Positions 1 through 64,000 of a stretch of 64,000 nt of DNA are shown in pieces. Within the stretch, counting starts at the first letter, position 1. The number at the start of each line of letters is the position of its first letter. This stretch comes from Sneathiella sedimenti (GTDB lineage Bacteria; Pseudomonadota; Alphaproteobacteria; Sneathiellales; Sneathiellaceae): positions 124,001 through 188,000 of the forward strand of contig NZ_JAFLNC010000001.1 in NCBI RefSeq assembly GCF_017313765.1. The letters run 5' to 3'. Both the position numbers and the translations under genes were made by a program. Under the pieces are notes generated by a model. That model saw only the letters and a list, made by a program, of their open reading frames with translations. It did not search any database and was not told the DNA's origin.

Positions 1-120
1 CTCAGGGCTCGCCCCCGCCGCATTCGCCGCCTGAAAGACAATGGCGCCCGCCCCGGTGTACCCTACCAGGACAGCGACGAACCCCGCAGAAATATAACTC
101 GGAGAGAAGAAACGAAGCAT
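1..120 (-). CDS. BenE/YdcO-family transporter, N-terminal fragment cut by window start
   Basis: Reading leftward from the ATG at 120 gives an open frame of 40 codons to the window edge. It begins MLRFFSPSYISAGFVAVLVG and continues with a Gly/Ala-rich first membrane helix ending in AANAAGASPE. This matches the start of the BenE/YdcO family, predicted inner-membrane benzoate/H+ symporters of about 390 residues, so most of the gene lies outside the window. It is divergent from the XRE-cupin regulator at 217. The ydcN-ydcO neighbourhood of enterobacteria pairs the same two families. The substrate is not established for most members. The family call rests on a short stretch and on this synteny. 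Confidence 0.7.
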   Translation of the reverse strand, partial: MLRFFSPSYISAGFVAVLVGYTGAGAIVFQAANAAGASPE

Positions 121-148
121 TTTGATCTGTACCTTCCACCAGAATATA

Positions 149-197
149 CGTTATAACGCACAAGCGGCGCCAATCTAACAGATGTGCGCTATAACGC
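149..197. promoter_or_regulatory. Paired operator-like palindromes between BenE-like gene and XRE-cupin regulator
   Basis: Two related near-palindromes lie in the divergent intergenic region: CGTTATAACG (149-158) and GCGCTATAACGC (186-197). They share TATAACGC at 152-159 and 190-197, 38 bases apart. The position suggests binding sites for the adjacent XRE regulator, controlling both itself and the transporter. That role is inferred from position and symmetry only. Confidence 0.5.
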
Positions 198-216
198 TCA
201 ATCGAAAAATGGACGA

Positions 217-786
217 ATGATGCAAGATCTGAAAGATCACCTTTGCGCCACCTTGAAGAAACTTCGTAAGGAACGCGGCTGGAGCCTGGATGCAACGGCG
301 GCGGCAACTGGCGTCAGCAAAGCCATGCTGGGACAGATTGAACGAGGCGAATCAAGCCCGACAACGGCTGTTCTCTGGAAACTGGCGACAGGATTTCAGG
401 TTTCGGTTTCCTCCCTGATGGAACCTTTACCCGAGATCGCGGCGGACACGGTTATTCGAGATGCCAATGAAATCCGCTATGTTCCCGGTGACAAAGGGAT
501 GGCCGTTGCGCCTCTATTTCCGTTTGAACCGCGTTTTGGATTTGATTTGATGGAACTTACCTTCCTTCCCGGCTATGAACGTTTATCTGAACCGCATGAG
601 CCGGGAGTAATTGAGCATATCACCCTCATTTCCGGGGATATGGAGATTCTGACAGATGATATCTGGCATTCGCTTGAAAAAGGACAAACAATCCGATTTC
701 GTGGTGACCGGCCCCATGGCTATCGAAACCAAGGTGATGAAAAGGCCGTTACCCTATCGGTGATCCATTATCCGCATCGCACCTGA
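217..786 (+). CDS. XRE-family HTH regulator with C-terminal cupin domain (YdcN/SutR-like)
   Basis: A cytoplasmic transcription regulator of about 189 residues. An N-terminal helix-turn-helix (about residues 10-65, containing GVSKAMLGQIERGESSP) is followed by a cupin beta-barrel (about 115-188, with EHITLISGDMEI and DRPHGY) that normally senses a small ligand. The frame is open from a GTG at 184, but that start would place one operator-like palindrome (186-197) inside the gene. The tandem ATGs at 217 and 220, preceded by GGA at 211-213, fit better. It is divergent from a BenE-like transporter, the same pairing as E. coli ydcN-ydcO, so control of that transporter is likely. The ligand is unknown. 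Confidence 0.85.
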   Translation: MMQDLKDHLCATLKKLRKERGWSLDATAAATGVSKAMLGQIERGESSPTTAVLWKLATGFQVSVSSLMEPLPEIAADTVIRDANEIRYVPGDKGMAVAPLFPFEPRFGFDLMELTFLPGYERLSEPHEPGVIEHITLISGDMEILTDDIWHSLEKGQTIRFRGDRPHGYRNQGDEKAVTLSVIHYPHRT

Positions 787-885
787 TGTTTGCGGAAATC
801 TGCCCCTTGCGAAGCCCCCACTTTTCCCCTAGTTTGCGCCCTGCAAAGTTGCCTGAATATAAGATTCCCTATTGAGGTCCCAGTG

Positions 886-2094
886 ATGTCCCAAGAAATC
901 AAAAAAGTCGTTCTCGCCTATTCCGGCGGTCTAGATACTTCCGTCATTCTGAAATGGCTGCAGACGACTTATAACTGCGAAGTCGTTACCTTCACAGCTG
1001 ACCTCGGTCAGGGCGAGGAACTGGAACCAGCCCGTGCGAAGGCGGAGATGCTGGGTATCAAGGAAATCTATATCGATGACCTGCGCGAGGAATTCGTCCG
1101 TGACTTTGTCTTCCCGATGTTCCGCGCCAATACCGTCTATGAAGGTCAGTATCTGCTCGGCACCTCGATTGCCCGCCCGCTGATTTCTAAGCGGCAGATC
1201 GAGATTGCGAAAGAGGTTGGTGCTGATGCGGTTGCCCATGGCGCAACCGGCAAAGGCAATGACCAGGTCCGCTTTGAGCTTGGCTACTATGCGCTTAACC
1301 CGGATATCAAGGTGATTGCCCCCTGGCGGGAATGGGACCTCAACTCCCGTACCAAGCTGATTGAATTCGCCGAGAAGAACCAGATCCCTATCCCGAAAGA
1401 CAAGCGCGGGGAAGCCCCGTTCTCTGTGGATGCAAACCTCCTCCATATCTCGGCAGAAGGCAAGGCGCTGGAAGATCCGTGGGAAGAGGCCGGGGAATAT
1501 GTATATTCCCGCACCGTAGCACCTGAAGACGCCCCGGATACACCAACCTATATCGAGATCGATTATGAAAAAGGCGATCCGGTCGCCATCGATGGCAAGC
1601 GGATGAGCCCTGCGGACCTCCTGACGGCGCTCAACAAGCTCGCAGGCGATAACGGTATTGGCCGACTTGATCTGGTGGAAGGCCGCTTTGTCGGCATGAA
1701 GTCACGCGGCATTTACGAGACGCCGGGCGGTACCATTATGCTGGAAGCCCATCGCGGTATAGAGCAGATCACGCTTGATCGTGGTGCGATGCATTTAAAA
1801 GATGACATTATGCCGCGCTATGCTGAGCTGATCTATAACGGCCTCTGGTTCTCGCCGGAACGGGAAATGCTGCAGGCTCTTATCGACAAGAGCCAGGAAA
1901 AAGTGACCGGAACTGTCCGCCTCAAGCTCTATAAAGGCCGCGTAAGCGTTGTTGGCAGGAAAAGCCCCTACTCGCTCTATTCCATGGAACATGTCACCTT
2001 CGAAGAAGACACGGTTTACGACCAACGCGATGCCGAAGGCTTTATCAAGCTGAACGCTCTGCGCCTGAGGCTTCTACACAGACAGAAAAAATAA
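886..2094 (+). CDS. argG: Argininosuccinate synthase
   Basis: Joins citrulline and aspartate using ATP to give argininosuccinate in arginine biosynthesis; cytoplasmic, usually tetrameric. The N-terminus carries the PP-loop motif [12 protein letters not shown] at about residues 10-21, and conserved stretches such as [16 protein letters not shown] and [13 protein letters not shown] follow. At 402 residues it has the family length. The frame extends upstream to 790, but the ATG at 886 has GAGGT about eight bases before it and begins [15 protein letters not shown], the usual N-terminus, so I use it. It stands alone, with no other arginine gene next to it. Confidence 0.97.
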
Positions 2095-2115
2095 CCAAAA
2101 GGGGCCGAGATGCCG

Positions 2116-2127
2116 TCTGGCGCCAGA
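2116..2127. repeat. 12-bp perfect palindrome between argG and EamA gene
   Basis: TCTGGCGCCAGA is a perfect palindrome followed by AAAA, 22 bases after the argG stop. It has no loop and no T-run on the plus strand, so it is not a typical terminator. Chance cannot be excluded. Confidence 0.3.
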
Positions 2128-2147
2128 AAAACGATAACGGTGAAATA

Positions 2148-3002
2148 ATGCCACCGATCATTAAGGCAGCGTTCTGGATGGGTGGTGCGTTAATGTCGTT
2201 TATCACCCTCGCCGTCGCCGGCAGGGAGTTGTCGTCGGACTATGGCACATTCCAGATCCTGTTTTATCGTGGTGTGATCGGCCTGGTTATTGTTCTGTTC
2301 TTTCTTTGGCGCAGTGGCTTTGCACAAATCTATCCGAAACATTTGGGCATCCAGATCCTTCGCAACAGTTTCCATTTTGCGGGACAGGCGGCGTGGTTTT
2401 ACGGCATTGCCGTGATTTCGCTGGCAGAAGTGTTTGCCATTGAGTTTACGACCCCGATCTGGACAGCGCTATTGGCATCTTTACTGCTCGGGGAAAAACT
2501 TACCTGGACACGTATTTTCGCCATCGCCATGGGCTTCATCGGCATCCTGATCATTCTGCGACCTGGTCTAGTTTCCATGACCACGCCCGCCTTGATTGTT
2601 CTCGCCGGAGCCGTTGGCTTTGCGGTGACCGCAACCCTGACGAAGAAGCTGTCGGGAGATACAACGGCACTTGCCATTCTGTTCTATATGGCCGTTATTC
2701 AGCTCCCCATGGCAATGATCCCGTCCGTGATCGACTGGCAACCCCCGACATGGCAGGCAATGCCTTGGTTTATTGCGGTCGGCATCACAGCGCTCTCAGC
2801 CCATTTCTGCATTGTGAAAGCGTTCCAAAATGCAGATGCAACGGTGGTGGTTCCTATGGATTTCCTACGGGTGCCACTTATTGCTGTCGTTGGCTTCCTG
2901 CTGTATGCGGAAGCTTTTGACCCGTGGGTGCTGGTTGGCGCGGTTATTATATTTTCAGGGAACCTGACAAACCTTCTGGCAGAACAACGCAAACAGGCTT
3001 AG
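2148..3002 (+). CDS. EamA/DMT-superfamily membrane transporter
   Basis: A 284-residue inner-membrane protein with about ten hydrophobic helices arranged as two EamA repeats (roughly residues 8-135 and 145-278). The first repeat ends with the usual pattern around WTALLASLLLGEKLTWTRI. Members export amino acids or other small metabolites, but the substrate cannot be read from sequence. The ATG follows GGTGAAATA, a modest ribosome-binding site. It lies 53 bases after argG on the same strand, so cotranscription is possible. Its stop abuts the stop of the convergent small membrane gene with no spacing. Two further EamA proteins lie at 23500 and 26409. Confidence 0.85.
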   Translation: MPPIIKAAFWMGGALMSFITLAVAGRELSSDYGTFQILFYRGVIGLVIVLFFLWRSGFAQIYPKHLGIQILRNSFHFAGQAAWFYGIAVISLAEVFAIEFTTPIWTALLASLLLGEKLTWTRIFAIAMGFIGILIILRPGLVSMTTPALIVLAGAVGFAVTATLTKKLSGDTTALAILFYMAVIQLPMAMIPSVIDWQPPTWQAMPWFIAVGITALSAHFCIVKAFQNADATVVVPMDFLRVPLIAVVGFLLYAEAFDPWVLVGAVIIFSGNLTNLLAEQRKQA

Positions 3003-3317
3003 CTACCTGTCACGCCTGTCATTCGAGATATCCTCGCCGTCTTCCTCGAAATCAGGTACTTCTTCGACATAGGGAACATAGCGGTCCTTGATAAAGAGTC
3101 CCGCCGCGAAAGCCCCGCCGGCGATTGCCCCGACCGCCATGATCAGTGGCATTGAAGGGACCCATGGCAGGGTCCAACCAATCTCGAACGCGCTCAAGAT
3201 AAACAACACACCGGCCATTGGCAGGGCAATAAAGATCACGCTGAAGACAATTCCCACCAAAGTGCCAATGGCGATGAACTTAAAAAACCGTTCGAGTAGC
3301 GGGCGGGAATATCGCAC
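3003..3317 (-). CDS. Small two-helix membrane protein of unknown function
   Basis: A 104-residue protein I do not recognise. It has a basic N-terminus, hydrophobic segments around residues 12-45 and 56-76, and a very acidic tail (VEEVPDFEEDGEDISNDRRD), so two to three membrane helices with a charged cytoplasmic or periplasmic end. The start is a GTG ten bases after the folD stop without a well-spaced ribosome-binding site, so translation may be coupled to folD. It ends the yggT-DUF167-folD cluster. Its stop touches that of the convergent EamA gene. Confidence 0.6.
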   Translation of the reverse strand: MRYSRPLLERFFKFIAIGTLVGIVFSVIFIALPMAGVLFILSAFEIGWTLPWVPSMPLIMAVGAIAGGAFAAGLFIKDRYVPYVEEVPDFEEDGEDISNDRRDR

Positions 3318-3326
3318 GGAAGGAGT

Positions 3327-4211
3327 TTACACCTCCGGTTCGGAAATACCTGCCTGACGACAGGCGGCCGTCACTGTGTTGGCCAGCAGGCACGCAATGG
3401 TCATCGGACCGACACCGCCGGGCACTGGCGTGATTGCACCGGCCACCTCCACCGCCTCGGTGAAGCTGACATCGCCAACCAGGCGTGTCTTGCCATCTTC
3501 CTTGGGGATACGATTAATGCCCACATCGATCACCGTTGCGCCGGGCTTTACCCAATCGCCGCGGATCATTTCCGGACGTCCAACCGCCGCGACCAGAATA
3601 TCCGCACTTCGGCAGACGGCAGGTAGGTCGCGCGTGCGGGAATGCGCAATGGTCACCGTACAATTCTCCGACAGAAGGAGGCTTGCCATCGGTTTACCGA
3701 CAATGTTTGATCTGCCGACAACAACGGCGTTCATTCCGGAGAGGTCACCGAGTGTATCCTTCAGCATCATAAGGCAGCCAAGTGGTGTGCAAGGGACCAT
3801 GGACGGCAGCCCTACTGCCTGGCGGCCGGTATTGATGACGTGAAAGCCATCCACGTCTTTCATCGGGTCGATAGCGTCCAGAACCGCCATTTCATCAACC
3901 TGTTTCGGTAACGGCAACTGCACAAGAATTCCATGAATGGTGGGATCCGCATTGAGCCGCTGGACAACCGCCAACACCTCCTCTTGCGTCGCCGTTGCCT
4001 CGAGATGAATTTCTTCGGATTTCATGCCGGCTTCTATCGTCGCCTTGCCCTTGTTGCGAACATATACCTCGCTCGCCGGGTCTTCTCCGACCAATACGAC
4101 TGCAAGACCTGGCGTGAGGTCATGCTTTTCCTTCAGGATCGCAACCTGCTTCCCCGCCTTTTCCCTTACCCGGGCCGCAAAGGCCTTGCCATCGATAATT
4201 GTTGCCGTCAT
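3327..4211 (-). CDS. folD: Bifunctional methylenetetrahydrofolate dehydrogenase/cyclohydrolase
   Basis: Interconverts 5,10-methylene-, methenyl- and 10-formyl-tetrahydrofolate with NADP, supplying one-carbon units for purines and formyl-methionine. At 294 residues it has the family size. Visible motifs are the substrate-site region [19 protein letters not shown] with its catalytic lysine, GILVQLPLP, the Rossmann-fold signature [18 protein letters not shown], and [15 protein letters not shown] near the C-terminus. It is downstream of yggT and DUF167 on the same strand, an arrangement common in alphaproteobacteria. Confidence 0.97.
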
Positions 4212-4242
4212 TGCATCATTCCTTCGTCGTTGTCATGCCGGG

Positions 4243-4560
4243 TCAAAATTGTTCAAGCCAGGCATTTAACTGATTTTCCATCTCGGACGGCTCGCCCCTG
4301 ATCAACAATGTCTTATTTCGATCGAGCTTGCCGGAGACAATTTCAAAATTCCCGCGACCACATTTTATTGATTTCGACAGTAATTTGATTACTGCACTGT
4401 TTGCTTTTCCTTTTTCCGCTATTGCCGTCACCTTAACTTTAAGCCTCGGCCGACCTTCTCCATCAACAAGAATGCCGTCAATCCGGTTTTGCGCAGCATT
4501 GGGGGTGAGGCGGATATCGAGCAGCACGCCGTCGACATTTTGTCGAAGTGGCAGCGTCAC
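4243..4560 (-). CDS. DUF167 (YggU) family small protein
   Basis: A 105-residue soluble protein of the DUF167/YggU fold. The family hallmark is visible as LDIRLTPNAAQNRIDGI near residues 14-30 and KVKVTAIAEKGKANSAVIKLL around 41-61. The usual sequence is a PPVDGKAN-like turn, here AEKGKAN. The biochemical role of the family is not established. Its ATG overlaps the yggT stop by four bases, implying translational coupling, and folD follows 31 bases downstream. Confidence 0.88.
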   Translation of the reverse strand: MTLPLRQNVDGVLLDIRLTPNAAQNRIDGILVDGEGRPRLKVKVTAIAEKGKANSAVIKLLSKSIKCGRGNFEIVSGKLDRNKTLLIRGEPSEMENQLNAWLEQF

Positions 4561-4844
4561 ATCATCATAGGCGCATATTCAAACAAAAGATTGCGAAGGA
4601 AAATCAACAGCAGGATCAACACAACCGGCGAAATATCCAGCCCGCCCATCGTCGGAATTATTCTTCTGATCGGGCGTAACGGTGGCTCGGTGATCCGGTA
4701 GAGGAAGTTTCCAACCGTGGATACGAACTGGTTGTTCGTATTGACGACATTAAACGCAACAAGCCAGCTCAAAATTGCATTTGCAATCAACAGCCAGATG
4801 AAAATGCTGATAATCGTGCTAATCAGATAGAGTAAGGATGTCAT
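4557..4844 (-). CDS. YggT-family integral membrane protein
   Basis: A 95-residue inner-membrane protein with two hydrophobic regions (about residues 3-30 and 65-88) separated by the conserved loop YRITEPPLRPIRRIIP. That loop is the YggT signature (EPPLRPIRRIIP). YggT proteins are implicated in osmotic or ion homeostasis and in cell-division-linked membrane functions, without a firm mechanism. The gene starts a leftward cluster with DUF167, folD and a small membrane gene. Its leader contains a long two-stem hairpin (4869-4938). Confidence 0.92.
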   Translation of the reverse strand: MTSLLYLISTIISIFIWLLIANAILSWLVAFNVVNTNNQFVSTVGNFLYRITEPPLRPIRRIIPTMGGLDISPVVLILLLIFLRNLLFEYAPMMM

Positions 4845-4868
4845 GTATATACCTGCTCGAATTATTCC

Positions 4869-4938
4869 AACCTACATTTAGGCGCTGCGCCCGAAAAACG
4901 CAACCATGCAGCGCTCATCTTTGCAACTAAAGTAGGTT
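4869..4938 (-). ncRNA. Long two-stem hairpin between AsmA-like gene and yggT
   Basis: Outer arms AACCTACATTTAG (4869-4881) and CTAAAGTAGGTT (4927-4938) are complementary apart from one bulged base. Directly inside lie GCGCTGC (4882-4888) and GCAGCGC (4908-4914), a perfect 7-bp inner stem with a 19-base loop. A 12-base stretch on one side forms an internal bulge. The element starts seven bases after the AsmA-like stop and ends 24 bases before the yggT ATG. There is no T-run after it, so it is not a standard intrinsic terminator. It could be a structured leader, a processed RNA or a small palindromic repeat. Confidence 0.5.
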
Positions 4939-4945
4939 TCTTAAT

Positions 4946-5596
4946 TCAAGGAGAAATAGCGGACGTCATCGCCTGATTGACAACCTGGGTCAGGACAGCC
5001 TGTACGAAATCCGCCTGGGTCATACCCTCGCCGTCCGCTCCCATATTATCCATCTTGATATCAGGCATCGTCAGAGACATTTTCGTCGAAAGTGGATAGA
5101 TTTTTCCGGATAATTTGGCGCCGGTAATTGTCAGGTTATCCACCCGGAGTTTCTTGTCATCCCCGTCGGACTTATCGGCTGTTAGTGCATAGGCGCCGGC
5201 CGCCGCAAGAATTACGGCAAGGTTAGAGCTTGTCGCAGTTGTCTCAAGATCGATTGACGGATTGGTGATGGCGATCGATTTGATGTGCAATGGTCCCCAA
5301 AGAATACTCCAGGGAACAATCTCAACCTTTGCGTTATCCACGACGAAGCTTGTAGGGGACGACCCGATATCGGAATTTGGAACGGTGAGCCCTGTAATCG
5401 CTCCCTGGCCCGTAAAGATGTTTACGGTAAATTCGTCCAAAGCCACTTTCTCGCCCGTTGCTGCGCTGCCGACAGCCGTAAGCGCGGTCTGCCCTGTGGA
5501 ATTGACGTGCTTTTGTGCCTCACGTACGCCAAAAATGGCGGCGGCGACTATGACGACGACAAGACCACCTTGAACAAGTATGGATGTAATTTTCAT
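4946..5596 (-). CDS. Membrane-anchored AsmA-like protein
   Basis: A 216-residue protein with a single N-terminal membrane anchor (about residues 5-23), so most of it is likely periplasmic. Residues 50-115 resemble the beta-strand repeat of AsmA-type proteins: a short domain naming an inner-membrane function, then VDNAKVEIVPWSILWGPLHIKSIAITNPSIDLE, here read as separate beta strands. AsmA-like proteins are linked to lipid transport between membranes, but this one is far shorter than AsmA or TamB. The ATG has GGAG eight bases before it. The role of this short form is unknown. Confidence 0.6.
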   Translation of the reverse strand: MKITSILVQGGLVVVIVAAAIFGVREAQKHVNSTGQTALTAVGSAATGEKVALDEFTVNIFTGQGAITGLTVPNSDIGSSPTSFVVDNAKVEIVPWSILWGPLHIKSIAITNPSIDLETTATSSNLAVILAAAGAYALTADKSDGDDKKLRVDNLTITGAKLSGKIYPLSTKMSLTMPDIKMDNMGADGEGMTQADFVQAVLTQVVNQAMTSAISP

Positions 5597-5719
5597 AAGA
5601 TTAACTCCGGCTCCTGAAGATGGAAGTTCAAGAACCGGATATAATCAATGATTGTTTTAATTCAATTTATAATACACTATAAAAGTGCAATTACATAAAA
5701 ATTACATAAAGCGGTATGC

Positions 5720-6580
5720 TTACTTGAATTCTGGTTCGTCCCACCAGGGATAGAAGTCGGGCATATCGGTTGAAGGACGCATGGTGAACTTCGCCGGCCG
5801 TTTTTCAAGGAAGGAGTTGATACCCTCTGCGACATCCGGGCTCTGGCCCATCATCTGAATGCCCCGGCTGTCCACTTTATGTGCCTCCATCGGATGATCT
5901 GCGCCCATCATGCGCCACATCATCTGCCGGCAGAGCGCAACGGAAACGGGCGCGGAATCGGCGATAAGCTCTTTTGCGAGACTGCGTGCGGCAGGCAATA
6001 AGTCATCATGCGGATAAACCGCCTTAACAAGGCCGCCTTCCTTCGCCTCATCAGCCGGAAAAATGCGTCCCGAGTAAACCCATTCGGCGGCCTGTGAAAT
6101 ACCGACCAAGCGCGGCAGGAACCAGCTGCTGCAGGCTTCCATAACAATGCCGCGGCGGGAAAAGACAAAACCGATACGGGCTTTCTCTGACGCCAGGCGG
6201 ATGTCCATGGGCAAGGTCATTGTTGCCCCGATGCCAACCGCCGGACCATTGATGGCCCCAATAATCGGCTTCTTCGATTGATACATCCGCAGTGTTACCC
6301 GCCCACCGCCATCACGGTGCACCTCGCCGTCGTTTACCTCGCCACGCGCTTTGTAATCGAAGGTTTCTGTCCCTTTTCCAAGATCGGCCCCCGCGCAGAA
6401 TGCCCGCCCCGCGCCCGTGATGATAATTGCCCGGACATCATCGTCATTATCTGCCTTGTCAAAGGCGTCAATCAATTCATCGCGCATAATCCTGGTGAAG
6501 GCATTCAGGTTGTCGGGACGGTTGAGGGTAATGGTCAGAATCTGATCTTCGACATCATAAAGGATATGCTCATAGGACAC
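5720..6580 (-). CDS. Enoyl-CoA hydratase/isomerase (crotonase) family protein
   Basis: A 286-residue crotonase-fold enzyme acting on acyl-CoA, probably in fatty-acid or aromatic degradation. The oxyanion-hole region reads GRAFCAGADLGKG (about residues 57-69) and the second reads GPAVGIGATMTLPMDIRLAS. Glutamate is present in GIVMEACSSWFLP where catalytic acids usually lie. The start is a GTG with GGAGGA seven bases before it; the next ATG is out of frame. The substrate cannot be fixed from sequence. The 128-base gap before the divergent DOPA-dioxygenase-like gene is the likely shared promoter region. Confidence 0.88.
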   Translation of the reverse strand: MSYEHILYDVEDQILTITLNRPDNLNAFTRIMRDELIDAFDKADNDDDVRAIIITGAGRAFCAGADLGKGTETFDYKARGEVNDGEVHRDGGGRVTLRMYQSKKPIIGAINGPAVGIGATMTLPMDIRLASEKARIGFVFSRRGIVMEACSSWFLPRLVGISQAAEWVYSGRIFPADEAKEGGLVKAVYPHDDLLPAARSLAKELIADSAPVSVALCRQMMWRMMGADHPMEAHKVDSRGIQMMGQSPDVAEGINSFLEKRPAKFTMRPSTDMPDFYPWWDEPEFK

Positions 6581-6708
6581 GGGTTTTCCTCCGGCTTATA
6601 TGTTTTTTATATCATCCGCCTTGTCCTTTCATGACAAAGGGACGTGAAGTAATTATGTTAACAAGGATCGGCTGGTTAAAGCCAGTGAATTTTCGAAGGA
6701 AAATTGTT

Positions 6709-7059
6709 ATGCATCAGGACATGGATCAGGAAATTACCGGGTTTCACGCCCATATCTATTATCGTCCGGAAACAAAACCTGCCGCCGAAGCTGTTCGTGA
6801 GCAGTTGGGCGCGATGTTTGACGTTACCTTGGGTCGTTGGCATGACAAGCCGGTTGGCCCCCATCCAATTTCCATGTACCAGGTAGCGTTCGCGACGGAA
6901 GAGTTCGAGAAAGTCGTACCTTGGCTCATGCTTAACCGCCAGGGTCTCGATATTCTGGTCCATCCTGAAACGGGCCACGATCTTGAAGACCATCGTGATC
7001 ACGCCCTCTGGCTCGGGCAGAAGTTGAAACTCAATCTGGAAATGTTCGAAGCGGTTTAA
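6709..7059 (+). CDS. DOPA 4,5-dioxygenase-family protein
   Basis: A 116-residue cytoplasmic protein of the DOPA 4,5-dioxygenase family, small non-haem iron enzymes that cleave catechols. Family features seen: GFHAHIYYRPETKPAA with its HAH pair near the start, GRWHDKPVGPHPISMYQ in the middle, and LVHPETGHDLEDHRDHALWLG near the end, together giving several candidate iron-binding histidines. The frame is open from 6631, but the ATG at 6709 has AAGGA about nine bases upstream and starts where homologues do. Many bacterial members have no proven substrate. Confidence 0.85.
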   Translation: MHQDMDQEITGFHAHIYYRPETKPAAEAVREQLGAMFDVTLGRWHDKPVGPHPISMYQVAFATEEFEKVVPWLMLNRQGLDILVHPETGHDLEDHRDHALWLGQKLKLNLEMFEAV

Positions 7060-7065
7060 GGACGC

Positions 7066-7389
7066 CTAGTTATTGTCTTTATTCTGATACGCCATATTGC
7101 AATGCTTCAGGCAATAGGGCTTGCTTGGCACCGCTTCATCACCGCAAAAATGGAAATTATCCTCTCCCGGGTGACCGATTGGCCATTGACAGGCGCGATG
7201 CGCCGGGATGACCTTTTTCTTCGGTTTAGCCGCCGCGGGCGTTGATTTGGACGACAGGCCAAGACGATTTGCCTTGCCGATAACGGCATTACGGGTCACG
7301 TCCCCAAGCTCATCAGCAATTTCAGCAGCCGTTTTGCCCGAGCCCCAGAGCTTTTTCAGCTTTTCAATACGTTCTTCGGTCCAACTCAT
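7066..7389 (-). CDS. gcrA: GcrA-type cell-cycle regulator (short form)
   Basis: GcrA binds sigma70-RNA polymerase and reads adenine methylation at GANTC sites to time cell-cycle transcription in Caulobacter. The N-terminal DNA-binding helix region MSWTEERIEKLKKLW, the ITxGK-like VTRNAVIGKANRLGLS and the C-terminal zinc-like motif (CQWPIGHPGEDNFHFCG then PYCLKH) are all present. At 107 residues it is much shorter than Caulobacter GcrA (173), mainly because the linker is reduced to about 20 residues rich in Ala, Pro and Lys. One GANTC site (gagtc) occurs about 105 bases upstream. It is convergent with the DOPA-dioxygenase-like gene, six bases apart. Confidence 0.93.
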   Translation of the reverse strand: MSWTEERIEKLKKLWGSGKTAAEIADELGDVTRNAVIGKANRLGLSSKSTPAAAKPKKKVIPAHRACQWPIGHPGEDNFHFCGDEAVPSKPYCLKHCNMAYQNKDNN

Positions 7390-7522
7390 TCCATAATCTC
7401 TTGTTGCGGTTGCCCTAAATCATCGGTGGATCAAATATTTTGTAAATATTACGCCGCCGCCAAAGCTTCACTGATATATCCTCGACAGCGCACAGAGTCT
7501 ATAATAATTCCGCCCTGCTATA

Positions 7523-8779
7523 TTATGGTGCGTAAGAGATACGCCATACTGTCTGGCTAACGGCGTCGGCAATCAGGAGCGCACCATCCGCTGCTACCGC
7601 GAGACCAACCGGCCGCCCCCAGACCTTGGCGGCACCAGGATCCTCCACTTCGATGCGAAAACCGGTGGCAAAATTCTGATAGGATCCCGTAGGCCTGCCG
7701 TTTTCAAATGGCACCCTGACAATTTTATAACCGGTTGGTACTGACGCGTTCCAAGACCCCTGAAAGGCTACAAACGCGTCATTTTTATATTCTGCCGGGA
7801 ACTGCTCCGCTCTATAAAAAGTGAGTCCAAGTGGCGCGGAGTGGGATTGGAACAAGACATCGGGCAGGATAGATTTCTCGACCATCTCCGGGGCCCTGTC
7901 AGCATAGTCTGGATCGGGTATGTTACCGGAATAGGCGTAGGGCCAGCCGTAAAACCCGCCCTGCTTCACTTCCGTAAGATAATCGGGCACAAGCCCGTCT
8001 CCATAGCCGTCACGCTCATTCACCACCGTATAGAGCGCGCCGGTAATTGGGTTAAAATCCATGCCAACGGGATTTCTCAGGCCCGTCGCCACTGTTTCTA
8101 TCCGCTTGTCGTCAAGATAGAGTTTCTGAATGCTTGCGCGCGGTATTGGCTCAATGCCGATGTTGGATGCACTTCCAACGGAAATATAGAGGGCATTATC
8201 CTTCTCGTCATACAGCAGAATGCGTGTCCAGTGACCGCGGCCATCGCCGAGGGAACCGCGCTCCGTAACGTCTTCCAGCGACCCGGTAACGTCGAGATCA
8301 CCAACTTTAAAGGGGATACGACGAACCTGTGTCTCCTCACCGATGTAAAGCCAGTCCCCGATAACCGCCATGCCATGTGGTGTTTCCAGGTCATCAACGA
8401 GCGTTTTCCCGATCTCTGCGCGGCCATCGGCGTCTGCGTCCCGCAAGATCGTGATCTTGCCGTCACGCGGTTCGGCCAGCAGCACATCGCCATTGTCCAA
8501 CGCATAAAGCCATCTCGCATGTGACAGTCCTCTCCGAAACGGATTGACCTTGAACCCGGGCGGCAGGTTGAGTTCACCTTTCTTGTTTGTACTTACCCGT
8601 CGCGGACTGAGCGCCTCAACCGGTGTCTCATAGGGTTTAGGTAAATCCTCGGCCCGGATGGTGATCATTGCCCCCACTTCATCGGTATCCTGTGCCTGCA
8701 CCCCTGGCACAACTGCAGTTACGGCCAACAGGAATGTTAAAACCGCCAGATATCTTGGCGCTACTTTGCTATGAACCAT
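7523..8779 (-). CDS. Secreted PQQ-type sugar (L-sorbosone-like) dehydrogenase
   Basis: A 418-residue exported beta-propeller protein. A signal peptide (hydrophobic core LAVLTFLLAVTAVV, cleavage near GVQAQD) is followed by blades typical of soluble glucose/sorbosone dehydrogenases: NGDVLLAEPRDGKITIL, PHGMAV, GHWTRILLYDEK, TGLRNPVGMDFNP, GGFYGWPYAY and FVAFQGSWN. Family members use PQQ to oxidise sugars in the periplasm, but PQQ use here is inferred. The frame is open from a TTG at 8800. The ATG at 8779 has GAGGGG close upstream and starts a better signal peptide, so I prefer it. Confidence 0.85.
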   Translation of the reverse strand: MVHSKVAPRYLAVLTFLLAVTAVVPGVQAQDTDEVGAMITIRAEDLPKPYETPVEALSPRRVSTNKKGELNLPPGFKVNPFRRGLSHARWLYALDNGDVLLAEPRDGKITILRDADADGRAEIGKTLVDDLETPHGMAVIGDWLYIGEETQVRRIPFKVGDLDVTGSLEDVTERGSLGDGRGHWTRILLYDEKDNALYISVGSASNIGIEPIPRASIQKLYLDDKRIETVATGLRNPVGMDFNPITGALYTVVNERDGYGDGLVPDYLTEVKQGGFYGWPYAYSGNIPDPDYADRAPEMVEKSILPDVLFQSHSAPLGLTFYRAEQFPAEYKNDAFVAFQGSWNASVPTGYKIVRVPFENGRPTGSYQNFATGFRIEVEDPGAAKVWGRPVGLAVAADGALLIADAVSQTVWRISYAP

Positions 8780-8909
8780 GGCCCCCTCGTTAGTAACCAA
8801 TTGCCAATCTTTTTCTGATAATAAGGGGATATGGTCTTGTGTCGACCTAAAGGAAAGCTAAACTATAAACGAGGCCGGTTTTCATTTTAGTCAGGGTTTT
8901 GTTCCAATA

Positions 8910-9629
8910 ATGTCGCAAAAAGTCCTTCTTGTTCTTCACCAGGCAACCTCTGATCCCGGCCGAGTCGGGGAAGCCATTCGCACCCGCGGATTTGAACTCG
9001 ACATGCGAATTCCGGCGATCGGCCAGCCCTTGCCAAAGACAATGGACGATCACGCCGCCGCCGTAATTTTTGGCGGCCCGATGAGCGCCAATGACGATCA
9101 TGAAGAGTTTATCCGCGAGGAAACCAAGTTGATCGACGTCCTGCTCAAGAGTGAAACCCCCTATCTTGGAATTTGTCTTGGCGCCCAGATAATGGCCCGG
9201 GCATTGGGTGCGCGCGTCGCGGAACATGAGAAGGGCTTGCGTGAGGTCGGCTATTACCGGCTTACACCAACCGAAGACGGCAGTACTCTTTTCGAAAAGC
9301 CGATGATGGCCTATCAATGGCACCGGGAGGGGTTTGATGTTCCGGCTGGCGCCACTTTGCTTGCTTGCGGAGAATTCTTCCCAAATCAGGCTTTCCAGGT
9401 TGGCAAGAATGCCTATGGCATTCAGTTTCACCCGGAAGTGACTGAAGCTATGAACCGCCGATGGGTGACGAAGGCGTCGCACATGCTGAGCGATCCCGGC
9501 GCGCAGTCACGGGAGACCCAGCTTGAAGGCCGCCGAATTTATGATGCCGAGATGCGCAACTGGCTCGACAATTTCCTCGATCATTGGCTGCCGCCGCTTG
9601 CGCAGCGGCAGGCCGCATTTGGAAGCTAG
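8910..9629 (+). CDS. Class I glutamine amidotransferase-like protein
   Basis: A 239-residue cytoplasmic GATase1-fold protein resembling stand-alone GMP-synthase-like amidotransferases. The nucleophile elbow YLGICLGAQIMA gives Cys near residue 90. The His-Glu pair is in IQFHPEVTE near 172-180, completing the triad. The oxyanion part is VIFGGPMSAND. No synthase domain is attached, so the nitrogen acceptor is unknown; some relatives act in gamma-glutamyl hydrolysis. It is divergent from the sugar dehydrogenase. Its stop overlaps the stop of the convergent CoA-transferase by four bases. Confidence 0.85.
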   Translation: MSQKVLLVLHQATSDPGRVGEAIRTRGFELDMRIPAIGQPLPKTMDDHAAAVIFGGPMSANDDHEEFIREETKLIDVLLKSETPYLGICLGAQIMARALGARVAEHEKGLREVGYYRLTPTEDGSTLFEKPMMAYQWHREGFDVPAGATLLACGEFFPNQAFQVGKNAYGIQFHPEVTEAMNRRWVTKASHMLSDPGAQSRETQLEGRRIYDAEMRNWLDNFLDHWLPPLAQRQAAFGS

Positions 9630-10816
9630 ATTATCCGATTAGACCGTAAATCAGCAATTTCATCGCTCGAATAGCCAAGGCTTTCCATGATTTCGTCCGT
9701 ATGTTCACCCAATGTCGGTGCCCGGCGTTTTAGCTTGGTGTCGGTTTTCGACATCTTGATCGGAAGTTCAGAAACCGGGATCTTTTTATCAAATCCTGGA
9801 TACTCGATTTCCGTCAACTGGCCCATAGCCTTGAGATGGGGATCGTCCAGCACGTCCTGAGGGGACATGACGGGGCCACACGGAAGGCGCACTGCATCCA
9901 TCTCTGCCAGGGCCTCTTTCGTGGTTCTCTCCGCGCACCATTTTGCCATGCGTTCCGAAATAATTTCATTGTGATCGCCACGGCTCTGGTCCGTCTTGAA
10001 GCGAGGATCGCTAAGCCAATGATCTTCGCCGATGAGCTTTGTCCATCGCTCAAACAACGGCCAACCGAGGGATTGCACCAGAACCCATCCGTCTTTTGTC
10101 TTGAAGGTGTCGTTTGGCCCCGCGCCCTGGGCACGGTTCCCGGTTCCAACCCGGTTCAGTTGAAGCATCGCTTGCTCCATCAGGGTAACACTGGTTATGA
10201 GCACGGAAGAACCGAAGAGTGACGTATTGACGACCTGCCCTTCCCCTGTCATATCGCGATGACGAAGCGCCGCCATGGTTCCGATCGCGCCCATCAGAGC
10301 CGTCGTAAAATCGACATAGGGGCCATACAGCTTCCTTGGTTCACCCTCACTGCCGGACATATACATCGCGCCCGACATCGCCTGACCGAGACCATCGAAA
10401 CCTACGCGGTTTTTATACGGGCCCACATCACCAAACGCGGAACCATGCGTCAGGATAATATCTTCCTTAACGGCTTTAAGGCTTTCATAGTCAAGCCCCA
10501 TAGCCTCAAGTGTTTCGATGGGCAGGTTGGCAACAACCACATCGGCGGTCTTGACCAGCCGCTTAACCACCTCACGCCCTTCAGGCTTCATCGGATTTAG
10601 CGTAATGCCTTTTTTATTCTGCCCCATTTGCATGAAAAGGCCGCCATCGCCCGTCTGATCTTCTGTAAGTGGTGTTACATAACGGTCTTCACTGCCGGCC
10701 AGCTTTTCAATCCGGATAACCTCCGCACCAAAGTCCGATAATACCGTCGCGCAATATGGACCCGCGATATAGCGGCCAAAATCCAGCACCCGAATTCCTG
10801 ATAAAATATTTGACAT
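9626..10816 (-). CDS. CaiB/BaiF family (class III) CoA-transferase
   Basis: A 396-residue cytoplasmic enzyme that moves CoA between carboxylic acids. The start ILSGIRVLDFGRYIAGPYC and the FGAEVIRIEK and MGQNKKGITLNP blocks are family signatures. The catalytic aspartate is likely the one in GPYVDFTTALMGA (about residue 168). The ATG is preceded by a strong AGGAGTGAC. Acceptor and donor cannot be read off. An 8-bp inverted repeat lies 76 bases upstream (10893-10912), possibly an operator. The 3' end overlaps the convergent amidotransferase gene. Confidence 0.92.
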   Translation of the reverse strand: MSNILSGIRVLDFGRYIAGPYCATVLSDFGAEVIRIEKLAGSEDRYVTPLTEDQTGDGGLFMQMGQNKKGITLNPMKPEGREVVKRLVKTADVVVANLPIETLEAMGLDYESLKAVKEDIILTHGSAFGDVGPYKNRVGFDGLGQAMSGAMYMSGSEGEPRKLYGPYVDFTTALMGAIGTMAALRHRDMTGEGQVVNTSLFGSSVLITSVTLMEQAMLQLNRVGTGNRAQGAGPNDTFKTKDGWVLVQSLGWPLFERWTKLIGEDHWLSDPRFKTDQSRGDHNEIISERMAKWCAERTTKEALAEMDAVRLPCGPVMSPQDVLDDPHLKAMGQLTEIEYPGFDKKIPVSELPIKMSKTDTKLKRRAPTLGEHTDEIMESLGYSSDEIADLRSNRII

Positions 10817-10892
10817 GTCACTCCTTCCTGATCGTTCTTGTTATTTTTGTACAGGTGTATAACCCTACCAATTTACAGGCAAGAGTGCACTT

Positions 10893-10912
10893 AATTGCCA
10901 CATTTGGCAATT
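10893..10912. promoter_or_regulatory. Inverted repeat upstream of CoA-transferase
   Basis: AATTGCCA, four bases, TGGCAATT: a perfect 8-bp inverted repeat between the cold-shock gene's stop and the CoA-transferase's start, both leftward. On the minus strand no T-run follows, so operator use for the CoA-transferase is likelier than termination. Confidence 0.45.
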
Positions 10913-10955
10913 GTTTTAAAAGAGATAAAATTGAAACTTAGACAGTGCCCGGCGA

Positions 10956-11456
10956 TCAAGTCGTTAGAATCTGCACCCCTTCCGCTGTGGGGCCTTTTTC
11001 ATTGTCCAAAACCTTCAATCGAACGCGCTGGCCCTGCTGAAGAGCCCCAAGACCTGACTTTTCGAGGGCTTTCATATGCACGAATATGTCAGGACCCTCA
11101 TCCTCCGGAGTAACGAACCCAAATCCTTTATGGCTATTGAAAAACTTGACAGATCCCACAACGAAATCAGAGGGGCTATGCGGGGTTTCCAGAATCGGCG
11201 CCGGGCCTAACTCTATTATAGTCGTAACCTGCAGTCCGCGTTCTCCCGCCTCCAGATCACAGACAATAGACGCGCCCTCGGGCAATCCTTGCAAGCTGTG
11301 CGGCGTCAGCACGGAAATATGTACAAATGCGTCGTCAGTTCCGTTTAGCGGCGAAACAAAACCAAACCCTTTTGTCATATTAAACCATTTGACCTTGCAC
11401 TCAACGGCTTTGTACGACTGTGTCTTTATATTATCCGAGGTTTTTACATCATGCAT
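10956..11456 (-). CDS. Two-domain cold-shock protein
   Basis: A 166-residue protein with two cold-shock domains that bind single-stranded RNA or DNA. The first (about residues 18-85) has VKWFNMTKGFGFVSP and DDAFVHISVL; the second (about 100-165) has VKFFNSHKGFGFVTPEDEG and DIFVHMKALEKSG. Both RNP motifs are thus intact. Duplicated cold-shock domains of this size are typical of alphaproteobacteria. The frame opens at 11495, but the ATG at 11456 has GAGGTG eight bases upstream. The leader contains a long hairpin (11568-11620) starting about 110 bases before the start, reminiscent of structured cold-shock leaders. Confidence 0.92.
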   Translation of the reverse strand: MHDVKTSDNIKTQSYKAVECKVKWFNMTKGFGFVSPLNGTDDAFVHISVLTPHSLQGLPEGASIVCDLEAGERGLQVTTIIELGPAPILETPHSPSDFVVGSVKFFNSHKGFGFVTPEDEGPDIFVHMKALEKSGLGALQQGQRVRLKVLDNEKGPTAEGVQILTT

Positions 11457-11567
11457 TCGGGTCACCTCTACCCTTGTCGAGGGGCAACAATTCATTCCCT
11501 GTATGCTCAGAACTTATTCTCGATGCGATTACGACAAGGAATTCGCCAATTTTTACATGAATACCCT

Positions 11568-11620
11568 CTGCGCGGGATGACCGCATTGATTTGCGTCAAT
11601 GCGGTCACGAAGGCGCGCAG
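11568..11620 (-). ncRNA. Long two-step hairpin between peroxiredoxin-like and cold-shock genes
   Basis: A perfect 12-bp stem, TGACCGCATTGA (11578-11589) with TCAATGCGGTCA (11596-11607), closes a 6-base loop. It is extended by CTGCGCG (11568-11574) pairing with CGCGCAG (11614-11620) across an internal loop of 3 and 6 bases. No T-run follows on either strand. It lies 54 bases after the peroxiredoxin-like stop and in the cold-shock gene's leader, so it may be a structured 5' UTR, a factor-assisted terminator or a small RNA. Confidence 0.55.
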
Positions 11621-11673
11621 CATCTCAGGCCGGGAAATACGAATTGCGTCGAGACAGCAGGCGGTCCTATGCC

Positions 11674-12207
11674 CTATGCGGCATGGGTTCCACGAACCGG
11701 GTAATCATTCTCCCGGATGAACTTCACGCCTCGCAAGATGCCAGCGAGTTCAGGTCGAGCAAACGGGGCATTTGAGATATCAATAATCTGGATAACATTG
11801 TCTGGCCGAATGACAAAGAGGCCTGGTTCCGGGAACGGCTGGTCTGTTTCTTTGGGCGAGCGCGGATCGGAAACATAAAGCCCAAGCTCCTCCATTTGTG
11901 CGATCGACAAGTCATAACCGACAGGAAAGCTGAGCGCATTGTCTTTTGCAACGGCGGCCGCTTTTTCATATCCGTCCCCTGATATTGCAATTACATCCAG
12001 CCCTGCCGCCTCAAACTCCCCTTTAAGGCTTTCGAGTTGGGTTAAATAGCGCATGCAAATCGGACAATGTTTTCCCCGGTATATGACAACAAGCCGCCAA
12101 TTCTCCGCCTCAGAATTTTCCTCCCCAATTACCGTCGTTCCACCGGATACGAGAGGCACCTCGATTTTGGGAAATTTCTGTCCTGCTGTGAGTTTATGGC
12201 TTGTCAT
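11674..12207 (-). CDS. Peroxiredoxin-like (AhpC/TSA redoxin family) protein
   Basis: A 177-residue thioredoxin-fold protein, without signal peptide. The active-site region reads YRGKHCPICMRYLTQL (about residues 44-59), giving a CPxC pair in the position of the peroxidatic Cys. DVIAISGDGYEKA and FPVGYD follow as in AhpC/TSA proteins. It probably reduces peroxides or disulfides with a thiol donor; the donor is unknown. ATG follows AAAGGAT with good spacing. A 7-bp inverted repeat 43 bases upstream (12251-12270) looks like an operator, so stress control is plausible. Confidence 0.85.
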   Translation of the reverse strand: MTSHKLTAGQKFPKIEVPLVSGGTTVIGEENSEAENWRLVVIYRGKHCPICMRYLTQLESLKGEFEAAGLDVIAISGDGYEKAAAVAKDNALSFPVGYDLSIAQMEELGLYVSDPRSPKETDQPFPEPGLFVIRPDNVIQIIDISNAPFARPELAGILRGVKFIRENDYPVRGTHAA

Positions 12208-12250
12208 TATAATCGATCCTTTCGCGATTAGATTCTTACGGTTTAGTTAT

Positions 12251-12270
12251 TTTGGAATAGTCGTTCCAAA
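12251..12270. promoter_or_regulatory. Inverted repeat upstream of peroxiredoxin-like gene
   Basis: TTTGGAA, six bases, TTCCAAA is a perfect 7-bp inverted repeat 44 bases before the peroxiredoxin-like ATG. The shape resembles TetR-type operators, but the regulator is not in this neighbourhood and the assignment is inference. Confidence 0.5.
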
Positions 12271-12427
12271 TACTTAAGAGCTACAATCACGGAAGACAAG
12301 GGGCTAGTGAAAAATCAGCCTGCTTTAATCTAATTTTATGTCGCTGCGTGGATTGCTTTCAGTTAGATCTTCCCTAGAATGACCCGAACTCAAATTCCTC
12401 CGTCTCAAATACAGGTTTAGATTAATA

Positions 12428-13444
12428 ATGGCGCCATCTCTTAGCGAATTCCATAAGGAACTCTCCAGCCTTACGACAATGAACCAAACCACCGCCAAGG
12501 CCGCGATCGCCCGCGATGCAGTTCTAACAAAACCTGCTGGTTCGCTTGGTGAACTGGAAACGCTCGCCACATGGCTTTCTGGCTGGCAAGGCAAGCATCC
12601 ACCGAGTTGCGATCGTCCCCAGATCGTCGTATTTGCAGGAAATCACGGGGTCTGCGACCAGGGAATTTCTGCCTTTCCGCAGGAAGTAACGGTTCAAATG
12701 GTTGCTAATTTCGAGCATGGCGGTGCGGCGATCAATCAACTCGCGCTCGCCTTCGGTGCAAGCTTCTCGGTTCAGGCGCTCGAGCTCGAAAATCCGACCG
12801 CGGATTTCACGCAAGCGCCCGCCATGAGTGAAGCGGAATGCGCAGAGGCTTTGTCGGCGGGATGGAACTCAATTGACAAGGGTACGGACATCCTTGTTGT
12901 CGGGGAAATGGGGATCGGGAATACGACCGTCGCCGCAGCGCTTTCGGCTGCCCTAATGGGAGGGACTGGCGCGGACTGGGCCGGTCCCGGTACCGGCGTC
13001 TCTGCTGAAGGCATCAACAGGAAGGCCGCGGTTATTGATGCCGGACTTTCACGCCACGAGTCTGTCCTTGATGATCCGCTAAGAATACTTCAATGCCTTG
13101 GCGGGCGTGAAATCGCCGCCATGGCCGGCGCCATCCTGTCGGCGAGACAGAAACATATCCCTGTCCTCCTCGATGGGTTTGTTGCGACGGCAGCGGCGGC
13201 CGTCCTATTTAAAGCCAATGAACAGGCGCTCGATCATTGCTATGCCGGTCATGTTTCAGCAGAACCGGGTCATAAAAAGCTGCTCCAGGCGATGAATAAG
13301 GAGCCGCTTCTATCGCTTGGCATGCGCTTGGGGGAAGGGTCCGGCGCGGCGCTTGCGCTCGCTATCGTCAAAGGCGCCGTCGCGACCCATACTGGCATGG
13401 CAAGCTTCGCCGACGCTGGAGTTAGCGCAGAAAAGCCCGACTGA
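12428..13444 (+). CDS. cobT: Nicotinate-nucleotide:dimethylbenzimidazole phosphoribosyltransferase
   Basis: Makes alpha-ribazole 5'-phosphate from nicotinate mononucleotide and dimethylbenzimidazole, for the lower ligand of cobalamin. At 338 residues it has the family size. Motifs seen are TKPAGSLGELETLA near the start, VVFAGNHGVCDQGISAFP, VGEMGIGNTTVAAAL, and the catalytic-base region SLGMRLGEGSGAALAL near residue 300. The 3' end lies two bases from the stop of the convergent phosphatase that may act on its product. I looked for a cobalamin riboswitch in the 220 bases upstream and saw none. Confidence 0.96.
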   Translation: MAPSLSEFHKELSSLTTMNQTTAKAAIARDAVLTKPAGSLGELETLATWLSGWQGKHPPSCDRPQIVVFAGNHGVCDQGISAFPQEVTVQMVANFEHGGAAINQLALAFGASFSVQALELENPTADFTQAPAMSEAECAEALSAGWNSIDKGTDILVVGEMGIGNTTVAAALSAALMGGTGADWAGPGTGVSAEGINRKAAVIDAGLSRHESVLDDPLRILQCLGGREIAAMAGAILSARQKHIPVLLDGFVATAAAAVLFKANEQALDHCYAGHVSAEPGHKKLLQAMNKEPLLSLGMRLGEGSGAALALAIVKGAVATHTGMASFADAGVSAEKPD

Positions 13445-13446
13445 CT

Positions 13447-14082
13447 TTACGTTATACTTCCCCGGCTCAGGTCATTTACGAAATTCACACGCCAGCTCGT
13501 TTCCGCCCCGCGCCGGAAGGACGTCAGATGGGTAACCGAAAGGGGATCTATCGCGAGGGAAAGCATTTTTTCGGGCGACAATCCGAGGGACAGCCCTACG
13601 ATTGCCCGAATAACCCCCGCATGGGTGATGAGCAGGAGATGTCGGCCGTTCTCGGACTGTTGGAGACGATCAATTTCGCCCTGCACCCGCGGAATGATAT
13701 CCAGGAAACTTTCACCCCCTTCTGGTTTGCACATCGCCGGGTTCTTAAAGAAAGCGCTATAACACCTCGGGTCGGTCGCCTCCACTTCCTGGTAGGTTTT
13801 CCCCTCCCACTGCCCAAAGCACTGCTCCCGAAGGGCCGCACTTTCATAAAGAGGAAACCCCGGCCTCTTCTGACGTTGGAGAATATGCCGCGCGGTTTCC
13901 CGGCAGCGTCTCAGATCGCTTGAAATGACCGTGCTTTCCTTAGGAAGCAGATGCGCCAATTCATCCAGTCGGCCCGTGTCAGAAAAATTGGCCTCCAGAT
14001 CGAGATGGCCATAAATTATTCCGGCGTCCACCGGCGCATGGCGGACCAACCACCATTCCCGGATCACATATTCATCCGCCAT
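13447..14082 (-). CDS. Histidine phosphatase, probable alpha-ribazole phosphatase (CobC-like)
   Basis: A 211-residue phosphoglycerate-mutase-like phosphatase. The phosphohistidine motif reads WWLVRHAPVDAG (RHA rather than RHG, as in many CobC proteins), then SSDLRRCRETARHIL, the acid motif LREQCFGQWEGKTY and LLITHAGVIRAIV. CobC removes the 5'-phosphate from alpha-ribazole phosphate in cobalamin assembly. The convergent cobT, two bases away, supports that role, but the family is broad. It lies 31 bases after the secreted molybdopterin-fold gene on the same strand. Confidence 0.8.
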   Translation of the reverse strand: MADEYVIREWWLVRHAPVDAGIIYGHLDLEANFSDTGRLDELAHLLPKESTVISSDLRRCRETARHILQRQKRPGFPLYESAALREQCFGQWEGKTYQEVEATDPRCYSAFFKNPAMCKPEGGESFLDIIPRVQGEIDRLQQSENGRHLLLITHAGVIRAIVGLSLGLSPEKMLSLAIDPLSVTHLTSFRRGAETSWRVNFVNDLSRGSIT

Positions 14083-14113
14083 TTCATCAGGCGACCCAGA
14101 AGACTGAATCTCC

Positions 14114-14635
14114 CTACTCCACGGTTATTTTGGTTAGCTGCCAGATCGACCTGCCATAATATTTTTCCTGGGCAAGGTTTTTATCCGTGTCGTAGGGATA
14201 GATGATCCAGAAAGGCGCATAAACCCCTTCTTCGAGCCATTCCCCATCCATTTTGTACGCAATGATAACTTTGTACTCTTCGGCATCGGAAATAGGGATA
14301 TCCACTGTAAAGCCATCAGCCGCCGTGGCTTTAAGAACGGAGCCGTCCGCCTCTACCTTGTCCAGAATATCACGCAGGAGAACCCCTCGAAATCGTGTCT
14401 TTCCTGTTGTCCAGGGACTGTTTGTTACGACTTCGATCGGTGATGAGGCAGCCATATCACCCGGGCTGAAATAAATCGCACCGTTTTGTGAAGTGATCTT
14501 GCCGTTAATCATCAGTTGATGTTCGTCCGCGCGAACCAAGGAAGCACTGAAGACAAGCAACACTGTCATTACAGCCAGTACAAGGTATTTTCCGTAGTTT
14601 AATGACCTATCGCTCTTTGCAAAAGAATTTGCCAA
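14114..14635 (-). CDS. Secreted molybdopterin-oxidoreductase-fold protein
   Basis: A 173-residue exported protein. The N-terminus has a membrane or signal segment (about residues 16-34, cleavage near VRADEH). The rest matches a short version of the sulfite-oxidase-type molybdopterin-binding fold: LMINGKI near the start, TRFRGVLLRDIL and a C-terminal IIYPYDTDKNL. No conserved cysteine that would ligate molybdenum is visible in the mature part, so it may be a cofactor-less relative. The start is a TTG with GGGAG seven bases upstream. It is followed by the CobC-like gene. Confidence 0.65.
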   Translation of the reverse strand: MANSFAKSDRSLNYGKYLVLAVMTVLLVFSASLVRADEHQLMINGKITSQNGAIYFSPGDMAASSPIEVVTNSPWTTGKTRFRGVLLRDILDKVEADGSVLKATAADGFTVDIPISDAEEYKVIIAYKMDGEWLEEGVYAPFWIIYPYDTDKNLAQEKYYGRSIWQLTKITVE

Positions 14636-14793
14636 TGCTTCACTCCCAATAATTTTTTGCCTGCGCTCGCCCCAGACATCTATAAATCTGTTTTAATACC
14701 TATCTCCACCCTGTTCAGGCCCGATAATGATGGAGGTGGCGGTAATTATCGTATATGTAGCCGATACTAAAGAATACGTTCAAAGGTTTTTTT

Positions 14794-15747
14794 ATGAAGC
14801 GCACTTTATTCGTCGCCTCAAATCGGCTGGGAGACGCTGTCTTAACAACGGGTGTCCTTCACTATCTCCTTGAGACAGAACCGGATATCCCCATTACAGT
14901 AATATGTGGTGAGATCCCGAAAAGCATTTTCGAAGCCATTCCCGGCGTTGACCGCGTCATTAGCGTAAAGAAGCGCCGCTTTAGCTTGCATTGGCCGGAG
15001 GTCGCAATTGCATTGGGGCCTGTATTCTGGCATCGCATAGTCGATTTTCGGGGATCACTGCTGGGATTTCTGCCTGCCCGGCACCGGCATATTTGGCGCG
15101 GCGGCCAGGATGATCTCCACAAAGTTATCGCCAATGCCCAGTTGATCGGGCATGACAGGCCGTTGCCGTCCCGGATTTCCCCCACCCAGGAAGAGCGCGA
15201 TGCGACACGGAAATGGCTCGGCCCGTCGGAGGCACAGGAGCAGATTCTGGCGCTCGCCCCAACGGCCAATTTCTATCAGAAACAGTGGCATTTTGAGAAC
15301 TATCTCCGGCTTGCAAAAGAACTGACGGCAAAAGGCGGTATACTTGAAGGTGCACGCGTTGCAGTTTTTGGTGCGCCGGGGGAAGAGGCTCAAGCGATGC
15401 CGGTTGTGGAAGCCCTGCCTGTTGATCAGGTAATCGATCTTGTCGGCAAGACCACACCGATGGAAGCCGCAGCGGTCCTGTCACAATGTACGCTCTTTGT
15501 CGGGAACGACTCCGGACTGATGCATACGGCGATCGCGGTCGGGATTCCGACCGTTGCCCTCTTTGGTATCGGAAAACCTGCCGTTTATGGACCGTGGGGC
15601 GAGAAATCCTTATGCCTGAAAAGTACGCCGCCCGGTACGCCGATCACCCGACCGGCGGAAACGTCGGACGCCATCCAGGAAGAACCCCTTCCCTTTGAAT
15701 ATGTGCTTGAAGAAATTGACGCATTCTATCGCAGGATCAGCAAGTAG
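14794..15747 (+). CDS. Glycosyltransferase family 9 (heptosyltransferase-like)
   Basis: A 317-residue GT-B-fold enzyme. FVASNRLGDAVLTTGVLHYL at the start and CTLFVGNDSGLMHTAIAVGIPTVALFG near residues 245-270 are the typical GT9 blocks. GT9 enzymes add heptose or related sugars to the inner core of lipopolysaccharide from ADP-sugars at the inner membrane's cytoplasmic face. The donor cannot be assigned. It faces msbA, whose stop is 14 bases away; together they suggest a small LPS locus. Confidence 0.88.
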   Translation: MKRTLFVASNRLGDAVLTTGVLHYLLETEPDIPITVICGEIPKSIFEAIPGVDRVISVKKRRFSLHWPEVAIALGPVFWHRIVDFRGSLLGFLPARHRHIWRGGQDDLHKVIANAQLIGHDRPLPSRISPTQEERDATRKWLGPSEAQEQILALAPTANFYQKQWHFENYLRLAKELTAKGGILEGARVAVFGAPGEEAQAMPVVEALPVDQVIDLVGKTTPMEAAAVLSQCTLFVGNDSGLMHTAIAVGIPTVALFGIGKPAVYGPWGEKSLCLKSTPPGTPITRPAETSDAIQEEPLPFEYVLEEIDAFYRRISK

Positions 15748-15761
15748 CCGCCGACAGTCCT

Positions 15762-17660
15762 CTAGGACTTAATCTCGCGGATGGACGTAACCCCACTATC
15801 GAACGAGAACTGGTGGTTATAAAGATCGGCATAAACCCCCTCTTCCTTCAAGAGCTGGTCATGGGGGCCACTTTCCACAATCTCTCCATCCACCACGACA
15901 TTTATCGTGTCGGCATCAAGAATGGTCGACAGGCGGTGTGCAATCACAAGCGAGGTTCGCCCTTTCATCAGATGTGTAAGGGCTCTCTGGATTTTCCGCT
16001 CTGACTCGGTATCAAGAGCCGAGGTTGCCTCATCCAGCAGCAGGATCGGCGCATCTTTCAACATAGCCCGCGCAATGGAAATGCGCTGCTTCTGGCCGCC
16101 GGAAAGACGAACGCCATGGCTCCCCACGAGCGTATCGTACCCCTTCGGCAACGCTGATACGAAATCATGAACAGCAGCGGCCTTCGCAGCCTCAATTATC
16201 TCAGCATCTGTCGCGTCGTCCCGGCCATATGCAATATTCGCCTTGATCGTATCGTCGAACAGAAACACGTCCTGACTGACCAGCGCTATTTTCTGCCGTA
16301 GCGATGCCAAGGTAACATCACGGACATTTTGACCATCGACCAGAATATCGCCCTCGTTCACATCGTAAAATCGCGGAATTAGATTTAGTATTGTCGACTT
16401 GCCGCCGCCAGAGGGGCCAACCAGCGCCACCCGTTTCCCGGACTCCAGTTTCAGTGAAATGTCCCTCAGGACGATTTCGTCCTCGTGGTAGGAGAATTTA
16501 ACGTTGCGGAACTCTATATCACCGCGATGAAATTCCAGTGGCACAGCGGACGGTTTATCCACGACCTTGTGATCGATATCCAGAAGTAAGAAGATTCGAT
16601 GCGCCGCCGCAAGGCCAGTCTGCATTCGCGGGAAAAGCTTCGCGACACTCTTGATAGGTTGATAGGTCAGCATGATCGCCGTGATAAAGGCGAAAAACGT
16701 ACCGGGCGTGGTATGGCCTTCGATGACATTGCTGGCACCGTAAAAAATGACGCCCGCAATCAACAAGCCCGCTAGTGTCTCGACAATTGGCCCACTCGAT
16801 GCTTCAATTCTCAGTGCCTTGAACTGGATCTTGAAGCGATCTTCAATGACCTCATCACCTTGCTGGACGGCCTGCTTTTCACGGTCATAGGCCTTAACCA
16901 CACGAATTCCCTGAAAATTTTCTTCCAGGAAGGAGCTGAAATCCGCAGTCTGCTCGAGCACTTTGTTGGACGCCTTGCGGGAACGTTTCCCGAGTTGACG
17001 GATTGCCAATGCCCCGGGGGGCAGCGCGATGAGCGTGACCAGGGCCATTTTCCAGTCATAGTAAAACAGCGAGGCGATCAGGAATACTGCCGTCAGGCTG
17101 TCTTTGGTCAAGACGACCAGGGTTTGGGTGGCGACCGTTTTCAGGTAATTTGTATCGAAGACAAAGCGGGAAATCAGATTTCCCGAGGCATTCTCGTGAA
17201 ACCATGCCAGATCCGCAAATACGAGCTTTTTAAACAGCCCCTTTTGGATATCGGAAACAATTCGGGTCCCGACCCAATCCATGACGATAGTCTGGCCATA
17301 TGTCGCGAACCCGCGGGCCGCGAAAATACCGACCACTGCAAGAGTGGTATAGATAACGAACTCGGGATTTTTCTCGAAAAACACCTCATCAACGATGGGT
17401 TTCATGACAAAAGCCGTTGCCGTAGATGTCAGTGCGCTCACAATCATAAAGAAAATTGCAAGAAACAGGCGGCCTTTATAATGAGAGACATAATCACGCA
17501 ATAATCGGCCATACAGAGCCACAGTTGCGGACTTATCTGGCATTTCGGGGGTTGCTTTGCTCAATCTATTGTCCGACATCACCTTGTTTAAACTGGCAAA
17601 CAGGTAACACAGGCCCCGTTTCCTGAATAGCTTAAACACCGCTTTTGTGTCCTCACTCAC
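15762..17660 (-). CDS. msbA: Lipid A/LPS export ABC transporter, MsbA-like
   Basis: A half-size exporter: membrane domain in the first about 370 residues (six helices, e.g. GRLFLAIFFMIVSALTSTAT) and a C-terminal nucleotide-binding domain with Walker A GPSGGGKSTILNLI, signature LSGGQKQRISIARAML, Walker B PILLLDEATSALD and the H-loop VIAHRLSTI. It flips lipid A core across the inner membrane. The 632-residue frame starts at a GTG. An ATG at 17579 would give 605 residues, closer to family length, but its ribosome-binding site is too close. It is divergent from the porin operon and convergent with GT9. The subfamily (MsbA rather than another lipid or drug exporter) is inferred from context. Confidence 0.85.
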   Translation of the reverse strand: MSEDTKAVFKLFRKRGLCYLFASLNKVMSDNRLSKATPEMPDKSATVALYGRLLRDYVSHYKGRLFLAIFFMIVSALTSTATAFVMKPIVDEVFFEKNPEFVIYTTLAVVGIFAARGFATYGQTIVMDWVGTRIVSDIQKGLFKKLVFADLAWFHENASGNLISRFVFDTNYLKTVATQTLVVLTKDSLTAVFLIASLFYYDWKMALVTLIALPPGALAIRQLGKRSRKASNKVLEQTADFSSFLEENFQGIRVVKAYDREKQAVQQGDEVIEDRFKIQFKALRIEASSGPIVETLAGLLIAGVIFYGASNVIEGHTTPGTFFAFITAIMLTYQPIKSVAKLFPRMQTGLAAAHRIFLLLDIDHKVVDKPSAVPLEFHRGDIEFRNVKFSYHEDEIVLRDISLKLESGKRVALVGPSGGGKSTILNLIPRFYDVNEGDILVDGQNVRDVTLASLRQKIALVSQDVFLFDDTIKANIAYGRDDATDAEIIEAAKAAAVHDFVSALPKGYDTLVGSHGVRLSGGQKQRISIARAMLKDAPILLLDEATSALDTESERKIQRALTHLMKGRTSLVIAHRLSTILDADTINVVVDGEIVESGPHDQLLKEEGVYADLYNHQFSFDSGVTSIREIKS

Positions 17661-17747
17661 GCCATTGTAGACCGAGATACAACAGTATTAGCCTGCTTGT
17701 TCCCAATCCAAACCGAAATTCGAACTTTTCCAAGTTTGCTATTGCGA

Positions 17748-17793
17748 ATGATTTTCATTTTTACTATTAGTTCATTATTAAGAATGAAAATCA
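17748..17793. promoter_or_regulatory. Fur-box-like palindromes upstream of porin-imelysin operon
   Basis: AATGATTTTCATT (17748-17760) is a perfect 5-3-5 palindrome close to the Fur consensus half-sites. TTCATT-N6-AATGAA (17771-17788) is a second near-palindrome, and AATGAAAATCA (17783-17793) is the exact reverse complement of 17750-17760. The first site lies in the spacer of a possible promoter (TTGCTA at 17737-17742, TTTACT at 17760-17765). The downstream imelysin and di-haem genes belong to iron-linked families, which supports iron control. Confidence 0.6.
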
Positions 17794-17819
17794 AACTTAG
17801 TATCAGAAAGAAAGTTTCC

Positions 17820-18902
17820 ATGATAAGTTTCCGTTCGGGATCGGCGGGATATCTTCTAGCGTTTACGGCCGCCCTTCCATTATCTCTTGTTGCCATCTCT
17901 GCGTCCGCCGAGGAAGCAAGCTATCCTCAAATAACCGGGGAGCTTTCCGTTGAGATCGAGAATGATTGGACATACCAATCGGAGGACCCGAGTACGGAGA
18001 TTAATGACCTCTATCCCACGGTTGTCCTCGGGACGAATGTCGCTCTTTCCGAAGTGTTCTCCCTCAATTTTGAAGCCACGCTCGAGCCGGTCAAAGACGC
18101 CACGAGTGATCGGGCCTTCGAGGATCTGGGTGGTTACCTCAATATTATTACCGCTAATTATGACGGTGAGACCCTCTCCGCCTATGCCGGTAAGTTTACG
18201 CCTAACTTCGGTATCGCGTGGGATATCGCACCCGGAATTTTTGGCACCAACCTCAACGAGGACTATGAACTGGCGGAGATGATCGGCTTTGGTGGCGGAT
18301 TTTCTTTTGATGCTTTAGGTGAGCATACGATATCAGCCAGCACCTTTTTCCAGGACACAAGCTTCCTGAGCAATTCCGTTGGCACAAAACGAGGGCCGCT
18401 TCGCCTTTCAGATGGCGGCGTAGCGAACACGGAAGATTTCTCGTCCTTCGCCGTCGCCCTTGATGGTAATTTTCAGCAACTTGCAGGGTTTCGCTATCAT
18501 CTCGGCTTCTCCTCGCTTGGCGCAGGCGAAGACGGCAACGACCGGCAGTTAGGCTATGCCGTCGGTGGCGAATACGCCTTTAATGTCGGAGAGAACGTGA
18601 CCCTCTCCCCCATGGCTGAATATGTCTATTTCGACAATTACGGCGGTATCAACGATGACACCGCGAACTACTTCACCGCCGGTCTGGCGTTTAACTATGA
18701 GAATTGGGTTGCCTCCAGCACCTATCAGCTTCGCGACACCAAAGTTTCCGGTGTCACAACCGATGACTACGTCGTCGATCTCACCTTGGGGTATGAGTTT
18801 GACATGGGGCTAGGTGTGGCCGCCGCCTGGCGCGGCGCCGAGGAAAGCAATGTCGATTCTGAAGGTCTCGGCCTTCTCCTTTCATACGCAATTGAATTTT
18901 AA
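17820..18902 (+). CDS. Outer-membrane beta-barrel porin-like protein
   Basis: A 360-residue exported protein. A signal peptide (hydrophobic core AGYLLAFTAALPLSLVAI, cleavage near ASAEEA) precedes an acidic, Gly/Asn/Tyr-rich chain with alternating hydrophobic strands, and the protein ends in SYAIEF with the terminal Phe of outer-membrane barrels. I cannot name the porin family with certainty. The frame is open from 17697, but the ATG at 17820 starts the signal peptide and the upstream part would cover the Fur-box-like sites. First of an operon with imelysin and di-haem protein, 14 bases before the next gene. Confidence 0.75.
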   Translation: MISFRSGSAGYLLAFTAALPLSLVAISASAEEASYPQITGELSVEIENDWTYQSEDPSTEINDLYPTVVLGTNVALSEVFSLNFEATLEPVKDATSDRAFEDLGGYLNIITANYDGETLSAYAGKFTPNFGIAWDIAPGIFGTNLNEDYELAEMIGFGGGFSFDALGEHTISASTFFQDTSFLSNSVGTKRGPLRLSDGGVANTEDFSSFAVALDGNFQQLAGFRYHLGFSSLGAGEDGNDRQLGYAVGGEYAFNVGENVTLSPMAEYVYFDNYGGINDDTANYFTAGLAFNYENWVASSTYQLRDTKVSGVTTDDYVVDLTLGYEFDMGLGVAAAWRGAEESNVDSEGLGLLLSYAIEF

Positions 18903-18916
18903 ACATGAGGAATCCG

Positions 18917-20146
18917 ATGAAAAAAGCTTACCTTTATGCCGGTATTTCCTGCATCGCACTGGCGCTTGCCTCTGCATCCTATGCATCACAATCCGATCCA
19001 ATCCGGAATATTTCAAGCTACGCCCTTGATAAAGACGCTGCGGGTTACATTCCCGACTATGATGCTTATCCGGTGATTGCAAACTATGCGGCGCTGGTCG
19101 CAGAAAACTACAAGCAGTCACTACTGGATGCAAAAGACCTGCAGGCTGCCATCGGGAATCTGTTGGACAAGCCATCTGAAAACACACTCAACGCAGCCCG
19201 GAATGCGTGGCTGAACGCCCGGACAAGTTATCTGCAAACTGAAGCGTTCAGATTTTATGAGGGTCCCATAGATTTTGTAGATGAAAAGACCGGAGAGGAA
19301 GGGCCGGAGGGAAGGCTCAATGCCTGGCCGTTAAACGAGGGCTTTATCGACTATGTTGAGGGAAACCCGAAAGCCGGGATCATTAATGACACCTCGATCG
19401 AGATCACTGCAACCTCCATTCGTGAAAATGACCAGGTGGAAGATGAGGCCGACGTCACAACGGGCTTTCATGCGATCGAATTTCTCCTCTGGGGACAGGA
19501 CATGAACCCTACTTCCCCGGGCGACCGTCCCTATACCGACTTTGTTCCCGGGAAGGACAATAATGATCGACGGAGGCTGTATCTGCAGACGATTACCGAG
19601 ATGCTTGTCGCCGATCTGGATTGGCTGGCAACCGCCTGGAACGCGAGCGATCCAGACAGCTATGCGGCTAAATTCAAAAGTTATTCTGATCGCGAAGCAC
19701 TTGGCCGGATACTGACCTCACTTGCAACACTGAGCGAGTTTGAGCTTGCGCTGGAACGCATTGCCACCAGCCTGGATAGCGGCGATCAGGAGGATGAACA
19801 ATCCTGCTTCTCCGACAACACACTCAATGACATTATCTTTGATCAGCGCGGCATCCGGAATGTTTATTTCGGCAGCTATGGTAACGTCAATGGTGCTGGC
19901 CTGAATGATCTCATTGGTGACCTCGCGCCGGATCTGAATGATCGCATGATTGCCGCTCTAAACCAGGCGGATGCCGCTATCTCCTCCCTCAACTATCCGT
20001 TCGATTCTATTCTCGTGTCGACACCAGGAAGCCAGGCTCGCGCGGAAGCAGAGGCCGTGATTACCGCGTTGCAGGCACAGTCGGATGTGATTAAGGACAT
20101 CGGCAAGCTCCTTGGCGTTAAAGTCATTGTGCCGACCGGTGGCTAA
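18917..20146 (+). CDS. Imelysin-family (IrpA-like) protein
   Basis: A 409-residue exported protein of the imelysin/ICMP family: periplasmic or lipid-anchored proteins linked to iron uptake. A signal peptide ends near SASYASQSD. The family's HxxE motif appears as TGFHAIEFLLWGQD (about residues 185-198), and the two helical repeats surround it. The frame is open from an ATG at 18905, but the ATG at 18917 has GAGGAA five bases upstream and starts a proper signal peptide. The first gene of the operon is an outer-membrane barrel, the next a di-haem protein; the same imelysin plus di-haem pairing is known from iron-regulated loci. Confidence 0.9.
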   Translation: MKKAYLYAGISCIALALASASYASQSDPIRNISSYALDKDAAGYIPDYDAYPVIANYAALVAENYKQSLLDAKDLQAAIGNLLDKPSENTLNAARNAWLNARTSYLQTEAFRFYEGPIDFVDEKTGEEGPEGRLNAWPLNEGFIDYVEGNPKAGIINDTSIEITATSIRENDQVEDEADVTTGFHAIEFLLWGQDMNPTSPGDRPYTDFVPGKDNNDRRRLYLQTITEMLVADLDWLATAWNASDPDSYAAKFKSYSDREALGRILTSLATLSEFELALERIATSLDSGDQEDEQSCFSDNTLNDIIFDQRGIRNVYFGSYGNVNGAGLNDLIGDLAPDLNDRMIAALNQADAAISSLNYPFDSILVSTPGSQARAEAEAVITALQAQSDVIKDIGKLLGVKVIVPTGG

Positions 20147-20163
20147 AAGGAACGGATATCTCC

Positions 20164-21561
20164 ATGAAACAGAAGCTTTGGATCGCCGCAGCGCTGATAT
20201 TTCCGTTTGTCCTGTTGGCAACTGGCGGCAATGCCGGCTACGACACCAAAGCTCCAATCTCAGCATCCCCGGGCGGCGACACGACGCAGCCGACCCGGGG
20301 TAAAAATTCATTTTCGCTGCCTGCGGCGAACATCAACCGCGACCAATTGCGGATTTTTTTCTTCGGCAACAAGCTTTTTAACACGAATTGGGTCATTGCC
20401 CCCGCCTCGGTCAAGTCACTGGATGGGCTTGGTCCCACCTTCAACAGGGTTTCCTGCTCAGGATGCCATTTACGGGATGGGCGTGGCCAGCCGCCAACGG
20501 AAAAAGGCGGCGAGTTTCTGTCCATGCTTGTCCGGTTGAGCATTCCGGGAGAAAATGAACATGGCGGCCCGAATCCACATCCCGCCTACGGCGACCAACT
20601 GAATGATCGGGCAATCACCACTATTCCCGCAGAAGGCCGGGTTATCATTGAACATACCGAAATCCGCGGCCAGTTCGCCGACGGCACCCCCTATTCTCTA
20701 TTCCAGCCTGATTATCATTTCGCGGACCTCGCTTTTGGCTCTTTGGAGCCCGAAATCATGTATTCCCCCCGTGTAGCGCCTGCAGTTTTTGGTCTCGGTC
20801 TACTTGAGGCAATTTCTGAAGAGGATTTGGAGGCGCTCGCGGATCCGGAGGATGCGGACGGCGACGGCATTTCCGGCCGGATCAATCATGTATGGGATCA
20901 AGGGGAAAAAGCGCTGCGCACCGGACGGTTTGGCTGGAAGTCAAACGCGGCATCTCTCCTCCACCAGAACGCCGCAGCAGCAGCCGGAGATATTGGCATT
21001 ACAACGAACCTGTTTCCGGACCAGAACTGCCCGGAAAAGCAGAACGCCTGCCGTCAGGCCTCCCTTGGCGACTCTCCTGAACTTAGCGACGAATTTCTGG
21101 ACAAGATGACGCTCTATACCCAGACGCTTGCGGTCCCAGCCCGCCGGCATGCGGAAGATCCGGATGTCTTGGCTGGTGAGGCCTTGTTTCGCGATATTGG
21201 CTGTGCCGCCTGTCATATCCCGACTTTTGTTACCGGCAACCACCCGACGCTTTCTATCCTCGCAAATCAGACGATCCACCCCTTCACAGATCTCCTGCTC
21301 CATGACATGGGCGACGAGTTGGCGGATGGCCGGCCAGATTATGAAGCAACCGGAAGAGAATGGCGGACTGCACCGCTATGGGGAATTGGCCTGGTCGAAG
21401 CCGTCAACAAGCATACAAGGTTTCTCCATGATGGCCGTGCCCGCTCAATCGAGGAGGCGATCCTCTGGCACGGCGGGGAAGCGGAAAAGGCGAAGGAATC
21501 CTACAGAAATCTGATGGCTTCAGAACGGGGCCAACTGCTGGCTTTTCTGAACTCGCTTTAG
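20164..21561 (+). CDS. Di-haem oxidoreductase (DUF1111, IrpB-like)
   Basis: A 465-residue exported c-type cytochrome. A signal peptide (LWIAAALIFPFVLLATGG) is followed by two CxxCH haem sites, CSGCH near residue 98 and CAACH near 347. The DUF1111 blocks FNTNWVIAP, GDQLNDRA, SPRVAPAVFGLGLLEAI and TAPLWGIGLV are present. These proteins are thought to act as periplasmic thiol or electron-transfer oxidoreductases and occur beside imelysins in iron-regulated clusters. It lies 17 bases after the imelysin gene. Its stop overlaps that of the convergent MFS gene by four bases. Confidence 0.9.
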   Translation: MKQKLWIAAALIFPFVLLATGGNAGYDTKAPISASPGGDTTQPTRGKNSFSLPAANINRDQLRIFFFGNKLFNTNWVIAPASVKSLDGLGPTFNRVSCSGCHLRDGRGQPPTEKGGEFLSMLVRLSIPGENEHGGPNPHPAYGDQLNDRAITTIPAEGRVIIEHTEIRGQFADGTPYSLFQPDYHFADLAFGSLEPEIMYSPRVAPAVFGLGLLEAISEEDLEALADPEDADGDGISGRINHVWDQGEKALRTGRFGWKSNAASLLHQNAAAAAGDIGITTNLFPDQNCPEKQNACRQASLGDSPELSDEFLDKMTLYTQTLAVPARRHAEDPDVLAGEALFRDIGCAACHIPTFVTGNHPTLSILANQTIHPFTDLLLHDMGDELADGRPDYEATGREWRTAPLWGIGLVEAVNKHTRFLHDGRARSIEEAILWHGGEAEKAKESYRNLMASERGQLLAFLNSL

Positions 21562-22739
21562 CCTTCTTGAGTCGTCTGCAAACGGTCAAAGCGCCATACT
21601 CGCCGCCACAAGATCAGGGCCAGTACCAACCCGATTGCGGACAAGGAAGACATAAACAAGAAATTGTAGGATCCGTCCAGTTGATGCAGCCACCCGGCTG
21701 CAATGGTGAAGATGCCGAAGAAAACACCCATCGCCAGACTGTCATAAAGACCTTGTGCAGATGCCGATATCGCCGGGGGCACGCGCTTTCCGATATATCC
21801 GATGAACGCCATATACAGAAGCGCGAATGTCAGGGCATGCAGTGTCTGGGCAAGGCCTATGATGAGGGGGGAAGATGCGAACGCAAGTAACAGCCAGCGA
21901 ACCATGCCACCGAGCGCCGCAACCGCTATCATCGGCGTCGCACCGAAGCGGCCAATGAGCCAACCTGATATCGCGAACATCCCGATTTCCGCCACAACAC
22001 CGATCACCCAGAAAAGGGTGATCTCCGCATTTGTATAGCCAATATTGGCCCAATGGATTGCACTGAAACCATACAGACCGGCATGGGTGGATAAAAGCAG
22101 GGAAACCGTTACCACGAAGAGCGGGAAATTCGGCAGCGCGAGCGGCTTGAAAAATGGCGCCTTTCCTTTATCTGGCTCCGTCCGTATTCCCGGCAGGAAG
22201 AGAGAGACCAAAAGCAGAAACGCCGCTGTCAGCAGCATCGCCACATATATGGCATCGATCCCATACCAGTCGGCCGTTGCGCCCACGAGCAGAGAAAAAA
22301 CAATAAAGCTCAAGGATCCCCAAAGCCGGGCTTTTCCGAAATCTATGCCAATGGTTTGCTGCGCACGCAATGTCAGGCCATCGGAAAGCGGCACTGCGGA
22401 GGAAAGGGCCGCCCCCGCCGCCCCCCAGATCAGCGCATAGAGCACCCACCCTTCCATGTGAGGGAGTACAATCAAGGCCGCGACAACAAACAAAGCCAGG
22501 GCAATCAGGATGCTTTTTCGGTTACCCGTCACATCGGCGATCCAAGAGGTCATGGGCACAAACACCAGCTTGGCCCAATAGGCAGCCCCCATGACGACGC
22601 CAACATATTCAATCGAAATATGGTGTTCCAGCCACCTCGGCCAGAGCGGGATCGCAATTCCGTAAACCGAGAAAAAAGCGATATAATAGAGCGACATACG
22701 AGAATACGCGGATCGCTTTGAATAGTCAGCAACTACCAT
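21558..22739 (-). CDS. MFS transporter, HcaT-like (MFS_1_like)
   Basis: A 393-residue inner-membrane carrier with about twelve hydrophobic helices. The start YYIAFFSVYGIAIPLWPRWLE and the stretch GAAYWAKLVFVPMTSWIAD resemble the phenylpropionate-permease (HcaT) group of the MFS_1_like family. The substrate is unknown; aromatic acids are a guess from the family. It is convergent with the di-haem gene and shares a four-base overlap at the stop codons. A 281-base gap separates it from the divergent MarR gene. Confidence 0.8.
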   Translation of the reverse strand: MVVADYSKRSAYSRMSLYYIAFFSVYGIAIPLWPRWLEHHISIEYVGVVMGAAYWAKLVFVPMTSWIADVTGNRKSILIALALFVVAALIVLPHMEGWVLYALIWGAAGAALSSAVPLSDGLTLRAQQTIGIDFGKARLWGSLSFIVFSLLVGATADWYGIDAIYVAMLLTAAFLLLVSLFLPGIRTEPDKGKAPFFKPLALPNFPLFVVTVSLLLSTHAGLYGFSAIHWANIGYTNAEITLFWVIGVVAEIGMFAISGWLIGRFGATPMIAVAALGGMVRWLLLAFASSPLIIGLAQTLHALTFALLYMAFIGYIGKRVPPAISASAQGLYDSLAMGVFFGIFTIAAGWLHQLDGSYNFLFMSSLSAIGLVLALILWRRVWRFDRLQTTQEG

Positions 22740-23020
22740 AAACTATATGCTCGCTTAAAATGCGGGGTGGCAGCGATGTTTCATCCAACCAAAATGATCA
22801 GGAAAGTTATATACCCATTCTATTTTTTGAGAAATTCAATTCCGGAAGTTGAAGACTTTTGCTTTTTTGGCCCCGCATGTCGTTGGTCCAAAAAATTAAC
22901 ATCGAAATCCTGTATGCTTTCTTTGCAGGCCATCGGGTAACATTCAAACTCTAAGTAAATAAGAATTGCAAAATAACGTTTCCCCTCCCCACGCCGCGAA
23001 ATGACTGATATAGTAATCAC

Positions 23021-23503
23021 ATGAGCGCAACCAAAGAAAATGAGAAGTATGACCGGAAGATGGAGCTTCCCTCTTCGGATTTTCGCATCGTTAACTGGAT
23101 CGGAATCATCAGCCAGTTGACAGATACGAAAATGCGGCAACTACTCGATGGAACTGACGTCCCTCCCCCACAATTCATTCTTCTCAACCATTTCACTCAT
23201 CAGCCCGATGAGGGCAGGACCGTCTCAGGGATCGCCTGGGCCTTGCAACAACCGCAACCGGGCATAACAAAAACCGTCGCGAAGATGCTTAAAAAGGGGT
23301 TTCTTCGCGCAGAAGATAACCCGGCGGATGGTCGCTCGAAGATCCTTTATATTACCAAGTCCGGCACTCAAGCACATGCCAAGGCGAAAGAACGCCTGGA
23401 AATTGCTTTTGCAGACACCTTTGAAGGCTGGCGCGAGTGGGAGAAAAAGGACTTCTTCGGGTTTCTCGATCGGCTGAAAACCTCCTTGGACGAGAGCCGC
23501 TAA
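23021..23503 (+). CDS. MarR-family transcription regulator
   Basis: A 160-residue winged-helix protein. The DNA-recognition part reads RTVSGIAWALQQPQPGITKTVAKMLKKGFLRAE, then the wing DNPADGRSKILYITKSG, the usual MarR layout. The N-terminal helices that form the dimer and ligand pocket precede it. MarR proteins are repressors released by small phenolic or other ligands. Candidate targets are itself, the divergent HcaT-like MFS gene (21558), and the convergent EamA gene. A weak TGAT-N6-ATCA repeat lies just before its ATG. Confidence 0.88.
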   Translation: MSATKENEKYDRKMELPSSDFRIVNWIGIISQLTDTKMRQLLDGTDVPPPQFILLNHFTHQPDEGRTVSGIAWALQQPQPGITKTVAKMLKKGFLRAEDNPADGRSKILYITKSGTQAHAKAKERLEIAFADTFEGWREWEKKDFFGFLDRLKTSLDESR

Positions 23504-24384
23504 ACCTCTGGTTCATTCGCAAGACCGGGCGATTTCTTTGCTGTTCTCAGGTTGATTATCGCCACTCCCGCAAGGGTCAGAACTCCGCCCAACACAAACC
23601 GCAGGGTAATCGGCTCTGAGAACAGCATGACGCCAAAGGCAACGCCAAAAATCGGCGCCAGCAAACCAAAGGGCGTCAGCACCGCAATTGGATAACGCTG
23701 AATAAGGTAATACCAGCCGCCATGCGCAATAATTGTTGTAACGATAACGACGAAGGCGAGCGCCCCTAACGCTTCCCACCCCATCGACATGACAGACTCC
23801 ACCTGACCGGACTCCACCGAGAAGGAAAGGAGCATAAGCGGCAAGGCTGAAATCGCACCGATCCAGGCCTGCATTGACATTGTTCGGACATTCTGGATTT
23901 GTCGCATCAAAATGAGGCCGACCGACATGAATAGCGCCGCAATCGCAACCAGGATAACTCCTTCAAGCTGATTGAAAATCACGGGATCAAAGCCGAGAAC
24001 CATGACCCCGCCAAACGCCATAATAATACCCAATATACGTCGCCAGCCGATTGTTTCCTTGAGCAGGATGACTGCCAGGATCACAGAAAATGGCGCAATG
24101 AGCTGACTTGTAATAGCAACCGCCGTGACACCGCCAGCAGCAAAAATACCAAGATACAGAAAGGTAAAGTGAAAAACGCCAACAGTAATGGCAATCCAGA
24201 AAATCGGCTTCATCCGGCCCTTGATGATTCTCAGGAAAGGCGACAACAAAATCGCCACCAGCAAAAATCGCAGCGCCGTAAAAAAGAGCGGTGGAAAATG
24301 ATCAAGTCCGACCTTGGACGCAACGAATGAGAACCCCCATATCGCACTGATAACAAGGGCCATTGCAATATGTGGTAAGGACAT
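23500..24384 (-). CDS. EamA/DMT-superfamily membrane transporter
   Basis: A 294-residue inner-membrane protein with two EamA repeats. The N-terminus AMALVISAIWGFSFVASKVGLDHFPPLFFTALR, split across the first two helices, is typical of the RhaT/EamA group, and LKETIGWRRILGIIMAFGGV closes the first repeat. The substrate is unknown. The ATG lies in a 210-base gap shared with the divergent YdjM-like gene. Its stop overlaps the MarR stop by four bases. Confidence 0.88.
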   Translation of the reverse strand: MSLPHIAMALVISAIWGFSFVASKVGLDHFPPLFFTALRFLLVAILLSPFLRIIKGRMKPIFWIAITVGVFHFTFLYLGIFAAGGVTAVAITSQLIAPFSVILAVILLKETIGWRRILGIIMAFGGVMVLGFDPVIFNQLEGVILVAIAALFMSVGLILMRQIQNVRTMSMQAWIGAISALPLMLLSFSVESGQVESVMSMGWEALGALAFVVIVTTIIAHGGWYYLIQRYPIAVLTPFGLLAPIFGVAFGVMLFSEPITLRFVLGGVLTLAGVAIINLRTAKKSPGLANEPEV

Positions 24385-24594
24385 AGGATGATCTTTCCGG
24401 GCTAATATCTAGGCCATTTCGGGATAATAATGGCAGTAAAAATTCTATATTCGGCAGATAACTATTGATCTATCCTTTGCGCTACCCCGTAGCTGTGAGT
24501 ATTACTTTATCACAGGTTAGGCGCCGGAAAACAATTCGGAAGTTGAAAACAGCGACTGAACCGGTAAATAATCACGCAAAGATACAGGAATAAA

Positions 24595-25599
24595 ATGGAT
24601 TCAGTGACGCAGTTTGTATTGGGCGCAAGCATTTCCGGCGCATTGTTGGGCCCACGCATCGGCCCAAAGGCATTGCTAATCGGTGGAATTGTCGCAACCT
24701 TACCGGATCTGGATAGTTTCGTTCCGCTTGATGATGCCATTGATAACATGACCTATCATCGCGGGTTCAGCCATTCGGTGATCGTCCAAACGGCACTGGC
24801 CCCGTTTATCACCTTTGCAATTGGCAAAATTGCCCCGTCAAGCTGGCAACATAAGAAAATACTGTTTCTTACTGTCTGGCTGGCGCTAATCACCCATAGC
24901 CTCCTGGATTCACTAACCACCTACGGCACGCAAATCCTCTGGCCACTGGAAATCGGCCCCCCTGTTGCCCTGCCGTCTGTTTTTATTATCGATCCGATTT
25001 ATACGCTGCTTTTGCTGACCGGAATCGCGGCAATATTCCTGGCGCGACGCAAACCGGGCGGCGGATATCGAATGAACCGCATTATGCTGGGGCTTAGTTG
25101 TGCCTATCTCGCGGTCGGATTGACCGGTAACACGATCATTTCCAGCCGAGCCAGCGCTGACCCCGTCTTTCGGGACATGCGCATTCATGTTCAACCGACG
25201 GCCTTTAACCTTCTGGTTTGGCAGGTCACAGCTGTTTCAGAGGATAAACTGGCAACCGGATTGACCAGCCTCGTCAATAATTGCGGAATGCACAATCTGG
25301 TCACGGTCCCACGCCATCAAATTCCACCCGGAGTAAAGGATATCCCGCCGTCAGTGAAGAGACTGGAATGGTTTACAGATGGATTTTACTCCTACGGTGA
25401 AAAGGATGGCTCTCAGACGATTACTGATCTGCGGATGGGATTTTATCCGAATTATGTCTTTTCCTTCAAATTTGCGGACAAGTCGACCGATGAGGTGGTG
25501 GTTGTTCCCCCAGAACGCATTCGCCTCACCTATACGGAGCGGGCGGACGAGCTGTTTTCGATGATAACTGAAACGTTGAAGGGATGCGACGCAAGCTAG
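24595..25599 (+). CDS. YdjM-like membrane-bound metal-dependent hydrolase (DUF457)
   Basis: A 334-residue inner-membrane protein. The family's histidine/aspartate motifs are visible: ATLPDLDSFVP, YHRGFSHSVIVQT and LITHSLLDSLTTYGTQILWP, all in the first 125 residues. About five hydrophobic helices occupy the first 190 residues, then a soluble C-terminal part. E. coli YdjM of this family is controlled by the SOS response; no LexA box is seen here. The reaction is not established for the family. Confidence 0.88.
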   Translation: MDSVTQFVLGASISGALLGPRIGPKALLIGGIVATLPDLDSFVPLDDAIDNMTYHRGFSHSVIVQTALAPFITFAIGKIAPSSWQHKKILFLTVWLALITHSLLDSLTTYGTQILWPLEIGPPVALPSVFIIDPIYTLLLLTGIAAIFLARRKPGGGYRMNRIMLGLSCAYLAVGLTGNTIISSRASADPVFRDMRIHVQPTAFNLLVWQVTAVSEDKLATGLTSLVNNCGMHNLVTVPRHQIPPGVKDIPPSVKRLEWFTDGFYSYGEKDGSQTITDLRMGFYPNYVFSFKFADKSTDEVVVVPPERIRLTYTERADELFSMITETLKGCDAS

Positions 25600-25686
25600 C
25601 TGTACTATAGACGCTCCCCCCGCCAAAATTCGGGCACACTATTTACCCACGCGACAAATTAATGCTGGCGATCCTCCATGTCCGAA

Positions 25687-25723
25687 GGTACTCTCCCTGT
25701 ACCATGTTGATCCGCGCGGATCA
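25687..25723. promoter_or_regulatory. Two adjacent palindromes upstream of nickel/cobalt permease
   Basis: GGTAC-N7-GTACC (25687-25703) is followed four bases later by the perfect 16-bp palindrome TGATCCGCGCGGATCA (25708-25723), 45 bases before the permease ATG. They could form a metal-responsive operator. They do not match the classical NikR site, and I saw no cobalamin riboswitch. Confidence 0.45.
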
Positions 25724-25768
25724 GTCACACGCAATTCCTGTAACAATTACCGCCTCACGGATGTCAGA

Positions 25769-26470
25769 ATGCTTTCGATACTTACTCTCGGGTTTTTAAT
25801 AGGTATGCGTCATGCACTGGAGGCAGACCATGTCGCGGCCGTCGCCAGTCTTGCATCAGGTAGTAAAAGTATCCGTGAGACGATTTTTCATGGTGCCGTA
25901 TGGGGACTTGGCCATACCTTGGCACTTATGGCTATTGGCTCTCTCGTCATCGTGATGAATAGTTCGGTGCCGGAGGGACTCGCTCACTGGCTGGAATTTA
26001 CCGTTGGCGTTATGCTGGTTGTACTTGGTGCAGATGTGATCCGCCGGGTGGTCCGGGACCGGGTGCATTTTCATTTCCATAGACACAGCTCTCAAGGCCG
26101 CGCCCATTTGCACGCCCACTCCCATCGCGGTGAAGGTAAGCACGCCAAATCTGCCCATGAGCATACCCACAACAAGAGCCTGACAGCGCGTGTTCTCGCA
26201 GTCGGACTCATGCACGGAATGGCAGGTTCCGCCGCGTTGGTAGTGCTTGTTGCCGGAACAATCACGACGACCATGACAGCAATTCTTTATATGGCGCTCT
26301 TCGGCTTTGGGTCCATTGTCGGTATGGCGGCCCTGTCCGCCGTGATTGCCGTGCCGTTGCGCTATTCCGCAGCGTCCATGACATGGGCCTATAACGGGGT
26401 GCAGGCTGTTGTCGGTATCGGCACCCTGTCACTCGGCCTTTATACCATGTACAGCCTCGGTCTTGCCTAA
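25769..26470 (+). CDS. Nickel/cobalt (NiCoT/NicO-type) permease
   Basis: A 233-residue inner-membrane protein with about six helices. The first helix carries IGMRHALEADHVAAVASL, the metal-site signature of nickel/cobalt permeases (RHAxxADH). A histidine-rich cytoplasmic or periplasmic loop spans about residues 96-132 (HFHFHRHSS, HLHAHSHRG, HEHTHN), which likely binds or funnels metal. The end of the gene overlaps the open frame of the next EamA gene. Two palindromes lie upstream. Cobalt uptake would fit the cobT gene of this window, but the metal is not determined. Confidence 0.85.
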   Translation: MLSILTLGFLIGMRHALEADHVAAVASLASGSKSIRETIFHGAVWGLGHTLALMAIGSLVIVMNSSVPEGLAHWLEFTVGVMLVVLGADVIRRVVRDRVHFHFHRHSSQGRAHLHAHSHRGEGKHAKSAHEHTHNKSLTARVLAVGLMHGMAGSAALVVLVAGTITTTMTAILYMALFGFGSIVGMAALSAVIAVPLRYSAASMTWAYNGVQAVVGIGTLSLGLYTMYSLGLA

Positions 26471-27386
26471 GTACCAGCTGCAGAATAAAGAGGAAGGACA
26501 GGCACTCGCAACCCTGTTGCCTCATGGTGCTCTGTTACTCTCGGTCGTCCTACTCGGCCTTTCCTTTGTTGCTATACGAGCAATCATGGCCGATCAACAA
26601 GCCGCCGCGTCGCTCGGGTTTCTCCGATACGGCCTGGCGACACTGATCCTCCTGCCGCTGCTTTGGCGCCGCCGGATTGTCATGCCGCCCTTGAAAATAG
26701 TGCTGACGGTGATTCTTCTCGGCATTCTTCAGTTCGGTCTGTTCCATCTATTCGTCAATACCGCATTGAAAGACATTCCCGCCTCCCGTGGCGCTGTTAT
26801 CTTTGCCCTCATTCCCATCATGACCGTGCTAATCGCGGCAATCTCGGGACGCGATTCCCTCAATAGCATCAAATTGTTCGCGGCAATTCTGTCAATTATC
26901 GGCGTTGCGCTCGCCATCGGGGAAAAAGCGTTTACAGCCGACACCGCTTCAAGCAGCTGGCTTGGAGAAACCCTCTTCTTCATGGCCGTCTGCTGCGGGG
27001 CAACCTATAATGCCTTTTCCAGCCGCCTGATGCAAAATCGCTCCGTCCTGCTGCTCACCATTATCGGGATGAGCGCCGGAACCATGGTGATTTTTCCCGT
27101 TGCGTATAGTGAAGGTATCGGTGAAGTCATGGCGGGATATGACACACGCGATTGGCTCTGGATCCTTTATCTTGCAGGTCCTGCCGCGGCATTCAGCCTT
27201 TTCCTCTTTAACTGGGGTCTGCAGCAGCTCTCTCCATCGCAGGCCGCCATTTATGTTCCAATTGCTCCAATCATGGCCGCCGCTTTTGGTGCACTTATAT
27301 TGGATGAGCATTTGTCCCATCTATTCCTGGTGGGACTCGCCTGTGCCGTTGCAGGGCCGATCATTGTTAATTGGCGGCGTAAATAG
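26409..27386 (+). CDS. EamA/DMT-superfamily membrane transporter (start uncertain)
   Basis: Third EamA protein of the window: ten helices in two repeats, with LFHLFVNTALKDIPASRGAVIFALIP split over two helices and GLQQLSPSQAAIYVPIAPI near the end. The longest frame starts at an ATG at 26409, but that would overlap the permease gene by 62 bases. A TTG at 26463 or one at 26517, the latter behind AGGAAGGA, are alternatives; neither is well spaced. The true N-terminus therefore probably begins near residue 19 to 37 of the longest frame. The substrate is unknown. Confidence 0.8.
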   Translation: MSVSAPCHSAFIPCTASVLPKYQLQNKEEGQALATLLPHGALLLSVVLLGLSFVAIRAIMADQQAAASLGFLRYGLATLILLPLLWRRRIVMPPLKIVLTVILLGILQFGLFHLFVNTALKDIPASRGAVIFALIPIMTVLIAAISGRDSLNSIKLFAAILSIIGVALAIGEKAFTADTASSSWLGETLFFMAVCCGATYNAFSSRLMQNRSVLLLTIIGMSAGTMVIFPVAYSEGIGEVMAGYDTRDWLWILYLAGPAAAFSLFLFNWGLQQLSPSQAAIYVPIAPIMAAAFGALILDEHLSHLFLVGLACAVAGPIIVNWRRK

Positions 27387-27477
27387 CGCGGATTAGTTTT
27401 CTATCACAAAATTGAATACACAGCCTTTGTAATAAGGGCTAAGGTCACCTACTGGCAGAATCCGAGAAGGACGTAAC

Positions 27478-28722
27478 ATGAAGATAGCCCGCCTTTTCCT
27501 GATCTTGTTATTGGCTATGTTTTCCCCGAACGAAAGTTGGGAGGCAAACACCGCTCAGGCAGCGGATGCTGTGTCATTTGGGCCGCGGCCTCTTTTTCTG
27601 GTGGATGATATGGATCAGGGGGAATTGAAGGATAAGCTCCTTCAATGCCGGACACAATCCGCCAGGACAACCGACTTTTCCATAGGGCATCGCGGAGCTT
27701 CCCTGCAGTTTCCAGAACATACAAAAGAGAGCTATCTCGCTGCGGCGCGCATGGGCGCCGGCATCCTCGAATGCGATGTGACCTTCACCAAAGACAAGGC
27801 ACTTGTCTGCCGCCATTCCCAGTGCGATCTGCACCTGACGACCGACATTCTCAGCCGGCCGGAATTGGCGGCAAAATGTTCTGTTCCCTTTTCCCCGGCC
27901 AGCGAGAATGGCGGCAAAGCTTCGGTGAAATGCTGTGCGTCTGATCTGACCCTTGCCGAGTTCAAGTCACTGAATGGCAAGATGGACGGAGCGAATAAGC
28001 AAGCTGAAACCATAGTGGATTACCTAAAGGGCACTCCAGGCTGGCGCACTGACCTCTACGCGTCAAATGGCACCCTGATGACACATCAAGAGAGTATTAC
28101 GCTGATTGACGGTCTTGGCCTAAAGTTCACACCAGAACTCAAATCCGCCGAAGTCTCGATGCCTTACAACGGAAGTTACAGTCAACAGGACTACGCTAAA
28201 GCACTGATTGCGGACTACAAGGCGGCGGGGATTGACCCAAAGCGCGTCTTTCCGCAATCCTTCAATCTGGACGACGTGCTCTATTGGATCGAAAATGAGC
28301 CGGACTTCGGCGCGCAGGCAGTTTTTCTTGATGGCCGCTATCGCGGTAACGCGCTTAACCCCGATAATCCGGATACTTTTTCACCGAGCATGAAAGAGCT
28401 CTCGGAAAAAAATGTCCGATATATTGCGCCGCCGACCTGGATGCTGCTTGCCGTGAATGATGAGGGCGGGATCGTCCCGTCAGCTTACGCGCAAGAAGCC
28501 AAAAAGGCTGGCTTGAAGATTATTACCTGGACGTTGGAGCGTTCCGGCTCCCTCACAAATGGTGGCGGCTGGTACTATCAGACAGTCAAGGAGGCCATTG
28601 ATAGCGAGGGTGATGTAATGACCGTCCTTGATGTTCTTGCGAAAGAGGTGGGTGTCGTTGGCGTCTTTTCCGACTGGCCCGCAACTACCACATACTATGC
28701 GAACTGCATGGGGATTGATTAA
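27478..28722 (+). CDS. Secreted glycerophosphodiester phosphodiesterase
   Basis: A 414-residue exported enzyme of the GDPD family that releases glycerol-3-phosphate from glycerophosphodiesters. A signal peptide (core [11 protein letters not shown]) precedes the TIM-barrel catalytic motifs: [14 protein letters not shown] near residue 65, [18 protein letters not shown] near 100, and [11 protein letters not shown] near 220. The HR/E/D/H set expected for metal-dependent catalysis is present. ATG follows GAGAAGGA. Periplasmic location suggests scavenging of phosphate or glycerol from phospholipid headgroups. Its stop overlaps the putA stop by four bases. Confidence 0.9.
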
Positions 28723-31700
28723 GCCTCGTTTGCGGCAAGCAGTTTGGTATTGCCTCCCGATGCCGTCGTATCAATGCAAAGTGCCCGCTCTGCAGTATAA
28801 ACCTCCCAATCCTCCCCGCCAACGATGAGCGGTATGATGGCACCATCCCGCGCCGCAATTGCCTGGCGGTAACTGCGAAGATCATACTCGCCGGCCGTCA
28901 GCGATACCCCAGCCAGAGATGGCAGTCCCGCCACGAGGCCCGGCGTCAGCTTCCCAGTTAGCCGGTCAACAAGACCTTTTCGTTTCTTTTCCATGTCAAA
29001 AGCCTTAATCAGGCCTTCTGCCTCATCAGGGGCATCCGCGAGCAGGACACTATTCCCGGTCAGGAGAGCCATGGCTGCCATTTCTATTGCTTCCGTTCCA
29101 GCACAGAGAATTACACCACGCCCATGCAGGCTTAGGCGGTTGCTTTCCCCTGTCGGACCCACTAGATCGACTGGGGTTGGATCATAGGATCCTGCCCGTT
29201 GAAGCGTTGCGTCGATGATCGTCTGAAGATTTCCATCGAGCTTGCTTGATAATTTCTGCAACACGACCCGGCGATCTTCCTGCCGGTCCCACACGGTTTG
29301 TGCATTTTGCAATTCCCGAATAACTGCCTGATGTTCGTCAGAAATCTGGACCTCCGTCCATTCATCTGCGGAATGCGCAGAAGACAAAGCCGACTGCCCG
29401 GCTGCCCTTGTAAAACGGTGAAGATAGAATGGACCTCCCGCTTTTGGTCCCGTTCCTGACAACCCCTCACCACCAAACGGCTGGACACCGACAACTGCAC
29501 CAATCTGGTTGCGATTGACATAGAGATTGCCGACATGGGCCCGGTCGCACACATCCTGGACACGGGTGTCAACGCGTGTATGCAGGCCGAGCGTCAAGCC
29601 ATAGCCCGTGGCGTTAATCTTCTCGACCACCTTGGTCACATCCTCAGCCTTGAAGGTCGCGATGTGCAGGACAGGACCAAATATTTCTTTTTCCAGTTCC
29701 TCTATTCCGCCAATGCGGTAAGCGGCCGGACTGACGAAGCAGCCGGCCCTATCTTCAGACGGAAGCGGTAGTTTCTTGATCAACCGGCCCGCTGCTTCCA
29801 GCTTTTTGCAATGCGCCTCAATCATGGATTTGGCCTCTCCGTCGATGACGGGCCCGACATCCACGGAAATATTCCAGGGATTGCCAATTTTGAGTTCCCC
29901 CATCGCTCCTTCCAGCATGTGAATGACCTTGTTGGCCACGTCTTCCTGGACATAGAGGACACGAAGTGCAGAGCATCTTTGTCCTGCCGACTGAAACGCC
30001 GACGCGACGATATCCCGTACCGCCTGTTCCGGTAATGCGCTTGAATCGACGATCATGGCATTGAGACCGCCAGTTTCCGCAATTAAGGGCGCCTCTGGGT
30101 CTGCATTCTCCGCCATGGATCGCGCAATACGCTGCGCCGTTTCCGTTGAACCGGTAAAGCACACACCCTGTATATCAGGATGTGAAGCAAGGGCTGCCCC
30201 GGCAACCGCGCCATCGCCCGGAAGGAACTGCAAGACATTGCCCGGAATTCCGGCCTCCCGCATTAGTTCAACAGCCCGTGCAGCAATCAGCGGGGTCTGT
30301 TCGGCCGGCTTAGCGATCACTGTATTGCCCGCAACCAGGGCGGCGGCGATCTGCCCGGTAAAAATGGCGAGCGGAAAATTCCAGGGAGAGATACAAACGA
30401 AAGGTCCACGTCCTTTTGCCTCTTTCGTTTTCGCGTCCTCCCGCGCACGCAGAGCATAGTATCGGCAGAAGTCGGCGGCCTCCCGCACCTCGGAGATACC
30501 GTCCATGAGGGATTTTCCAGCCTCCCGGGCAAGCAGAGACATAAGCTCAACGCGGTTTTTCTCATAGAGGTCGGCGATACGCTCCAGCATCTTCGCGCGA
30601 TCATCCACCGGTGTTTCGCGCCAGCTATTTACCCCCTCAGTGGCGATTGAAACCGCGTTACGGACATCCTCCGGGGTCGCGTCTATTACGCGGCCAACAA
30701 TATCCGATCGCATGGATGGATTGCAGACATCCCGCCCCTGCCCTGTCCTTACCTTTCCGCCGATCACAGGCGCGGCCCGCCATGTCGCGCTTTTGAAAGC
30801 ATTGCGCGCATCGTCGAACTCCGCCAGAACCGACGGGTTTGGGAAATTGATGCCGGCGGAATTACGCCGTCTTGTGCCGTAAAGCACATCCGGGAGGGGG
30901 ATTTTATCATTTTCTATTGTTGGATAGGCCTTTATGGCGGCAAGCGGATCGCGCACAACCTGCCGTGGCGGGACCTTTTCATCCAGAACCTGGTTCACAA
31001 ATGAACTGTTTGCGCCATTTTCCAACAAACGACGAACGAGATACGCCAGCAGATCTTCATGAACACCGACGGGCGCGTAAATTCGGCAACGGTTTTTGTT
31101 ACGCGTCATCACGAGATCATGCAGCCCCTCCCCCATGCCGTGAAGCCGCTGGAACTCGAAGTTTTCCACGCCCTCCGCCATTTCCAGAACGGCGGCAATT
31201 GAATGCGCATTATGGGTTGCGAACTGCGGATAGATATAGTCCGTCATGGAGAGCAGTTTTTTCGCGCAGGCAAGGTAGCTGACATCCGTGGCCGCCTTGC
31301 GGGTGAATACAGGATAACCGTCATACCCCATCACCTGGGCAAGCTTGATCTCCGTGTCCCAATAGGCGCCCTTGACCAACCGGACCATGATCTTCCGGTC
31401 CAGTTTTCTGGATAACGCACACAGCCAGTCGAGAACATAGGTAGCGCGCGGTCCATAGGCCTGCACCACGACGCCAAAGCCATCCCATCCCTTCAAATCA
31501 GGGTTGGACAAGACAGCTTCGATAATATCGAGGGAGAGATCGAGACGGTCCGCCTCTTCCGCATCAATGTTAAAGCCCATATTGGCGTTTTTAGCCTGAA
31601 AAACGAGGGACGACAGGCGGGGAACCACCTCGTCAAGCACCCGCTTTCTTTGTGTATACTCATAGCGCGGATGAAGCGCCGAAAGCTTTACGGATATCCC

Positions 31701-32420
31701 CGGGTTGTTGCGGCTCTCCGCATTGGTGCTATGCTCCGAAATGCTGGAGATTGCCTTCGAGTAGGCCATGAAATAGCGCTGTGCATCCTCCGCAGTTCGC
31801 GCTGCCTCACCCAGCATGTCAAAGGAATAGGTATATCCCTTTTTTTCCATGCCGCGCGCACGGTTCATCGCTTCCTGAATATCGCGGCCGAGGACGAACT
31901 GATGTCCCAGTATCTTCATTGACTGACTGACGGCAGTACGGATGACCGGTTCACCAACCCGTTTCACAAGCTTTCTGAGTTGCCCGACGACATCCAGTGA
32001 ACTCTCGTCCAGAGGATGCACCACCTTTCCCGTCAACATCAGCCCCCAGGTAGAGGCATTTACCAACGGAGAAGACGAATGCCCTAAATGTCTGCTCCAG
32101 TCTGCTGGCGCAATCTTGTCACTTATCAAGACGTCCATGGTCAGTTCGTCCGGCACACGCAAGAGCGCCTCTGCCAGACACATCAGGGCAACCCCCTCTT
32201 CTGTCGTGAGACCATATTCACCAAGAAAGGTTTCCATAACGCCCGGATTGTCCGCACGGCGGAGCTCCTCTACCAGCACCACCGCCTGATCGACAATCCG
32301 GTCCCGCGTCTCTTTCGAAAGATCGAGATCGTCGATCAGCTTTTGAACGGCCTCCGCCTCATTCGTAAGGTAGTGGGCACGAATATCGGAGCGAAGTTGC
32401 AGCAAATTCTTTTGTGCCAT
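28719..32420 (-). CDS. putA: Bifunctional proline dehydrogenase / P5C dehydrogenase
   Basis: Oxidises proline to glutamate in two steps with FAD then NAD. At 1233 residues it has a proline dehydrogenase barrel (about residues 180-480, with [15 protein letters not shown]) and an aldehyde dehydrogenase domain (about 560-1000, with [26 protein letters not shown] and the catalytic cysteine in [10 protein letters not shown]). About 200 extra C-terminal residues match the aldehyde-dehydrogenase-like tail of long PutA forms. No ribbon-helix-helix domain is seen at the N-terminus, so it probably does not repress its own gene. The ATG has GAGG upstream. Confidence 0.96.
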
Positions 32421-32485
32421 GGCTGGCCTCGTGATGAGTTGACAATGGGCGTTAAATTACCGCCGATAATACTCTCAAACTCGAA

Positions 32486-32497
32486 GGTCATGTGACC
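32486..32497. promoter_or_regulatory. Inverted repeat upstream of putA
   Basis: GGTCA, two bases, TGACC, located 66 bases before the putA start in the 181-base gap to the carboxylase gene. It could be a regulator site, which would fit a PutA lacking its own DNA-binding domain. Short and unproven. Confidence 0.3.
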
Positions 32498-32601
32498 AAA
32501 GTACGCCAAAATTACTTTATAAAATCAGGATTATCCTCACCTTGATAGCCGAACTTCCTTCATAATTGCCTGCAAATAGTCAAAAAGGCTAGACGAGGCA
32601 G

Positions 32602-34149
32602 CTAAGGCCTTACCTTGAAGCTGGATACACCGACCTCGCGCAGGGGTGCCGCCATTTCAGCAAAATCACAGAGCAATTTCCGGGTATCGCGCGGATCGAC
32701 AATTTCTTCGATCATGAACCGCTCTGCTGTCCGGAATGGAGATCTCAGGCGATTTAGCCGCTCCTCAATTTCATCAAGCTTTGCCTTGGGGTCGTCAGAC
32801 GCCTCAATCTCGGACTTATAGGCCGCTTCAAGTCCTCCGGCGATTGGCAAGGACCCCCAGTCACCAGAAGGCCACGCATATCTTAGATTGAAACGCCCCG
32901 AATTCATATGCGCAGCACCTGCAACACCATAGGTCTTGCGAACGATAATTGCGCACCAAGGCACGGTTGCCTGGGCAATCGCGGCCATCGCCCGCACACC
33001 GTGGCGGATCGTTGCTTGCTCTTCCGCCTGCCGTCCGACAAGGAAGCCCGGAATATCGACAAGATGCATTACAGGCAGGTGGAATGTCTGGGCCAGATCA
33101 ACAAAGCGAAGGACTTTGTCCGCTGCGTCCGCTGTCCACGCGCCGGCATAGTGGTAAGGATCACTTGCCAAGACCGCAACCGGCCAGCCATCCAGCCGTG
33201 CGAAACCGGTAATGACGGATCGGCCCCACTTCTTGCCGATTTCAAAGAAACTCCCGGTGTCGACAACGGCTTCAATGATTTTCCGCATTTTATATACTTT
33301 GCGCGAATCTCGCGGAATGGCGTTGATCAGCCAATCCTCCCGACGGTTCGGGTCATCTCCTGTCTCAACGCGCTCGGGCAATTCAAAAACGGACGGCGGG
33401 AGATAGGACAAAAACCGCCGCGCACGCTCAAATGCCTCCTCCTCGGATCCGGCTTCATCATCCACCGCGCCATTACGGGTATGAATTTCAGAGCCGCCCA
33501 GCTCATTCTTGGTGAGTATCTCGCCCGTTCTGGCCACAACCGGCGGACCTGCAACGAACATTTGAGACGTTTCCTTGACCATCACTGAGTAATGGCTTGC
33601 AGCCACACGCGCCGCACCGAGCCCGGCAGTCGAGCCGAGAGCAAGAGCAACCACGGGCACTTTTGAGAGGTTCTCGATCACCGTATGCCAGCCACGGACC
33701 TCGGGGACATAGGTGCGGCCCTCGGTTTCAATTGTCTTGACCGAACCGCCGCCGCCTGTTCCGTCGACAAGCCGGATCAGCGGCAGATGCAGGGACCCTG
33801 CCATATTTTCCACATGGATCAGTTTTTCGCGAATACCCGCATCATTCGCACCACCACGCACAGTGAAGTCATCTCCGGCGACGACCACACGACGGCCATT
33901 CACACGGCCACGCCCCGTAATCAGGTTTGCCGGCTGCATATCAACGAGATTGCCGTCGGCGTCATACTCCGCCTTCCCCGTAACCGAGCCGACTTCTTCG
34001 AAAGACCCTTCATCGAGAATTTTGTCGATGCGATCGCGAACAGTGAGTTTGCCTGCGTTCAGGTGACGCGCGACCTTCTCTTCTCCCCCCATTTTCTTTG
34101 CAAGCTTCTGACGGATCTTTAACTCTTCAATCTCTTTTTCCCAACTCAT
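32602..34149 (-). CDS. Acyl-CoA carboxylase, carboxyltransferase (beta) subunit
   Basis: A 515-residue carboxyltransferase subunit of the propionyl-/methylcrotonyl-/acetyl-CoA carboxylase group. It transfers CO2 from carboxybiotin to an acyl-CoA. Visible blocks: GKLTVRDRIDKILDEGSF, VDGTGGGGSVKT, ALGSTAGLGAARVAASHYSV, IPGFLVGRQAEE and RKTYGVAGAAHM near residues 405-417. Family length is about 510-540. The biotin carboxylase/biotin carrier subunit normally paired with it is not in this window. The start ATG follows AAAGGGAC. Substrate not determined. Confidence 0.92.
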   Translation of the reverse strand: MSWEKEIEELKIRQKLAKKMGGEEKVARHLNAGKLTVRDRIDKILDEGSFEEVGSVTGKAEYDADGNLVDMQPANLITGRGRVNGRRVVVAGDDFTVRGGANDAGIREKLIHVENMAGSLHLPLIRLVDGTGGGGSVKTIETEGRTYVPEVRGWHTVIENLSKVPVVALALGSTAGLGAARVAASHYSVMVKETSQMFVAGPPVVARTGEILTKNELGGSEIHTRNGAVDDEAGSEEEAFERARRFLSYLPPSVFELPERVETGDDPNRREDWLINAIPRDSRKVYKMRKIIEAVVDTGSFFEIGKKWGRSVITGFARLDGWPVAVLASDPYHYAGAWTADAADKVLRFVDLAQTFHLPVMHLVDIPGFLVGRQAEEQATIRHGVRAMAAIAQATVPWCAIIVRKTYGVAGAAHMNSGRFNLRYAWPSGDWGSLPIAGGLEAAYKSEIEASDDPKAKLDEIEERLNRLRSPFRTAERFMIEEIVDPRDTRKLLCDFAEMAAPLREVGVSSFKVRP

Positions 34150-34295
34150 CTGGTTGTCCCTTTTTATTGTTGTTTTTTTCGGACGCTGGCCGCGTTGAAA
34201 TTGACTCTCGCGTCACCCCGATCTTGATAAGAAAACATCAAACCCCTCAAAGGGATCGCTGTCAACTGCTTCGGCGGATTGATGAACAGCCTAAG

Positions 34296-35168
34296 TCATT
34301 CCGGAAGCGGTACGAATGAATCATCGCCCGGCACGCCATCGAAGCGCTGCGCCCGCCAGTCGTCTTTTGCGCGTTCTATTCTTTCTTGGCTGGTTGAGAC
34401 AAAATTCCAGTGCATATATCGAGGCTCTGGCAACGCTTCGCCTCCAAGAACGACAAAGATTGTCTCTTTCATCGACGTCAAAGTGACACTTGGGTACTTT
34501 TTCAGCACGGCAAGCGCCCCCGCCTCCACTGACGCGCCATCAATATCGAGTTCCCCCTCAACAACATAGATTGCCGCTTCGTCATAATCTGGCGTAAATG
34601 TAATGGAGACACCGGCATCGAATCGCAAATCGGCAAAGAAATACCTGTTCATCGTCGCAACGGGAGACGTCTCCCCAAACAGACTGCCCGCGATAAGGCG
34701 TCCATGCCAGCCCTCCCCGCTTAGTTCAGGCAGGGCCGATTTTGGTGTATGGGAAAAGGCGGGCGCCATTTCTTCATGCTCTTTTGGGAGGGCCACCCAA
34801 AGTTGCAGACCGTGGATGCTTTGGTCACTGGACCGGCTTTCTTCACTGCTGCGTTCTGAGTGAACGATCCCGCGTCCCGCTGTCATCAGATTCACATCAC
34901 CGGGGAAAATCTCCTGCACCGAGCCGAGACTGTCGCGATGCATAATTGATCCCTCAAAAAGATAGGTAACCGTGGCCAGGCCAATATGCGGGTGGGGCAA
35001 CACATCCATTCCGTCACCTGTCCTGAAGGTCACGGGGCCCATATGATCAAAAAACACAAAAGCACCGACCGATCGACATTTCGCAACCGGCAAAAGGCGC
35101 CGCACCTCAAGGCCCCCGATATCCTTTGGCTTGCCATTAATGCTAAGAGCTATGCTGTCCGCAGTCAT
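34296..35168 (-). CDS. Pirin-family protein
   Basis: A 290-residue bicupin of the pirin family, usually metal-binding; some bacterial members have quercetinase activity. The N-terminal cupin holds FFDHMGPVTF and LPHPHIGLATVTYLFEGSIMHRDS (written in parts: HPHIGL with H-rich metal site and HRDSLG), and VNLMTAGRGIVHSE follows. The C-terminal cupin starts near residue 185. It lies 15 bases after the 3-hydroxybutyrate dehydrogenase gene on the same strand, so they are probably cotranscribed. The ATG is preceded by GGGAGCAGAG. Confidence 0.88.
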   Translation of the reverse strand: MTADSIALSINGKPKDIGGLEVRRLLPVAKCRSVGAFVFFDHMGPVTFRTGDGMDVLPHPHIGLATVTYLFEGSIMHRDSLGSVQEIFPGDVNLMTAGRGIVHSERSSEESRSSDQSIHGLQLWVALPKEHEEMAPAFSHTPKSALPELSGEGWHGRLIAGSLFGETSPVATMNRYFFADLRFDAGVSITFTPDYDEAAIYVVEGELDIDGASVEAGALAVLKKYPSVTLTSMKETIFVVLGGEALPEPRYMHWNFVSTSQERIERAKDDWRAQRFDGVPGDDSFVPLPE

Positions 35169-35182
35169 CTATCTCTGCTCCC

Positions 35183-35965
35183 CTATTGTGCTGTCCAGCC
35201 CCCGTCAATGGATTGCAGGCTTCCCGTGATGTTTTCTGCAACATCGCTGCACAGGAATACGGCCAATCCCGCCACCTGCTCTATGGTGGTAAATTTCTTT
35301 GTTGCCGCCGCTGCAAGCATCACATCATTGATCACTTCCTCTTCGGTCATTCCCCGTGTACGCGCTGTATCCGGGATTTGCTTTTCAACCAGCGGCGTCC
35401 AGACATAGCCCGGACAGATCGCGTTGACGGTGATATTGTCTCGTGCGACTTCCAGTGCCGCGGTCTTGGTGAGCCCGGCGATCCCATGCTTGGCGGCGAC
35501 ATAAGCTCCTTTGTTGGGGGAAGCAACCAGCGCATGGGCTGACGCCATATTGATGATCCGCCCCCATCCCCGCTTCGTCATGAGCGGGATGGCATGATGC
35601 ATCGTATGAAAGGCAGAGGACAGATTGATGGCGATAATGGCGTCCCATTTTTCCGTCGGGAATTCGGCAATTGGAGAGACATATTGAATGCCGGCATTGT
35701 TGATAAGGATATCGACACCGCCGAATTCTTTGGCCGCCATTTCGAACAGTGACGCTATTTCATCTGGCTTCGTCATATCAGCGGAATGGTATAAGCATTT
35801 CACGCCATAGTCGGTCTCGATTGAACTGCGCAGGGCGTCTATTTCCGCCGCATCACCAAACCCGTTGAGAACAACATGGCATCCCTCTTTCGCGAGCGCT
35901 TTGGCGCATCCCGCGCCAATTCCGGAGGTTGACCCCGTGATAACCGCAACTTTGTTTTTTAACAT
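35183..35965 (-). CDS. 3-hydroxybutyrate dehydrogenase (short-chain dehydrogenase)
   Basis: A 260-residue NAD-dependent SDR enzyme. Motifs: cofactor site TGSTSGIGAGCAKAL near residue 10, NNAGIQYVSPI, and the catalytic Tyr-x3-Lys in GAYVAAKHGIAGLTK near 155. The stretch NAICPGYVWTPLVEKQIPD is typical of D-3-hydroxybutyrate dehydrogenase, which converts 3-hydroxybutyrate to acetoacetate in polyhydroxybutyrate breakdown. The longest frame starts six bases earlier at a GTG, but AAAGGA is well spaced for the ATG at 35965 and gives the usual 260 residues. Followed by pirin. Confidence 0.92.
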   Translation of the reverse strand: MLKNKVAVITGSTSGIGAGCAKALAKEGCHVVLNGFGDAAEIDALRSSIETDYGVKCLYHSADMTKPDEIASLFEMAAKEFGGVDILINNAGIQYVSPIAEFPTEKWDAIIAINLSSAFHTMHHAIPLMTKRGWGRIINMASAHALVASPNKGAYVAAKHGIAGLTKTAALEVARDNITVNAICPGYVWTPLVEKQIPDTARTRGMTEEEVINDVMLAAAATKKFTTIEQVAGLAVFLCSDVAENITGSLQSIDGGWTAQ

Positions 35966-36026
35966 GCTCACATCCTTTGAAATGTGCTGTGAATAGGAAT
36001 TTTTGTTACGGGTATCCGCCGCAGCA

Positions 36027-37802
36027 TCAGAGCGGCCAGAAAAACAGGATTGCGGGAATCGCCACCGCTATGACAAGTATCTCAAGAGGCAATCCCATGC
36101 GCCAATAATCGCCAAATTTATAACCGCCGGGACCCATAATCAACGTGTTATTCTTGTGGCCAATGGGGGTAAGAAAGGCGCAGGACGCGGCGACCGCAAC
36201 GACCATCAGAAATGGATCAGGATTGGCATTCAACCGGTTTGCGATATCAACGGCAATAGGTGCCCCGATAACCGCCGTCGCCGTATTATTCAGCACATCT
36301 GACAGGGTCATAATCACCACCATCAGGACTGTCAGAACGACGACGACGTGAAGGCCAGCCGTCAGGTCCACGATCCCGCCCGCAATCAGGGCTGTCCCGC
36401 CGGATTCCTCCAGCGCCGCCCCCAGCGGAATCATCGATCCGAGAAGAACGATAACCGGCCATTCAATATGCTGATAAACTTCCTGGATTGGAACAATATC
36501 AAGCGCCACATAAGCCGCGACGACAATTGCCAGCGCAACCGCCAAATACAGCCAGCCGAAGCTCGCTGCGATAATCGCAGCCGCAAAAATGCCGGCGGCC
36601 AATCCGGCACGACGATATTGCGTTACGGATAGTCCTCGTTCCGCCAGCGGCAGCACACCCATCCATTGCGCCGCGTCGGGAACCCGGTCAACCGGCCCAA
36701 GGAGGAGTAAAATATCACCGGCCTCGATATCGAGTTTACGCACCCGTTCCCGGAACTTTCGGCCCTGTCGCGAGACGCCAAGCAGTGTCACACCATGACG
36801 GACAAGAAGCCGAAGAGACATGGCGGAACGTCCCTCGATGCGGGCGTAACGCGGCACCACATATTCCATTAGAACCATGCCACCGGCTTCCGCCTTTTCG
36901 TGGCGCTTCTCACCATCAAACTCCAGTTTCATTGCGCCGCGGAACTGATCGATTCCCTTGGCGCCCGCATCGACAACCAAAATATCGCCGGCGCGGATTT
37001 CCACGTTCCGCGCCTGGCCCGCAAGCCGCTTGTTATTACGGACAAGACCGACGACGGCCACATCGCTGTCGTCGGCAACACCGTCAAGTTCCCTGACCAA
37101 CATCCCGACCGCAGCGGATTCTTTCGGTACCAGCAGTTCCGCGAGATATCCTTCCTGATCAAGCAGATCAACCATCGGAGCCTTGCTGTCGCGGGAACCC
37201 GGGATAAACCGCCAGCCAATTAACATAATAAAAACAATGCCAACTGTTGCGCAGGCCAGACCGACGGGGGCGAAGTCGAACATCGAGAAGGGCGCGCCGA
37301 GCGCATCTTCCCGATAGGAGGCGATAATGATATTCGGCGGCGTGCCGATCAGTGTGATCAACCCTCCCAATATTGTTGCAAAGGCGAGCGGCATCAAAGT
37401 AATACGGGGCGCGCGCTTTGCCTTGGCAGCGGCCTGCAGGTCTACCGGCATCAACATCGCAAGCGCCGCAACATTATTCATGAAAGCCGAGAAAACTGCC
37501 CCCAAAGTACCCATCGCGGCTATATGACTCGAAAGTTTCAGGTCAAGTGACGTAAGGCGCCGCGTGATCAGGTCAATTGCGCCCGAATTCACCAGCCCCC
37601 GCGAGACGACAAGCACCAGTGCGATGATAATCGTCGCCGGATGGCCGAATCCTGAAAAGGCGAGCTCCGTCGGGACCAGGCCCAACACCAATGCGATGAC
37701 CAGCGCAACGAAAGCAACCAGGTCGTAGCGCCAGCGCCCCCATATGAGCAGGGCAAAGACAACCGCGAACAGCGAGAAAAGCAGAATTTGGTCCGTCGTC
37801 AT
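36027..37802 (-). CDS. SLC13-family permease with two central RCK_C (TrkA-C) domains
   Basis: A 591-residue inner-membrane carrier. N-terminal membrane half has FMNNVAALAMLMPV and LITLIGTPPNIIIAS, the binding-site repeat typical of this family; the C-terminal half has LSDVLNNTATAVIGAP and FLTPIGHKNNTLIMGPG. Between them (about residues 205-375) lie two cytoplasmic RCK_C domains, such as ELLVPKESAAVGMLVREL and YARIEGRSAMSLRLL. These sulfate/dicarboxylate carriers are Na+- or H+-driven; which anion is carried is not clear. It lies 39 bases after the NTF2-like gene, in a leftward run. Confidence 0.88.
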   Translation of the reverse strand: MTTDQILLFSLFAVVFALLIWGRWRYDLVAFVALVIALVLGLVPTELAFSGFGHPATIIIALVLVVSRGLVNSGAIDLITRRLTSLDLKLSSHIAAMGTLGAVFSAFMNNVAALAMLMPVDLQAAAKAKRAPRITLMPLAFATILGGLITLIGTPPNIIIASYREDALGAPFSMFDFAPVGLACATVGIVFIMLIGWRFIPGSRDSKAPMVDLLDQEGYLAELLVPKESAAVGMLVRELDGVADDSDVAVVGLVRNNKRLAGQARNVEIRAGDILVVDAGAKGIDQFRGAMKLEFDGEKRHEKAEAGGMVLMEYVVPRYARIEGRSAMSLRLLVRHGVTLLGVSRQGRKFRERVRKLDIEAGDILLLLGPVDRVPDAAQWMGVLPLAERGLSVTQYRRAGLAAGIFAAAIIAASFGWLYLAVALAIVVAAYVALDIVPIQEVYQHIEWPVIVLLGSMIPLGAALEESGGTALIAGGIVDLTAGLHVVVVLTVLMVVIMTLSDVLNNTATAVIGAPIAVDIANRLNANPDPFLMVVAVAASCAFLTPIGHKNNTLIMGPGGYKFGDYWRMGLPLEILVIAVAIPAILFFWPL

Positions 37803-37840
37803 TGTATTTTCCGGAAAGTTAGGAAGTTAAATTCTCATTT

Positions 37841-38230
37841 TCATGCTGATTGAGCAAGCAATTCCGCCATCTTCTGGTGAACAAGATTGATCGCCTTCAA
37901 GGGGCGGATCATGACCTTGAAATCGGTTATTCTTCCGTCTTCGCCCCATTGAATAAGGTCGACCCCATTTATGACAATGCCGTCAATGGTTGTCGTGAAT
38001 TCCAGAACCGCGTCGGTCGATCCGACAATCTCGCGCACATACTTGAAATCGTCACCATTTAACACACGGAAGGCGGCCATCAGATATTTACCGGAAATTT
38101 TCTTGCCCTGTTGTGGTGTGAAGACAACGGGACTGTGAAAGGTTGCCTCCTCATGCAGGAGCGCATCGAGCAGTTCCGGATCATTTGTCCCAATGCAGTC
38201 GTGCCAAGCCGCAACGGTATCTTTAATCAT
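37841..38230 (-). CDS. NTF2-like (SnoaL-type) small protein
   Basis: A 129-residue soluble protein with the cone-shaped NTF2 fold: VAAWHDCIGTNDPELLDALLHEEATFHSPV at the start (split over two helices), VLNGDDFKYVREIVGSTDAVLEF and NGVDLIQWGEDGRITDFKVMIRP. Family members range from polyketide cyclases to binding proteins; no function can be stated. Its ATG overlaps the mscS stop by four bases, so the two are translationally coupled. Confidence 0.82.
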   Translation of the reverse strand: MIKDTVAAWHDCIGTNDPELLDALLHEEATFHSPVVFTPQQGKKISGKYLMAAFRVLNGDDFKYVREIVGSTDAVLEFTTTIDGIVINGVDLIQWGEDGRITDFKVMIRPLKAINLVHQKMAELLAQSA

Positions 38231-39540
38231 TTTCCATCCTTGCTTTCCGACAGAACCGGTGAATTTGGATTGATCATTTCAACACGAATATCGCGCTGTG
38301 GGAAGGGCACATTGATCCCCTCTTTCTTGAAAAGTTTCCATACGCTGACCAGAACCTCGCTCGTCACATTCCGGCACCCTTCCTCTGGGTCTGCAATCCA
38401 GAACCTGAGCTCCAAATCAATGGCACTGTCCCCAAAACCGCGCATCAGGCATTTTGGAGCCGGGTTACTCAACACTCGCGGCACGTCTTTTGCCGCCCCC
38501 TCGATCAGTTTGAGCGCCGTCGGGATATCTGTATCGTAGGAGACCCCGATCGGCGCGCGCAGCCGGACATTCTTTGAACTGTACGACCAGTTGATGACCT
38601 GCTGGGTGATCAGGTCCTCATTGGGAATAAGAAATTCCATCGCATCACGAGTGATAACGGAGGCATAGCGCGCGCCCATCGCGTTGACACGTCCATAAGT
38701 CTGCCCCACCTCGATCACGTCGCCCGGCTTGATACTGCGATCGAGAAGCAGGATGATCCCGCTGATCAGGTTGGAGACAATTTTCTGGAGCCCAAAGCCG
38801 ATGCCCACACCAAGCGCACCACTGAAAACCGCAAAAGCCGTAATATTAATGCCGGAGTTAGACAGAATGATCAGAACGGCCGCGGAAATAAGGCCAACCC
38901 GCACCAGTTTCGCCGTCAGCACCTGTACGGAAGGCGTGAGCGCTTTTGACTTGTGAATTCGCGCCTCGAGAAAACGGGAGAGGCCGAAGGTAACCCAAAA
39001 AATAATGATGCCCGCAACCAGTGCCTTGGCGATCCCCAGCATTGAAATGCGAGTGTCTCCAAGACTGAAGGAAAGATCCTCCAGGAACACCAGAGTCGGC
39101 GTCAGCAATCCAAGTATATTGAGTGCCGCGATCGTCCAGGCGCAGAAGGCAACCAGGCGGGCCCAGATTTTATTCTCCGCGAGACTGGTGACGACATTGA
39201 TGACGATCCAGGCAACAAGAAGAGAGCAGATTGCACTGATGATATGGGACGGAGGACCAACACCCTGAAAAATGGCAAGGATCGCAAATTCAATCGTCAG
39301 CCATATCAGCGGCAAGGATAACGCCGCCAAAATCTCGAATGCTTTGGCGAACGGGGATCTGCCGGGAAAGCGGTCGTGAAGGTTTAGAAAGGCTGCCTGC
39401 AACCTTCGGTGCGTAAAATAAGCAATAACCAGACCACCAACAGCCGCAAGAAGCTGTGACAGGATATTCACGTCAGAGCCTAGAGCCAGTATTTGCTCCA
39501 ATCCCCGCTCGAGAAATTCTCGTATTCTTTCTGTGTCCAT
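38227..39540 (-). CDS. MscS-family mechanosensitive channel
   Basis: A 437-residue membrane protein with about five hydrophobic segments before the MscS core. The pore helix region reads FAVFSGALGVGIGFGLQKIVSNLISGIILLLD (in parts, about residues 235-265), and the beta domain has KPGDVIEVGQTYGRVNAMGARYASV and LIPNEDLITQQVINWSYS. It likely opens under membrane tension to release solutes. The frame begins at a TTG (39543) directly before an ATG (39540), and I use the ATG. Divergent from a MFS gene; coupled to the NTF2-like gene by a four-base overlap. Confidence 0.9.
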   Translation of the reverse strand: MDTERIREFLERGLEQILALGSDVNILSQLLAAVGGLVIAYFTHRRLQAAFLNLHDRFPGRSPFAKAFEILAALSLPLIWLTIEFAILAIFQGVGPPSHIISAICSLLVAWIVINVVTSLAENKIWARLVAFCAWTIAALNILGLLTPTLVFLEDLSFSLGDTRISMLGIAKALVAGIIIFWVTFGLSRFLEARIHKSKALTPSVQVLTAKLVRVGLISAAVLIILSNSGINITAFAVFSGALGVGIGFGLQKIVSNLISGIILLLDRSIKPGDVIEVGQTYGRVNAMGARYASVITRDAMEFLIPNEDLITQQVINWSYSSKNVRLRAPIGVSYDTDIPTALKLIEGAAKDVPRVLSNPAPKCLMRGFGDSAIDLELRFWIADPEEGCRNVTSEVLVSVWKLFKKEGINVPFPQRDIRVEMINPNSPVLSESKDGK

Positions 39541-39710
39541 CAAGATTGAGCTTACTCTCTGGCGGTTAGAATGAAAACAACTATCCGGTAACGGGATTTG
39601 TCGTTCTGCATCATTCGATCAAAAGAGGTGCAGGAAATACATTGCCTATGCTAGTGTAGCTCTGAAGAAGAAAACCAATAACCATTCATTAGCGGGAAAG
39701 GGCGTGTCGC

Positions 39711-40958
39711 TTGTCCTTTTTTAACTCACAATATAATTCTGACACGCCGTATCTCGACAGCGGTTATTCCTGGGTTCGGCTTTGCATTTCAGTTCTGATC
39801 TCGCTGATTGGCAGTGCGGGCATGTGGGCGGTTGTCGTCGTGTTGCCCGCGGTTCAGGAAGAATTCGCCATCGACCGATCCGAAGCGTCGATCCCCTATA
39901 CAACCACAATGATTGGCTTTGCGGTCGGCAATTTTCTGTTTGGCCGATTGATTGACCGATTTGGAATTGTGTTGCCGATGATCGCGGCCTCCCTGATGCT
40001 TGGTGCGGGTTTCGCTCTCGGTGCGCTTTCCACGAATATATGGACTTTTGCAATTATACAGGGCGTCTTTATCGGAATTGGATCGGCGATCACCTTTGGT
40101 CCGTTGATTGCCGATATTTCCCACTGGTTCGAACGCAACCGAGGCATCGCTGTCGCCGCCGCGGCAAGCGGAAATTACCTTGCTGGGACATTCTGGCCAC
40201 TAGTTCTGAAAGACATAATTGCAACGGAAAGCTGGCGCGATGCCTATATGCTGGTCGCCGTTGCGTCAATCGCTGTAATGATGCCGATGACACTTCTGCT
40301 TCGCCGGCGCCTGCCGCCGCATGCCATCGAGTTATCCCCCTCCACCGACGCAATATCCGTCACCAAGCGTCGTATTGATATTTCCCCAAAGGCGCTTCAA
40401 ATCCTGCTTTGTATTGCCGGAATAAGCTGCTGTGTCGCGATGTCCATGCCGCAGGTTCATATTGTCGCCTATTGCGCAGACCTAGGGTTTGGCGTGTCGG
40501 CCGGCGCGGAAATGCTCGCGATCATGCTTGCGGGCGGGATTGTCAGCAGGCTGCTTTCGGGCTTTCTGGCCGATCATATCGGGGGCGTCCGGACGGTTTT
40601 GCTCGGCTCATTCCTGCAATGCCTTGCGCTCTTCCTCTATATCCCTTTTAACGGCCTCGCCTCCCTCTACGTCGTTTCGCTGATATTCGGCCTGTCACAA
40701 GGCGGCATTGTTCCAAGCTATGCCATTATTGTACGCGAGTATCTTCCCGCGCGGGAAGCCGGCGAACGGGTTGGGCTGGTTATCATGATGACAGTCGTGG
40801 GCATGGCGCTCGGCGGTTGGATTTCGGGGCTGATCTACGATCTTACCGGCTCTTACCAGGCGGCGTTTATCAATGGCATTGCCTGGAATATGCTGAATAT
40901 GGGCATTATGGCACTCCTGCTTTGGAGAACACGCGAGCACCAGGCAGCCCGGGCCTGA
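39711..40958 (+). CDS. MFS transporter (TTG start)
   Basis: A 415-residue twelve-helix carrier. GSAGMWAVVVVLPAVQEEF and FLFGRLIDRFGIVLP in the first half and GIVSRLLSGFLADHIGGVRTVLLG in the second are MFS signatures, resembling the monocarboxylate/oxalate-formate branch. Substrate unknown. The start is a TTG with GGGAAAGGG upstream; the next in-frame ATG would remove the first helix. A cupin gene follows 30 bases later on the same strand and may act on the transported compound. Confidence 0.85.
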   Translation: MSFFNSQYNSDTPYLDSGYSWVRLCISVLISLIGSAGMWAVVVVLPAVQEEFAIDRSEASIPYTTTMIGFAVGNFLFGRLIDRFGIVLPMIAASLMLGAGFALGALSTNIWTFAIIQGVFIGIGSAITFGPLIADISHWFERNRGIAVAAAASGNYLAGTFWPLVLKDIIATESWRDAYMLVAVASIAVMMPMTLLLRRRLPPHAIELSPSTDAISVTKRRIDISPKALQILLCIAGISCCVAMSMPQVHIVAYCADLGFGVSAGAEMLAIMLAGGIVSRLLSGFLADHIGGVRTVLLGSFLQCLALFLYIPFNGLASLYVVSLIFGLSQGGIVPSYAIIVREYLPAREAGERVGLVIMMTVVGMALGGWISGLIYDLTGSYQAAFINGIAWNMLNMGIMALLLWRTREHQAARA

Positions 40959-40988
40959 AACTATCACCTAGAGTTAAGGGAGAGAAAA

Positions 40989-41360
40989 ATGAAACTTTCT
41001 GTGAACCATGCCGACGACGCAGAATTCTCCGGTGGGCTTCGCGGCTTTTTCGAATATCGCGATCTCGGCATCAAGGAGGCCACCAATGGCCGGGTCGGCG
41101 CCCACGTCATCCGTGCTGTGCCGGGCAAACATGCCGTTGGCGACAATCATATTCACAAGTTGGAATTCCAGATGGTCTATGTTCTCAAAGGATGGGTCAA
41201 ATTCTGGTATGAAGGAACAGGTGAGGTGACACTCAAAGCAGGTTCCTGTGTCCATCAACCTCCCGAAATCAGGCATCAGGAACTCGCCCATTCCGATGAT
41301 CTCGAATTGATTGAAATTACCCTTCCTGCGGATTTTGAAACCCTCGAAACTGGCGAATGA
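40989..41360 (+). CDS. Single-domain cupin protein
   Basis: A 123-residue cytoplasmic cupin. The metal-binding motif region reads GDNHIHKLEFQMVYVLKGWVKFWYEG (in parts: NHIHKLEFQ then VLKGWVKF) and GSCVHQPPEIRHQEL. Two histidines, a glutamate and a second histidine are placed as in metal-binding cupins. The function is unknown; small cupins include isomerases, dioxygenases and sensors. It follows the MFS gene closely and is the last gene before the efflux operon's promoter. Confidence 0.8.
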   Translation: MKLSVNHADDAEFSGGLRGFFEYRDLGIKEATNGRVGAHVIRAVPGKHAVGDNHIHKLEFQMVYVLKGWVKFWYEGTGEVTLKAGSCVHQPPEIRHQELAHSDDLELIEITLPADFETLETGE

Positions 41361-41408
41361 GTACGGCTCTTTTGCCCAGTATGTTCGGCGGCTTCATGCC
41401 CTACCGTC

Positions 41409-41451
41409 CCATGTCAATCGCTTTGACATGGTTGAATTGAACCGTTATGTT
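41409..41451 (+). promoter_or_regulatory. Sigma70-type promoter with overlapping operator for TolC-adaptor-RND operon
   Basis: A perfect 9-bp inverted repeat, CCATGTCAA-N5-TTGACATGG (41409-41431), overlaps a consensus -35 box TTGACA (41423-41428). A -10 box TATGTT (41446-41451) follows at 17 bases. A repressor bound to the repeat would block RNA polymerase. The operon starts 56 bases downstream. No regulator gene is adjacent. Confidence 0.65.
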
Positions 41452-41506
41452 TTTTCAGTTCCAATAAAGGCTCGTTGGCAATAATGCTTCGTTGGAAATT
41501 GTTATC

Positions 41507-42847
41507 ATGGTGAACCTACTCCCCGCACTGTCAGCAATCTTGCTCGGCGGTTGCGTTGTAACAACGATGACGGCATGGGCGGCGGAAGACCCGCTTCTTA
41601 CTCTTGAAGATGCCCTCCTGATTGCCAAAACACAGAACTATCAACTTAAAAATGCCGGACTGCAAATCAACGTTGTCGAAGAGCAAAAGAAGGCTGTTCA
41701 GGCCAAACAGTTTCCGCAGTTAAGCGCCCAGGTTAACGGCCTCCAGAATTTTGTCGACAATGAATATACCTTCGAGCAGGGATCACTCGGGACCGTCGGG
41801 GGCAGCCCGGTTCCATCCAGCAATGTCTCCATTGATACAACAAACGGCTTTACCACCCACTATTCATTGACGGCAACCCAACCGCTTGTCGGTCTTTATG
41901 GAATTGGCCTCAACGTCGACAAGCTTAAGACGCAGCAGGAAATCGCGCGTCAGCAATCCCGCCAGACAGAACAATCCATTACCCTTCAGGTCAAACAGCT
42001 TTATTACCAGATTTTAAGTGGAGAAAGCGCGATTGAAGCGACCCGTTCCTCTGTCCAGTTCAACGAGGAACTCGTCAAGATCCTGAAAGATAATGTGGCG
42101 CAAAAGACGGAGCTAGAATATCAGCTCCTGAATGGAGAGGCACAGCTTGCCTCTGCCCGTCATCAACTTGTTTCGCAGCAAAATGACTTGCTGACGAGCA
42201 AGCAACAACTCAACACAATGCTGGGCCGAGATATTTCCACGCCTTTCCGTGTAACGCCGGTCGATGCTAACCCATCTCTCTCCTACAACGTAGATCAGGC
42301 GGAAGATCAAGCGATCGCCCAGAGGCCTGAAACCCGAGAGGCCCGTCTTCAGGTTGAAGCCGCAGAAACAGAGGTAGAAATCCAGAAAAGCGGTTATCTC
42401 CCTGAGGTCAATCTAGTTGCCAGCTATGGCCGCACCGAAAACACCACACTTTTACCCGATGAAAGCCTGTATGTCGGTTTGCTCGCAAAATGGGATTTCT
42501 TCACTTGGGGGGCAAATCAGAGCAATGTGGCAGGGTCGCGTTTCGCTCTTCAACAGGCGTTGAATTCGCTCCGTGATAATGAAGATCAAATTCGGGCACA
42601 AGTAAACGCAAGCATCCGGAACCTGGACGTGGCAAGAGCCCTTGTTCCGGTGACTGAAGTCGCCAAAAGGGCCGCGGAGGAGAAGCTGCGGGTGAGCTTC
42701 AATCAATATAAAGCGAAAACAATATTGCTTAGTGATTTACTGGATGCCCAATCTCAACTGGAACAGGCAAATGATGATTTTCATCAGGCGCTGCTCGGCG
42801 TATGGAATGCCAGCGCGGAATTGAAGCAGGCGTTGGGGGAAGAATAG
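41507..42847 (+). CDS. TolC-family outer-membrane efflux protein
   Basis: A 446-residue exported protein forming the outer-membrane duct of an RND pump. Signal region ILLGGCVVTTMTAWAAED; the Cys in LLGGC might be a lipobox, but a signal peptidase I site at AWAAED fits too. Two outer-membrane-efflux repeats follow, each with coiled-coil helices: LEDALLIAKTQNYQLKNAGLQ and, in the second, QVEAAETEVEIQKSGYLPEVNL. The longest frame begins at a TTG at 41492; the ATG at 41507 precedes the signal peptide directly. Followed without gap by the adaptor gene. Confidence 0.9.
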   Translation: MVNLLPALSAILLGGCVVTTMTAWAAEDPLLTLEDALLIAKTQNYQLKNAGLQINVVEEQKKAVQAKQFPQLSAQVNGLQNFVDNEYTFEQGSLGTVGGSPVPSSNVSIDTTNGFTTHYSLTATQPLVGLYGIGLNVDKLKTQQEIARQQSRQTEQSITLQVKQLYYQILSGESAIEATRSSVQFNEELVKILKDNVAQKTELEYQLLNGEAQLASARHQLVSQQNDLLTSKQQLNTMLGRDISTPFRVTPVDANPSLSYNVDQAEDQAIAQRPETREARLQVEAAETEVEIQKSGYLPEVNLVASYGRTENTTLLPDESLYVGLLAKWDFFTWGANQSNVAGSRFALQQALNSLRDNEDQIRAQVNASIRNLDVARALVPVTEVAKRAAEEKLRVSFNQYKAKTILLSDLLDAQSQLEQANDDFHQALLGVWNASAELKQALGEE

Positions 42848-43978
42848 ATGTCACCAAGATTTTTTGCCCTTTTCGGCATGGTGTTGGGCCTATCCGTCCT
42901 GACGGCCTGCGATTCAGAGGAGGCGCCAAAACCGGCTCCCTTGCAGCCTGTCCGCGCTGAGATACTGTCTCAGGATACCAGCGGTGCAAATGTTCGCTAC
43001 AGCGCCAATATCGAGGCGAACACGCAAGTCAATGTCGCCTTCAAGGTCACGGGTTATGTGACGGCGCTGATGCAGGTCAAGGATGGTGACGGCAAGGAAC
43101 GCGTTGTCCAGGCTGGCGATATTGTGAAAAAAGGCGATATCCTTGCAACGGTGGATTCAAAGGATATTCGCGACAGCCTCTCTCAGGCCGACAGTCAGGT
43201 AGCCGCCGCACAAGCCAACCTGAACAAGGGCAAACAGGATTATGATCGGGCGACAACGTTATTTAAATCTGGCAGCATGACCGCCCCCGATTATGACAGT
43301 GCAAAGCAGGAATATGAAAATGCTGTCGCGCAAATGGAAAACGCCAAGGCCGCGCAGAAAATTGCCCGCAACAACGTAAATGATTTCGATCTCGCCGCCC
43401 CACTGGATGGGGTTGTGCTGCAACGTAATCTGGATGTCGGGTCGCTCGCGAATCCACAAACCGTTGCCTTCGTTATTGCGGATACCACGATGGTAAAGGC
43501 GGTTTTCGGCGTTCCGGACAACACCGTCCAGTCGCTCAAAATCGGGGATACTCAGAGCGTCGTGACCCAGGCCTACCCGGATAAGGTTTTTACTGGAAAG
43601 ATATCTGAAATCGCCCCTTCCGCCGATACAAATAGCCGAGTTTTCGACGTAAAGATCGACATCGACAACAAGGAAAACCTCCTGAAGGTCGGGATGATTG
43701 CCTCCCTCCGCCTGCCGAAGGGCGCCGGAAGTGACGTGCAAGGACCGCTCCTTCCTCTTTCCGCAGTGGTCCGCTCTCAGGCAGACAAGAACGGATATGC
43801 CGTTTTCGTTTTACAATCGGATGCCGATAAAACGATTGCGAAGCTCACCGATGTGGAACTTGGCGATGTTCACGGTAACAAGATTATCGTTCTGGGCGGA
43901 CTCGACGACAAAGCACGGGTCGTCATAAACGGGGCCTCATTCCTCAGGGACGGACAGCAAGTGGCCGTTATTCCGTGA
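42848..43978 (+). CDS. RND efflux periplasmic adaptor (lipoprotein)
   Basis: A 376-residue membrane-fusion protein. A lipobox at LSVLTAC makes Cys21 the lipid-modified residue. The chain then has the lipoyl-like segment, an alpha-hairpin (coiled coil, about residues 105-175, e.g. SQADSQVAAAQANLNKGKQDY) and beta-barrel/MP domains near LDGVVLQRNLDVGSLANPQ. It links the permease at 44013 to the TolC protein encoded just upstream. It starts one base after the TolC stop codon. Specific cargo unknown. Confidence 0.92.
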   Translation: MSPRFFALFGMVLGLSVLTACDSEEAPKPAPLQPVRAEILSQDTSGANVRYSANIEANTQVNVAFKVTGYVTALMQVKDGDGKERVVQAGDIVKKGDILATVDSKDIRDSLSQADSQVAAAQANLNKGKQDYDRATTLFKSGSMTAPDYDSAKQEYENAVAQMENAKAAQKIARNNVNDFDLAAPLDGVVLQRNLDVGSLANPQTVAFVIADTTMVKAVFGVPDNTVQSLKIGDTQSVVTQAYPDKVFTGKISEIAPSADTNSRVFDVKIDIDNKENLLKVGMIASLRLPKGAGSDVQGPLLPLSAVVRSQADKNGYAVFVLQSDADKTIAKLTDVELGDVHGNKIIVLGGLDDKARVVINGASFLRDGQQVAVIP

Positions 43979-44012
43979 CCGTATCACTTGAAGGAAAGGG
44001 GGTGCCTGGCCG

Positions 44013-47000
44013 GTGAAAGATTTTTCGGAAACCCGCAATACCGCCCGCTATTTTACGGAAAACCGGCATATCTCCTGGGTGTTGCTCCTCGCTGTATTCA
44101 TGTGGGGCATATATGGCTATCTCTCCATGCCCAAGGCGAAAGATCCCGCCATAGAAGTTCGGGTTGCCTCGGTAATAACGAGCTGGCCCGGCGCCGATGC
44201 GACGAAGATTGAACAGCTTGTCACCCGCCCGATAGAACAGCAGATCGCTCTCAGTTCGACACTACATCCGGTCAGCACGACGAAATTTGCCGTGAAATCA
44301 ATGACCTTGCCAAATCTTTCCATTGTCCAGATCCAGCTGGAGGAAACATTGGATGATACGAAGGCAGCATTTAACGAGATCGACCTCAACCTGAAAGCAC
44401 TTAACCTGCCCGAAGGCGCGGGGCCCATACAGTTCAACGACGGGTTCGGGGATACTGCCGCGATCCTTATGACCATCGCCAGCCCGACCGAAAATCCAGT
44501 GGAAATCTCCCTCCGTGCCAGGGATATAGAGGCGGCGATCAAAGCCGCACGCACAAAAACGGGCCGTGGGACCGAACACCGTCGTTCCCTGATCGTCGTG
44601 ATGCCGCGCGATATCGCCCTGACCGCACCAAGCCGGCAAATGGACCTGTTCAAGGATGACCTGATCAAAAGCGAGAAAGCCTCGGATATCGCATCCCTGA
44701 AGGGCGCAGGGTTTATCGGCCTCGACCTTGAAACTAGTCTTTCTGATGCCGATTTGCGCATGGCACTAAATGAATTCCTGCAGGTGAAGCTAGGACAAGT
44801 CAGTTTTCATGAAGATGCCTGGCCAGCACTCATCATAGATGACCCGTCAAAAACTAACGAAATCCTGCAGGCGTCTCCCGGGGGTAAATACAGCTATCGG
44901 GAGCTAGATGACTATTCCAACCTGATCATTCGTAATTTACAGACCATCCCGCTGGTAACCGTCGTCAATTCTTCCGGCGTCGTGGATGAGAAGATATTTC
45001 TGCAATATTCACAGGATCTTCTCGCTTCCTACGGCTTGACGCCGAACGATGTGTCTGGTGCGATCAGCGCACGCAACAGCGATATCTCAGGCGGAGAGTT
45101 TTATGCGAGCGGTTCCAGTGTGCTGGTCGAACCGGTTGGCAAATATACCAGCCCCGACCAGATTGGCGGGACCGCTTTTACGAAATCCCCATCCGGGGCC
45201 CCTGTGTATCTGCGAGATATCGGCGAAGTCGTCCCCGGATATCAATCCCCGCCGGAATTCCTCAATTACTACAACTGGCGAGATGAGCAAGGGAACTGGC
45301 ACCGTGGCAAGGCAATTTCTCTCGCCATCCAGATGCGCGATGGGGGCCAGATCGGCAAGTTTGGAGAGGCCGTCGACGCCCTGTTAAAAGAAGTGCGCCC
45401 TCATCTTCCCGACGACCTGGTGATTGAGCGTATCTCGAACCAGCCATCCCAGGTGGCTGAAAATATCGATTTGTTCATGACGGCACTTATTGAAGCCATT
45501 ATCCTTGTCGTGGCGATATCGTTCCTTGGGTTTTGGGAATGGCGCTCAGCTCTTTTGATGATGATGTCCATCCCGATAACGCTGGCCATGACATTCGGGG
45601 TTATCGATGCATTGGGCATTCAATTGCAGCAGGTTTCAATCGCAACGTTGATTATCGCCCTCGGCCTCCTAGTCGATGATCCGGTGGTCGCGGGCGATGC
45701 CATCAAACGCGGCCTCGCGGAGGGCCAGAAGAGAACCCTCGCCGCCTGGCTAGGCCCGACCAAACTCGCCCATGCTATTATGTTCGCGACCATCACCAAT
45801 GTTGTCGCCTATCTTCCCTTCCTGTTGCTTACCGGGAATACCGGGGAATTCCTTTACAGCCTTCCGGTCGTGATGACGACCGCGCTTATTTGCTCCCGGC
45901 TTGTCTCAATGAGCTTTCTGCCCTTTCTTGGCTATTATCTGCTCAGGGCACGTGATAAGCCGGAACCGACTATTGAAGAACGGCGCGAGCGAGGTTTCAG
46001 TGGCCTGTATTTCCGTGTTGGCAGCTTCCTGATCAATCACCGGAAGAAAGCATTGGTCGCGTCCTTTGCTTTTATCGCCCTGATCATACCGTTGAGCAAA
46101 ACGCTGAAAACCTCCTTTTTTCCGGATGATGTCCAGTATCTGTTCTACGCCGACGTCGCGCTTCGCAATAACGCGAATATCCATGAAACGCAGAAGGTTG
46201 TCGAGGATGCGGTCAGTATCATCAAAGGTGTCGCAACAGAATTCGGCGCGAGCCTCGGTCCCAAAGCCGGTGGCGATCCTTTGCAATCCATCGCGAGCTT
46301 TATTGGCGGCGGCGCGCCCCGCTTCTGGTTCTCAGTCACACCGCAACTGCATCAGCGAAATTACGCTCAGCTCGTGATGCGCGTAAACAACAAGGACCTG
46401 ACAGCCGAACTTATTCCACATTTGCAGGGAGCCCTGAGCGCGAAAATTCCGGAAGCCATCATTGACGTGCGTCAATTGCAAACTAATCCGGTGCCCTACC
46501 CCGTGGAAATCCGTCTTATTGCAAAATCTGCTGTTCAGTCAGAGGGTCCGGAATCAGAGGCTGAAATCGCCACCCTTCGCAAGCTTGCCGGTGATGTGAT
46601 TAAAATTCTCGCCAAAGCACCGAACGCGGCGCGGGCCCGCGAAGACTGGGGCGGGGAGTCCTTGCGACTTCGCATTAACATTGACCCGGATCGCGCCTTT
46701 CTTGCCGGCGTGACCAACCAGAATATTGCGGCGTCTTCGTCCGCCGGGCTGAATGGCAACCAGGTCACGACTTTGCAGCGCGGCGACAAGAACATTCCCG
46801 TTGTCTCAATCCTCCAGCCGTCGGAACGGGCGCAGCTATCCGATCTTGAAAACCTGTATGTTTTTGCCACCACGAATAACAACAAGGTGCCGCTTGGCCA
46901 GATAGCGACTGTCGAATACCAGCTCCATACCGAGCGGATCCTGCGCGAAGAGCATTTCCGCACGATCAATGTCCGGGCCTTTCCTTTGGCCGGGGTTCTG

Positions 47001-47636
47001 CCGTCAGAAGTCATGGCGGTCATCCAGGACGACCTCGCGATGTTTGAGGAACGGCTTCCCCCTGGTTTTAAGATGGAGATTACGGGCGAGCAGGCGAACG
47101 CTCAACAAGGCTTCAAACAACTTTCCCAAGTTATGGGTATATCCCTCGGGCTGATTTTCGTCGCGCTTGTTTTTCAGTTCAAGAGTGCCGTCAAGCCACT
47201 GATTGTGCTGGCGGCAGTGCCCTATGGCATCATCGGGGCGCTCATCGCGCTAGCGGTAACCAACAGCCCGTTCGGCTTCATGGCCTTTCTTGGTATCGTC
47301 GCTCTCATCGGCGTGATCGTCAGCCATATAATCGTACTTTTCGATTTTATCGAGGAAATGCATGAAAAAGGTGAGCCATTAAGGGAAGCGTTGCTCGACG
47401 CGGGGATTGTTCGTCTCCGGCCGGTTCTGATCACTGTTGGCGCTACAGTGTTCGGTCTCGGTCCCCTCGCCCTCCATGGCGGACCGCTTTGGCAGCCGCT
47501 TTGTTATGCACAGATCGGTGGCCTGACCATCGCGACCTTTACGACCTTGCTGCTGGTCCCGGTAATCTATTCCATTTTCGTGCTCGACCTGAAGGCCGTC
47601 AAATGGGAAGAACGCTCGGCGCCGGCGGCAGCATAA
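44013..47636 (+). CDS. RND efflux permease with enlarged first periplasmic loop
   Basis: The inner-membrane pump of the upstream adaptor/TolC set. At 1207 residues it is about 150 longer than AcrB. The proton-relay aspartates are in IALGLLVDDPVVAGD (Asp555, Asp556), against Asp410/411 in the second RND permease of this window; the extra 145 residues lie mainly in the first periplasmic loop, roughly residues 155-290. In the tenth helix the usual asparagine pair region reads GVIVSHIIVLFDFIEE, so the residues differ from HAE1 pumps. The start is a GTG with GGAAAGGGGG upstream. Cargo not known; probably multidrug or organic solvent. Confidence 0.9.
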   Translation: MKDFSETRNTARYFTENRHISWVLLLAVFMWGIYGYLSMPKAKDPAIEVRVASVITSWPGADATKIEQLVTRPIEQQIALSSTLHPVSTTKFAVKSMTLPNLSIVQIQLEETLDDTKAAFNEIDLNLKALNLPEGAGPIQFNDGFGDTAAILMTIASPTENPVEISLRARDIEAAIKAARTKTGRGTEHRRSLIVVMPRDIALTAPSRQMDLFKDDLIKSEKASDIASLKGAGFIGLDLETSLSDADLRMALNEFLQVKLGQVSFHEDAWPALIIDDPSKTNEILQASPGGKYSYRELDDYSNLIIRNLQTIPLVTVVNSSGVVDEKIFLQYSQDLLASYGLTPNDVSGAISARNSDISGGEFYASGSSVLVEPVGKYTSPDQIGGTAFTKSPSGAPVYLRDIGEVVPGYQSPPEFLNYYNWRDEQGNWHRGKAISLAIQMRDGGQIGKFGEAVDALLKEVRPHLPDDLVIERISNQPSQVAENIDLFMTALIEAIILVVAISFLGFWEWRSALLMMMSIPITLAMTFGVIDALGIQLQQVSIATLIIALGLLVDDPVVAGDAIKRGLAEGQKRTLAAWLGPTKLAHAIMFATITNVVAYLPFLLLTGNTGEFLYSLPVVMTTALICSRLVSMSFLPFLGYYLLRARDKPEPTIEERRERGFSGLYFRVGSFLINHRKKALVASFAFIALIIPLSKTLKTSFFPDDVQYLFYADVALRNNANIHETQKVVEDAVSIIKGVATEFGASLGPKAGGDPLQSIASFIGGGAPRFWFSVTPQLHQRNYAQLVMRVNNKDLTAELIPHLQGALSAKIPEAIIDVRQLQTNPVPYPVEIRLIAKSAVQSEGPESEAEIATLRKLAGDVIKILAKAPNAARAREDWGGESLRLRINIDPDRAFLAGVTNQNIAASSSAGLNGNQVTTLQRGDKNIPVVSILQPSERAQLSDLENLYVFATTNNNKVPLGQIATVEYQLHTERILREEHFRTINVRAFPLAGVLPSEVMAVIQDDLAMFEERLPPGFKMEITGEQANAQQGFKQLSQVMGISLGLIFVALVFQFKSAVKPLIVLAAVPYGIIGALIALAVTNSPFGFMAFLGIVALIGVIVSHIIVLFDFIEEMHEKGEPLREALLDAGIVRLRPVLITVGATVFGLGPLALHGGPLWQPLCYAQIGGLTIATFTTLLLVPVIYSIFVLDLKAVKWEERSAPAAA

Positions 47637-47719
47637 AGCAAATACATGACAAATTGATCCGACTCGGATTATAGTCTGCGACAAAAAGAGCGGCGAATAA
47701 TGTCTGCCCTCCATAAGAA

Positions 47720-48736
47720 ATGCACCTACTTAAGGAACGAGTTAAGTTGAAAAGAATTTTCGGCGCGGTTGTCAGCCTGGTTTTGATGATGCCCCTCACC
47801 AACACCCTGCAGGCCGCAGAAATTATGCGCTGTAGCCATCAGCTTTCGCCGAACAGCCATATTGCCAAAGTCATTGATCAGTGGGCCGCAGAAATAGAGA
47901 CTTTGTCAGAAAATGACATTGATGTGCAGATAAACGGCGCAAACAGTCTGGTAATGGCCCCACGAAATATAGCAGCTGTCCGCGCCGGGGAACTGGAATG
48001 TGCCTTTTCCAACAATCGGCACTGGACGGAAAGTCTTCCGCTGATGGATATCACGCTCGAACCATTTGCCCTGCGTAATGTTGAGATTCTTAAAAAATGG
48101 CGAGGATCGCCCGCGGCAAACCTGCTGGAGCAGAAGATACTGGAAACAGGGCTGACCAATGTCGCCTGGTTATTCACGACATGGCGTACCGCGATTACGT
48201 CAAACGGGCGACATATAATCAAGCCATCCGATTTTAAAGGTGTAAAGATTCAGGGGTTGGGGCCAATCTCGAACGCGGCGTTTGAGGCGCTTGGGGCAAT
48301 CCCCGTCGACATGTCCGACAAGAAGGCCTATGTCGCCCTTGAAAATGGTGATTTGGATGCGGGTCTTACAAATGTGTCCTCAGCCCTGTCTGCCCGATAT
48401 TTTGAAGTGCAGGACCATGTAACGATCCTGCCACTCTTCACCCTATTCTATAACGGATATGTCAACACCACATGGTACAACGCTTTGCCGGAGAAAAGTA
48501 AGCAGGCAATAAGAGAGGCAAGCGCAAGAGCCGCAATCTGGGCGATTGAGGCGAGCGAGATTTCGGCCGCCGCCGCACCAAACCTCCTAAAAGACGAGGA
48601 CATGCAAGTCTATGTAGCAACACAGCCGGAAATTGAGGCATTGAAAAACATCATGCGGCCTGCGTTTAACAAGAAGTTTCTCTCGACAACAGGCCAGTTA
48701 GGATCTGAGTTAATAACGTTGGTCGACGAGATGTAA
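47720..48736 (+). CDS. TRAP transporter substrate-binding protein, DctP-like (orphan)
   Basis: A periplasmic binding protein of about 330-338 residues. A signal peptide (core FGAVVSLVLMMPL, cleavage near LQAAEI) precedes the DctP-like chain: CSHQLSPNSHIAKVIDQWAAEIE (in parts), GVKIQGLGPISNAAFEALGAIP and ENGDLDAGLTNVSSAL. The DctQ and DctM membrane subunits are not next to it. The ATG at 47720 has no good ribosome-binding site; a TTG at 47747 with AAGGAACGAG upstream may be the true start. The 83-base gap from the RND gene suggests a separate transcript. Ligand unknown. Confidence 0.8.
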   Translation: MHLLKERVKLKRIFGAVVSLVLMMPLTNTLQAAEIMRCSHQLSPNSHIAKVIDQWAAEIETLSENDIDVQINGANSLVMAPRNIAAVRAGELECAFSNNRHWTESLPLMDITLEPFALRNVEILKKWRGSPAANLLEQKILETGLTNVAWLFTTWRTAITSNGRHIIKPSDFKGVKIQGLGPISNAAFEALGAIPVDMSDKKAYVALENGDLDAGLTNVSSALSARYFEVQDHVTILPLFTLFYNGYVNTTWYNALPEKSKQAIREASARAAIWAIEASEISAAAAPNLLKDEDMQVYVATQPEIEALKNIMRPAFNKKFLSTTGQLGSELITLVDEM

Positions 48737-48798
48737 ACATCTTTAAAAAAATGTTCTATTTTAAATAAATTATACTGCATTTTGAGAAATCCTTAACG

Positions 48799-48814
48799 AA
48801 ACTACGAGTAGTTT
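48799..48814. promoter_or_regulatory. Palindrome upstream of pgi
   Basis: AAACTAC, two bases, GTAGTTT forms a perfect 7-bp inverted repeat 53 bases before the pgi start, in a 130-base gap. It might be an operator. It does not match the HexR site I know for sugar genes. Confidence 0.4.
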
Positions 48815-48866
48815 ACCGCGAGATTATATGTCGAAACCGTAGAGTAAGTAGACCGGGAGAAACGCG

Positions 48867-50492
48867 ATGGGCGGAGATATTTGGCTGCGTCTAGCCGAAT
48901 ATTATAAGAGGACAAAGGCAACTTCCCTCGTTGAACGCTTCGACCGGGAGCCTGCGCGCTTTGAAGATTTCTCGATTACCCTCGATGACATGCTGCTCGA
49001 CTATTCCAAGACAAGCCTGGATGAAACATCCCGCGAATTGTTGCTGGAACTCGCCCGAACAACGGGAATAGAAAGCAAGCGCGATGCCATGTTTAAGGGC
49101 GCACAGGTGAATCTTACAGAAGGCCGTGCGGCACTGCACACCGCTCTTCGGAACCGGGGCGATGACCCGGTTTTTGCCGGAACTGTGGATGTCATGCCGA
49201 CTGTCAACGCGACGCTTAAACGCATGGCCGAGTTTGCGGAAGATATTCGTAGCGGAAAAATCTCTGCCTATAATGGCACGGCCTTTACCGACGTGGTTAA
49301 TATCGGCATTGGAGGATCGGATCTTGGTCCGGCCATGGCAACCCTTGCGCTGTCACCCTACCATGACGGACCGCGGGTGCATTTTGTCTCCAACGTCGAC
49401 GGGGCAGAGATTTCGGAACTGCTGGACAATCTCGATCCAAGACGGACATTTTTTATCATTGCATCAAAAACCTTTACGACAATCGAGACGATGACCAATG
49501 CGGCAACCGCCAAAAGATGGATGACGGCCGCAATTGGAGAAAGTGCGACAGAGCATTTTGCGGCAGTTTCCACCGCCTTTGAGAAAACTGCCGATTTCGG
49601 AATTTCCCCTGATAGGGTCATCGGATTTGAAGACTGGGTTGGCGGGCGTTATTCCGTCTGGGGCCCTATTGGTCTTTCCCTGATGATTGCGATCGGTTCA
49701 CAGAGATTTAGCGAGTTTCTGGAGGGCGGCAATGAGATGGATCAGCATTTCCGGACAGCGCCACTAAGGGACAATATGCCTGTCATGCTGGGCTTGATAG
49801 GAATCTGGCATAACAATATTTGCGGATATGAAAGTCGCGCCATCCTGCCATACGATCAGAGATTAGCCCGTTTGCCGGCTTATCTGCAGCAGCTCGATAT
49901 GGAGAGCAATGGCAAATCCGGTAAAGTTGACGGTGAGCATGTCAACCAACACACCGGGCCGATCGTCTGGGGAGAACCCGGCACGAACGGACAGCATGCC
50001 TTTTACCAGTTCCTCCACCAGGGTAGCCGGATCGTGCCCTGCGAATTTCTGGTTGCGGCTCAATCTCATGAAGAGAAGTTACAGCAACATCACCACCTTT
50101 TGCTCGCCAGCTGCCTGGCACAGTCAGAAGCACTCATGCGTGGACGCTGTCCTGACGATATTCCGGAAAAGCTCATCGTCAAAGGCCCCTCAAATGAAGA
50201 GCTCGACCTGACTGCCCATAAAGTATTTCCAGGAAACCGCCCCTCCACCACCCTAATCTACCGAAAGCTCACACCACGGACATTGGGCCGTATAATCGCG
50301 CTATATGAGCACCGCGTCTTCGTGGAAGGCGCCATCTGGGGAATTAACAGCTTCGATCAATGGGGCGTTGAACTCGGCAAGGAATTGGCTGCTACGTTAC
50401 TACCGCTGATCGGCAAAGAAACCGGATTTGAGGACAAGGATAGCTCCACACAAGGCCTGCTCAAAACCATCGCCCGCCTTCGCCGCGATTAG
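48867..50492 (+). CDS. pgi: Glucose-6-phosphate isomerase
   Basis: Interconverts glucose 6-phosphate and fructose 6-phosphate in glycolysis and gluconeogenesis; cytoplasmic dimer. At 541 residues it has the usual length. Signatures: IGIGGSDLGPAMATLAL near residue 150, FIIASKTFTTIETM, VGGRYSVWGPIGLSL, and GINSFDQWGVELGKELA near the C-terminus with the catalytic lysine. The catalytic-glutamate block is MESNGKSGKVDG. ATG follows GGGAGAAA. The convergent ABC ATPase gene ends four bases beyond its stop. Confidence 0.97.
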   Translation: MGGDIWLRLAEYYKRTKATSLVERFDREPARFEDFSITLDDMLLDYSKTSLDETSRELLLELARTTGIESKRDAMFKGAQVNLTEGRAALHTALRNRGDDPVFAGTVDVMPTVNATLKRMAEFAEDIRSGKISAYNGTAFTDVVNIGIGGSDLGPAMATLALSPYHDGPRVHFVSNVDGAEISELLDNLDPRRTFFIIASKTFTTIETMTNAATAKRWMTAAIGESATEHFAAVSTAFEKTADFGISPDRVIGFEDWVGGRYSVWGPIGLSLMIAIGSQRFSEFLEGGNEMDQHFRTAPLRDNMPVMLGLIGIWHNNICGYESRAILPYDQRLARLPAYLQQLDMESNGKSGKVDGEHVNQHTGPIVWGEPGTNGQHAFYQFLHQGSRIVPCEFLVAAQSHEEKLQQHHHLLLASCLAQSEALMRGRCPDDIPEKLIVKGPSNEELDLTAHKVFPGNRPSTTLIYRKLTPRTLGRIIALYEHRVFVEGAIWGINSFDQWGVELGKELAATLLPLIGKETGFEDKDSSTQGLLKTIARLRRD

Positions 50493-50501
50493 CGGCTAAT
50501 C
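50487..50501. repeat. Hairpin spanning both stop codons of pgi and the ABC ATPase gene
   Basis: GATTAG-CGG-CTAATC is a perfect 6-bp stem with a 3-base loop. It contains the pgi stop TAG (50490-50492) and, on the other strand, the ATPase stop TAG (50498-50496). No T-runs follow, so termination is unproven. Confidence 0.35.
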
Positions 50502-51464
50502 CAATAAATGGCAGGAAGCCAAATGACCATTGCCGCGGTCTTTCAACGCCGGGGCGATGCTATGGCATTTCTCGATCGCAACCGGACAACGGCCCGCAAA
50601 GCGACACCCGGTTGGCAGGTTTATCGGGCTTGGCGGATCTCCCGTCAGGGGTACCCGTTTTTCCGTACCATCCCGTGGACGAGCCTTCGGCACGGCGGCA
50701 AGCAAGGCCTTTGTGTAGGGATGCTGCGGATTGGAAAAAAGAGAAATGCGATCCGCCTGTTCAACTATCTGGCCGAGGTACATGACAGCGACATGATCAC
50801 AGAGATGCTGAACAACTCCGAGATCGTGGCTGATAAACAGGTACGTTAGCCCCAGATCCTCCTGCAGTTTCCGCATCAGGTTCAGGATTTGTGCCTGCAC
50901 CGCAACATCGAGGGCGGAGACCGGCTCATCACAGACTATCAATTCCGGTTTTGTTGCAAGCGCCCGGGCAAGCCCGATCCGCTGGCGCTGTCCGCCGGAA
51001 AACTGATGCGGGAAAAGGCTGGCCAGTTCCGGGCGCAGGCCAACCTGTACAAAGAGATCATGAACCATTTGGTCACGATCTTCTTCCTCGCCGATATTCA
51101 TGAGATCAAGTGGCTCGCGGACAATATCGCCAACCCGTCGACGCGGATCAAGCGAGGAATATGGGTCCTGGAACACCATCTGAACCTTGCGCCGGGCTTC
51201 GCGAAGGTCCTCTTTCTCCAACGAGCTGATCTCGACATCGCCAATTCTGATCGTGCCGGCCGTGATGGGAACGAGCCTTAGCACGGCGAGCGCAGTGGTG
51301 GTTTTCCCTGATCCGCTCTCCCCCACGATCCCGAGCGTCTGTCCCTTCGGAACGGAGAAACTCACACCATCGACGGCATGAACAATTTGAGCCTTGCGAA
51401 AGAGCTTCTTGCCACCAAAATGAACCTTCAGGTCCTGAACTTCCAAAAGCGTATTTTCACTCAT
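50496..51464 (-). CDS. Peptide/nickel-type ABC importer ATPase (DppF-like)
   Basis: A 322-residue ATP-binding subunit. Walker A GESGSGKTTTALAVL, signature FSGGQRQRIGLARAL, Walker B ELIVCDEPVSALDV, and the C-terminal oligopeptide/dipeptide extension GCRFAGRCPVAIEKC with cysteines that may hold an Fe-S cluster or metal. Partner of the DppD-like ATPase at 51461; the ATG overlaps that gene's stop by four bases. Last gene of the importer operon on the minus strand. Confidence 0.93.
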   Translation of the reverse strand: MSENTLLEVQDLKVHFGGKKLFRKAQIVHAVDGVSFSVPKGQTLGIVGESGSGKTTTALAVLRLVPITAGTIRIGDVEISSLEKEDLREARRKVQMVFQDPYSSLDPRRRVGDIVREPLDLMNIGEEEDRDQMVHDLFVQVGLRPELASLFPHQFSGGQRQRIGLARALATKPELIVCDEPVSALDVAVQAQILNLMRKLQEDLGLTYLFISHDLGVVQHLCDHVAVMYLGQIVEQADRISLFSNPQHPYTKALLAAVPKARPRDGTEKRVPLTGDPPSPINLPTGCRFAGRCPVAIEKCHSIAPALKDRGNGHLASCHLLD

Positions 51465-52453
51465 ACCGCCACCACATACTTCACATTGTAACAGGCGACG
51501 GAATGCGTTTTGTCGACCGCTTCGATATGCGGGCGTTCTTCTTCACAAATTGGGGTCTTATAGGGACAGCGCGGCGCAAAGGCGCAGCCTTTTCCCAGTT
51601 CCGTCAAAGACGGAACCACGCCTTTAATCTCGCTTAGGTACGGCCTGTCTTCAGTCGGGTTCTCCTCCAAATGGGGCACGCAAGCAATCAACCCCCGGGT
51701 ATAGGGATGCTGTGGATTTGTGAGAATATCTTCTGTCTTGCCGCTTTCGATGATATGCCCCGCATACATAACCGCCACACGATCGGCAAGTTCGGCAATC
51801 GCGCCCATATCATGGGTAATCATAATAATAGCAGTCCCCGTTTCACGCTGCAGATCATTCAGCAGATCAAATATCTGCGCCTGAACTGTCACGTCCAGCG
51901 CCGTCGTCGGTTCGTCTGCAATAAGAATTCGCGGGCGACAAGACAGTGCCATGGCAATCATCACCCGTTGCCGCATGCCGCCGGACAGTTCGTGCGGATA
52001 GGCACGGGCCCGGATTTCTGGTTCTGGAATGCCCACTTTCGTCAACATTTCAACGGCCCGCGCCCAGGCGTCCGCCTTCGAAATATCCTCATGCAGCAAC
52101 ACGCATTCCGCAATCTGATCACCAACCCGGAACACCGGATTAAGGGAGGTCATCGGTTCCTGGAAAATCATAGAGATGATGCCACCGCGAACCTGTCGCA
52201 TCCGGGCGGTTGACGCCTGCACCAGGTCTTCCCCGTCCAGCGATATAGAACCGTTTGTAATCTTCCCGGGCGGACTCGGCACAAGCCCCATGATGGAAAG
52301 CGCCGTCATGCTTTTCCCGCAACCGGATTCCCCGACGATACCAAGTATCTCACCGCTTTCCAGCTCAAGGGAAATCTCGTTGAGGACCCGCGCATTGCCA
52401 GCGCGGGTTTTAAAGTCAACGACCAGGTCCTTAATAGAGAGAATAGCAGCCAT
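51461..52453 (-). CDS. Peptide/nickel-type ABC importer ATPase (DppD-like)
   Basis: A 330-residue ATP-binding subunit. Walker [19 protein letters not shown], signature [15 protein letters not shown], Walker [15 protein letters not shown], and the C-terminal block [19 protein letters not shown]. Works with the DppF-like ATPase to power import through the DppB/DppC permeases. A TTG lies just before the ATG; the ATG (52453) shares one base with the permease stop, so I choose it. Translationally coupled to the permease. Confidence 0.93.
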
Positions 52454-53334
52454 CAACGCTCCCTCAGTTTCGGATTAAACGCATCATTGAGACCATCGCC
52501 AACAAGACTGAACCCAAGCACCGTCAGAAAGATCATGAAGCCCGGCAAGGTCACAACCCACCATCCATCGAGAATATATTCACGCCCTGCCCCGATCATC
52601 AGTCCCCAACTGAACATGTTCGGATCGCCCAGCCCCAGGAAGCTGAGGCCGGCCTCAAACAGGATTGCAATACCGACCGTCAAGGTTGCTGCCACGATTA
52701 GCGGCGCCAAGGCATTTGGCAATATAACCCGCCAGATGATCCGTCGGTTTTTCGCACCGATGGACCGGGCTGCATTGACATACTCGAGGTTGCGAATGCG
52801 CAAGAACTCCGCCCTGGTCAGGCGAGCCGTCGTTGGCCAACTGACAATTCCAATGGCGAGCGATACAACATAAATTGTCGGGGTAAAAAGGGTGACCAGC
52901 ACCATTGCAAAAAGCAAGGCCGGCAAAACCTGAAAGAATTCGGTAATTCGCATCAGGAACTCATCCACCATACCGCGGTAAAATCCGGCAAAGGCCCCGA
53001 CAAGGATACCGATCGTGATCGTGATGATCCCTGCAACCAGCCCGACATAGAGGGTTGCGGGGCCTCCGTGGATAAGACCTGCCAGAATATCCCGTCCAAG
53101 ATAGTCGGTTCCGAGGGGTGCCCGCTCCGTGGCGCCCGGCGGCGTAAGGGGAGCCCAGATAATTTCAAACGGATCAACCGGATAGAAAAACGGGCCGACG
53201 AAGGTGAATAAAATGACGAGGATCAGGATAAAAATTCCGAGCATGCCTGCCCAGCTTTGCCGAAAGGCACGTGCCGCTTCCCTCCAGGGGCTCTGGCTTT
53301 GAACAATATCCTGACTGCTTTCAATCACTGCCAT
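52453..53334 (-). CDS. Peptide-type ABC importer permease (DppC-like)
   Basis: A 293-residue membrane subunit with about six helices. The N-terminal region [25 protein letters not shown] and the BPD_transp_1 motif around [22 protein letters not shown] are typical of DppC/OppC. It pairs with the DppB-like permease encoded just upstream (gap of one base). Substrate class: oligopeptides, dipeptides, nickel or related small amides; cannot be narrowed. Confidence 0.92.
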
Positions 53335-53335
53335 G

Positions 53336-54313
53336 CTACCCGCCTGTCCGTATACGCGGATCGACTAATCGATAGACTAAATCGGTGATGAGATTTGCCG
53401 CGATCACCAAGAGAGAAGAGAAAAACAAAATTCCGAGAATGGTCGGATAATCACGGGCGAGAATGGACTCAAACGCGAGCGTACCCAGCCCGGGCCAACT
53501 GAAAACCGTTTCCACCAGAACGGCGCCCGAAATAATGCTGCCAAACTGAAGACCGGCAATTGTTACCACCGGTAAAATGGCGTTACGAAGCGCGTGATGA
53601 CCGTAGACTTTCACTTCCGCAACGCCTTTGGCCCGCGCTGTGCGAATATAGTCAGACCCCAGAATCTCCAGCATGCTGGCTCTGGTCAGCCGTGCATATT
53701 GGGCCAGATAAACGATCCCGAGGGTGAGGGCCGGCAATACAAGATGATAGAGGATGTCGACAACCCGATCGAAAAATCCCCCGCCCCTGGTGATATCATA
53801 CATATTGGCGATGGGAAATATCGGGTAAACCCAAGCAAACAAGATGACCAGCATCATGCCGGTCCAGAATATCGGTGCGGAATAACCAATGACGGAGACT
53901 ACCGTGACCAGGCCGCTGACAATGCCCTTGGGTTTATGGGACGCAAGAACCCCGAGCATGGTTCCCACAAATACTGCAAACAACAAGGCGGTTGCAACTA
54001 GGAGAATTGTCGGCCCGGCACGACCCGCAACAAGGTCCAGCACCGGTGCGTTGTAAAAGAAGGATTGCCCGAGATCCCCTTGCAGAGCCCGCGTCAGGTA
54101 AACGCCCAGCTGGACATAGACCGGCTTGTCGAGCCCGTAGGTCTTTCGGATATCCGCCAGCATTTCTTCCGTTGCGCCCCCCATTTCCCCGGCGATCACA
54201 TCCGCCGGATCACCCGGCGCAATATGGATTAGGAGAAAATTGAGGACCAGCACTGCCAGAATGAGCAAAAAGGCGTGCAACAAACGGCGGGCAACCATTA
54301 GCGTCATTGTCAT
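53336..54313 (-). CDS. Peptide-type ABC importer permease (DppB-like)
   Basis: A 325-residue membrane subunit. HAFLLILAVLVLNFLLIHIAPGDPADVI, split between helix one and the following loop, is the standard DppB/OppB start; the EAA-like loop reads IRTARAKGVAEVKVYGHHALRNAILPV and VETVFSWPGLGTLAFESI lies near the end. ATG preceded by GGGAGGTCAGG. Follows the binding-protein gene after 42 bases. Confidence 0.92.
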   Translation of the reverse strand: MTMTLMVARRLLHAFLLILAVLVLNFLLIHIAPGDPADVIAGEMGGATEEMLADIRKTYGLDKPVYVQLGVYLTRALQGDLGQSFFYNAPVLDLVAGRAGPTILLVATALLFAVFVGTMLGVLASHKPKGIVSGLVTVVSVIGYSAPIFWTGMMLVILFAWVYPIFPIANMYDITRGGGFFDRVVDILYHLVLPALTLGIVYLAQYARLTRASMLEILGSDYIRTARAKGVAEVKVYGHHALRNAILPVVTIAGLQFGSIISGAVLVETVFSWPGLGTLAFESILARDYPTILGILFFSSLLVIAANLITDLVYRLVDPRIRTGG

Positions 54314-54355
54314 GACCTGACCTCCCGCCGTATGTCGATAATCGGACGCGACATA

Positions 54356-55936
54356 TTACTTGATATAAACCTCATCGAGTGGTGACATCGCCCCCCAAAT
54401 CGTCAGGGGCGGATTACCTATATCCTTGCTATATGCCGTATGATAAGGGAGCACGTTAATAAAGGCGATAGGCGCATCATCAACAATTATCTCCTGCGCC
54501 TTCTTGTAGAGTGCAATGCGTTTTGCTTGATCAAGCTCTGACCCGGCTTCATTCAGGAGATTGTCGACTTCCTCATTGCAATAGCTCTGGGTATTCGACC
54601 AGATCACGCCCTTCTTTATGTTGTCGCAAAGATAGGTGCGGTGTACGCCAATAACCGGATCGCCCCAGTTAAAGACGATATCCATGCTCATATCGAAATC
54701 ATGGCCGCCAACACGCTTCGCCCAGGTCGGAAAGTCGGGAGAGGCCCGAAGCTCCACGTCGATGCCGACTTTCTTGAGCTGGGACTTCAGATACTCCGCC
54801 ACATTCTTCTGCAGTTCCGCAGATCCGGGAATATAGTCAACGGTCAATTGAAAACGCATATCGCCATCACCGCGCGGAAAACCGGCCTCATCCAGCATGG
54901 CATTGGCTTTGTCCAAATCAACGTCATATTTCTCTGCAGCGTCCGCATAGAAAGGACTGCCCGGAACCACCGGACCCGTAGCCGCCTTCGACTGACCGCC
55001 CAAAAGGGCATTGATGATAAAATCACGATCCATGGCGTAGGCAATGGCCTGACGAACACGCTTGTCTTTCAGATAATGATTGTTGGTATTGAAGGCGAGC
55101 CAGTTAATCGGTCCGACGGCTTCATATCCCCTGTCGGTAACAACCAGACCATCGTTCTTTTTCAACCGCGCAATGTCCTTGGTCGGTGCGAGGAAGGGAT
55201 ACATATTGATTTCACCGGTGTCGATGGCAAGCGCAAGACTTGTTAAATCCTTGTAATTCTTGATAATAATTTTATCGAGATACGGGCGCCCCTCGATAAA
55301 ATAATCCGGATTTTTCTCAAGTATGATGTATTCGCCGGGTTTGAACTCAACGAACTTGAAGGGCCCGGACCCTACTGGCGCATTATTCGCCGGGTGGCTT
55401 TTTGGGTCCTGCCCGTCTCCATAGACATGTTTTGGAATAATCGGAAGCAACGCACTCGACATTGCGAGCAGCGCCGCCGGATGCGGTTTTTCAAAATTGA
55501 TGACAGCTGTCAGCGGGTCGGGGGTATCGACGCCCGTAACCGGAGAAAACATCGACTTGAAAGGATGGTTATCCTTAACAGTCTGCAATGAGAAAGCGAC
55601 ATCTTCCGATGTAATGGGTTTTCCGTCATGGAATTTCGCATTCGCCCGGAGCTTCAGGGTAATGCTTTTCCCGTCATCGGATACGCTCCAGCTTTCAGCA
55701 AGATAAGGTTGCGGCTCCCATTTGTCATTAAAGCGCAGAGGGGTTGCGAAAATTTGCGTTCCTGGTACCGCCGTCGCAATGCCGGATTGAACCGCAGGGT
55801 TAAGATGCCGCGCTTTCTGCGTCGTGCCAAGGACCAACGTCCCACCGTTTTTTTGTTCATCCGCCTGGGTAAATGATGCGGCGCTGGCGGTCAAAAGCAT
55901 CGCCATTGCAGCCGCAATAAATCCTGTTTTCCTCAT
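54356..55936 (-). CDS. ABC importer substrate-binding protein, family 5
   Basis: A 526-residue periplasmic protein. The signal peptide (FIAAAMAMLLTASAASFTQA then DEQ) and family-5 blocks are clear: YLAESWSVSDDGKSITLKLR, FHDGKPITSEDVAFSLQ, and DKRVRQAIAYAMDRDFIINAL. Family 5 proteins bind peptides, nickel, haem or other small molecules. First gene of the importer operon; ATG preceded by GGAGGCAGG. A LysR-box-like repeat (55955-55967) lies 19 bases upstream. Confidence 0.93.
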   Translation of the reverse strand: MRKTGFIAAAMAMLLTASAASFTQADEQKNGGTLVLGTTQKARHLNPAVQSGIATAVPGTQIFATPLRFNDKWEPQPYLAESWSVSDDGKSITLKLRANAKFHDGKPITSEDVAFSLQTVKDNHPFKSMFSPVTGVDTPDPLTAVINFEKPHPAALLAMSSALLPIIPKHVYGDGQDPKSHPANNAPVGSGPFKFVEFKPGEYIILEKNPDYFIEGRPYLDKIIIKNYKDLTSLALAIDTGEINMYPFLAPTKDIARLKKNDGLVVTDRGYEAVGPINWLAFNTNNHYLKDKRVRQAIAYAMDRDFIINALLGGQSKAATGPVVPGSPFYADAAEKYDVDLDKANAMLDEAGFPRGDGDMRFQLTVDYIPGSAELQKNVAEYLKSQLKKVGIDVELRASPDFPTWAKRVGGHDFDMSMDIVFNWGDPVIGVHRTYLCDNIKKGVIWSNTQSYCNEEVDNLLNEAGSELDQAKRIALYKKAQEIIVDDAPIAFINVLPYHTAYSKDIGNPPLTIWGAMSPLDEVYIK

Positions 55937-55954
55937 CCTGCCTCCTGTGATTCA

Positions 55955-55967
55955 TGAGTGGTACTCA
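55955..55967. promoter_or_regulatory. LysR-box-like T-N11-A repeat upstream of ABC binding-protein gene
   Basis: TGAGT-GGT-ACTCA is an inverted repeat with T-N11-A spacing, the pattern bound by LysR-type regulators. It lies 19 bases before the binding-protein start and 56 bases after the end of the LysR gene. The pairing with that regulator is inference. Confidence 0.45.
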
Positions 55968-56022
55968 GTTTTTCTCACTGTAATCAGGCTAGTTCAGCGA
56001 CATTCTTTCGTAAAATATATTT

Positions 56023-56994
56023 TTATGCTGGTATTAGTACATTTTTTCGATGATCGTTTCCGGCCCGCCCCTCAGGCAGAACTGCCCTGTTAAAGGCACC
56101 ACTGTCGCGCAACCTGATGCAGGTATCAATGACAACCTGATCGACCTTGCTTAAATGTGCGTCAATGCGGTGAATAATACCATATTCCACGCTGCGATAC
56201 CCCGGCACGAGCGGAATGCGGACAAGATCACCAACCGTGTATTGCTGCTTTTGTAACGGACGGAGGTTGAAAATCGAATAGCCGAGACCGGCCGCCACCA
56301 TACTTCTCACCATTTCCGCCGATTGCGACGAATAGGCGACATGTGGTGTGAGGTTATTCTGCCCAAAGAGGCCAAACATATAGTCCCGCGTTTCATCCAG
56401 ATCGAGAAGCACCATCGGCTCGCGACAAACATCTTCAAGAGAGAGTTGCCGGCGCCGTGCGAGAGGATGACTGTGAGGGAGCACGATATGCGGCGGCGCG
56501 ACGAACATCGGTACAAAATTTATACTGGAAGGAAGATTGGCGCCCACCCCGATTGCCAGATCAATTTTGCTGTCAACAACATGCTGCATATTCCTGGAGA
56601 CATCTCCCTCCGTAAAGTGGATGGAGATACCCGGATGATGATCGGCTACCGATTTAGTAATCAATGGCAGAATAATAGGAGCTGCCGGGGTAAAGCATCC
56701 CATACGGACGGCCCCGTTAATCGCATTCGCCTGTTCGTCGACCGCCTCTTCGAACGATCGGTGTGCCTTGAGTAGCTGGCGCGCATTAGACAAGAACACA
56801 TGGCCGAACTGGGTTGTACTGATGCCTTTTGACGGGAGTCTGGTAAACAGCTTTTTGTTCGTCTGGATCTCGATCGCATCGATGGCAGAGGATATAGAAG
56901 AGGCGGATATATTCAACGCCTTTGCCGCCCCGGTTATCGACCGGTGTTGGGCCGCAACATCTATATAATTTAGCTGTTTAAGCGTATAGCGCAT
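56023..56994 (-). CDS. LysR-type transcription regulator
   Basis: A 323-residue LysR protein. The winged-helix DNA-binding part (residues about 1-60) reads TLKQLNYIDVAAQHRSITGAAKALNISASSISSAIDAIE in parts; the effector domain follows from about residue 90. It lies between the importer operon (same strand, downstream) and the divergent amidohydrolase. That position makes it the likely regulator of both, responding to the imported compound or its product. Confidence 0.9.
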   Translation of the reverse strand: MRYTLKQLNYIDVAAQHRSITGAAKALNISASSISSAIDAIEIQTNKKLFTRLPSKGISTTQFGHVFLSNARQLLKAHRSFEEAVDEQANAINGAVRMGCFTPAAPIILPLITKSVADHHPGISIHFTEGDVSRNMQHVVDSKIDLAIGVGANLPSSINFVPMFVAPPHIVLPHSHPLARRRQLSLEDVCREPMVLLDLDETRDYMFGLFGQNNLTPHVAYSSQSAEMVRSMVAAGLGYSIFNLRPLQKQQYTVGDLVRIPLVPGYRSVEYGIIHRIDAHLSKVDQVVIDTCIRLRDSGAFNRAVLPEGRAGNDHRKNVLIPA

Positions 56995-57103
56995 TCATTC
57001 CTCTATTTTTTACAATAATAACCCCGGAATAAACTATTTTTCAGAGGTTAATGAGCGCCTTAAACTCTGTCCATAAAAAAGCGAAATAGGGAGGACCCTG
57101 ATC

Positions 57104-58735
57104 TTGTCGGCCATCACCGTATTCAGTGCCAAGAAAATTATCACCATGAACCCTGTACGCCCTCATGCGACACATGTAGCGATCCGTGACGGACGCGTGC
57201 TCGCAACCGGGACGATTGAGGAAATTAGTGGTTGGGGAGACTATCAGCTTGATGACAGCTTTGCTGACAAGGTGATCATGCCGGGCTTTGTGGAAGGTCA
57301 CTGCCATCTAATGGCGGGCGGCATCTGGCGCTATACCTATGTCGGATATCAAGATCGTGTTGACCCTGATGGACGGCAATGGCCGGGCGTCAAGTCATTA
57401 GAGGAAGTACTGGCGCGCCTTCAGGAAGCAGAGGCCGACCTGGGACCGGATGATCCGCTCGTGGCCTGGGGATTTGACCCGATTTTTCTAATGGATCGCC
57501 GGCTTGACAAGAACGACCTCGATAGTGTCAGCCAAAACCGCCCAATAGCGATAATACATTCAAACTTTCACTTGATGACGGTGAATTCAGCATCGCTCAG
57601 CCTCGCAAACTATGTTGCAGATATGGACATTGATGGGGTTGCTATTGGCCCTGACGGCACGCCGAACGGGGAGTTGCAGGAAATGGCTGCAATGTTTCCC
57701 ATTATGCGGCGCCTCGGAATCGATCTGCGGGAGTTGGGGCGAACGACAAGAAGCCTTGTCGATTTTGGCAAGGTCTGCAATCGCGTCGGCGTCACGACAG
57801 CAGCGGACCTGATCAACGACCTCCCGGATGAGGATGTCGCGCAAATGCGGGTCATCACGGATGGTTCGGATTATCCGATCCGCCTGATGTCGTTGTTAAA
57901 CGGCATCTCCCAGCCCGCGGAAGAAACACGCGAACGGGCGCTCGAACTTAAGGCGAAAAGTACTGAAAAACTGCGTCTTGGCGCAGTAAAGATCATTACG
58001 GATGGATCAATCCAGGGATTCACGGCCCGGCTTCGCTGGCCCCATCATTATAACGGCGCCCCCAACGGCATCTGGAACATCGCGCCGGAACAGTTAAATG
58101 TTCTTGTCAGTGTCCTGCATGAGGCGGGCGTTCAGATGCATATTCATACCAATGGCGACGAAGCAATCGAAGTCGCGCTGGAAGCGTTGGAACAGGCGAA
58201 AATCAAGAAAAACCGCCCCGACCTTCTCCATGTCCTCCAGCATTGCCAGATGGCGGATCGAGCACAATTTCGCAAGATGAAGCGTCTCGGCGTAGCGGCC
58301 AACCTGTTCTCAAACCACATATACTATTTTGGCGACAAGCATTATGAACTGACTATCGGGCCGGATAGGGCGCTCCGCATGGATGCCTGCCAGTCGGCCA
58401 TCGATTATGGCGTTCCCTTCGCCATCCACTCCGATGCACCCGTGACTCCTATGGCTCCATTATTTACCGCATGGTGCGCCGTTAACCGGTTAACTGAAAG
58501 CGGAAAGTGTCTCGGTGAGTATGAGCGAATTGGTGTTTCAGAAGCCTTGCAGGCGATTACCCTTGGCGCAGCGACCACGCTTCATATGGACCATGAAGTC
58601 GGGTCAATAGAAACGGGAAAATGGGCCGACTTCGCTATTCTTGATGATGACCCTGAAACAATCGGGGCTGGGAAATTGAAAGACGTCGGCATCTGGGGAA
58701 CCGTCCTTGCGGGGGAGAAGCATAAAATTCCATGA
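57104..58735 (+). CDS. Amidohydrolase, YtcJ-like (amidohydrolase 3)
   Basis: A 543-residue metal-dependent hydrolase. Metal-binding motifs of the amidohydrolase superfamily: VEGHCHLMAGG near residue 65, VQMHIHTNGDEAIE near 345, LQHCQMADRAQF near 382 and AIHSDAPVTPM near 445. It likely hydrolyses a C-N bond in an amide, imide or formyl group. The start is TTG with GGGAGGA nine bases upstream. Its stop overlaps the ATG of a COG0523 GTPase by four bases. Divergent from LysR and the importer, which probably supplies the substrate. Confidence 0.9.
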   Translation: MSAITVFSAKKIITMNPVRPHATHVAIRDGRVLATGTIEEISGWGDYQLDDSFADKVIMPGFVEGHCHLMAGGIWRYTYVGYQDRVDPDGRQWPGVKSLEEVLARLQEAEADLGPDDPLVAWGFDPIFLMDRRLDKNDLDSVSQNRPIAIIHSNFHLMTVNSASLSLANYVADMDIDGVAIGPDGTPNGELQEMAAMFPIMRRLGIDLRELGRTTRSLVDFGKVCNRVGVTTAADLINDLPDEDVAQMRVITDGSDYPIRLMSLLNGISQPAEETRERALELKAKSTEKLRLGAVKIITDGSIQGFTARLRWPHHYNGAPNGIWNIAPEQLNVLVSVLHEAGVQMHIHTNGDEAIEVALEALEQAKIKKNRPDLLHVLQHCQMADRAQFRKMKRLGVAANLFSNHIYYFGDKHYELTIGPDRALRMDACQSAIDYGVPFAIHSDAPVTPMAPLFTAWCAVNRLTESGKCLGEYERIGVSEALQAITLGAATTLHMDHEVGSIETGKWADFAILDDDPETIGAGKLKDVGIWGTVLAGEKHKIP

Positions 58736-59673
58736 TACAACGGAAACAACCACTCCCCATGACAGTATTGGGGGGATTTTTGGGATCAGGGAAGACGACC
58801 TTGGTCAACCATCTGCTGCGCCATGCGGATGGGAAACGCATTATGGTCCTCGTGAACGATTTTGGCGAGCTTCCGATCGATCAAGACCTTATTGCGGCCA
58901 AGGACGGTAATATCCTGACCCTGGCCAATGGCTGCGCCTGCTGCTCTATGGGAGCCGACCTCTATAAAGCGTTCGCGGCCGCCCTCGACTATGCCCCAGC
59001 GCCGGACCACCTGCTGATCGAGGCAAGCGGCGTCGCAGAACCCAAACGGATTGCCAATTTTGCGCGGGCGGAACCGGACCTCACCTTGAACGGGGTCATA
59101 ACCATGGTTGATGCGGTGAATTTTGAGAAGACGCGCACCGATAACAGACTATCCGACATTGTCGAAGCGCAAATCACCGGCGCCCATATGCTCTTGCTTA
59201 ACAAATGTGATCTCGTCCCAACGCAGGATTTGGAAAAATGTGAATCCGTTTTGCGTGGATTTAACGGCACCGCGCCGCTCATCCGCGTCGAGCATGGTGT
59301 CTTGTCCGCGGATATCTTCTTTGGTGAGGACATCAAAGCCGGCCGCTTAAAGGAAATATCTGAGGGCTCCCATACGCATACTCATGAAGCTGACTTTGCT
59401 CGATGGTCAGTTGCCACCGATACGGAAATTGACAAAGCCGCTCTTCGGGAGACACTCCTGCAACTCCCGTCGTCTATTTTACGTGTGAAAGGCATATTTC
59501 GCGCCTCTGGTGAGGACGGCCTCTGGATCGCCCATAAAGTCGGTGCGCATATAGATATTTCTCGATTGCCTACAGACTCCTCGTTTTCAGGAAATACTGG
59601 CTTCGTTGCGATCGGTCTATCCAACCAGGATTTCACCACTATCCTGGACACCGCTTTTCAATCCATAAAATAG
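58732..59673 (+). CDS. COG0523 (CobW-like) metal GTPase
   Basis: A 313-residue GTPase of the COG0523 family of metal chaperones. Walker A GGFLGSGKTTLVNHLL, the metal-binding CxCC motif in NGCACCSMG near residue 65, EASGVAEPKRIANF, and NKCDLV for guanine specificity. A histidine-rich stretch SHTHTHEADFARW near residue 215 is typical. COG0523 proteins deliver zinc, cobalt or other metals to client enzymes. The ATG lies within the amidohydrolase stop codon, suggesting the amidohydrolase is the client, which is inference. Not the cobalamin-pathway CobW by context. Confidence 0.9.
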   Translation: MIQRKQPLPMTVLGGFLGSGKTTLVNHLLRHADGKRIMVLVNDFGELPIDQDLIAAKDGNILTLANGCACCSMGADLYKAFAAALDYAPAPDHLLIEASGVAEPKRIANFARAEPDLTLNGVITMVDAVNFEKTRTDNRLSDIVEAQITGAHMLLLNKCDLVPTQDLEKCESVLRGFNGTAPLIRVEHGVLSADIFFGEDIKAGRLKEISEGSHTHTHEADFARWSVATDTEIDKAALRETLLQLPSSILRVKGIFRASGEDGLWIAHKVGAHIDISRLPTDSSFSGNTGFVAIGLSNQDFTTILDTAFQSIK

Positions 59674-59712
59674 GGCTGCAAAGCAGGATAATTGCGATAG
59701 AGGTCACAAGCG

Positions 59713-59733
59713 TTTCGTTCTTATGCAACGAAA
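59713..59733. promoter_or_regulatory. Inverted repeat upstream of second RND operon
   Basis: TTTCGTT, seven bases, AACGAAA, 73 bases before the adaptor ATG. It resembles a TetR-type operator. No TetR gene is present nearby in the window. Confidence 0.5.
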
Positions 59734-59805
59734 TGTTTACGGATTGCCCTGCAAATGTGACAATAGCGTTCTAAGTGCTTGTTTTAAAAACTGCGAGGGG
59801 GGCCT

Positions 59806-60936
59806 ATGCGGCGCGTAACCTATGCTCTTTTGTTGGCCGTCCTGGCGACATTCCACATCCTAATAATGGCGGAAACGGGTTTTGCGCAATCGTCTGCGGG
59901 AGCAAAGCCTCCTGCTCCTGCTGTACTAGTCGCCAAGGTAGTGGAAAAAAACATTACCGATCAATCCGTTTTCTTTGGCCGGGTCGAGGCCACGGCACGC
60001 GTTCAAATCAATGCGCGGATAGAAGGCTATCTTGCGGAGGTTGCTTTCGTGGAGGGTAGCTCCGTCAAGGAAGGTGATCTTCTTTTCAAGATCGAAAAAG
60101 CCGTCTATGAGGCGAATGTCGCTCAGGCGCGAGCCAACCTAGCGAGCGCCGAGGCAGCCTCGAAACTCGCGAGACTGGACTATGAGAGATCCAAAGAACT
60201 TGTCGTCCGCAAGACAGTCTCCCAGGCACAGCTCGACAAGGATTTGGCCCAGTATGAAGAAGCACAGGCCAATGTCGCCGCCCGCAAGGCGGAACTCTCT
60301 CTTGCGGAAATCGACCTGGGATATACGGATATCCGGGCACCGATTGATGGGCGGATCGGTAAAGCAAATGAAACCAAGGGGTCACTGGTCGGCCCAACCG
60401 GTAAACCTCTGGCTCTATTGGTTGCACAAGACCCTATTCACGTAGCGTGGCCGGTGCCGGACCGGCTGTATATTGAAGTCACCAAGAGCGGTCTCAACTC
60501 CACAGACGTCAACGTCAAGTTAAGGCTACCGGATGGGACCATGTACGATAAGGTCGGGCGTATTATTTATGCAGATCCCAGTGCCAATGAAGCCACAAAT
60601 ACCATTACAGTACGCGCGGAATTTCCAAATCCGGACATGCTGCTGGTTGATCAACAGCTTGTCAGTGTCATTATAGAGAGCAAAGAGACACAGAAGCATC
60701 TCGTCATCCCGCAGGATGCCCTCCTTCTGGATCAACAGGGCCCCTATGTCTTTGTCGTCGATCCAGAAAATAAAGTCGAAGTAAAACGCATCACGACCGG
60801 AGCTCAAAAAGGCCTCTCCCTTGTTGTGACAAAGGGCCTCGAACTAGGTGACCGTGTTATTACGGCAGGTCAGCAAAAGGTCCGGGCCGGAGTCACGGTT
60901 ACCCCCCAACTCGCTGACCAGAGCGAGGGGAACTGA
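59806..60936 (+). CDS. RND efflux periplasmic adaptor (HlyD-type)
   Basis: A 376-residue membrane-fusion protein. A signal peptide (LLLAVLATFHILIMAETGFA then QSS) precedes lipoyl-like FFGRVEATARVQINARIEGYL and a coiled-coil hairpin (about residues 95-160: NVAQARANLASAEAASKLARL and QYEEAQANVAARKAELSLAE), then the beta-barrel part from LGYTDIRAPIDGRIGKANETKG. Unlike the adaptor at 42848 it has no lipobox. Its stop shares one base with the ATG of the permease. No TolC gene is present before the window ends. Confidence 0.92.
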   Translation: MRRVTYALLLAVLATFHILIMAETGFAQSSAGAKPPAPAVLVAKVVEKNITDQSVFFGRVEATARVQINARIEGYLAEVAFVEGSSVKEGDLLFKIEKAVYEANVAQARANLASAEAASKLARLDYERSKELVVRKTVSQAQLDKDLAQYEEAQANVAARKAELSLAEIDLGYTDIRAPIDGRIGKANETKGSLVGPTGKPLALLVAQDPIHVAWPVPDRLYIEVTKSGLNSTDVNVKLRLPDGTMYDKVGRIIYADPSANEATNTITVRAEFPNPDMLLVDQQLVSVIIESKETQKHLVIPQDALLLDQQGPYVFVVDPENKVEVKRITTGAQKGLSLVVTKGLELGDRVITAGQQKVRAGVTVTPQLADQSEGN

Positions 60937-63900
60937 TGATCTTTGATTTTTTTATCCGCCGCCCGAAATTCGCGATGGTGATTTCCATCGTGATTGTCCT
61001 GGCGGGGATTTTGTCGATGTTTGTTATTCCGGTATCCCAATACCCGGATATCACCCCACCAACCGTTCAAGTAACCACCGCCTATTCGGGTGCCAACTCA
61101 AGGGTGGTTGCTGACTCGGTCGCGCAACCCATTGAAAGCGCCGTCAATGGCGTCGACCACATGATTTATATGTCGTCTGGATCTAATTCCGATGGCACCT
61201 ATGCGCTGACAATTTCCTTTGAAGTGGGTACCGACCCCGACCTCGCTACGGTGAACACTCAGACCCGGGTAAGCCAGGCCCTTTCCTCTTTGCCAGATAC
61301 AGTCCAGCAGAGCGGCGTGACCGTCCAGAAACAGTCCAACTCAATCCTGCAGATTTTTGGCTTCTTTTCTGACGATGCCAGCCTCGATCAGCTTTTTATC
61401 GGTAATTATCTGACCATCAATGTGGTGGATCAACTAAAGCGGCTACCGGGCGTCGGCAATGCCCAAATTCTGGGCTCCTCTTCATACGCGATGAGGATCT
61501 GGATAAATAATCCGACATTGATGTCCAATCTGAAACTGACCAATCGGGACATCATATCTGCCATTCAAAACCAGAATATTCAGGCCCCTGCCGGACGGAT
61601 TGGGGCGCCACCGATTTCCGACCAACAGAGTTTGCAATTAACGGTTAACGCAAAGGGACGCCTATCAACTGCGGAAGAGTTCGGAAACATAATTCTACGC
61701 GCTCAGGATGATGGATCGATAATTCGTATCAAGGATGTTGCACGCGTTGAACTGGGCGCCGAAAGCTCACAAACACAGCTGAAGCTCGGCAATGCTGAAG
61801 CGGCAGGCGTCGCAATTTACCTTTCTCCAGGAGCGAACGCTGTGATTACGGCAACCGCGGTGGAAGAAAAAATCGCGGAGCTTGCCGAGAGGTTCCCCGC
61901 GAGCATGGTCTATCATAAACTCGTCGACAGCTCTGCTTTTGTCGATGATATGATCTATAAGGTGATCGAGACGCTGATCGAGGCATTTATTCTCGTTGGC
62001 ATCGTGGTGTTTGTCTTTCTCGGTCGGTTCCGAGCCACACTTATTCCTCTGTTTGCAGTACCGGTTGCGATTATCGGCGCCATCGCGGTTATTTACGCAT
62101 TTGGCTATACGGCGAATATAATCTCCCTACTCGCCCTGGTGCTGGCAATCGGCATTGTCGTCGATGACGCTATCATCGTTGTCGAGAATGTAGAGCGGGT
62201 GATGGAGGAAGAACCACATTTATCGCCGGCCAAAGCCGCCCATAAGGCAATGACTGAAATCGCGGGGTCCATTATTGCCATTACGTTTGTGTTGCTAGCG
62301 GTGTTTATTCCCGTGGCCGTGCTTCCGGGATCGTCAGGCGTGCTGTTCCGGCAATTTGCTCTCGCGATCTCATCCGCCATGGTCATTTCCGCCATTAATG
62401 CCCTTACCCTTTCCCCGGCCCTTTGCGCCCTGTTCCTGCGGCCTGGCAAGCCCGTCGTCTTTATGCGGCCCGTCACCGCCGCGATTAACCGCATTGGAGA
62501 CGGTTACGCCGGGCTTATCAAGAAGCTCGTTCGGGTATCTGCACTATCTATCGCCGTTGCTATCGGCATTGGACTTATCTCCGGATACGGGATCTCGTCA
62601 ACACCAGCCGGCTTCGTTCCCGAGGAAGACAAAGGCTATGTTATGATTGTCTTCCAGCTCCCGGCAGGGGCATCGTTCAATCGCACGGAAAAAGTCGCCG
62701 AAAAAGTTGTTGAAGCGATCAAAGGGGACCCGGCCGTTCAATTGGTCGGGCAGGTTTCCGGCCTTGATCTTCTAAGCAACAGCAATGCGTCCAATGCCGG
62801 CGTTGTCTTCTTGAACCTCAAGCCCTATTCAGAACGCAAGTCACCGGAATTGAGTGCGACCGCCGTTTTACAACGGGCGCTGCCTAAGCTTGCCGGCATT
62901 GCAGAAGCTGCCTTTATCCCCCTCAATCCTCCCGCCATTGATGGCATGGGAAGTGCCGGCGGGTTTCAATATGTCCTTCAGGCCCAGCAAGGGCAGGCGC
63001 CATCTGAAATGGGTGCCGTGCTTCGCAATCTTGTTGTCGAAGCCAATCAGAATCCCAACATTGCTAGCGCTTTTTCGACGTTCGAAGCGAATACGCCGCA
63101 GGTTGCGCTTGACCTGGACAGGGATAAGGCGAAGACACTGGGTGTCGAGATTTCGGACGTATTTAGTGCCCTGCAAAGTCAGCTAGGGGGCTATTACGTC
63201 AACGATTTCAATCTGTTTGGCAGAACATGGACCGTATATGTTCAAGGCAGCGAGGAATACCGCTCCAGGATCGAGGACATTTACGACATCCAGGTTCGCA
63301 ATTCCTCCGGCGAGATGGTGCCCGTTTCCAGCTTTGCAGAGGCACGGCTGGATAGTGGTCCGCGCCAAATCACCCGGTACAATAATTATGAAGCCGCTTC
63401 GATTTATGGGAATCCGATGCCGGGTGCCGGGCTGGGTGTTGCCATGACCGATATGCAGGAAATTTCGGCGAGTGAATTACCGAGCGGATATGCCTTTGAA
63501 TGGACAGGTCTGGCCCTGCAGCAAGTGGAAGCCGCAGGTAAAACGACGCTCGTCATCAGCCTTGCCTTTGTTTTTGCCTATCTTTTCCTGGTCGCGTTAT
63601 ATGAAAGCTGGAGCATTCCACTGGCGATCCTGTCGTCCGTCGTTGTGGCAGTTTTCGGAGCGGTTGCCGGCATTCGGATCGCCGGGCTTTCCTTCGACCT
63701 GTATGCGCAAATCGGCATTGTTGTCCTGATCGCCTTGGCGGCCAAGAATGCCATTCTGGTCAACACCTTCGCCCTGGAGCAACGAAATACCGGCAAGTCT
63801 CTCTCAGAATCCGCGGCGGACGGAGCCCGCTTGCGATTCCGCCCCGTCATGATGACAAGCTTTGCCTTTATTATGGGGCTGGTGCCGCTGGTTATCGCCT

Positions 63901-64000
63901 CCGGCGCCGGAGCAGGGGCAATGGTCGCCCTCGGTGTACCGGTTTTTTCTGGAATGCTGGCCGCAACAACGGTTGGAATGCTGCTGATCCCCATGTTATA
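60936..64000 (+). CDS. RND efflux permease, AcrB/HAE1 type, 3' end beyond window
   Basis: About 1021 codons up to the window end, so only the last few dozen residues are missing. Starts MIFDFFIRRPKFAMVISIVI. Proton-relay aspartates are Asp410 and Asp411 in LAIGIVVDDAIIVVENVERV, and the conserved lysine is in VLIALAAKNAILVNTF near residue 940. The docking and pore domains follow the AcrB plan. It forms a tripartite pump with the upstream adaptor. Translation is coupled by the overlapping stop/start TGATG. Likely multidrug or fatty-acid/bile-like cargo; not determinable. Confidence 0.93.
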   Translation, partial: MIFDFFIRRPKFAMVISIVIVLAGILSMFVIPVSQYPDITPPTVQVTTAYSGANSRVVADSVAQPIESAVNGVDHMIYMSSGSNSDGTYALTISFEVGTDPDLATVNTQTRVSQALSSLPDTVQQSGVTVQKQSNSILQIFGFFSDDASLDQLFIGNYLTINVVDQLKRLPGVGNAQILGSSSYAMRIWINNPTLMSNLKLTNRDIISAIQNQNIQAPAGRIGAPPISDQQSLQLTVNAKGRLSTAEEFGNIILRAQDDGSIIRIKDVARVELGAESSQTQLKLGNAEAAGVAIYLSPGANAVITATAVEEKIAELAERFPASMVYHKLVDSSAFVDDMIYKVIETLIEAFILVGIVVFVFLGRFRATLIPLFAVPVAIIGAIAVIYAFGYTANIISLLALVLAIGIVVDDAIIVVENVERVMEEEPHLSPAKAAHKAMTEIAGSIIAITFVLLAVFIPVAVLPGSSGVLFRQFALAISSAMVISAINALTLSPALCALFLRPGKPVVFMRPVTAAINRIGDGYAGLIKKLVRVSALSIAVAIGIGLISGYGISSTPAGFVPEEDKGYVMIVFQLPAGASFNRTEKVAEKVVEAIKGDPAVQLVGQVSGLDLLSNSNASNAGVVFLNLKPYSERKSPELSATAVLQRALPKLAGIAEAAFIPLNPPAIDGMGSAGGFQYVLQAQQGQAPSEMGAVLRNLVVEANQNPNIASAFSTFEANTPQVALDLDRDKAKTLGVEISDVFSALQSQLGGYYVNDFNLFGRTWTVYVQGSEEYRSRIEDIYDIQVRNSSGEMVPVSSFAEARLDSGPRQITRYNNYEAASIYGNPMPGAGLGVAMTDMQEISASELPSGYAFEWTGLALQQVEAAGKTTLVISLAFVFAYLFLVALYESWSIPLAILSSVVVAVFGAVAGIRIAGLSFDLYAQIGIVVLIALAAKNAILVNTFALEQRNTGKSLSESAADGARLRFRPVMMTSFAFIMGLVPLVIASGAGAGAMVALGVPVFSGMLAATTVGMLLIPML

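Follow-up and report, generated by a model that had tools for sequence, protein, structure and literature searches.

Is the inverted repeat that overlaps the −35 box in front of an RND efflux operon an operator, or a chance resemblance to one? The site (41409-41451) lies in the window, by which we mean the whole 64,000-nucleotide stretch of DNA that was analysed, and it precedes genes for a TolC-type protein, an adaptor and an RND pump on the same strand. The source genome, that of a marine bacterium, measures 3.58 Mb in 8 contigs, and its nearest relatives are named Sneathiella (Alphaproteobacteria, Sneathiellales). The initial annotation had read the site as a repressible promoter. We consider it highly probable that the site is a conserved sigma-70-type promoter of the TolC-adaptor-RND operon, on which a dyad private to this species happens to fall. 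The features are as follows.

41409-41417, no strand assigned: left arm of the inverted repeat; complements the right arm perfectly; outer six bases (41409-41414) not conserved
41415-41422, plus strand: CAATCGCT upstream of the −35 element; conserved in the closest relatives in the column table
41423-41428, plus strand: −35 element TTGACA, part of the right arm; unchanged in all 11 Sneathiella genomes
41429-41445, plus strand: 17-bp spacer; same length in all 11 genomes, sequence kept mainly in the closest relatives
41446-41451, plus strand: −10 element TATGTT; final T in 11 of 11 genomes
41452-41455, plus strand: T-run after the −10 element (discriminator region); 34 of 40 bases identical to the window in 10 relatives, absent in G014
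41457-41458, plus strand: predicted transcription start, placed by the 6-bp distance to the −10 element
41507-42847, plus strand: TolC-type outer-membrane efflux protein, operon gene 1 (PF02321 OEP, 9.3e-50); predicted start codon
42848-43978, plus strand: RND periplasmic adaptor (TIGR01730 RND_mfp, 228.1 bits, cut-off 94.9)
44013-47636, plus strand: AcrB-type RND pump of 1207 aa (PF00873 ACR_tran, 1.1e-145)

The OEP/TolC, RND_mfp and ACR_tran profile matches agree with the RND efflux operon that had been annotated downstream of the site, and the three genes are probably carried on one transcript. Upstream of the operon lie genes for an MFS transporter and a small cupin protein, the latter on the operon strand, and a gene for a TRAP-type solute-binding protein lies 3′ of the pump gene. 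A scan of 13 flanking genes (32602-53334) detected no regulator, as the initial annotation had also held, and the sole TetR_N or MarR_2 match within the window is a MarR-family gene at 23021-23503, 18 kb from the operon. In classical TetR/MarR-repressed RND systems, the regulator gene usually adjoins the operon, whereas no adjacent or divergent regulator appears among the flanking genes here. The locus does resemble those systems in having a dyad within an RND operon promoter, an arrangement reportedly exemplified by the MtrR operator at mtrCDE of Neisseria gonorrhoeae and by other TetR/MarR-repressed RND operons. It differs from an operator of the TetR/MarR type in that its dyad is not conserved between species. 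The sites of both families are described in the available part of PMC6018408. The portion of PMC9275681 brought up by a search on Sneathiella and efflux holds nothing on this operon.

Several observations concern the neighborhood of the operon rather than its control. The TRAP-type DctP gene (47720-48736) has no membrane partners alongside it, and a DctP gene also follows the pump gene in seven of the eight relatives that could be judged, the exception being G021; a ninth relative (G016) was left out of this count because its contig ends first. The cupin gene (40989-41360) has no counterpart ORF of at least 100 aa in G020, G016, G002 and G014, and in G002 the cupin DNA can still be aligned despite the missing ORF; the operon promoter is kept in all four genomes despite this absence. 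Within the leader, 41462-41478 and 41479-41495 form a 17-nt imperfect direct repeat (82%) that adjoins the likely ribosome-binding site; aligned with this repeat, the nearest relatives have a gap roughly one copy long.

The initial annotation described the sequence of the site correctly. The arms CCATGTCAA (41409-41417) and TTGACATGG (41423-41431) are 9 bp long, 100% complementary and separated by the 5-nt loop TCGCT, and the right arm opens with TTGACA, which is followed after 17 nt by TATGTT. A dyad-symmetric sequence that overlaps promoter elements, as an operator would, is thus present. By number, such repeats are close to the chance level: the window holds four perfect repeats of at least 9 bp with a loop of at most 8 nt, whereas 60 first-order Markov sequences averaged 2.2, and 13 of them reached four or more. 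With loops of up to 20 nt, there is a mild excess (8 repeats, where 20 control sequences held 0-7 and averaged 4.4). The longest perfect inverted repeat among those listed for the window is found at 11578-11607, with 12-bp arms and a 6-nt loop (TGACCGCATTGA...TCAATGCGGTCA). The two hexamers are of the sigma-70 type, a TTGACA-like and a TANNNT-like element within the range of 16-18 bp of each other, and they agree with the consensus at 10 of 12 positions. By themselves they are not significant, as a promoter scan of 1.1 kb returned one match versus 1.0 expected from shuffles. Because neither the repeats nor the promoter matches depart much from chance, evolutionary comparison rather than counting is needed to judge the site.

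We therefore turned to the genus. The operon or a part of it is present in 12 of the 24 Sneathiella genomes (one genome per species), and the promoter is readable in 11 of them, namely the window and 10 relatives, all of which were counted with none dropped. In the remaining genome (G008), the pump is present, no tolC match was obtained and the contig seems to stop inside the adaptor gene; in G010, the contig boundary leaves only part of tolC. Across the 10 relatives, all 60 bases of the −35 element and 54 of 60 bases of the −10 element are identical to the window, and free and ungapped alignments agree on the hexamers. By comparison, identity in the flanks is at the random level (76 of 310 bases upstream at 41378-41408 and 70 of 270 downstream at 41456-41482), so that the hexamers are kept above the surrounding DNA in orthologous regions. 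Exactly one TTGACA-N(16-18)-TAT pattern occurs per locus in the 11 loci, always with a spacing of 17 bp. The spacer itself is less constant, with 16 of 30 bases identical in the TGG and 82 of 140 in the rest. Conservation of the hexamers, of their spacing and of the T-run over flanks at the random level is good evidence, from sequence comparison, for a real promoter, and recognition by sigma-70 would account for the conserved hexamers.

The proposed promoter also accords with what is known of its class. In the available part of a nine-species analysis (PMC8407463), 6 bp from the −10 element is the commonest start distance, and the start predicted here and in the initial annotation (41457-41460) matches that usual distance (section 5 of the same paper). 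The TTG-type −35 element, the 17-bp spacing and the predicted start 6 bp from the −10 element are shared with the alphaproteobacterial sigma-70 promoters in that part of the paper. Unlike more than 60% of the sigma-70 promoters of the four alphaproteobacteria analysed there, which have no T at −7 (Myers et al. 2021, PMC8407463, same part), the −10 element here ends in T in all 11 genomes, and the promoter therefore falls in the less common alphaproteobacterial subclass.

The inverted repeat has a different history. Identity in the outer six bases of its left arm (41409-41414) is at the random level, like that of the flanks (11 of 60 bases in the 10 relatives). Even in the three closest relatives (G020, G003 and G018), the right arm is wholly identical (27 of 27 bases) and the outer six bases of the left arm are not (5 of 18). 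Conservation sets in at 41415, part-way through the left arm, with the CAA that is complementary to TTG in the −35 element. No repeat of at least 6 bp covers the −35 element in any of the 10 relatives, and the arms corresponding to the dyad of the window retain 2-5 of 9 pairs. Four of these promoters hold short repeats of other kinds: those of G002 (7 bp) and G016 (6 bp) take in the final two or three bases of the −35 element and extend to the −10 element, and those of G018 and G022 (6 bp) lie further downstream. The repeat was observed in no other species and has most probably arisen by chance. We propose that RNA polymerase with the housekeeping sigma factor would recognise both hexamers and start transcription of the operon at about 41457/41458, and that the outer left arm would be unconstrained DNA that in this species is by chance complementary to the conserved −35 region. 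Since the outer left arm appears unconstrained, a repressor that reads the dyad is unlikely, and expression of the operon would be independent of one. Thus, one half of the repressible promoter of the initial annotation stands, namely the promoter, with its conserved hexamers, 17-bp spacing and T-run, while the operator half is unsupported, given a left arm that drifts in the relatives and searches that turned up neither a second site nor a TetR/MarR gene with a good copy of it. A trans-acting repressor is likewise unsupported, and the initial annotation's conclusion that one must exist is not warranted.

A rival reading is an operator restricted to this species. In such a scheme, an unlinked TetR/MarR-like repressor would sit on the dyad over the −35 element and block polymerase until an inducer arrives. 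A −35 box covered by a perfect 9-bp dyad has the look of a real operator, operators turn over between species, so that non-conservation is compatible with one, and the excess of 9-bp repeats over shuffles at loops of up to 20 nt also points this way. The genome, with 19 TetR_N and 34 MarR_2 profile matches (28 of the latter above the curated cut-off), offers many candidate proteins. Against these points, the 10 relatives retain the operon with its promoter but lack the dyad. With up to three mismatches, the 23-bp site recurs at four other places in the genome (a control pattern at none), three within long ORFs and the fourth where two ORFs of the same strand meet; the search proposed in the initial annotation thus uncovered no other close copy in intergenic DNA before a gene. 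The exact inner 7-bp arms with a loop of 0-12 nt match the genome only at 41409-41431. With up to two mismatches, the 24 genus genomes add one match each in G011 and G010, both within ORFs, and hold no copy outside ORFs besides the site itself. Nor did a TetR/MarR gene carrying the same site, as the initial annotation had envisaged, come to light. In 49 test loci (the 19 TetR_N matches, two of them from one ORF, and 30 of the 34 MarR_2 matches), the best upstream match was 13 of 18 bases (L105, L124, L101 and L125), compared with a mean best of 12.5 (range 11-16) for 200 shuffled sites. When 1,400 bases were taken per locus in a cruder test, the best match was 14 (13 on average in the controls, range 12-15), and six loci had at least 13 matching bases, where 50 shuffled sites averaged 2.2 such loci (range 0-11). 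Partial matches were commoner at TetR/MarR loci than in controls: at least 12 of 18 bases matched in 13 of 49 upstream regions versus a mean of 3.9 and a maximum of 13 for the 200 shuffled sites, and versus 4 of 48 upstream regions of other window genes, with the site itself left out (49 of 50 genes had a long enough upstream region). We suspect that −35 boxes resembling TTGACA in genuine intergenic DNA account for this excess. Taken together, a species-private operator seems to us improbable. The particular version in which an unlinked repressor captured the conserved promoter very recently, through changes in six neutral upstream bases in one lineage, we regard as quite improbable; if it were true, the site would capture a new regulatory link as it arises and would show plainly how an old promoter can be rewired.

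A regulator might instead read conserved bases outside the hexamers and ignore the dyad. The columns ATC (41417-41419), GA (41439-41440) and G (41444) are kept in 9-11 of 11 genomes, with A, T and C at 41417-41419 kept in 11, 10 and 10 of them, and those of the T-run in 8-10; the hexamers do not explain the conserved ATC and GA. However, the G at 41444 and the T-run adjoin the −10 element and may be mere polymerase contacts. The best 42-bp block here has a mean identity of 0.944, tied for fourth among 31 rows for the upstream intergenic regions of the window in the same relatives, in a comparison where some rows show one region from both sides, three rest on two relatives and some regions may hold unannotated genes or RNAs. 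Because a block of this identity is ordinary among intergenic regions, the spacer conserved in the closest species needs no additional operator, and we rejected conservation of the whole block as a sign of an extra operator, given that other intergenic regions score alike. In the available part of PMC9275681, a CenR site is TGA-N8-TGA on one strand, with TGA starts 10-11 bp apart; by eye, the TGA starts within 41409-41451 (41424, 41433 and 41438) are spaced by 9, 5 and 14, so no CenR-type repeat at the right spacing is found there. We hold a factor of this kind to be possible but rather doubtful. The repeat could also act as RNA, either as a terminator of the MFS-cupin transcript or as a leader hairpin, and it does lie 3′ of the cupin gene on the same strand. 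Yet no T-run directly follows the stem, a terminator scan did not list the repeat, the repeat is not conserved, and it lies upstream of the predicted start and hence outside the operon leader. A leader fold of four sequences, rough in that the stretches from three relatives began slightly upstream, gave five weak pairs and no compensatory changes. An RNA role is, in our judgment, very improbable.

Other candidates were examined and set aside. A second palindrome in the spacer, GGTTGAATTGAACC (41430-41443, 6 of 7 pairs), is seen by eye only in G000, G020 and G003. A leader peptide from the ATG at 41428-41430 in the right arm was rejected, as this ATG is kept only in G020, G003 and G018 and lies upstream of the predicted start. 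The large reverse-strand gene between the cupin and tolC genes of G022, a possible divergent regulator, encodes PEP carboxylase. In G021, seven ORFs separate the operon from a histidine kinase/OmpR-type pair about 7 kb upstream. None was identified in the other relatives, in a Pfam scan that covered 11 neighbor ORFs of relatives in all; four of these ORFs (L045) have no family and may be wrong-strand ORFs. With up to one mismatch allowed, the promoter pattern matches in 11 of the 24 genus genomes, in 10 cases at the RND operon (one match for a reversed control); the single match away from the operon (G017, L080) lies between two reverse-strand ORFs. A looser pattern occurs at six places in the genome of the window, this one included (controls 1 and 1), and we discarded the pattern as a mark of a regulon.

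The pump encoded by the operon carries an unusual feature of its own. Residues ~150-290 (DNA 44460-44888) form an extra stretch of ~130 residues, which we take to be placed near the start of the second porter subdomain. In one alignment with the solved pump 6vej, query residues 149-293 correspond to chain residues 144-155. The insert is kept in the window and nine Sneathiella relatives and belongs to no Pfam family. A search of 289 sampled alphaproteobacterial genomes did not detect it in the other 288, and the sample yielded no further genome with the operon. In a modelled piece (overall pLDDT 65.3, pTM 0.60), residues 33-160 are predicted to fold as beta-alpha-beta-beta-alpha-beta, with a mean pLDDT of 69-94 per ten residues. 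Foldseek returned no match at E 0.001 or better, and structure matches were weak to middling (best Z 6.8), RND pumps among them (e.g., MexY, Z 6.3). In our reading, the best structural matches have ferredoxin-like folds, as the insert itself is predicted to have, although matches this weak show only a common arrangement; the insert could perhaps be an additional porter-like subdomain. It is more curious than the promoter site, which is itself ordinary.

A −35 box with a chance complementary arm is easily mistaken for an operator. At this locus, comparison with a few related genomes backs the promoter half of that interpretation and strongly weakens the operator half. For Sneathiella, the comparison locates the likely promoter and a candidate transcription start of the RND operon.

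Follow-up and report, generated by a model that had tools for sequence, protein, structure and literature searches.

The analysed window, a stretch of 64,000 nucleotides from Sneathiella sedimenti, contains two adjoining plus-strand genes, which encode a PF07969/YtcJ-like metal-dependent amidohydrolase (57104–58735, 543 amino acids) and a COG0523/CobW-like G3E GTPase (58732–59673, 313 amino acids). Both were assigned from their open reading frames, domain searches and AF2 models. The TGA stop codon of the hydrolase (58733–58735) and the ATG of the GTPase (58732–58734) are shared as ATGA (58732–58735), just as the initial annotation had read these open reading frames. The hydrolase begins with a TTG at 57104, which is preceded by a GGAGG ribosome-binding site, and most relatives retain a TTG or GTG start. 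The Sneathiella genome holds two COG0523 genes and several PF07969 genes, and an adjacent pair is found only here.

On the minus strand, a gene for a LysR-family regulator (56023–56994; open reading frame and domain search) diverges from the hydrolase gene, and a complete five-gene Opp/Dpp-type importer (50496–55936) lies beyond it. The importer genes encode a periplasmic binding protein of SBP family 5 (Opp/Nik/Dpp type, 54356–55936), permeases B (53336–54313) and C (52453–53334), and ATPases D (51461–52456) and F (50496–51464). The domain search thus bears out the divergent LysR and peptide-type importer previously annotated at 50496–56994. The divergent promoter region between the LysR and hydrolase genes (56995–57103) was aligned among 12 relatives, and a AATAAACTATTTTTCAGAGG block and an inverted arm, CCTCT(GA), are conserved within it in Sneathiella relatives. 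This block with its inverted arm is a plausible candidate LysR operator, and by-eye inspection of the same conserved alignment recognised no metal-responsive element. In the Zur-regulated COG0523 subgroup, such an element would be an upstream Zur box. Beyond the importer, a gene for a DctP-type TRAP binding protein (47720–48736) directly precedes a glucose-6-phosphate isomerase gene (48867–50492, named by eye).

The hydrolase matches PF07969 (Amidohydro_3) at 242 bits against a cut-off of 29.7, and no NCBIfam equivalog reaches its own cut-off. In the AF2 model (pLDDT 94.6), the best-matching folds are 3igh and 3icj, metal-dependent hydrolases without assigned function. The predicted binuclear site is composed of H66, H68, K296, H348, H380 and D444 (HxH, Lys, His, His and Asp), with K296 probably carboxylated. 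The same family and ligands are found in NfdA, the Bilophila metallo bile-salt hydrolases and the Pyrococcus proteins 3igh and 3icj, although the identity to the solved PF07969 structures is only about 20%. We sorted the homologues by identity into clade A (at least 43%), clade B (about 30–36%) and remote homologues below these, with a clear gap between 43% and 36%. Across clades A and B the six ligands are invariant or nearly so, and the remote homologues keep them almost as strictly. Moreover, the clade A hydrolases have a loop of their own, NHxxYxxDxH (404–413), and clade-typical residues including E190, Q304, Q379 and Q382, which judging from the sequences are probably related to the substrate. 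Among the Sneathiella relatives, one hydrolase carries an internal deletion (L066) and another an in-frame stop (L004); both come from metagenome assemblies, in which errors are possible.

The GTPase matches cobW (PF02492) at 162 bits against a cut-off of 20.7, and its C-terminal domain matches CobW_C at 31.5 bits against 22. The P-loop GxLGxGKT (GGFLGSGKTT), the Walker-B glutamate E97 and the NKCD motif are all present. The metal motif, G-C68-x-C70-C71, reads GCACC (residues 67–71), and GCxCC is kept in 126/126 distinct paired GTPases. A long His stretch is a feature of many COG0523 proteins; here the linker is a short SHTHTH, and the long stretch is for the most part missing (18 of 106). The AF2 model (pLDDT 87) is closest in fold to E. 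coli YjiA (1nij/4ixm), which is also the nearest solved structure in sequence (28% identity) and is likewise a two-domain G3E GTPase with the CxCC motif. CobW and ZigA have the COG0523 family in common with the GTPase, but the scores fall far under their curated cut-offs (142 bits against 332 for CobW, TIGR02475; 115 bits against 600 for ZigA, NF038288), and both identities were rejected. No cobalamin (cob) genes are present among the neighbouring open reading frames. In one Sneathiella relative (L009), the GTPase is split across two frames.

How often are the two genes paired? In a class sample of 386 alphaproteobacterial genomes, drawn evenly, the GTPase follows immediately downstream, on the same strand, after 45 of 47 clade A hydrolases. 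In the first exception (G199:C91), 349 bases separate the end of the hydrolase from a contig edge. In the second (G287:C51, L142), a recombinase-like open reading frame of 625 amino acids (by eye) occupies the place of the GTPase, and another pair in this genome is intact. A separate sample, drawn across the phylum (397 genomes), contains ten further clade A hydrolases, nine of which are paired, some outside the Alphaproteobacteria; the lone unpaired one (G619) has its best GTPase match elsewhere at 35%. Pairing declines with distance. An adjacent GTPase accompanies 15 of the 27 clade B hydrolases in the class sample and none of the 30–36% homologues in the phylum sample, and adjacency is nearly absent below 30% identity, where two remote cases are clear (L254 and L261). 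The initial annotation had asked whether homologous hydrolases occur mostly without the GTPase: this fails at identities of at least 43%, while about half lack it at 30–36% and nearly all do below 30%. In the reverse search of the class sample, such a hydrolase directly precedes 53 of the 57 top-scoring GTPases, with agreement dropping fast below these. When pairing is mapped as a label on the hydrolase tree, 10 changes are required, as compared to 42 in shuffles. An ATGA-compatible GTPase start is found in 74 of 139 distinct clade A pairs, and such overlaps are by themselves frequent for adjoining bacterial genes. It is therefore the conserved pairing (45/47 and 9/10 clade hydrolases), rather than the overlap, that places the pair beyond chance, and these counts together with the reverse search (53/57) rule out chance adjacency.

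The paired GTPases form one clade (77 clade A and 14 clade B rows, SH-aLRT 94), which is separate from the majority of other COG0523 proteins, among them the paralogue in the Sneathiella genome itself. The GTPase is kept even where the two genes are unlinked. Three Roseobacter-type genomes (G409, G410 and G411) have a clade A hydrolase without an adjacent GTPase and a clade GTPase elsewhere, and G410 has an additional, linked hydrolase–GTPase pair. A fourth unlinked locus, in Shimia (L056), was left out of this count, since its hydrolase is truncated near a contig end. Likewise, G287 and G361 have a clade B hydrolase without an adjacent GTPase and retain a clade GTPase elsewhere, and in genus g65 the clade B GTPase lies away from the clade B hydrolase. 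In the 11 genomes with both a clade A and a clade B pair, all 24 GTPases (24/24) are nearest to GTPases of other genomes that accompany the same hydrolase type. Across the clade A pairs, GTPase similarity follows hydrolase similarity with a Spearman coefficient of 0.57, which partly reflects shared species history. No such hydrolase was found in the genomes of two clade GTPases (G363 and G337). The clade GTPases of loci L255 and L256, which have no hydrolase, are sister to the GTPase of G289; a luciferase-like monooxygenase gene lies upstream of the one in L256 and apparently also of that in L255, and these GTPases possibly have another partner.

The surroundings of the pair are much less constant. 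The Opp importer and divergent LysR are retained in Sneathiella, Pelagibius, Paracoccus and several Roseobacters. Elsewhere, the pair is found with a sodium:solute symporter (Burkholderia and Caballeronia), a branched-chain-type ABC transporter (Mesorhizobium), TRAP genes (a Sulfitobacter plasmid), an MFS-like protein (Caulobacterales, named by reading the sequence), or TRAP genes and an N-acyl-D-amino-acid deacylase-like gene (Roseobacters, also named by reading the sequences). The last arrangement is seen in the Roseobacter-type loci L015, L016, L019, L025, L026 and L028, most of which add another LysR-like gene. The deacylase-like neighbour is a lineage-limited hint that the substrate may be N-acylated. 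Sulfonate- or taurine-type neighbours (TauD, xsc, TauE/SafE-like), which would point to a substrate of that kind, are confined to scattered loci in some Burkholderiales and alphaproteobacteria. In L113, L114, L145 and L148, TauD with a tau-type ABC transporter, xsc/pta, or a TauE/SafE-like gene with an aldehyde dehydrogenase-like gene lie no more than several kilobases from the pair. Because transporters and regulators vary around the constant pair, the set of Opp importer, LysR and pair is one assembly among several. We thus rejected the idea that the importer and LysR define the system, and the earlier description of importer, regulator, hydrolase and GTPase as one complete module is not supported as an obligatory arrangement. 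The two-way linkage, the transporter swaps, the retention of the GTPase when unlinked and the type matching in two-pair genomes support a GTPase that is specific to this hydrolase clade.

We consider it rather probable that the hydrolase and GTPase are an inherited pair of enzyme and maturation factor, with the GTPase serving as a dedicated COG0523 metallochaperone. The binuclear PF07969 amidohydrolase would belong to a substrate-inducible catabolic operon, which in Sneathiella would receive its substrate through the Opp-type importer and would probably be regulated by the divergent LysR. In its GTP form, the GTPase would take up a divalent metal at its CxCC site, with zinc as the likeliest. 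The metal-bearing GTPase would then dock onto the apo-hydrolase, and GTP hydrolysis would deliver the metal to the H66/H68/K296/H348/H380/D444 site. Zinc is favoured because Zn(II) is the preferred in vivo metal of the related COG0523 proteins YeiR and YjiA (PMC7895991), and because zinc gave the strongest enhancement of a tested PF07969 hydrolase (PMC13081902). On evidence that is wholly genomic, the GTPase most likely loads metal into the hydrolase; the contact, the metal transfer, zinc as the metal, the LysR control and an amide-type substrate are what we infer from it.

Do the metal ligands explain the need for a chaperone? We rejected this idea, since the ligands are identical between paired and unpaired homologues; the metal site alone does not account for any such need. 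The proposal of a dedicated metal chaperone, already made in the initial annotation, thus stands as an association (linkage, transporter swaps and type matching) and finds no backing in the metal site. Several further observations count against it: the unpaired 30–36% homologues, G619, the hydrolase-less G363 and G337, and the fact that amidohydrolases of this superfamily commonly acquire their metal in E. coli with no dedicated chaperone (PMC13081902). The main doubt comes from the unpaired homologues: as they carry the same ligands, the GTPase may be needed only when metal is scarce or to make loading faster. In a related alternative, which we regard as unlikely, the GTPase would secure the metal of the hydrolase only when metal is scarce or against mis-metallation, and would be dispensable in rich media. 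CobW provides a parallel, as it boosts B12 output under limiting cobalt (PMC7895991), and many of the paired organisms are marine Rhodobacterales and Sneathiellales. The closest genetic precedent that we found for the role of the GTPase is also negative and would fit such dispensability. In Sinorhizobium meliloti, deletion of the cobW-like gene SMc02978 beside the formamidase gene brbF caused no riboflavin auxotrophy in the medium used (PMC9478397). As here, a cobW-like gene is conserved by a metal-dependent amide hydrolase in alphaproteobacteria; unlike the PF07969 hydrolase, BrbF has a creatininase-type fold. Against a role restricted to scarcity, by-eye inspection recognised no metal-responsive promoter element, the conserved block resembles a LysR operator, and the near-perfect retention of the GTPase suggests regular use.

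Less probable still is that the GTPase serves another metalloprotein or a general metal supply, and is merely co-transcribed with the hydrolase. The clade GTPases of G363 and G337, which lack a detectable hydrolase, would be explained in this way, and most COG0523 genes of the sampled genomes do sit elsewhere. However, the linkage in both directions, the transporter swaps, and the matching of GTPase and hydrolase types in two-pair genomes point to this hydrolase as the client. Finally, a metal acquisition route is very improbable. In such a route, the importer would take up a metal–ligand complex, the amidohydrolase would cut the ligand and the metal set free would pass to the GTPase. It would find support in the binding protein, which has the nickel binder NikA as its second-best NCBIfam match and the staphylopine–metal binder CntA as another, both well below cut-off. 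Against it, the regulator is a LysR, and the pair also occurs beside catabolic genes and transporters of the TRAP, Na+ symporter, MFS and branched-chain ABC types.

How does the putative maturation pair compare with known systems? Nha3 is a COG0523 dedicated maturation factor of nitrile hydratase (PMC2770081, PMC9164220). The Nha3/Fe-type nitrile hydratase system resembles the present one in that a COG0523 GTPase with the CxCC motif is clustered with a single metalloenzyme, and the GTPase described here is likewise encoded with a single client across genomes (45/47, 9/10 and 53/57 in reverse). In contrast, the client of Nha3 is an alpha/beta nitrile hydratase containing iron, while the client here is a PF07969 amidohydrolase, its metal is probably zinc and the maturase role is putative. 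YjiA is described without a defined role (PMC7895991), whereas the present GTPase is tied to a hydrolase. The report on the Bilophila bile-salt hydrolase makes no mention of a COG0523 partner (PMC13081902), and we found no description of the hydrolase–GTPase pairing in the literature searched; a neighbourhood figure or network in an earlier family-wide study may have shown it. Dedicated maturation by COG0523 proteins is itself already known; what looks new is this hydrolase clade as a candidate client class.

A 2022 review named it as the open problem of the family that most COG0523 clusters lack both a characterised member and a known client (PMC9164220). In a broader reading, for and against which we see an even balance, the PF07969 hydrolases of this clade and its sister clade would be a class of COG0523 clients unrecorded in the literature searched, with private, non-interchangeable GTPases that move with them between operons of differing transporters, and metal loading would be induced together with the catabolic substrate instead of by metal starvation. 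The pair comes with natural controls, namely the unpaired homologues with the same ligands, the genomes in which the genes are unlinked, and those with two non-matching pairs. It would let one ask why some enzymes with an ordinary zinc site hold on to a private metal loader driven by GTP when their close relatives manage with none, and it is a strong candidate, open to direct testing, for a new system of enzyme and metal loader.
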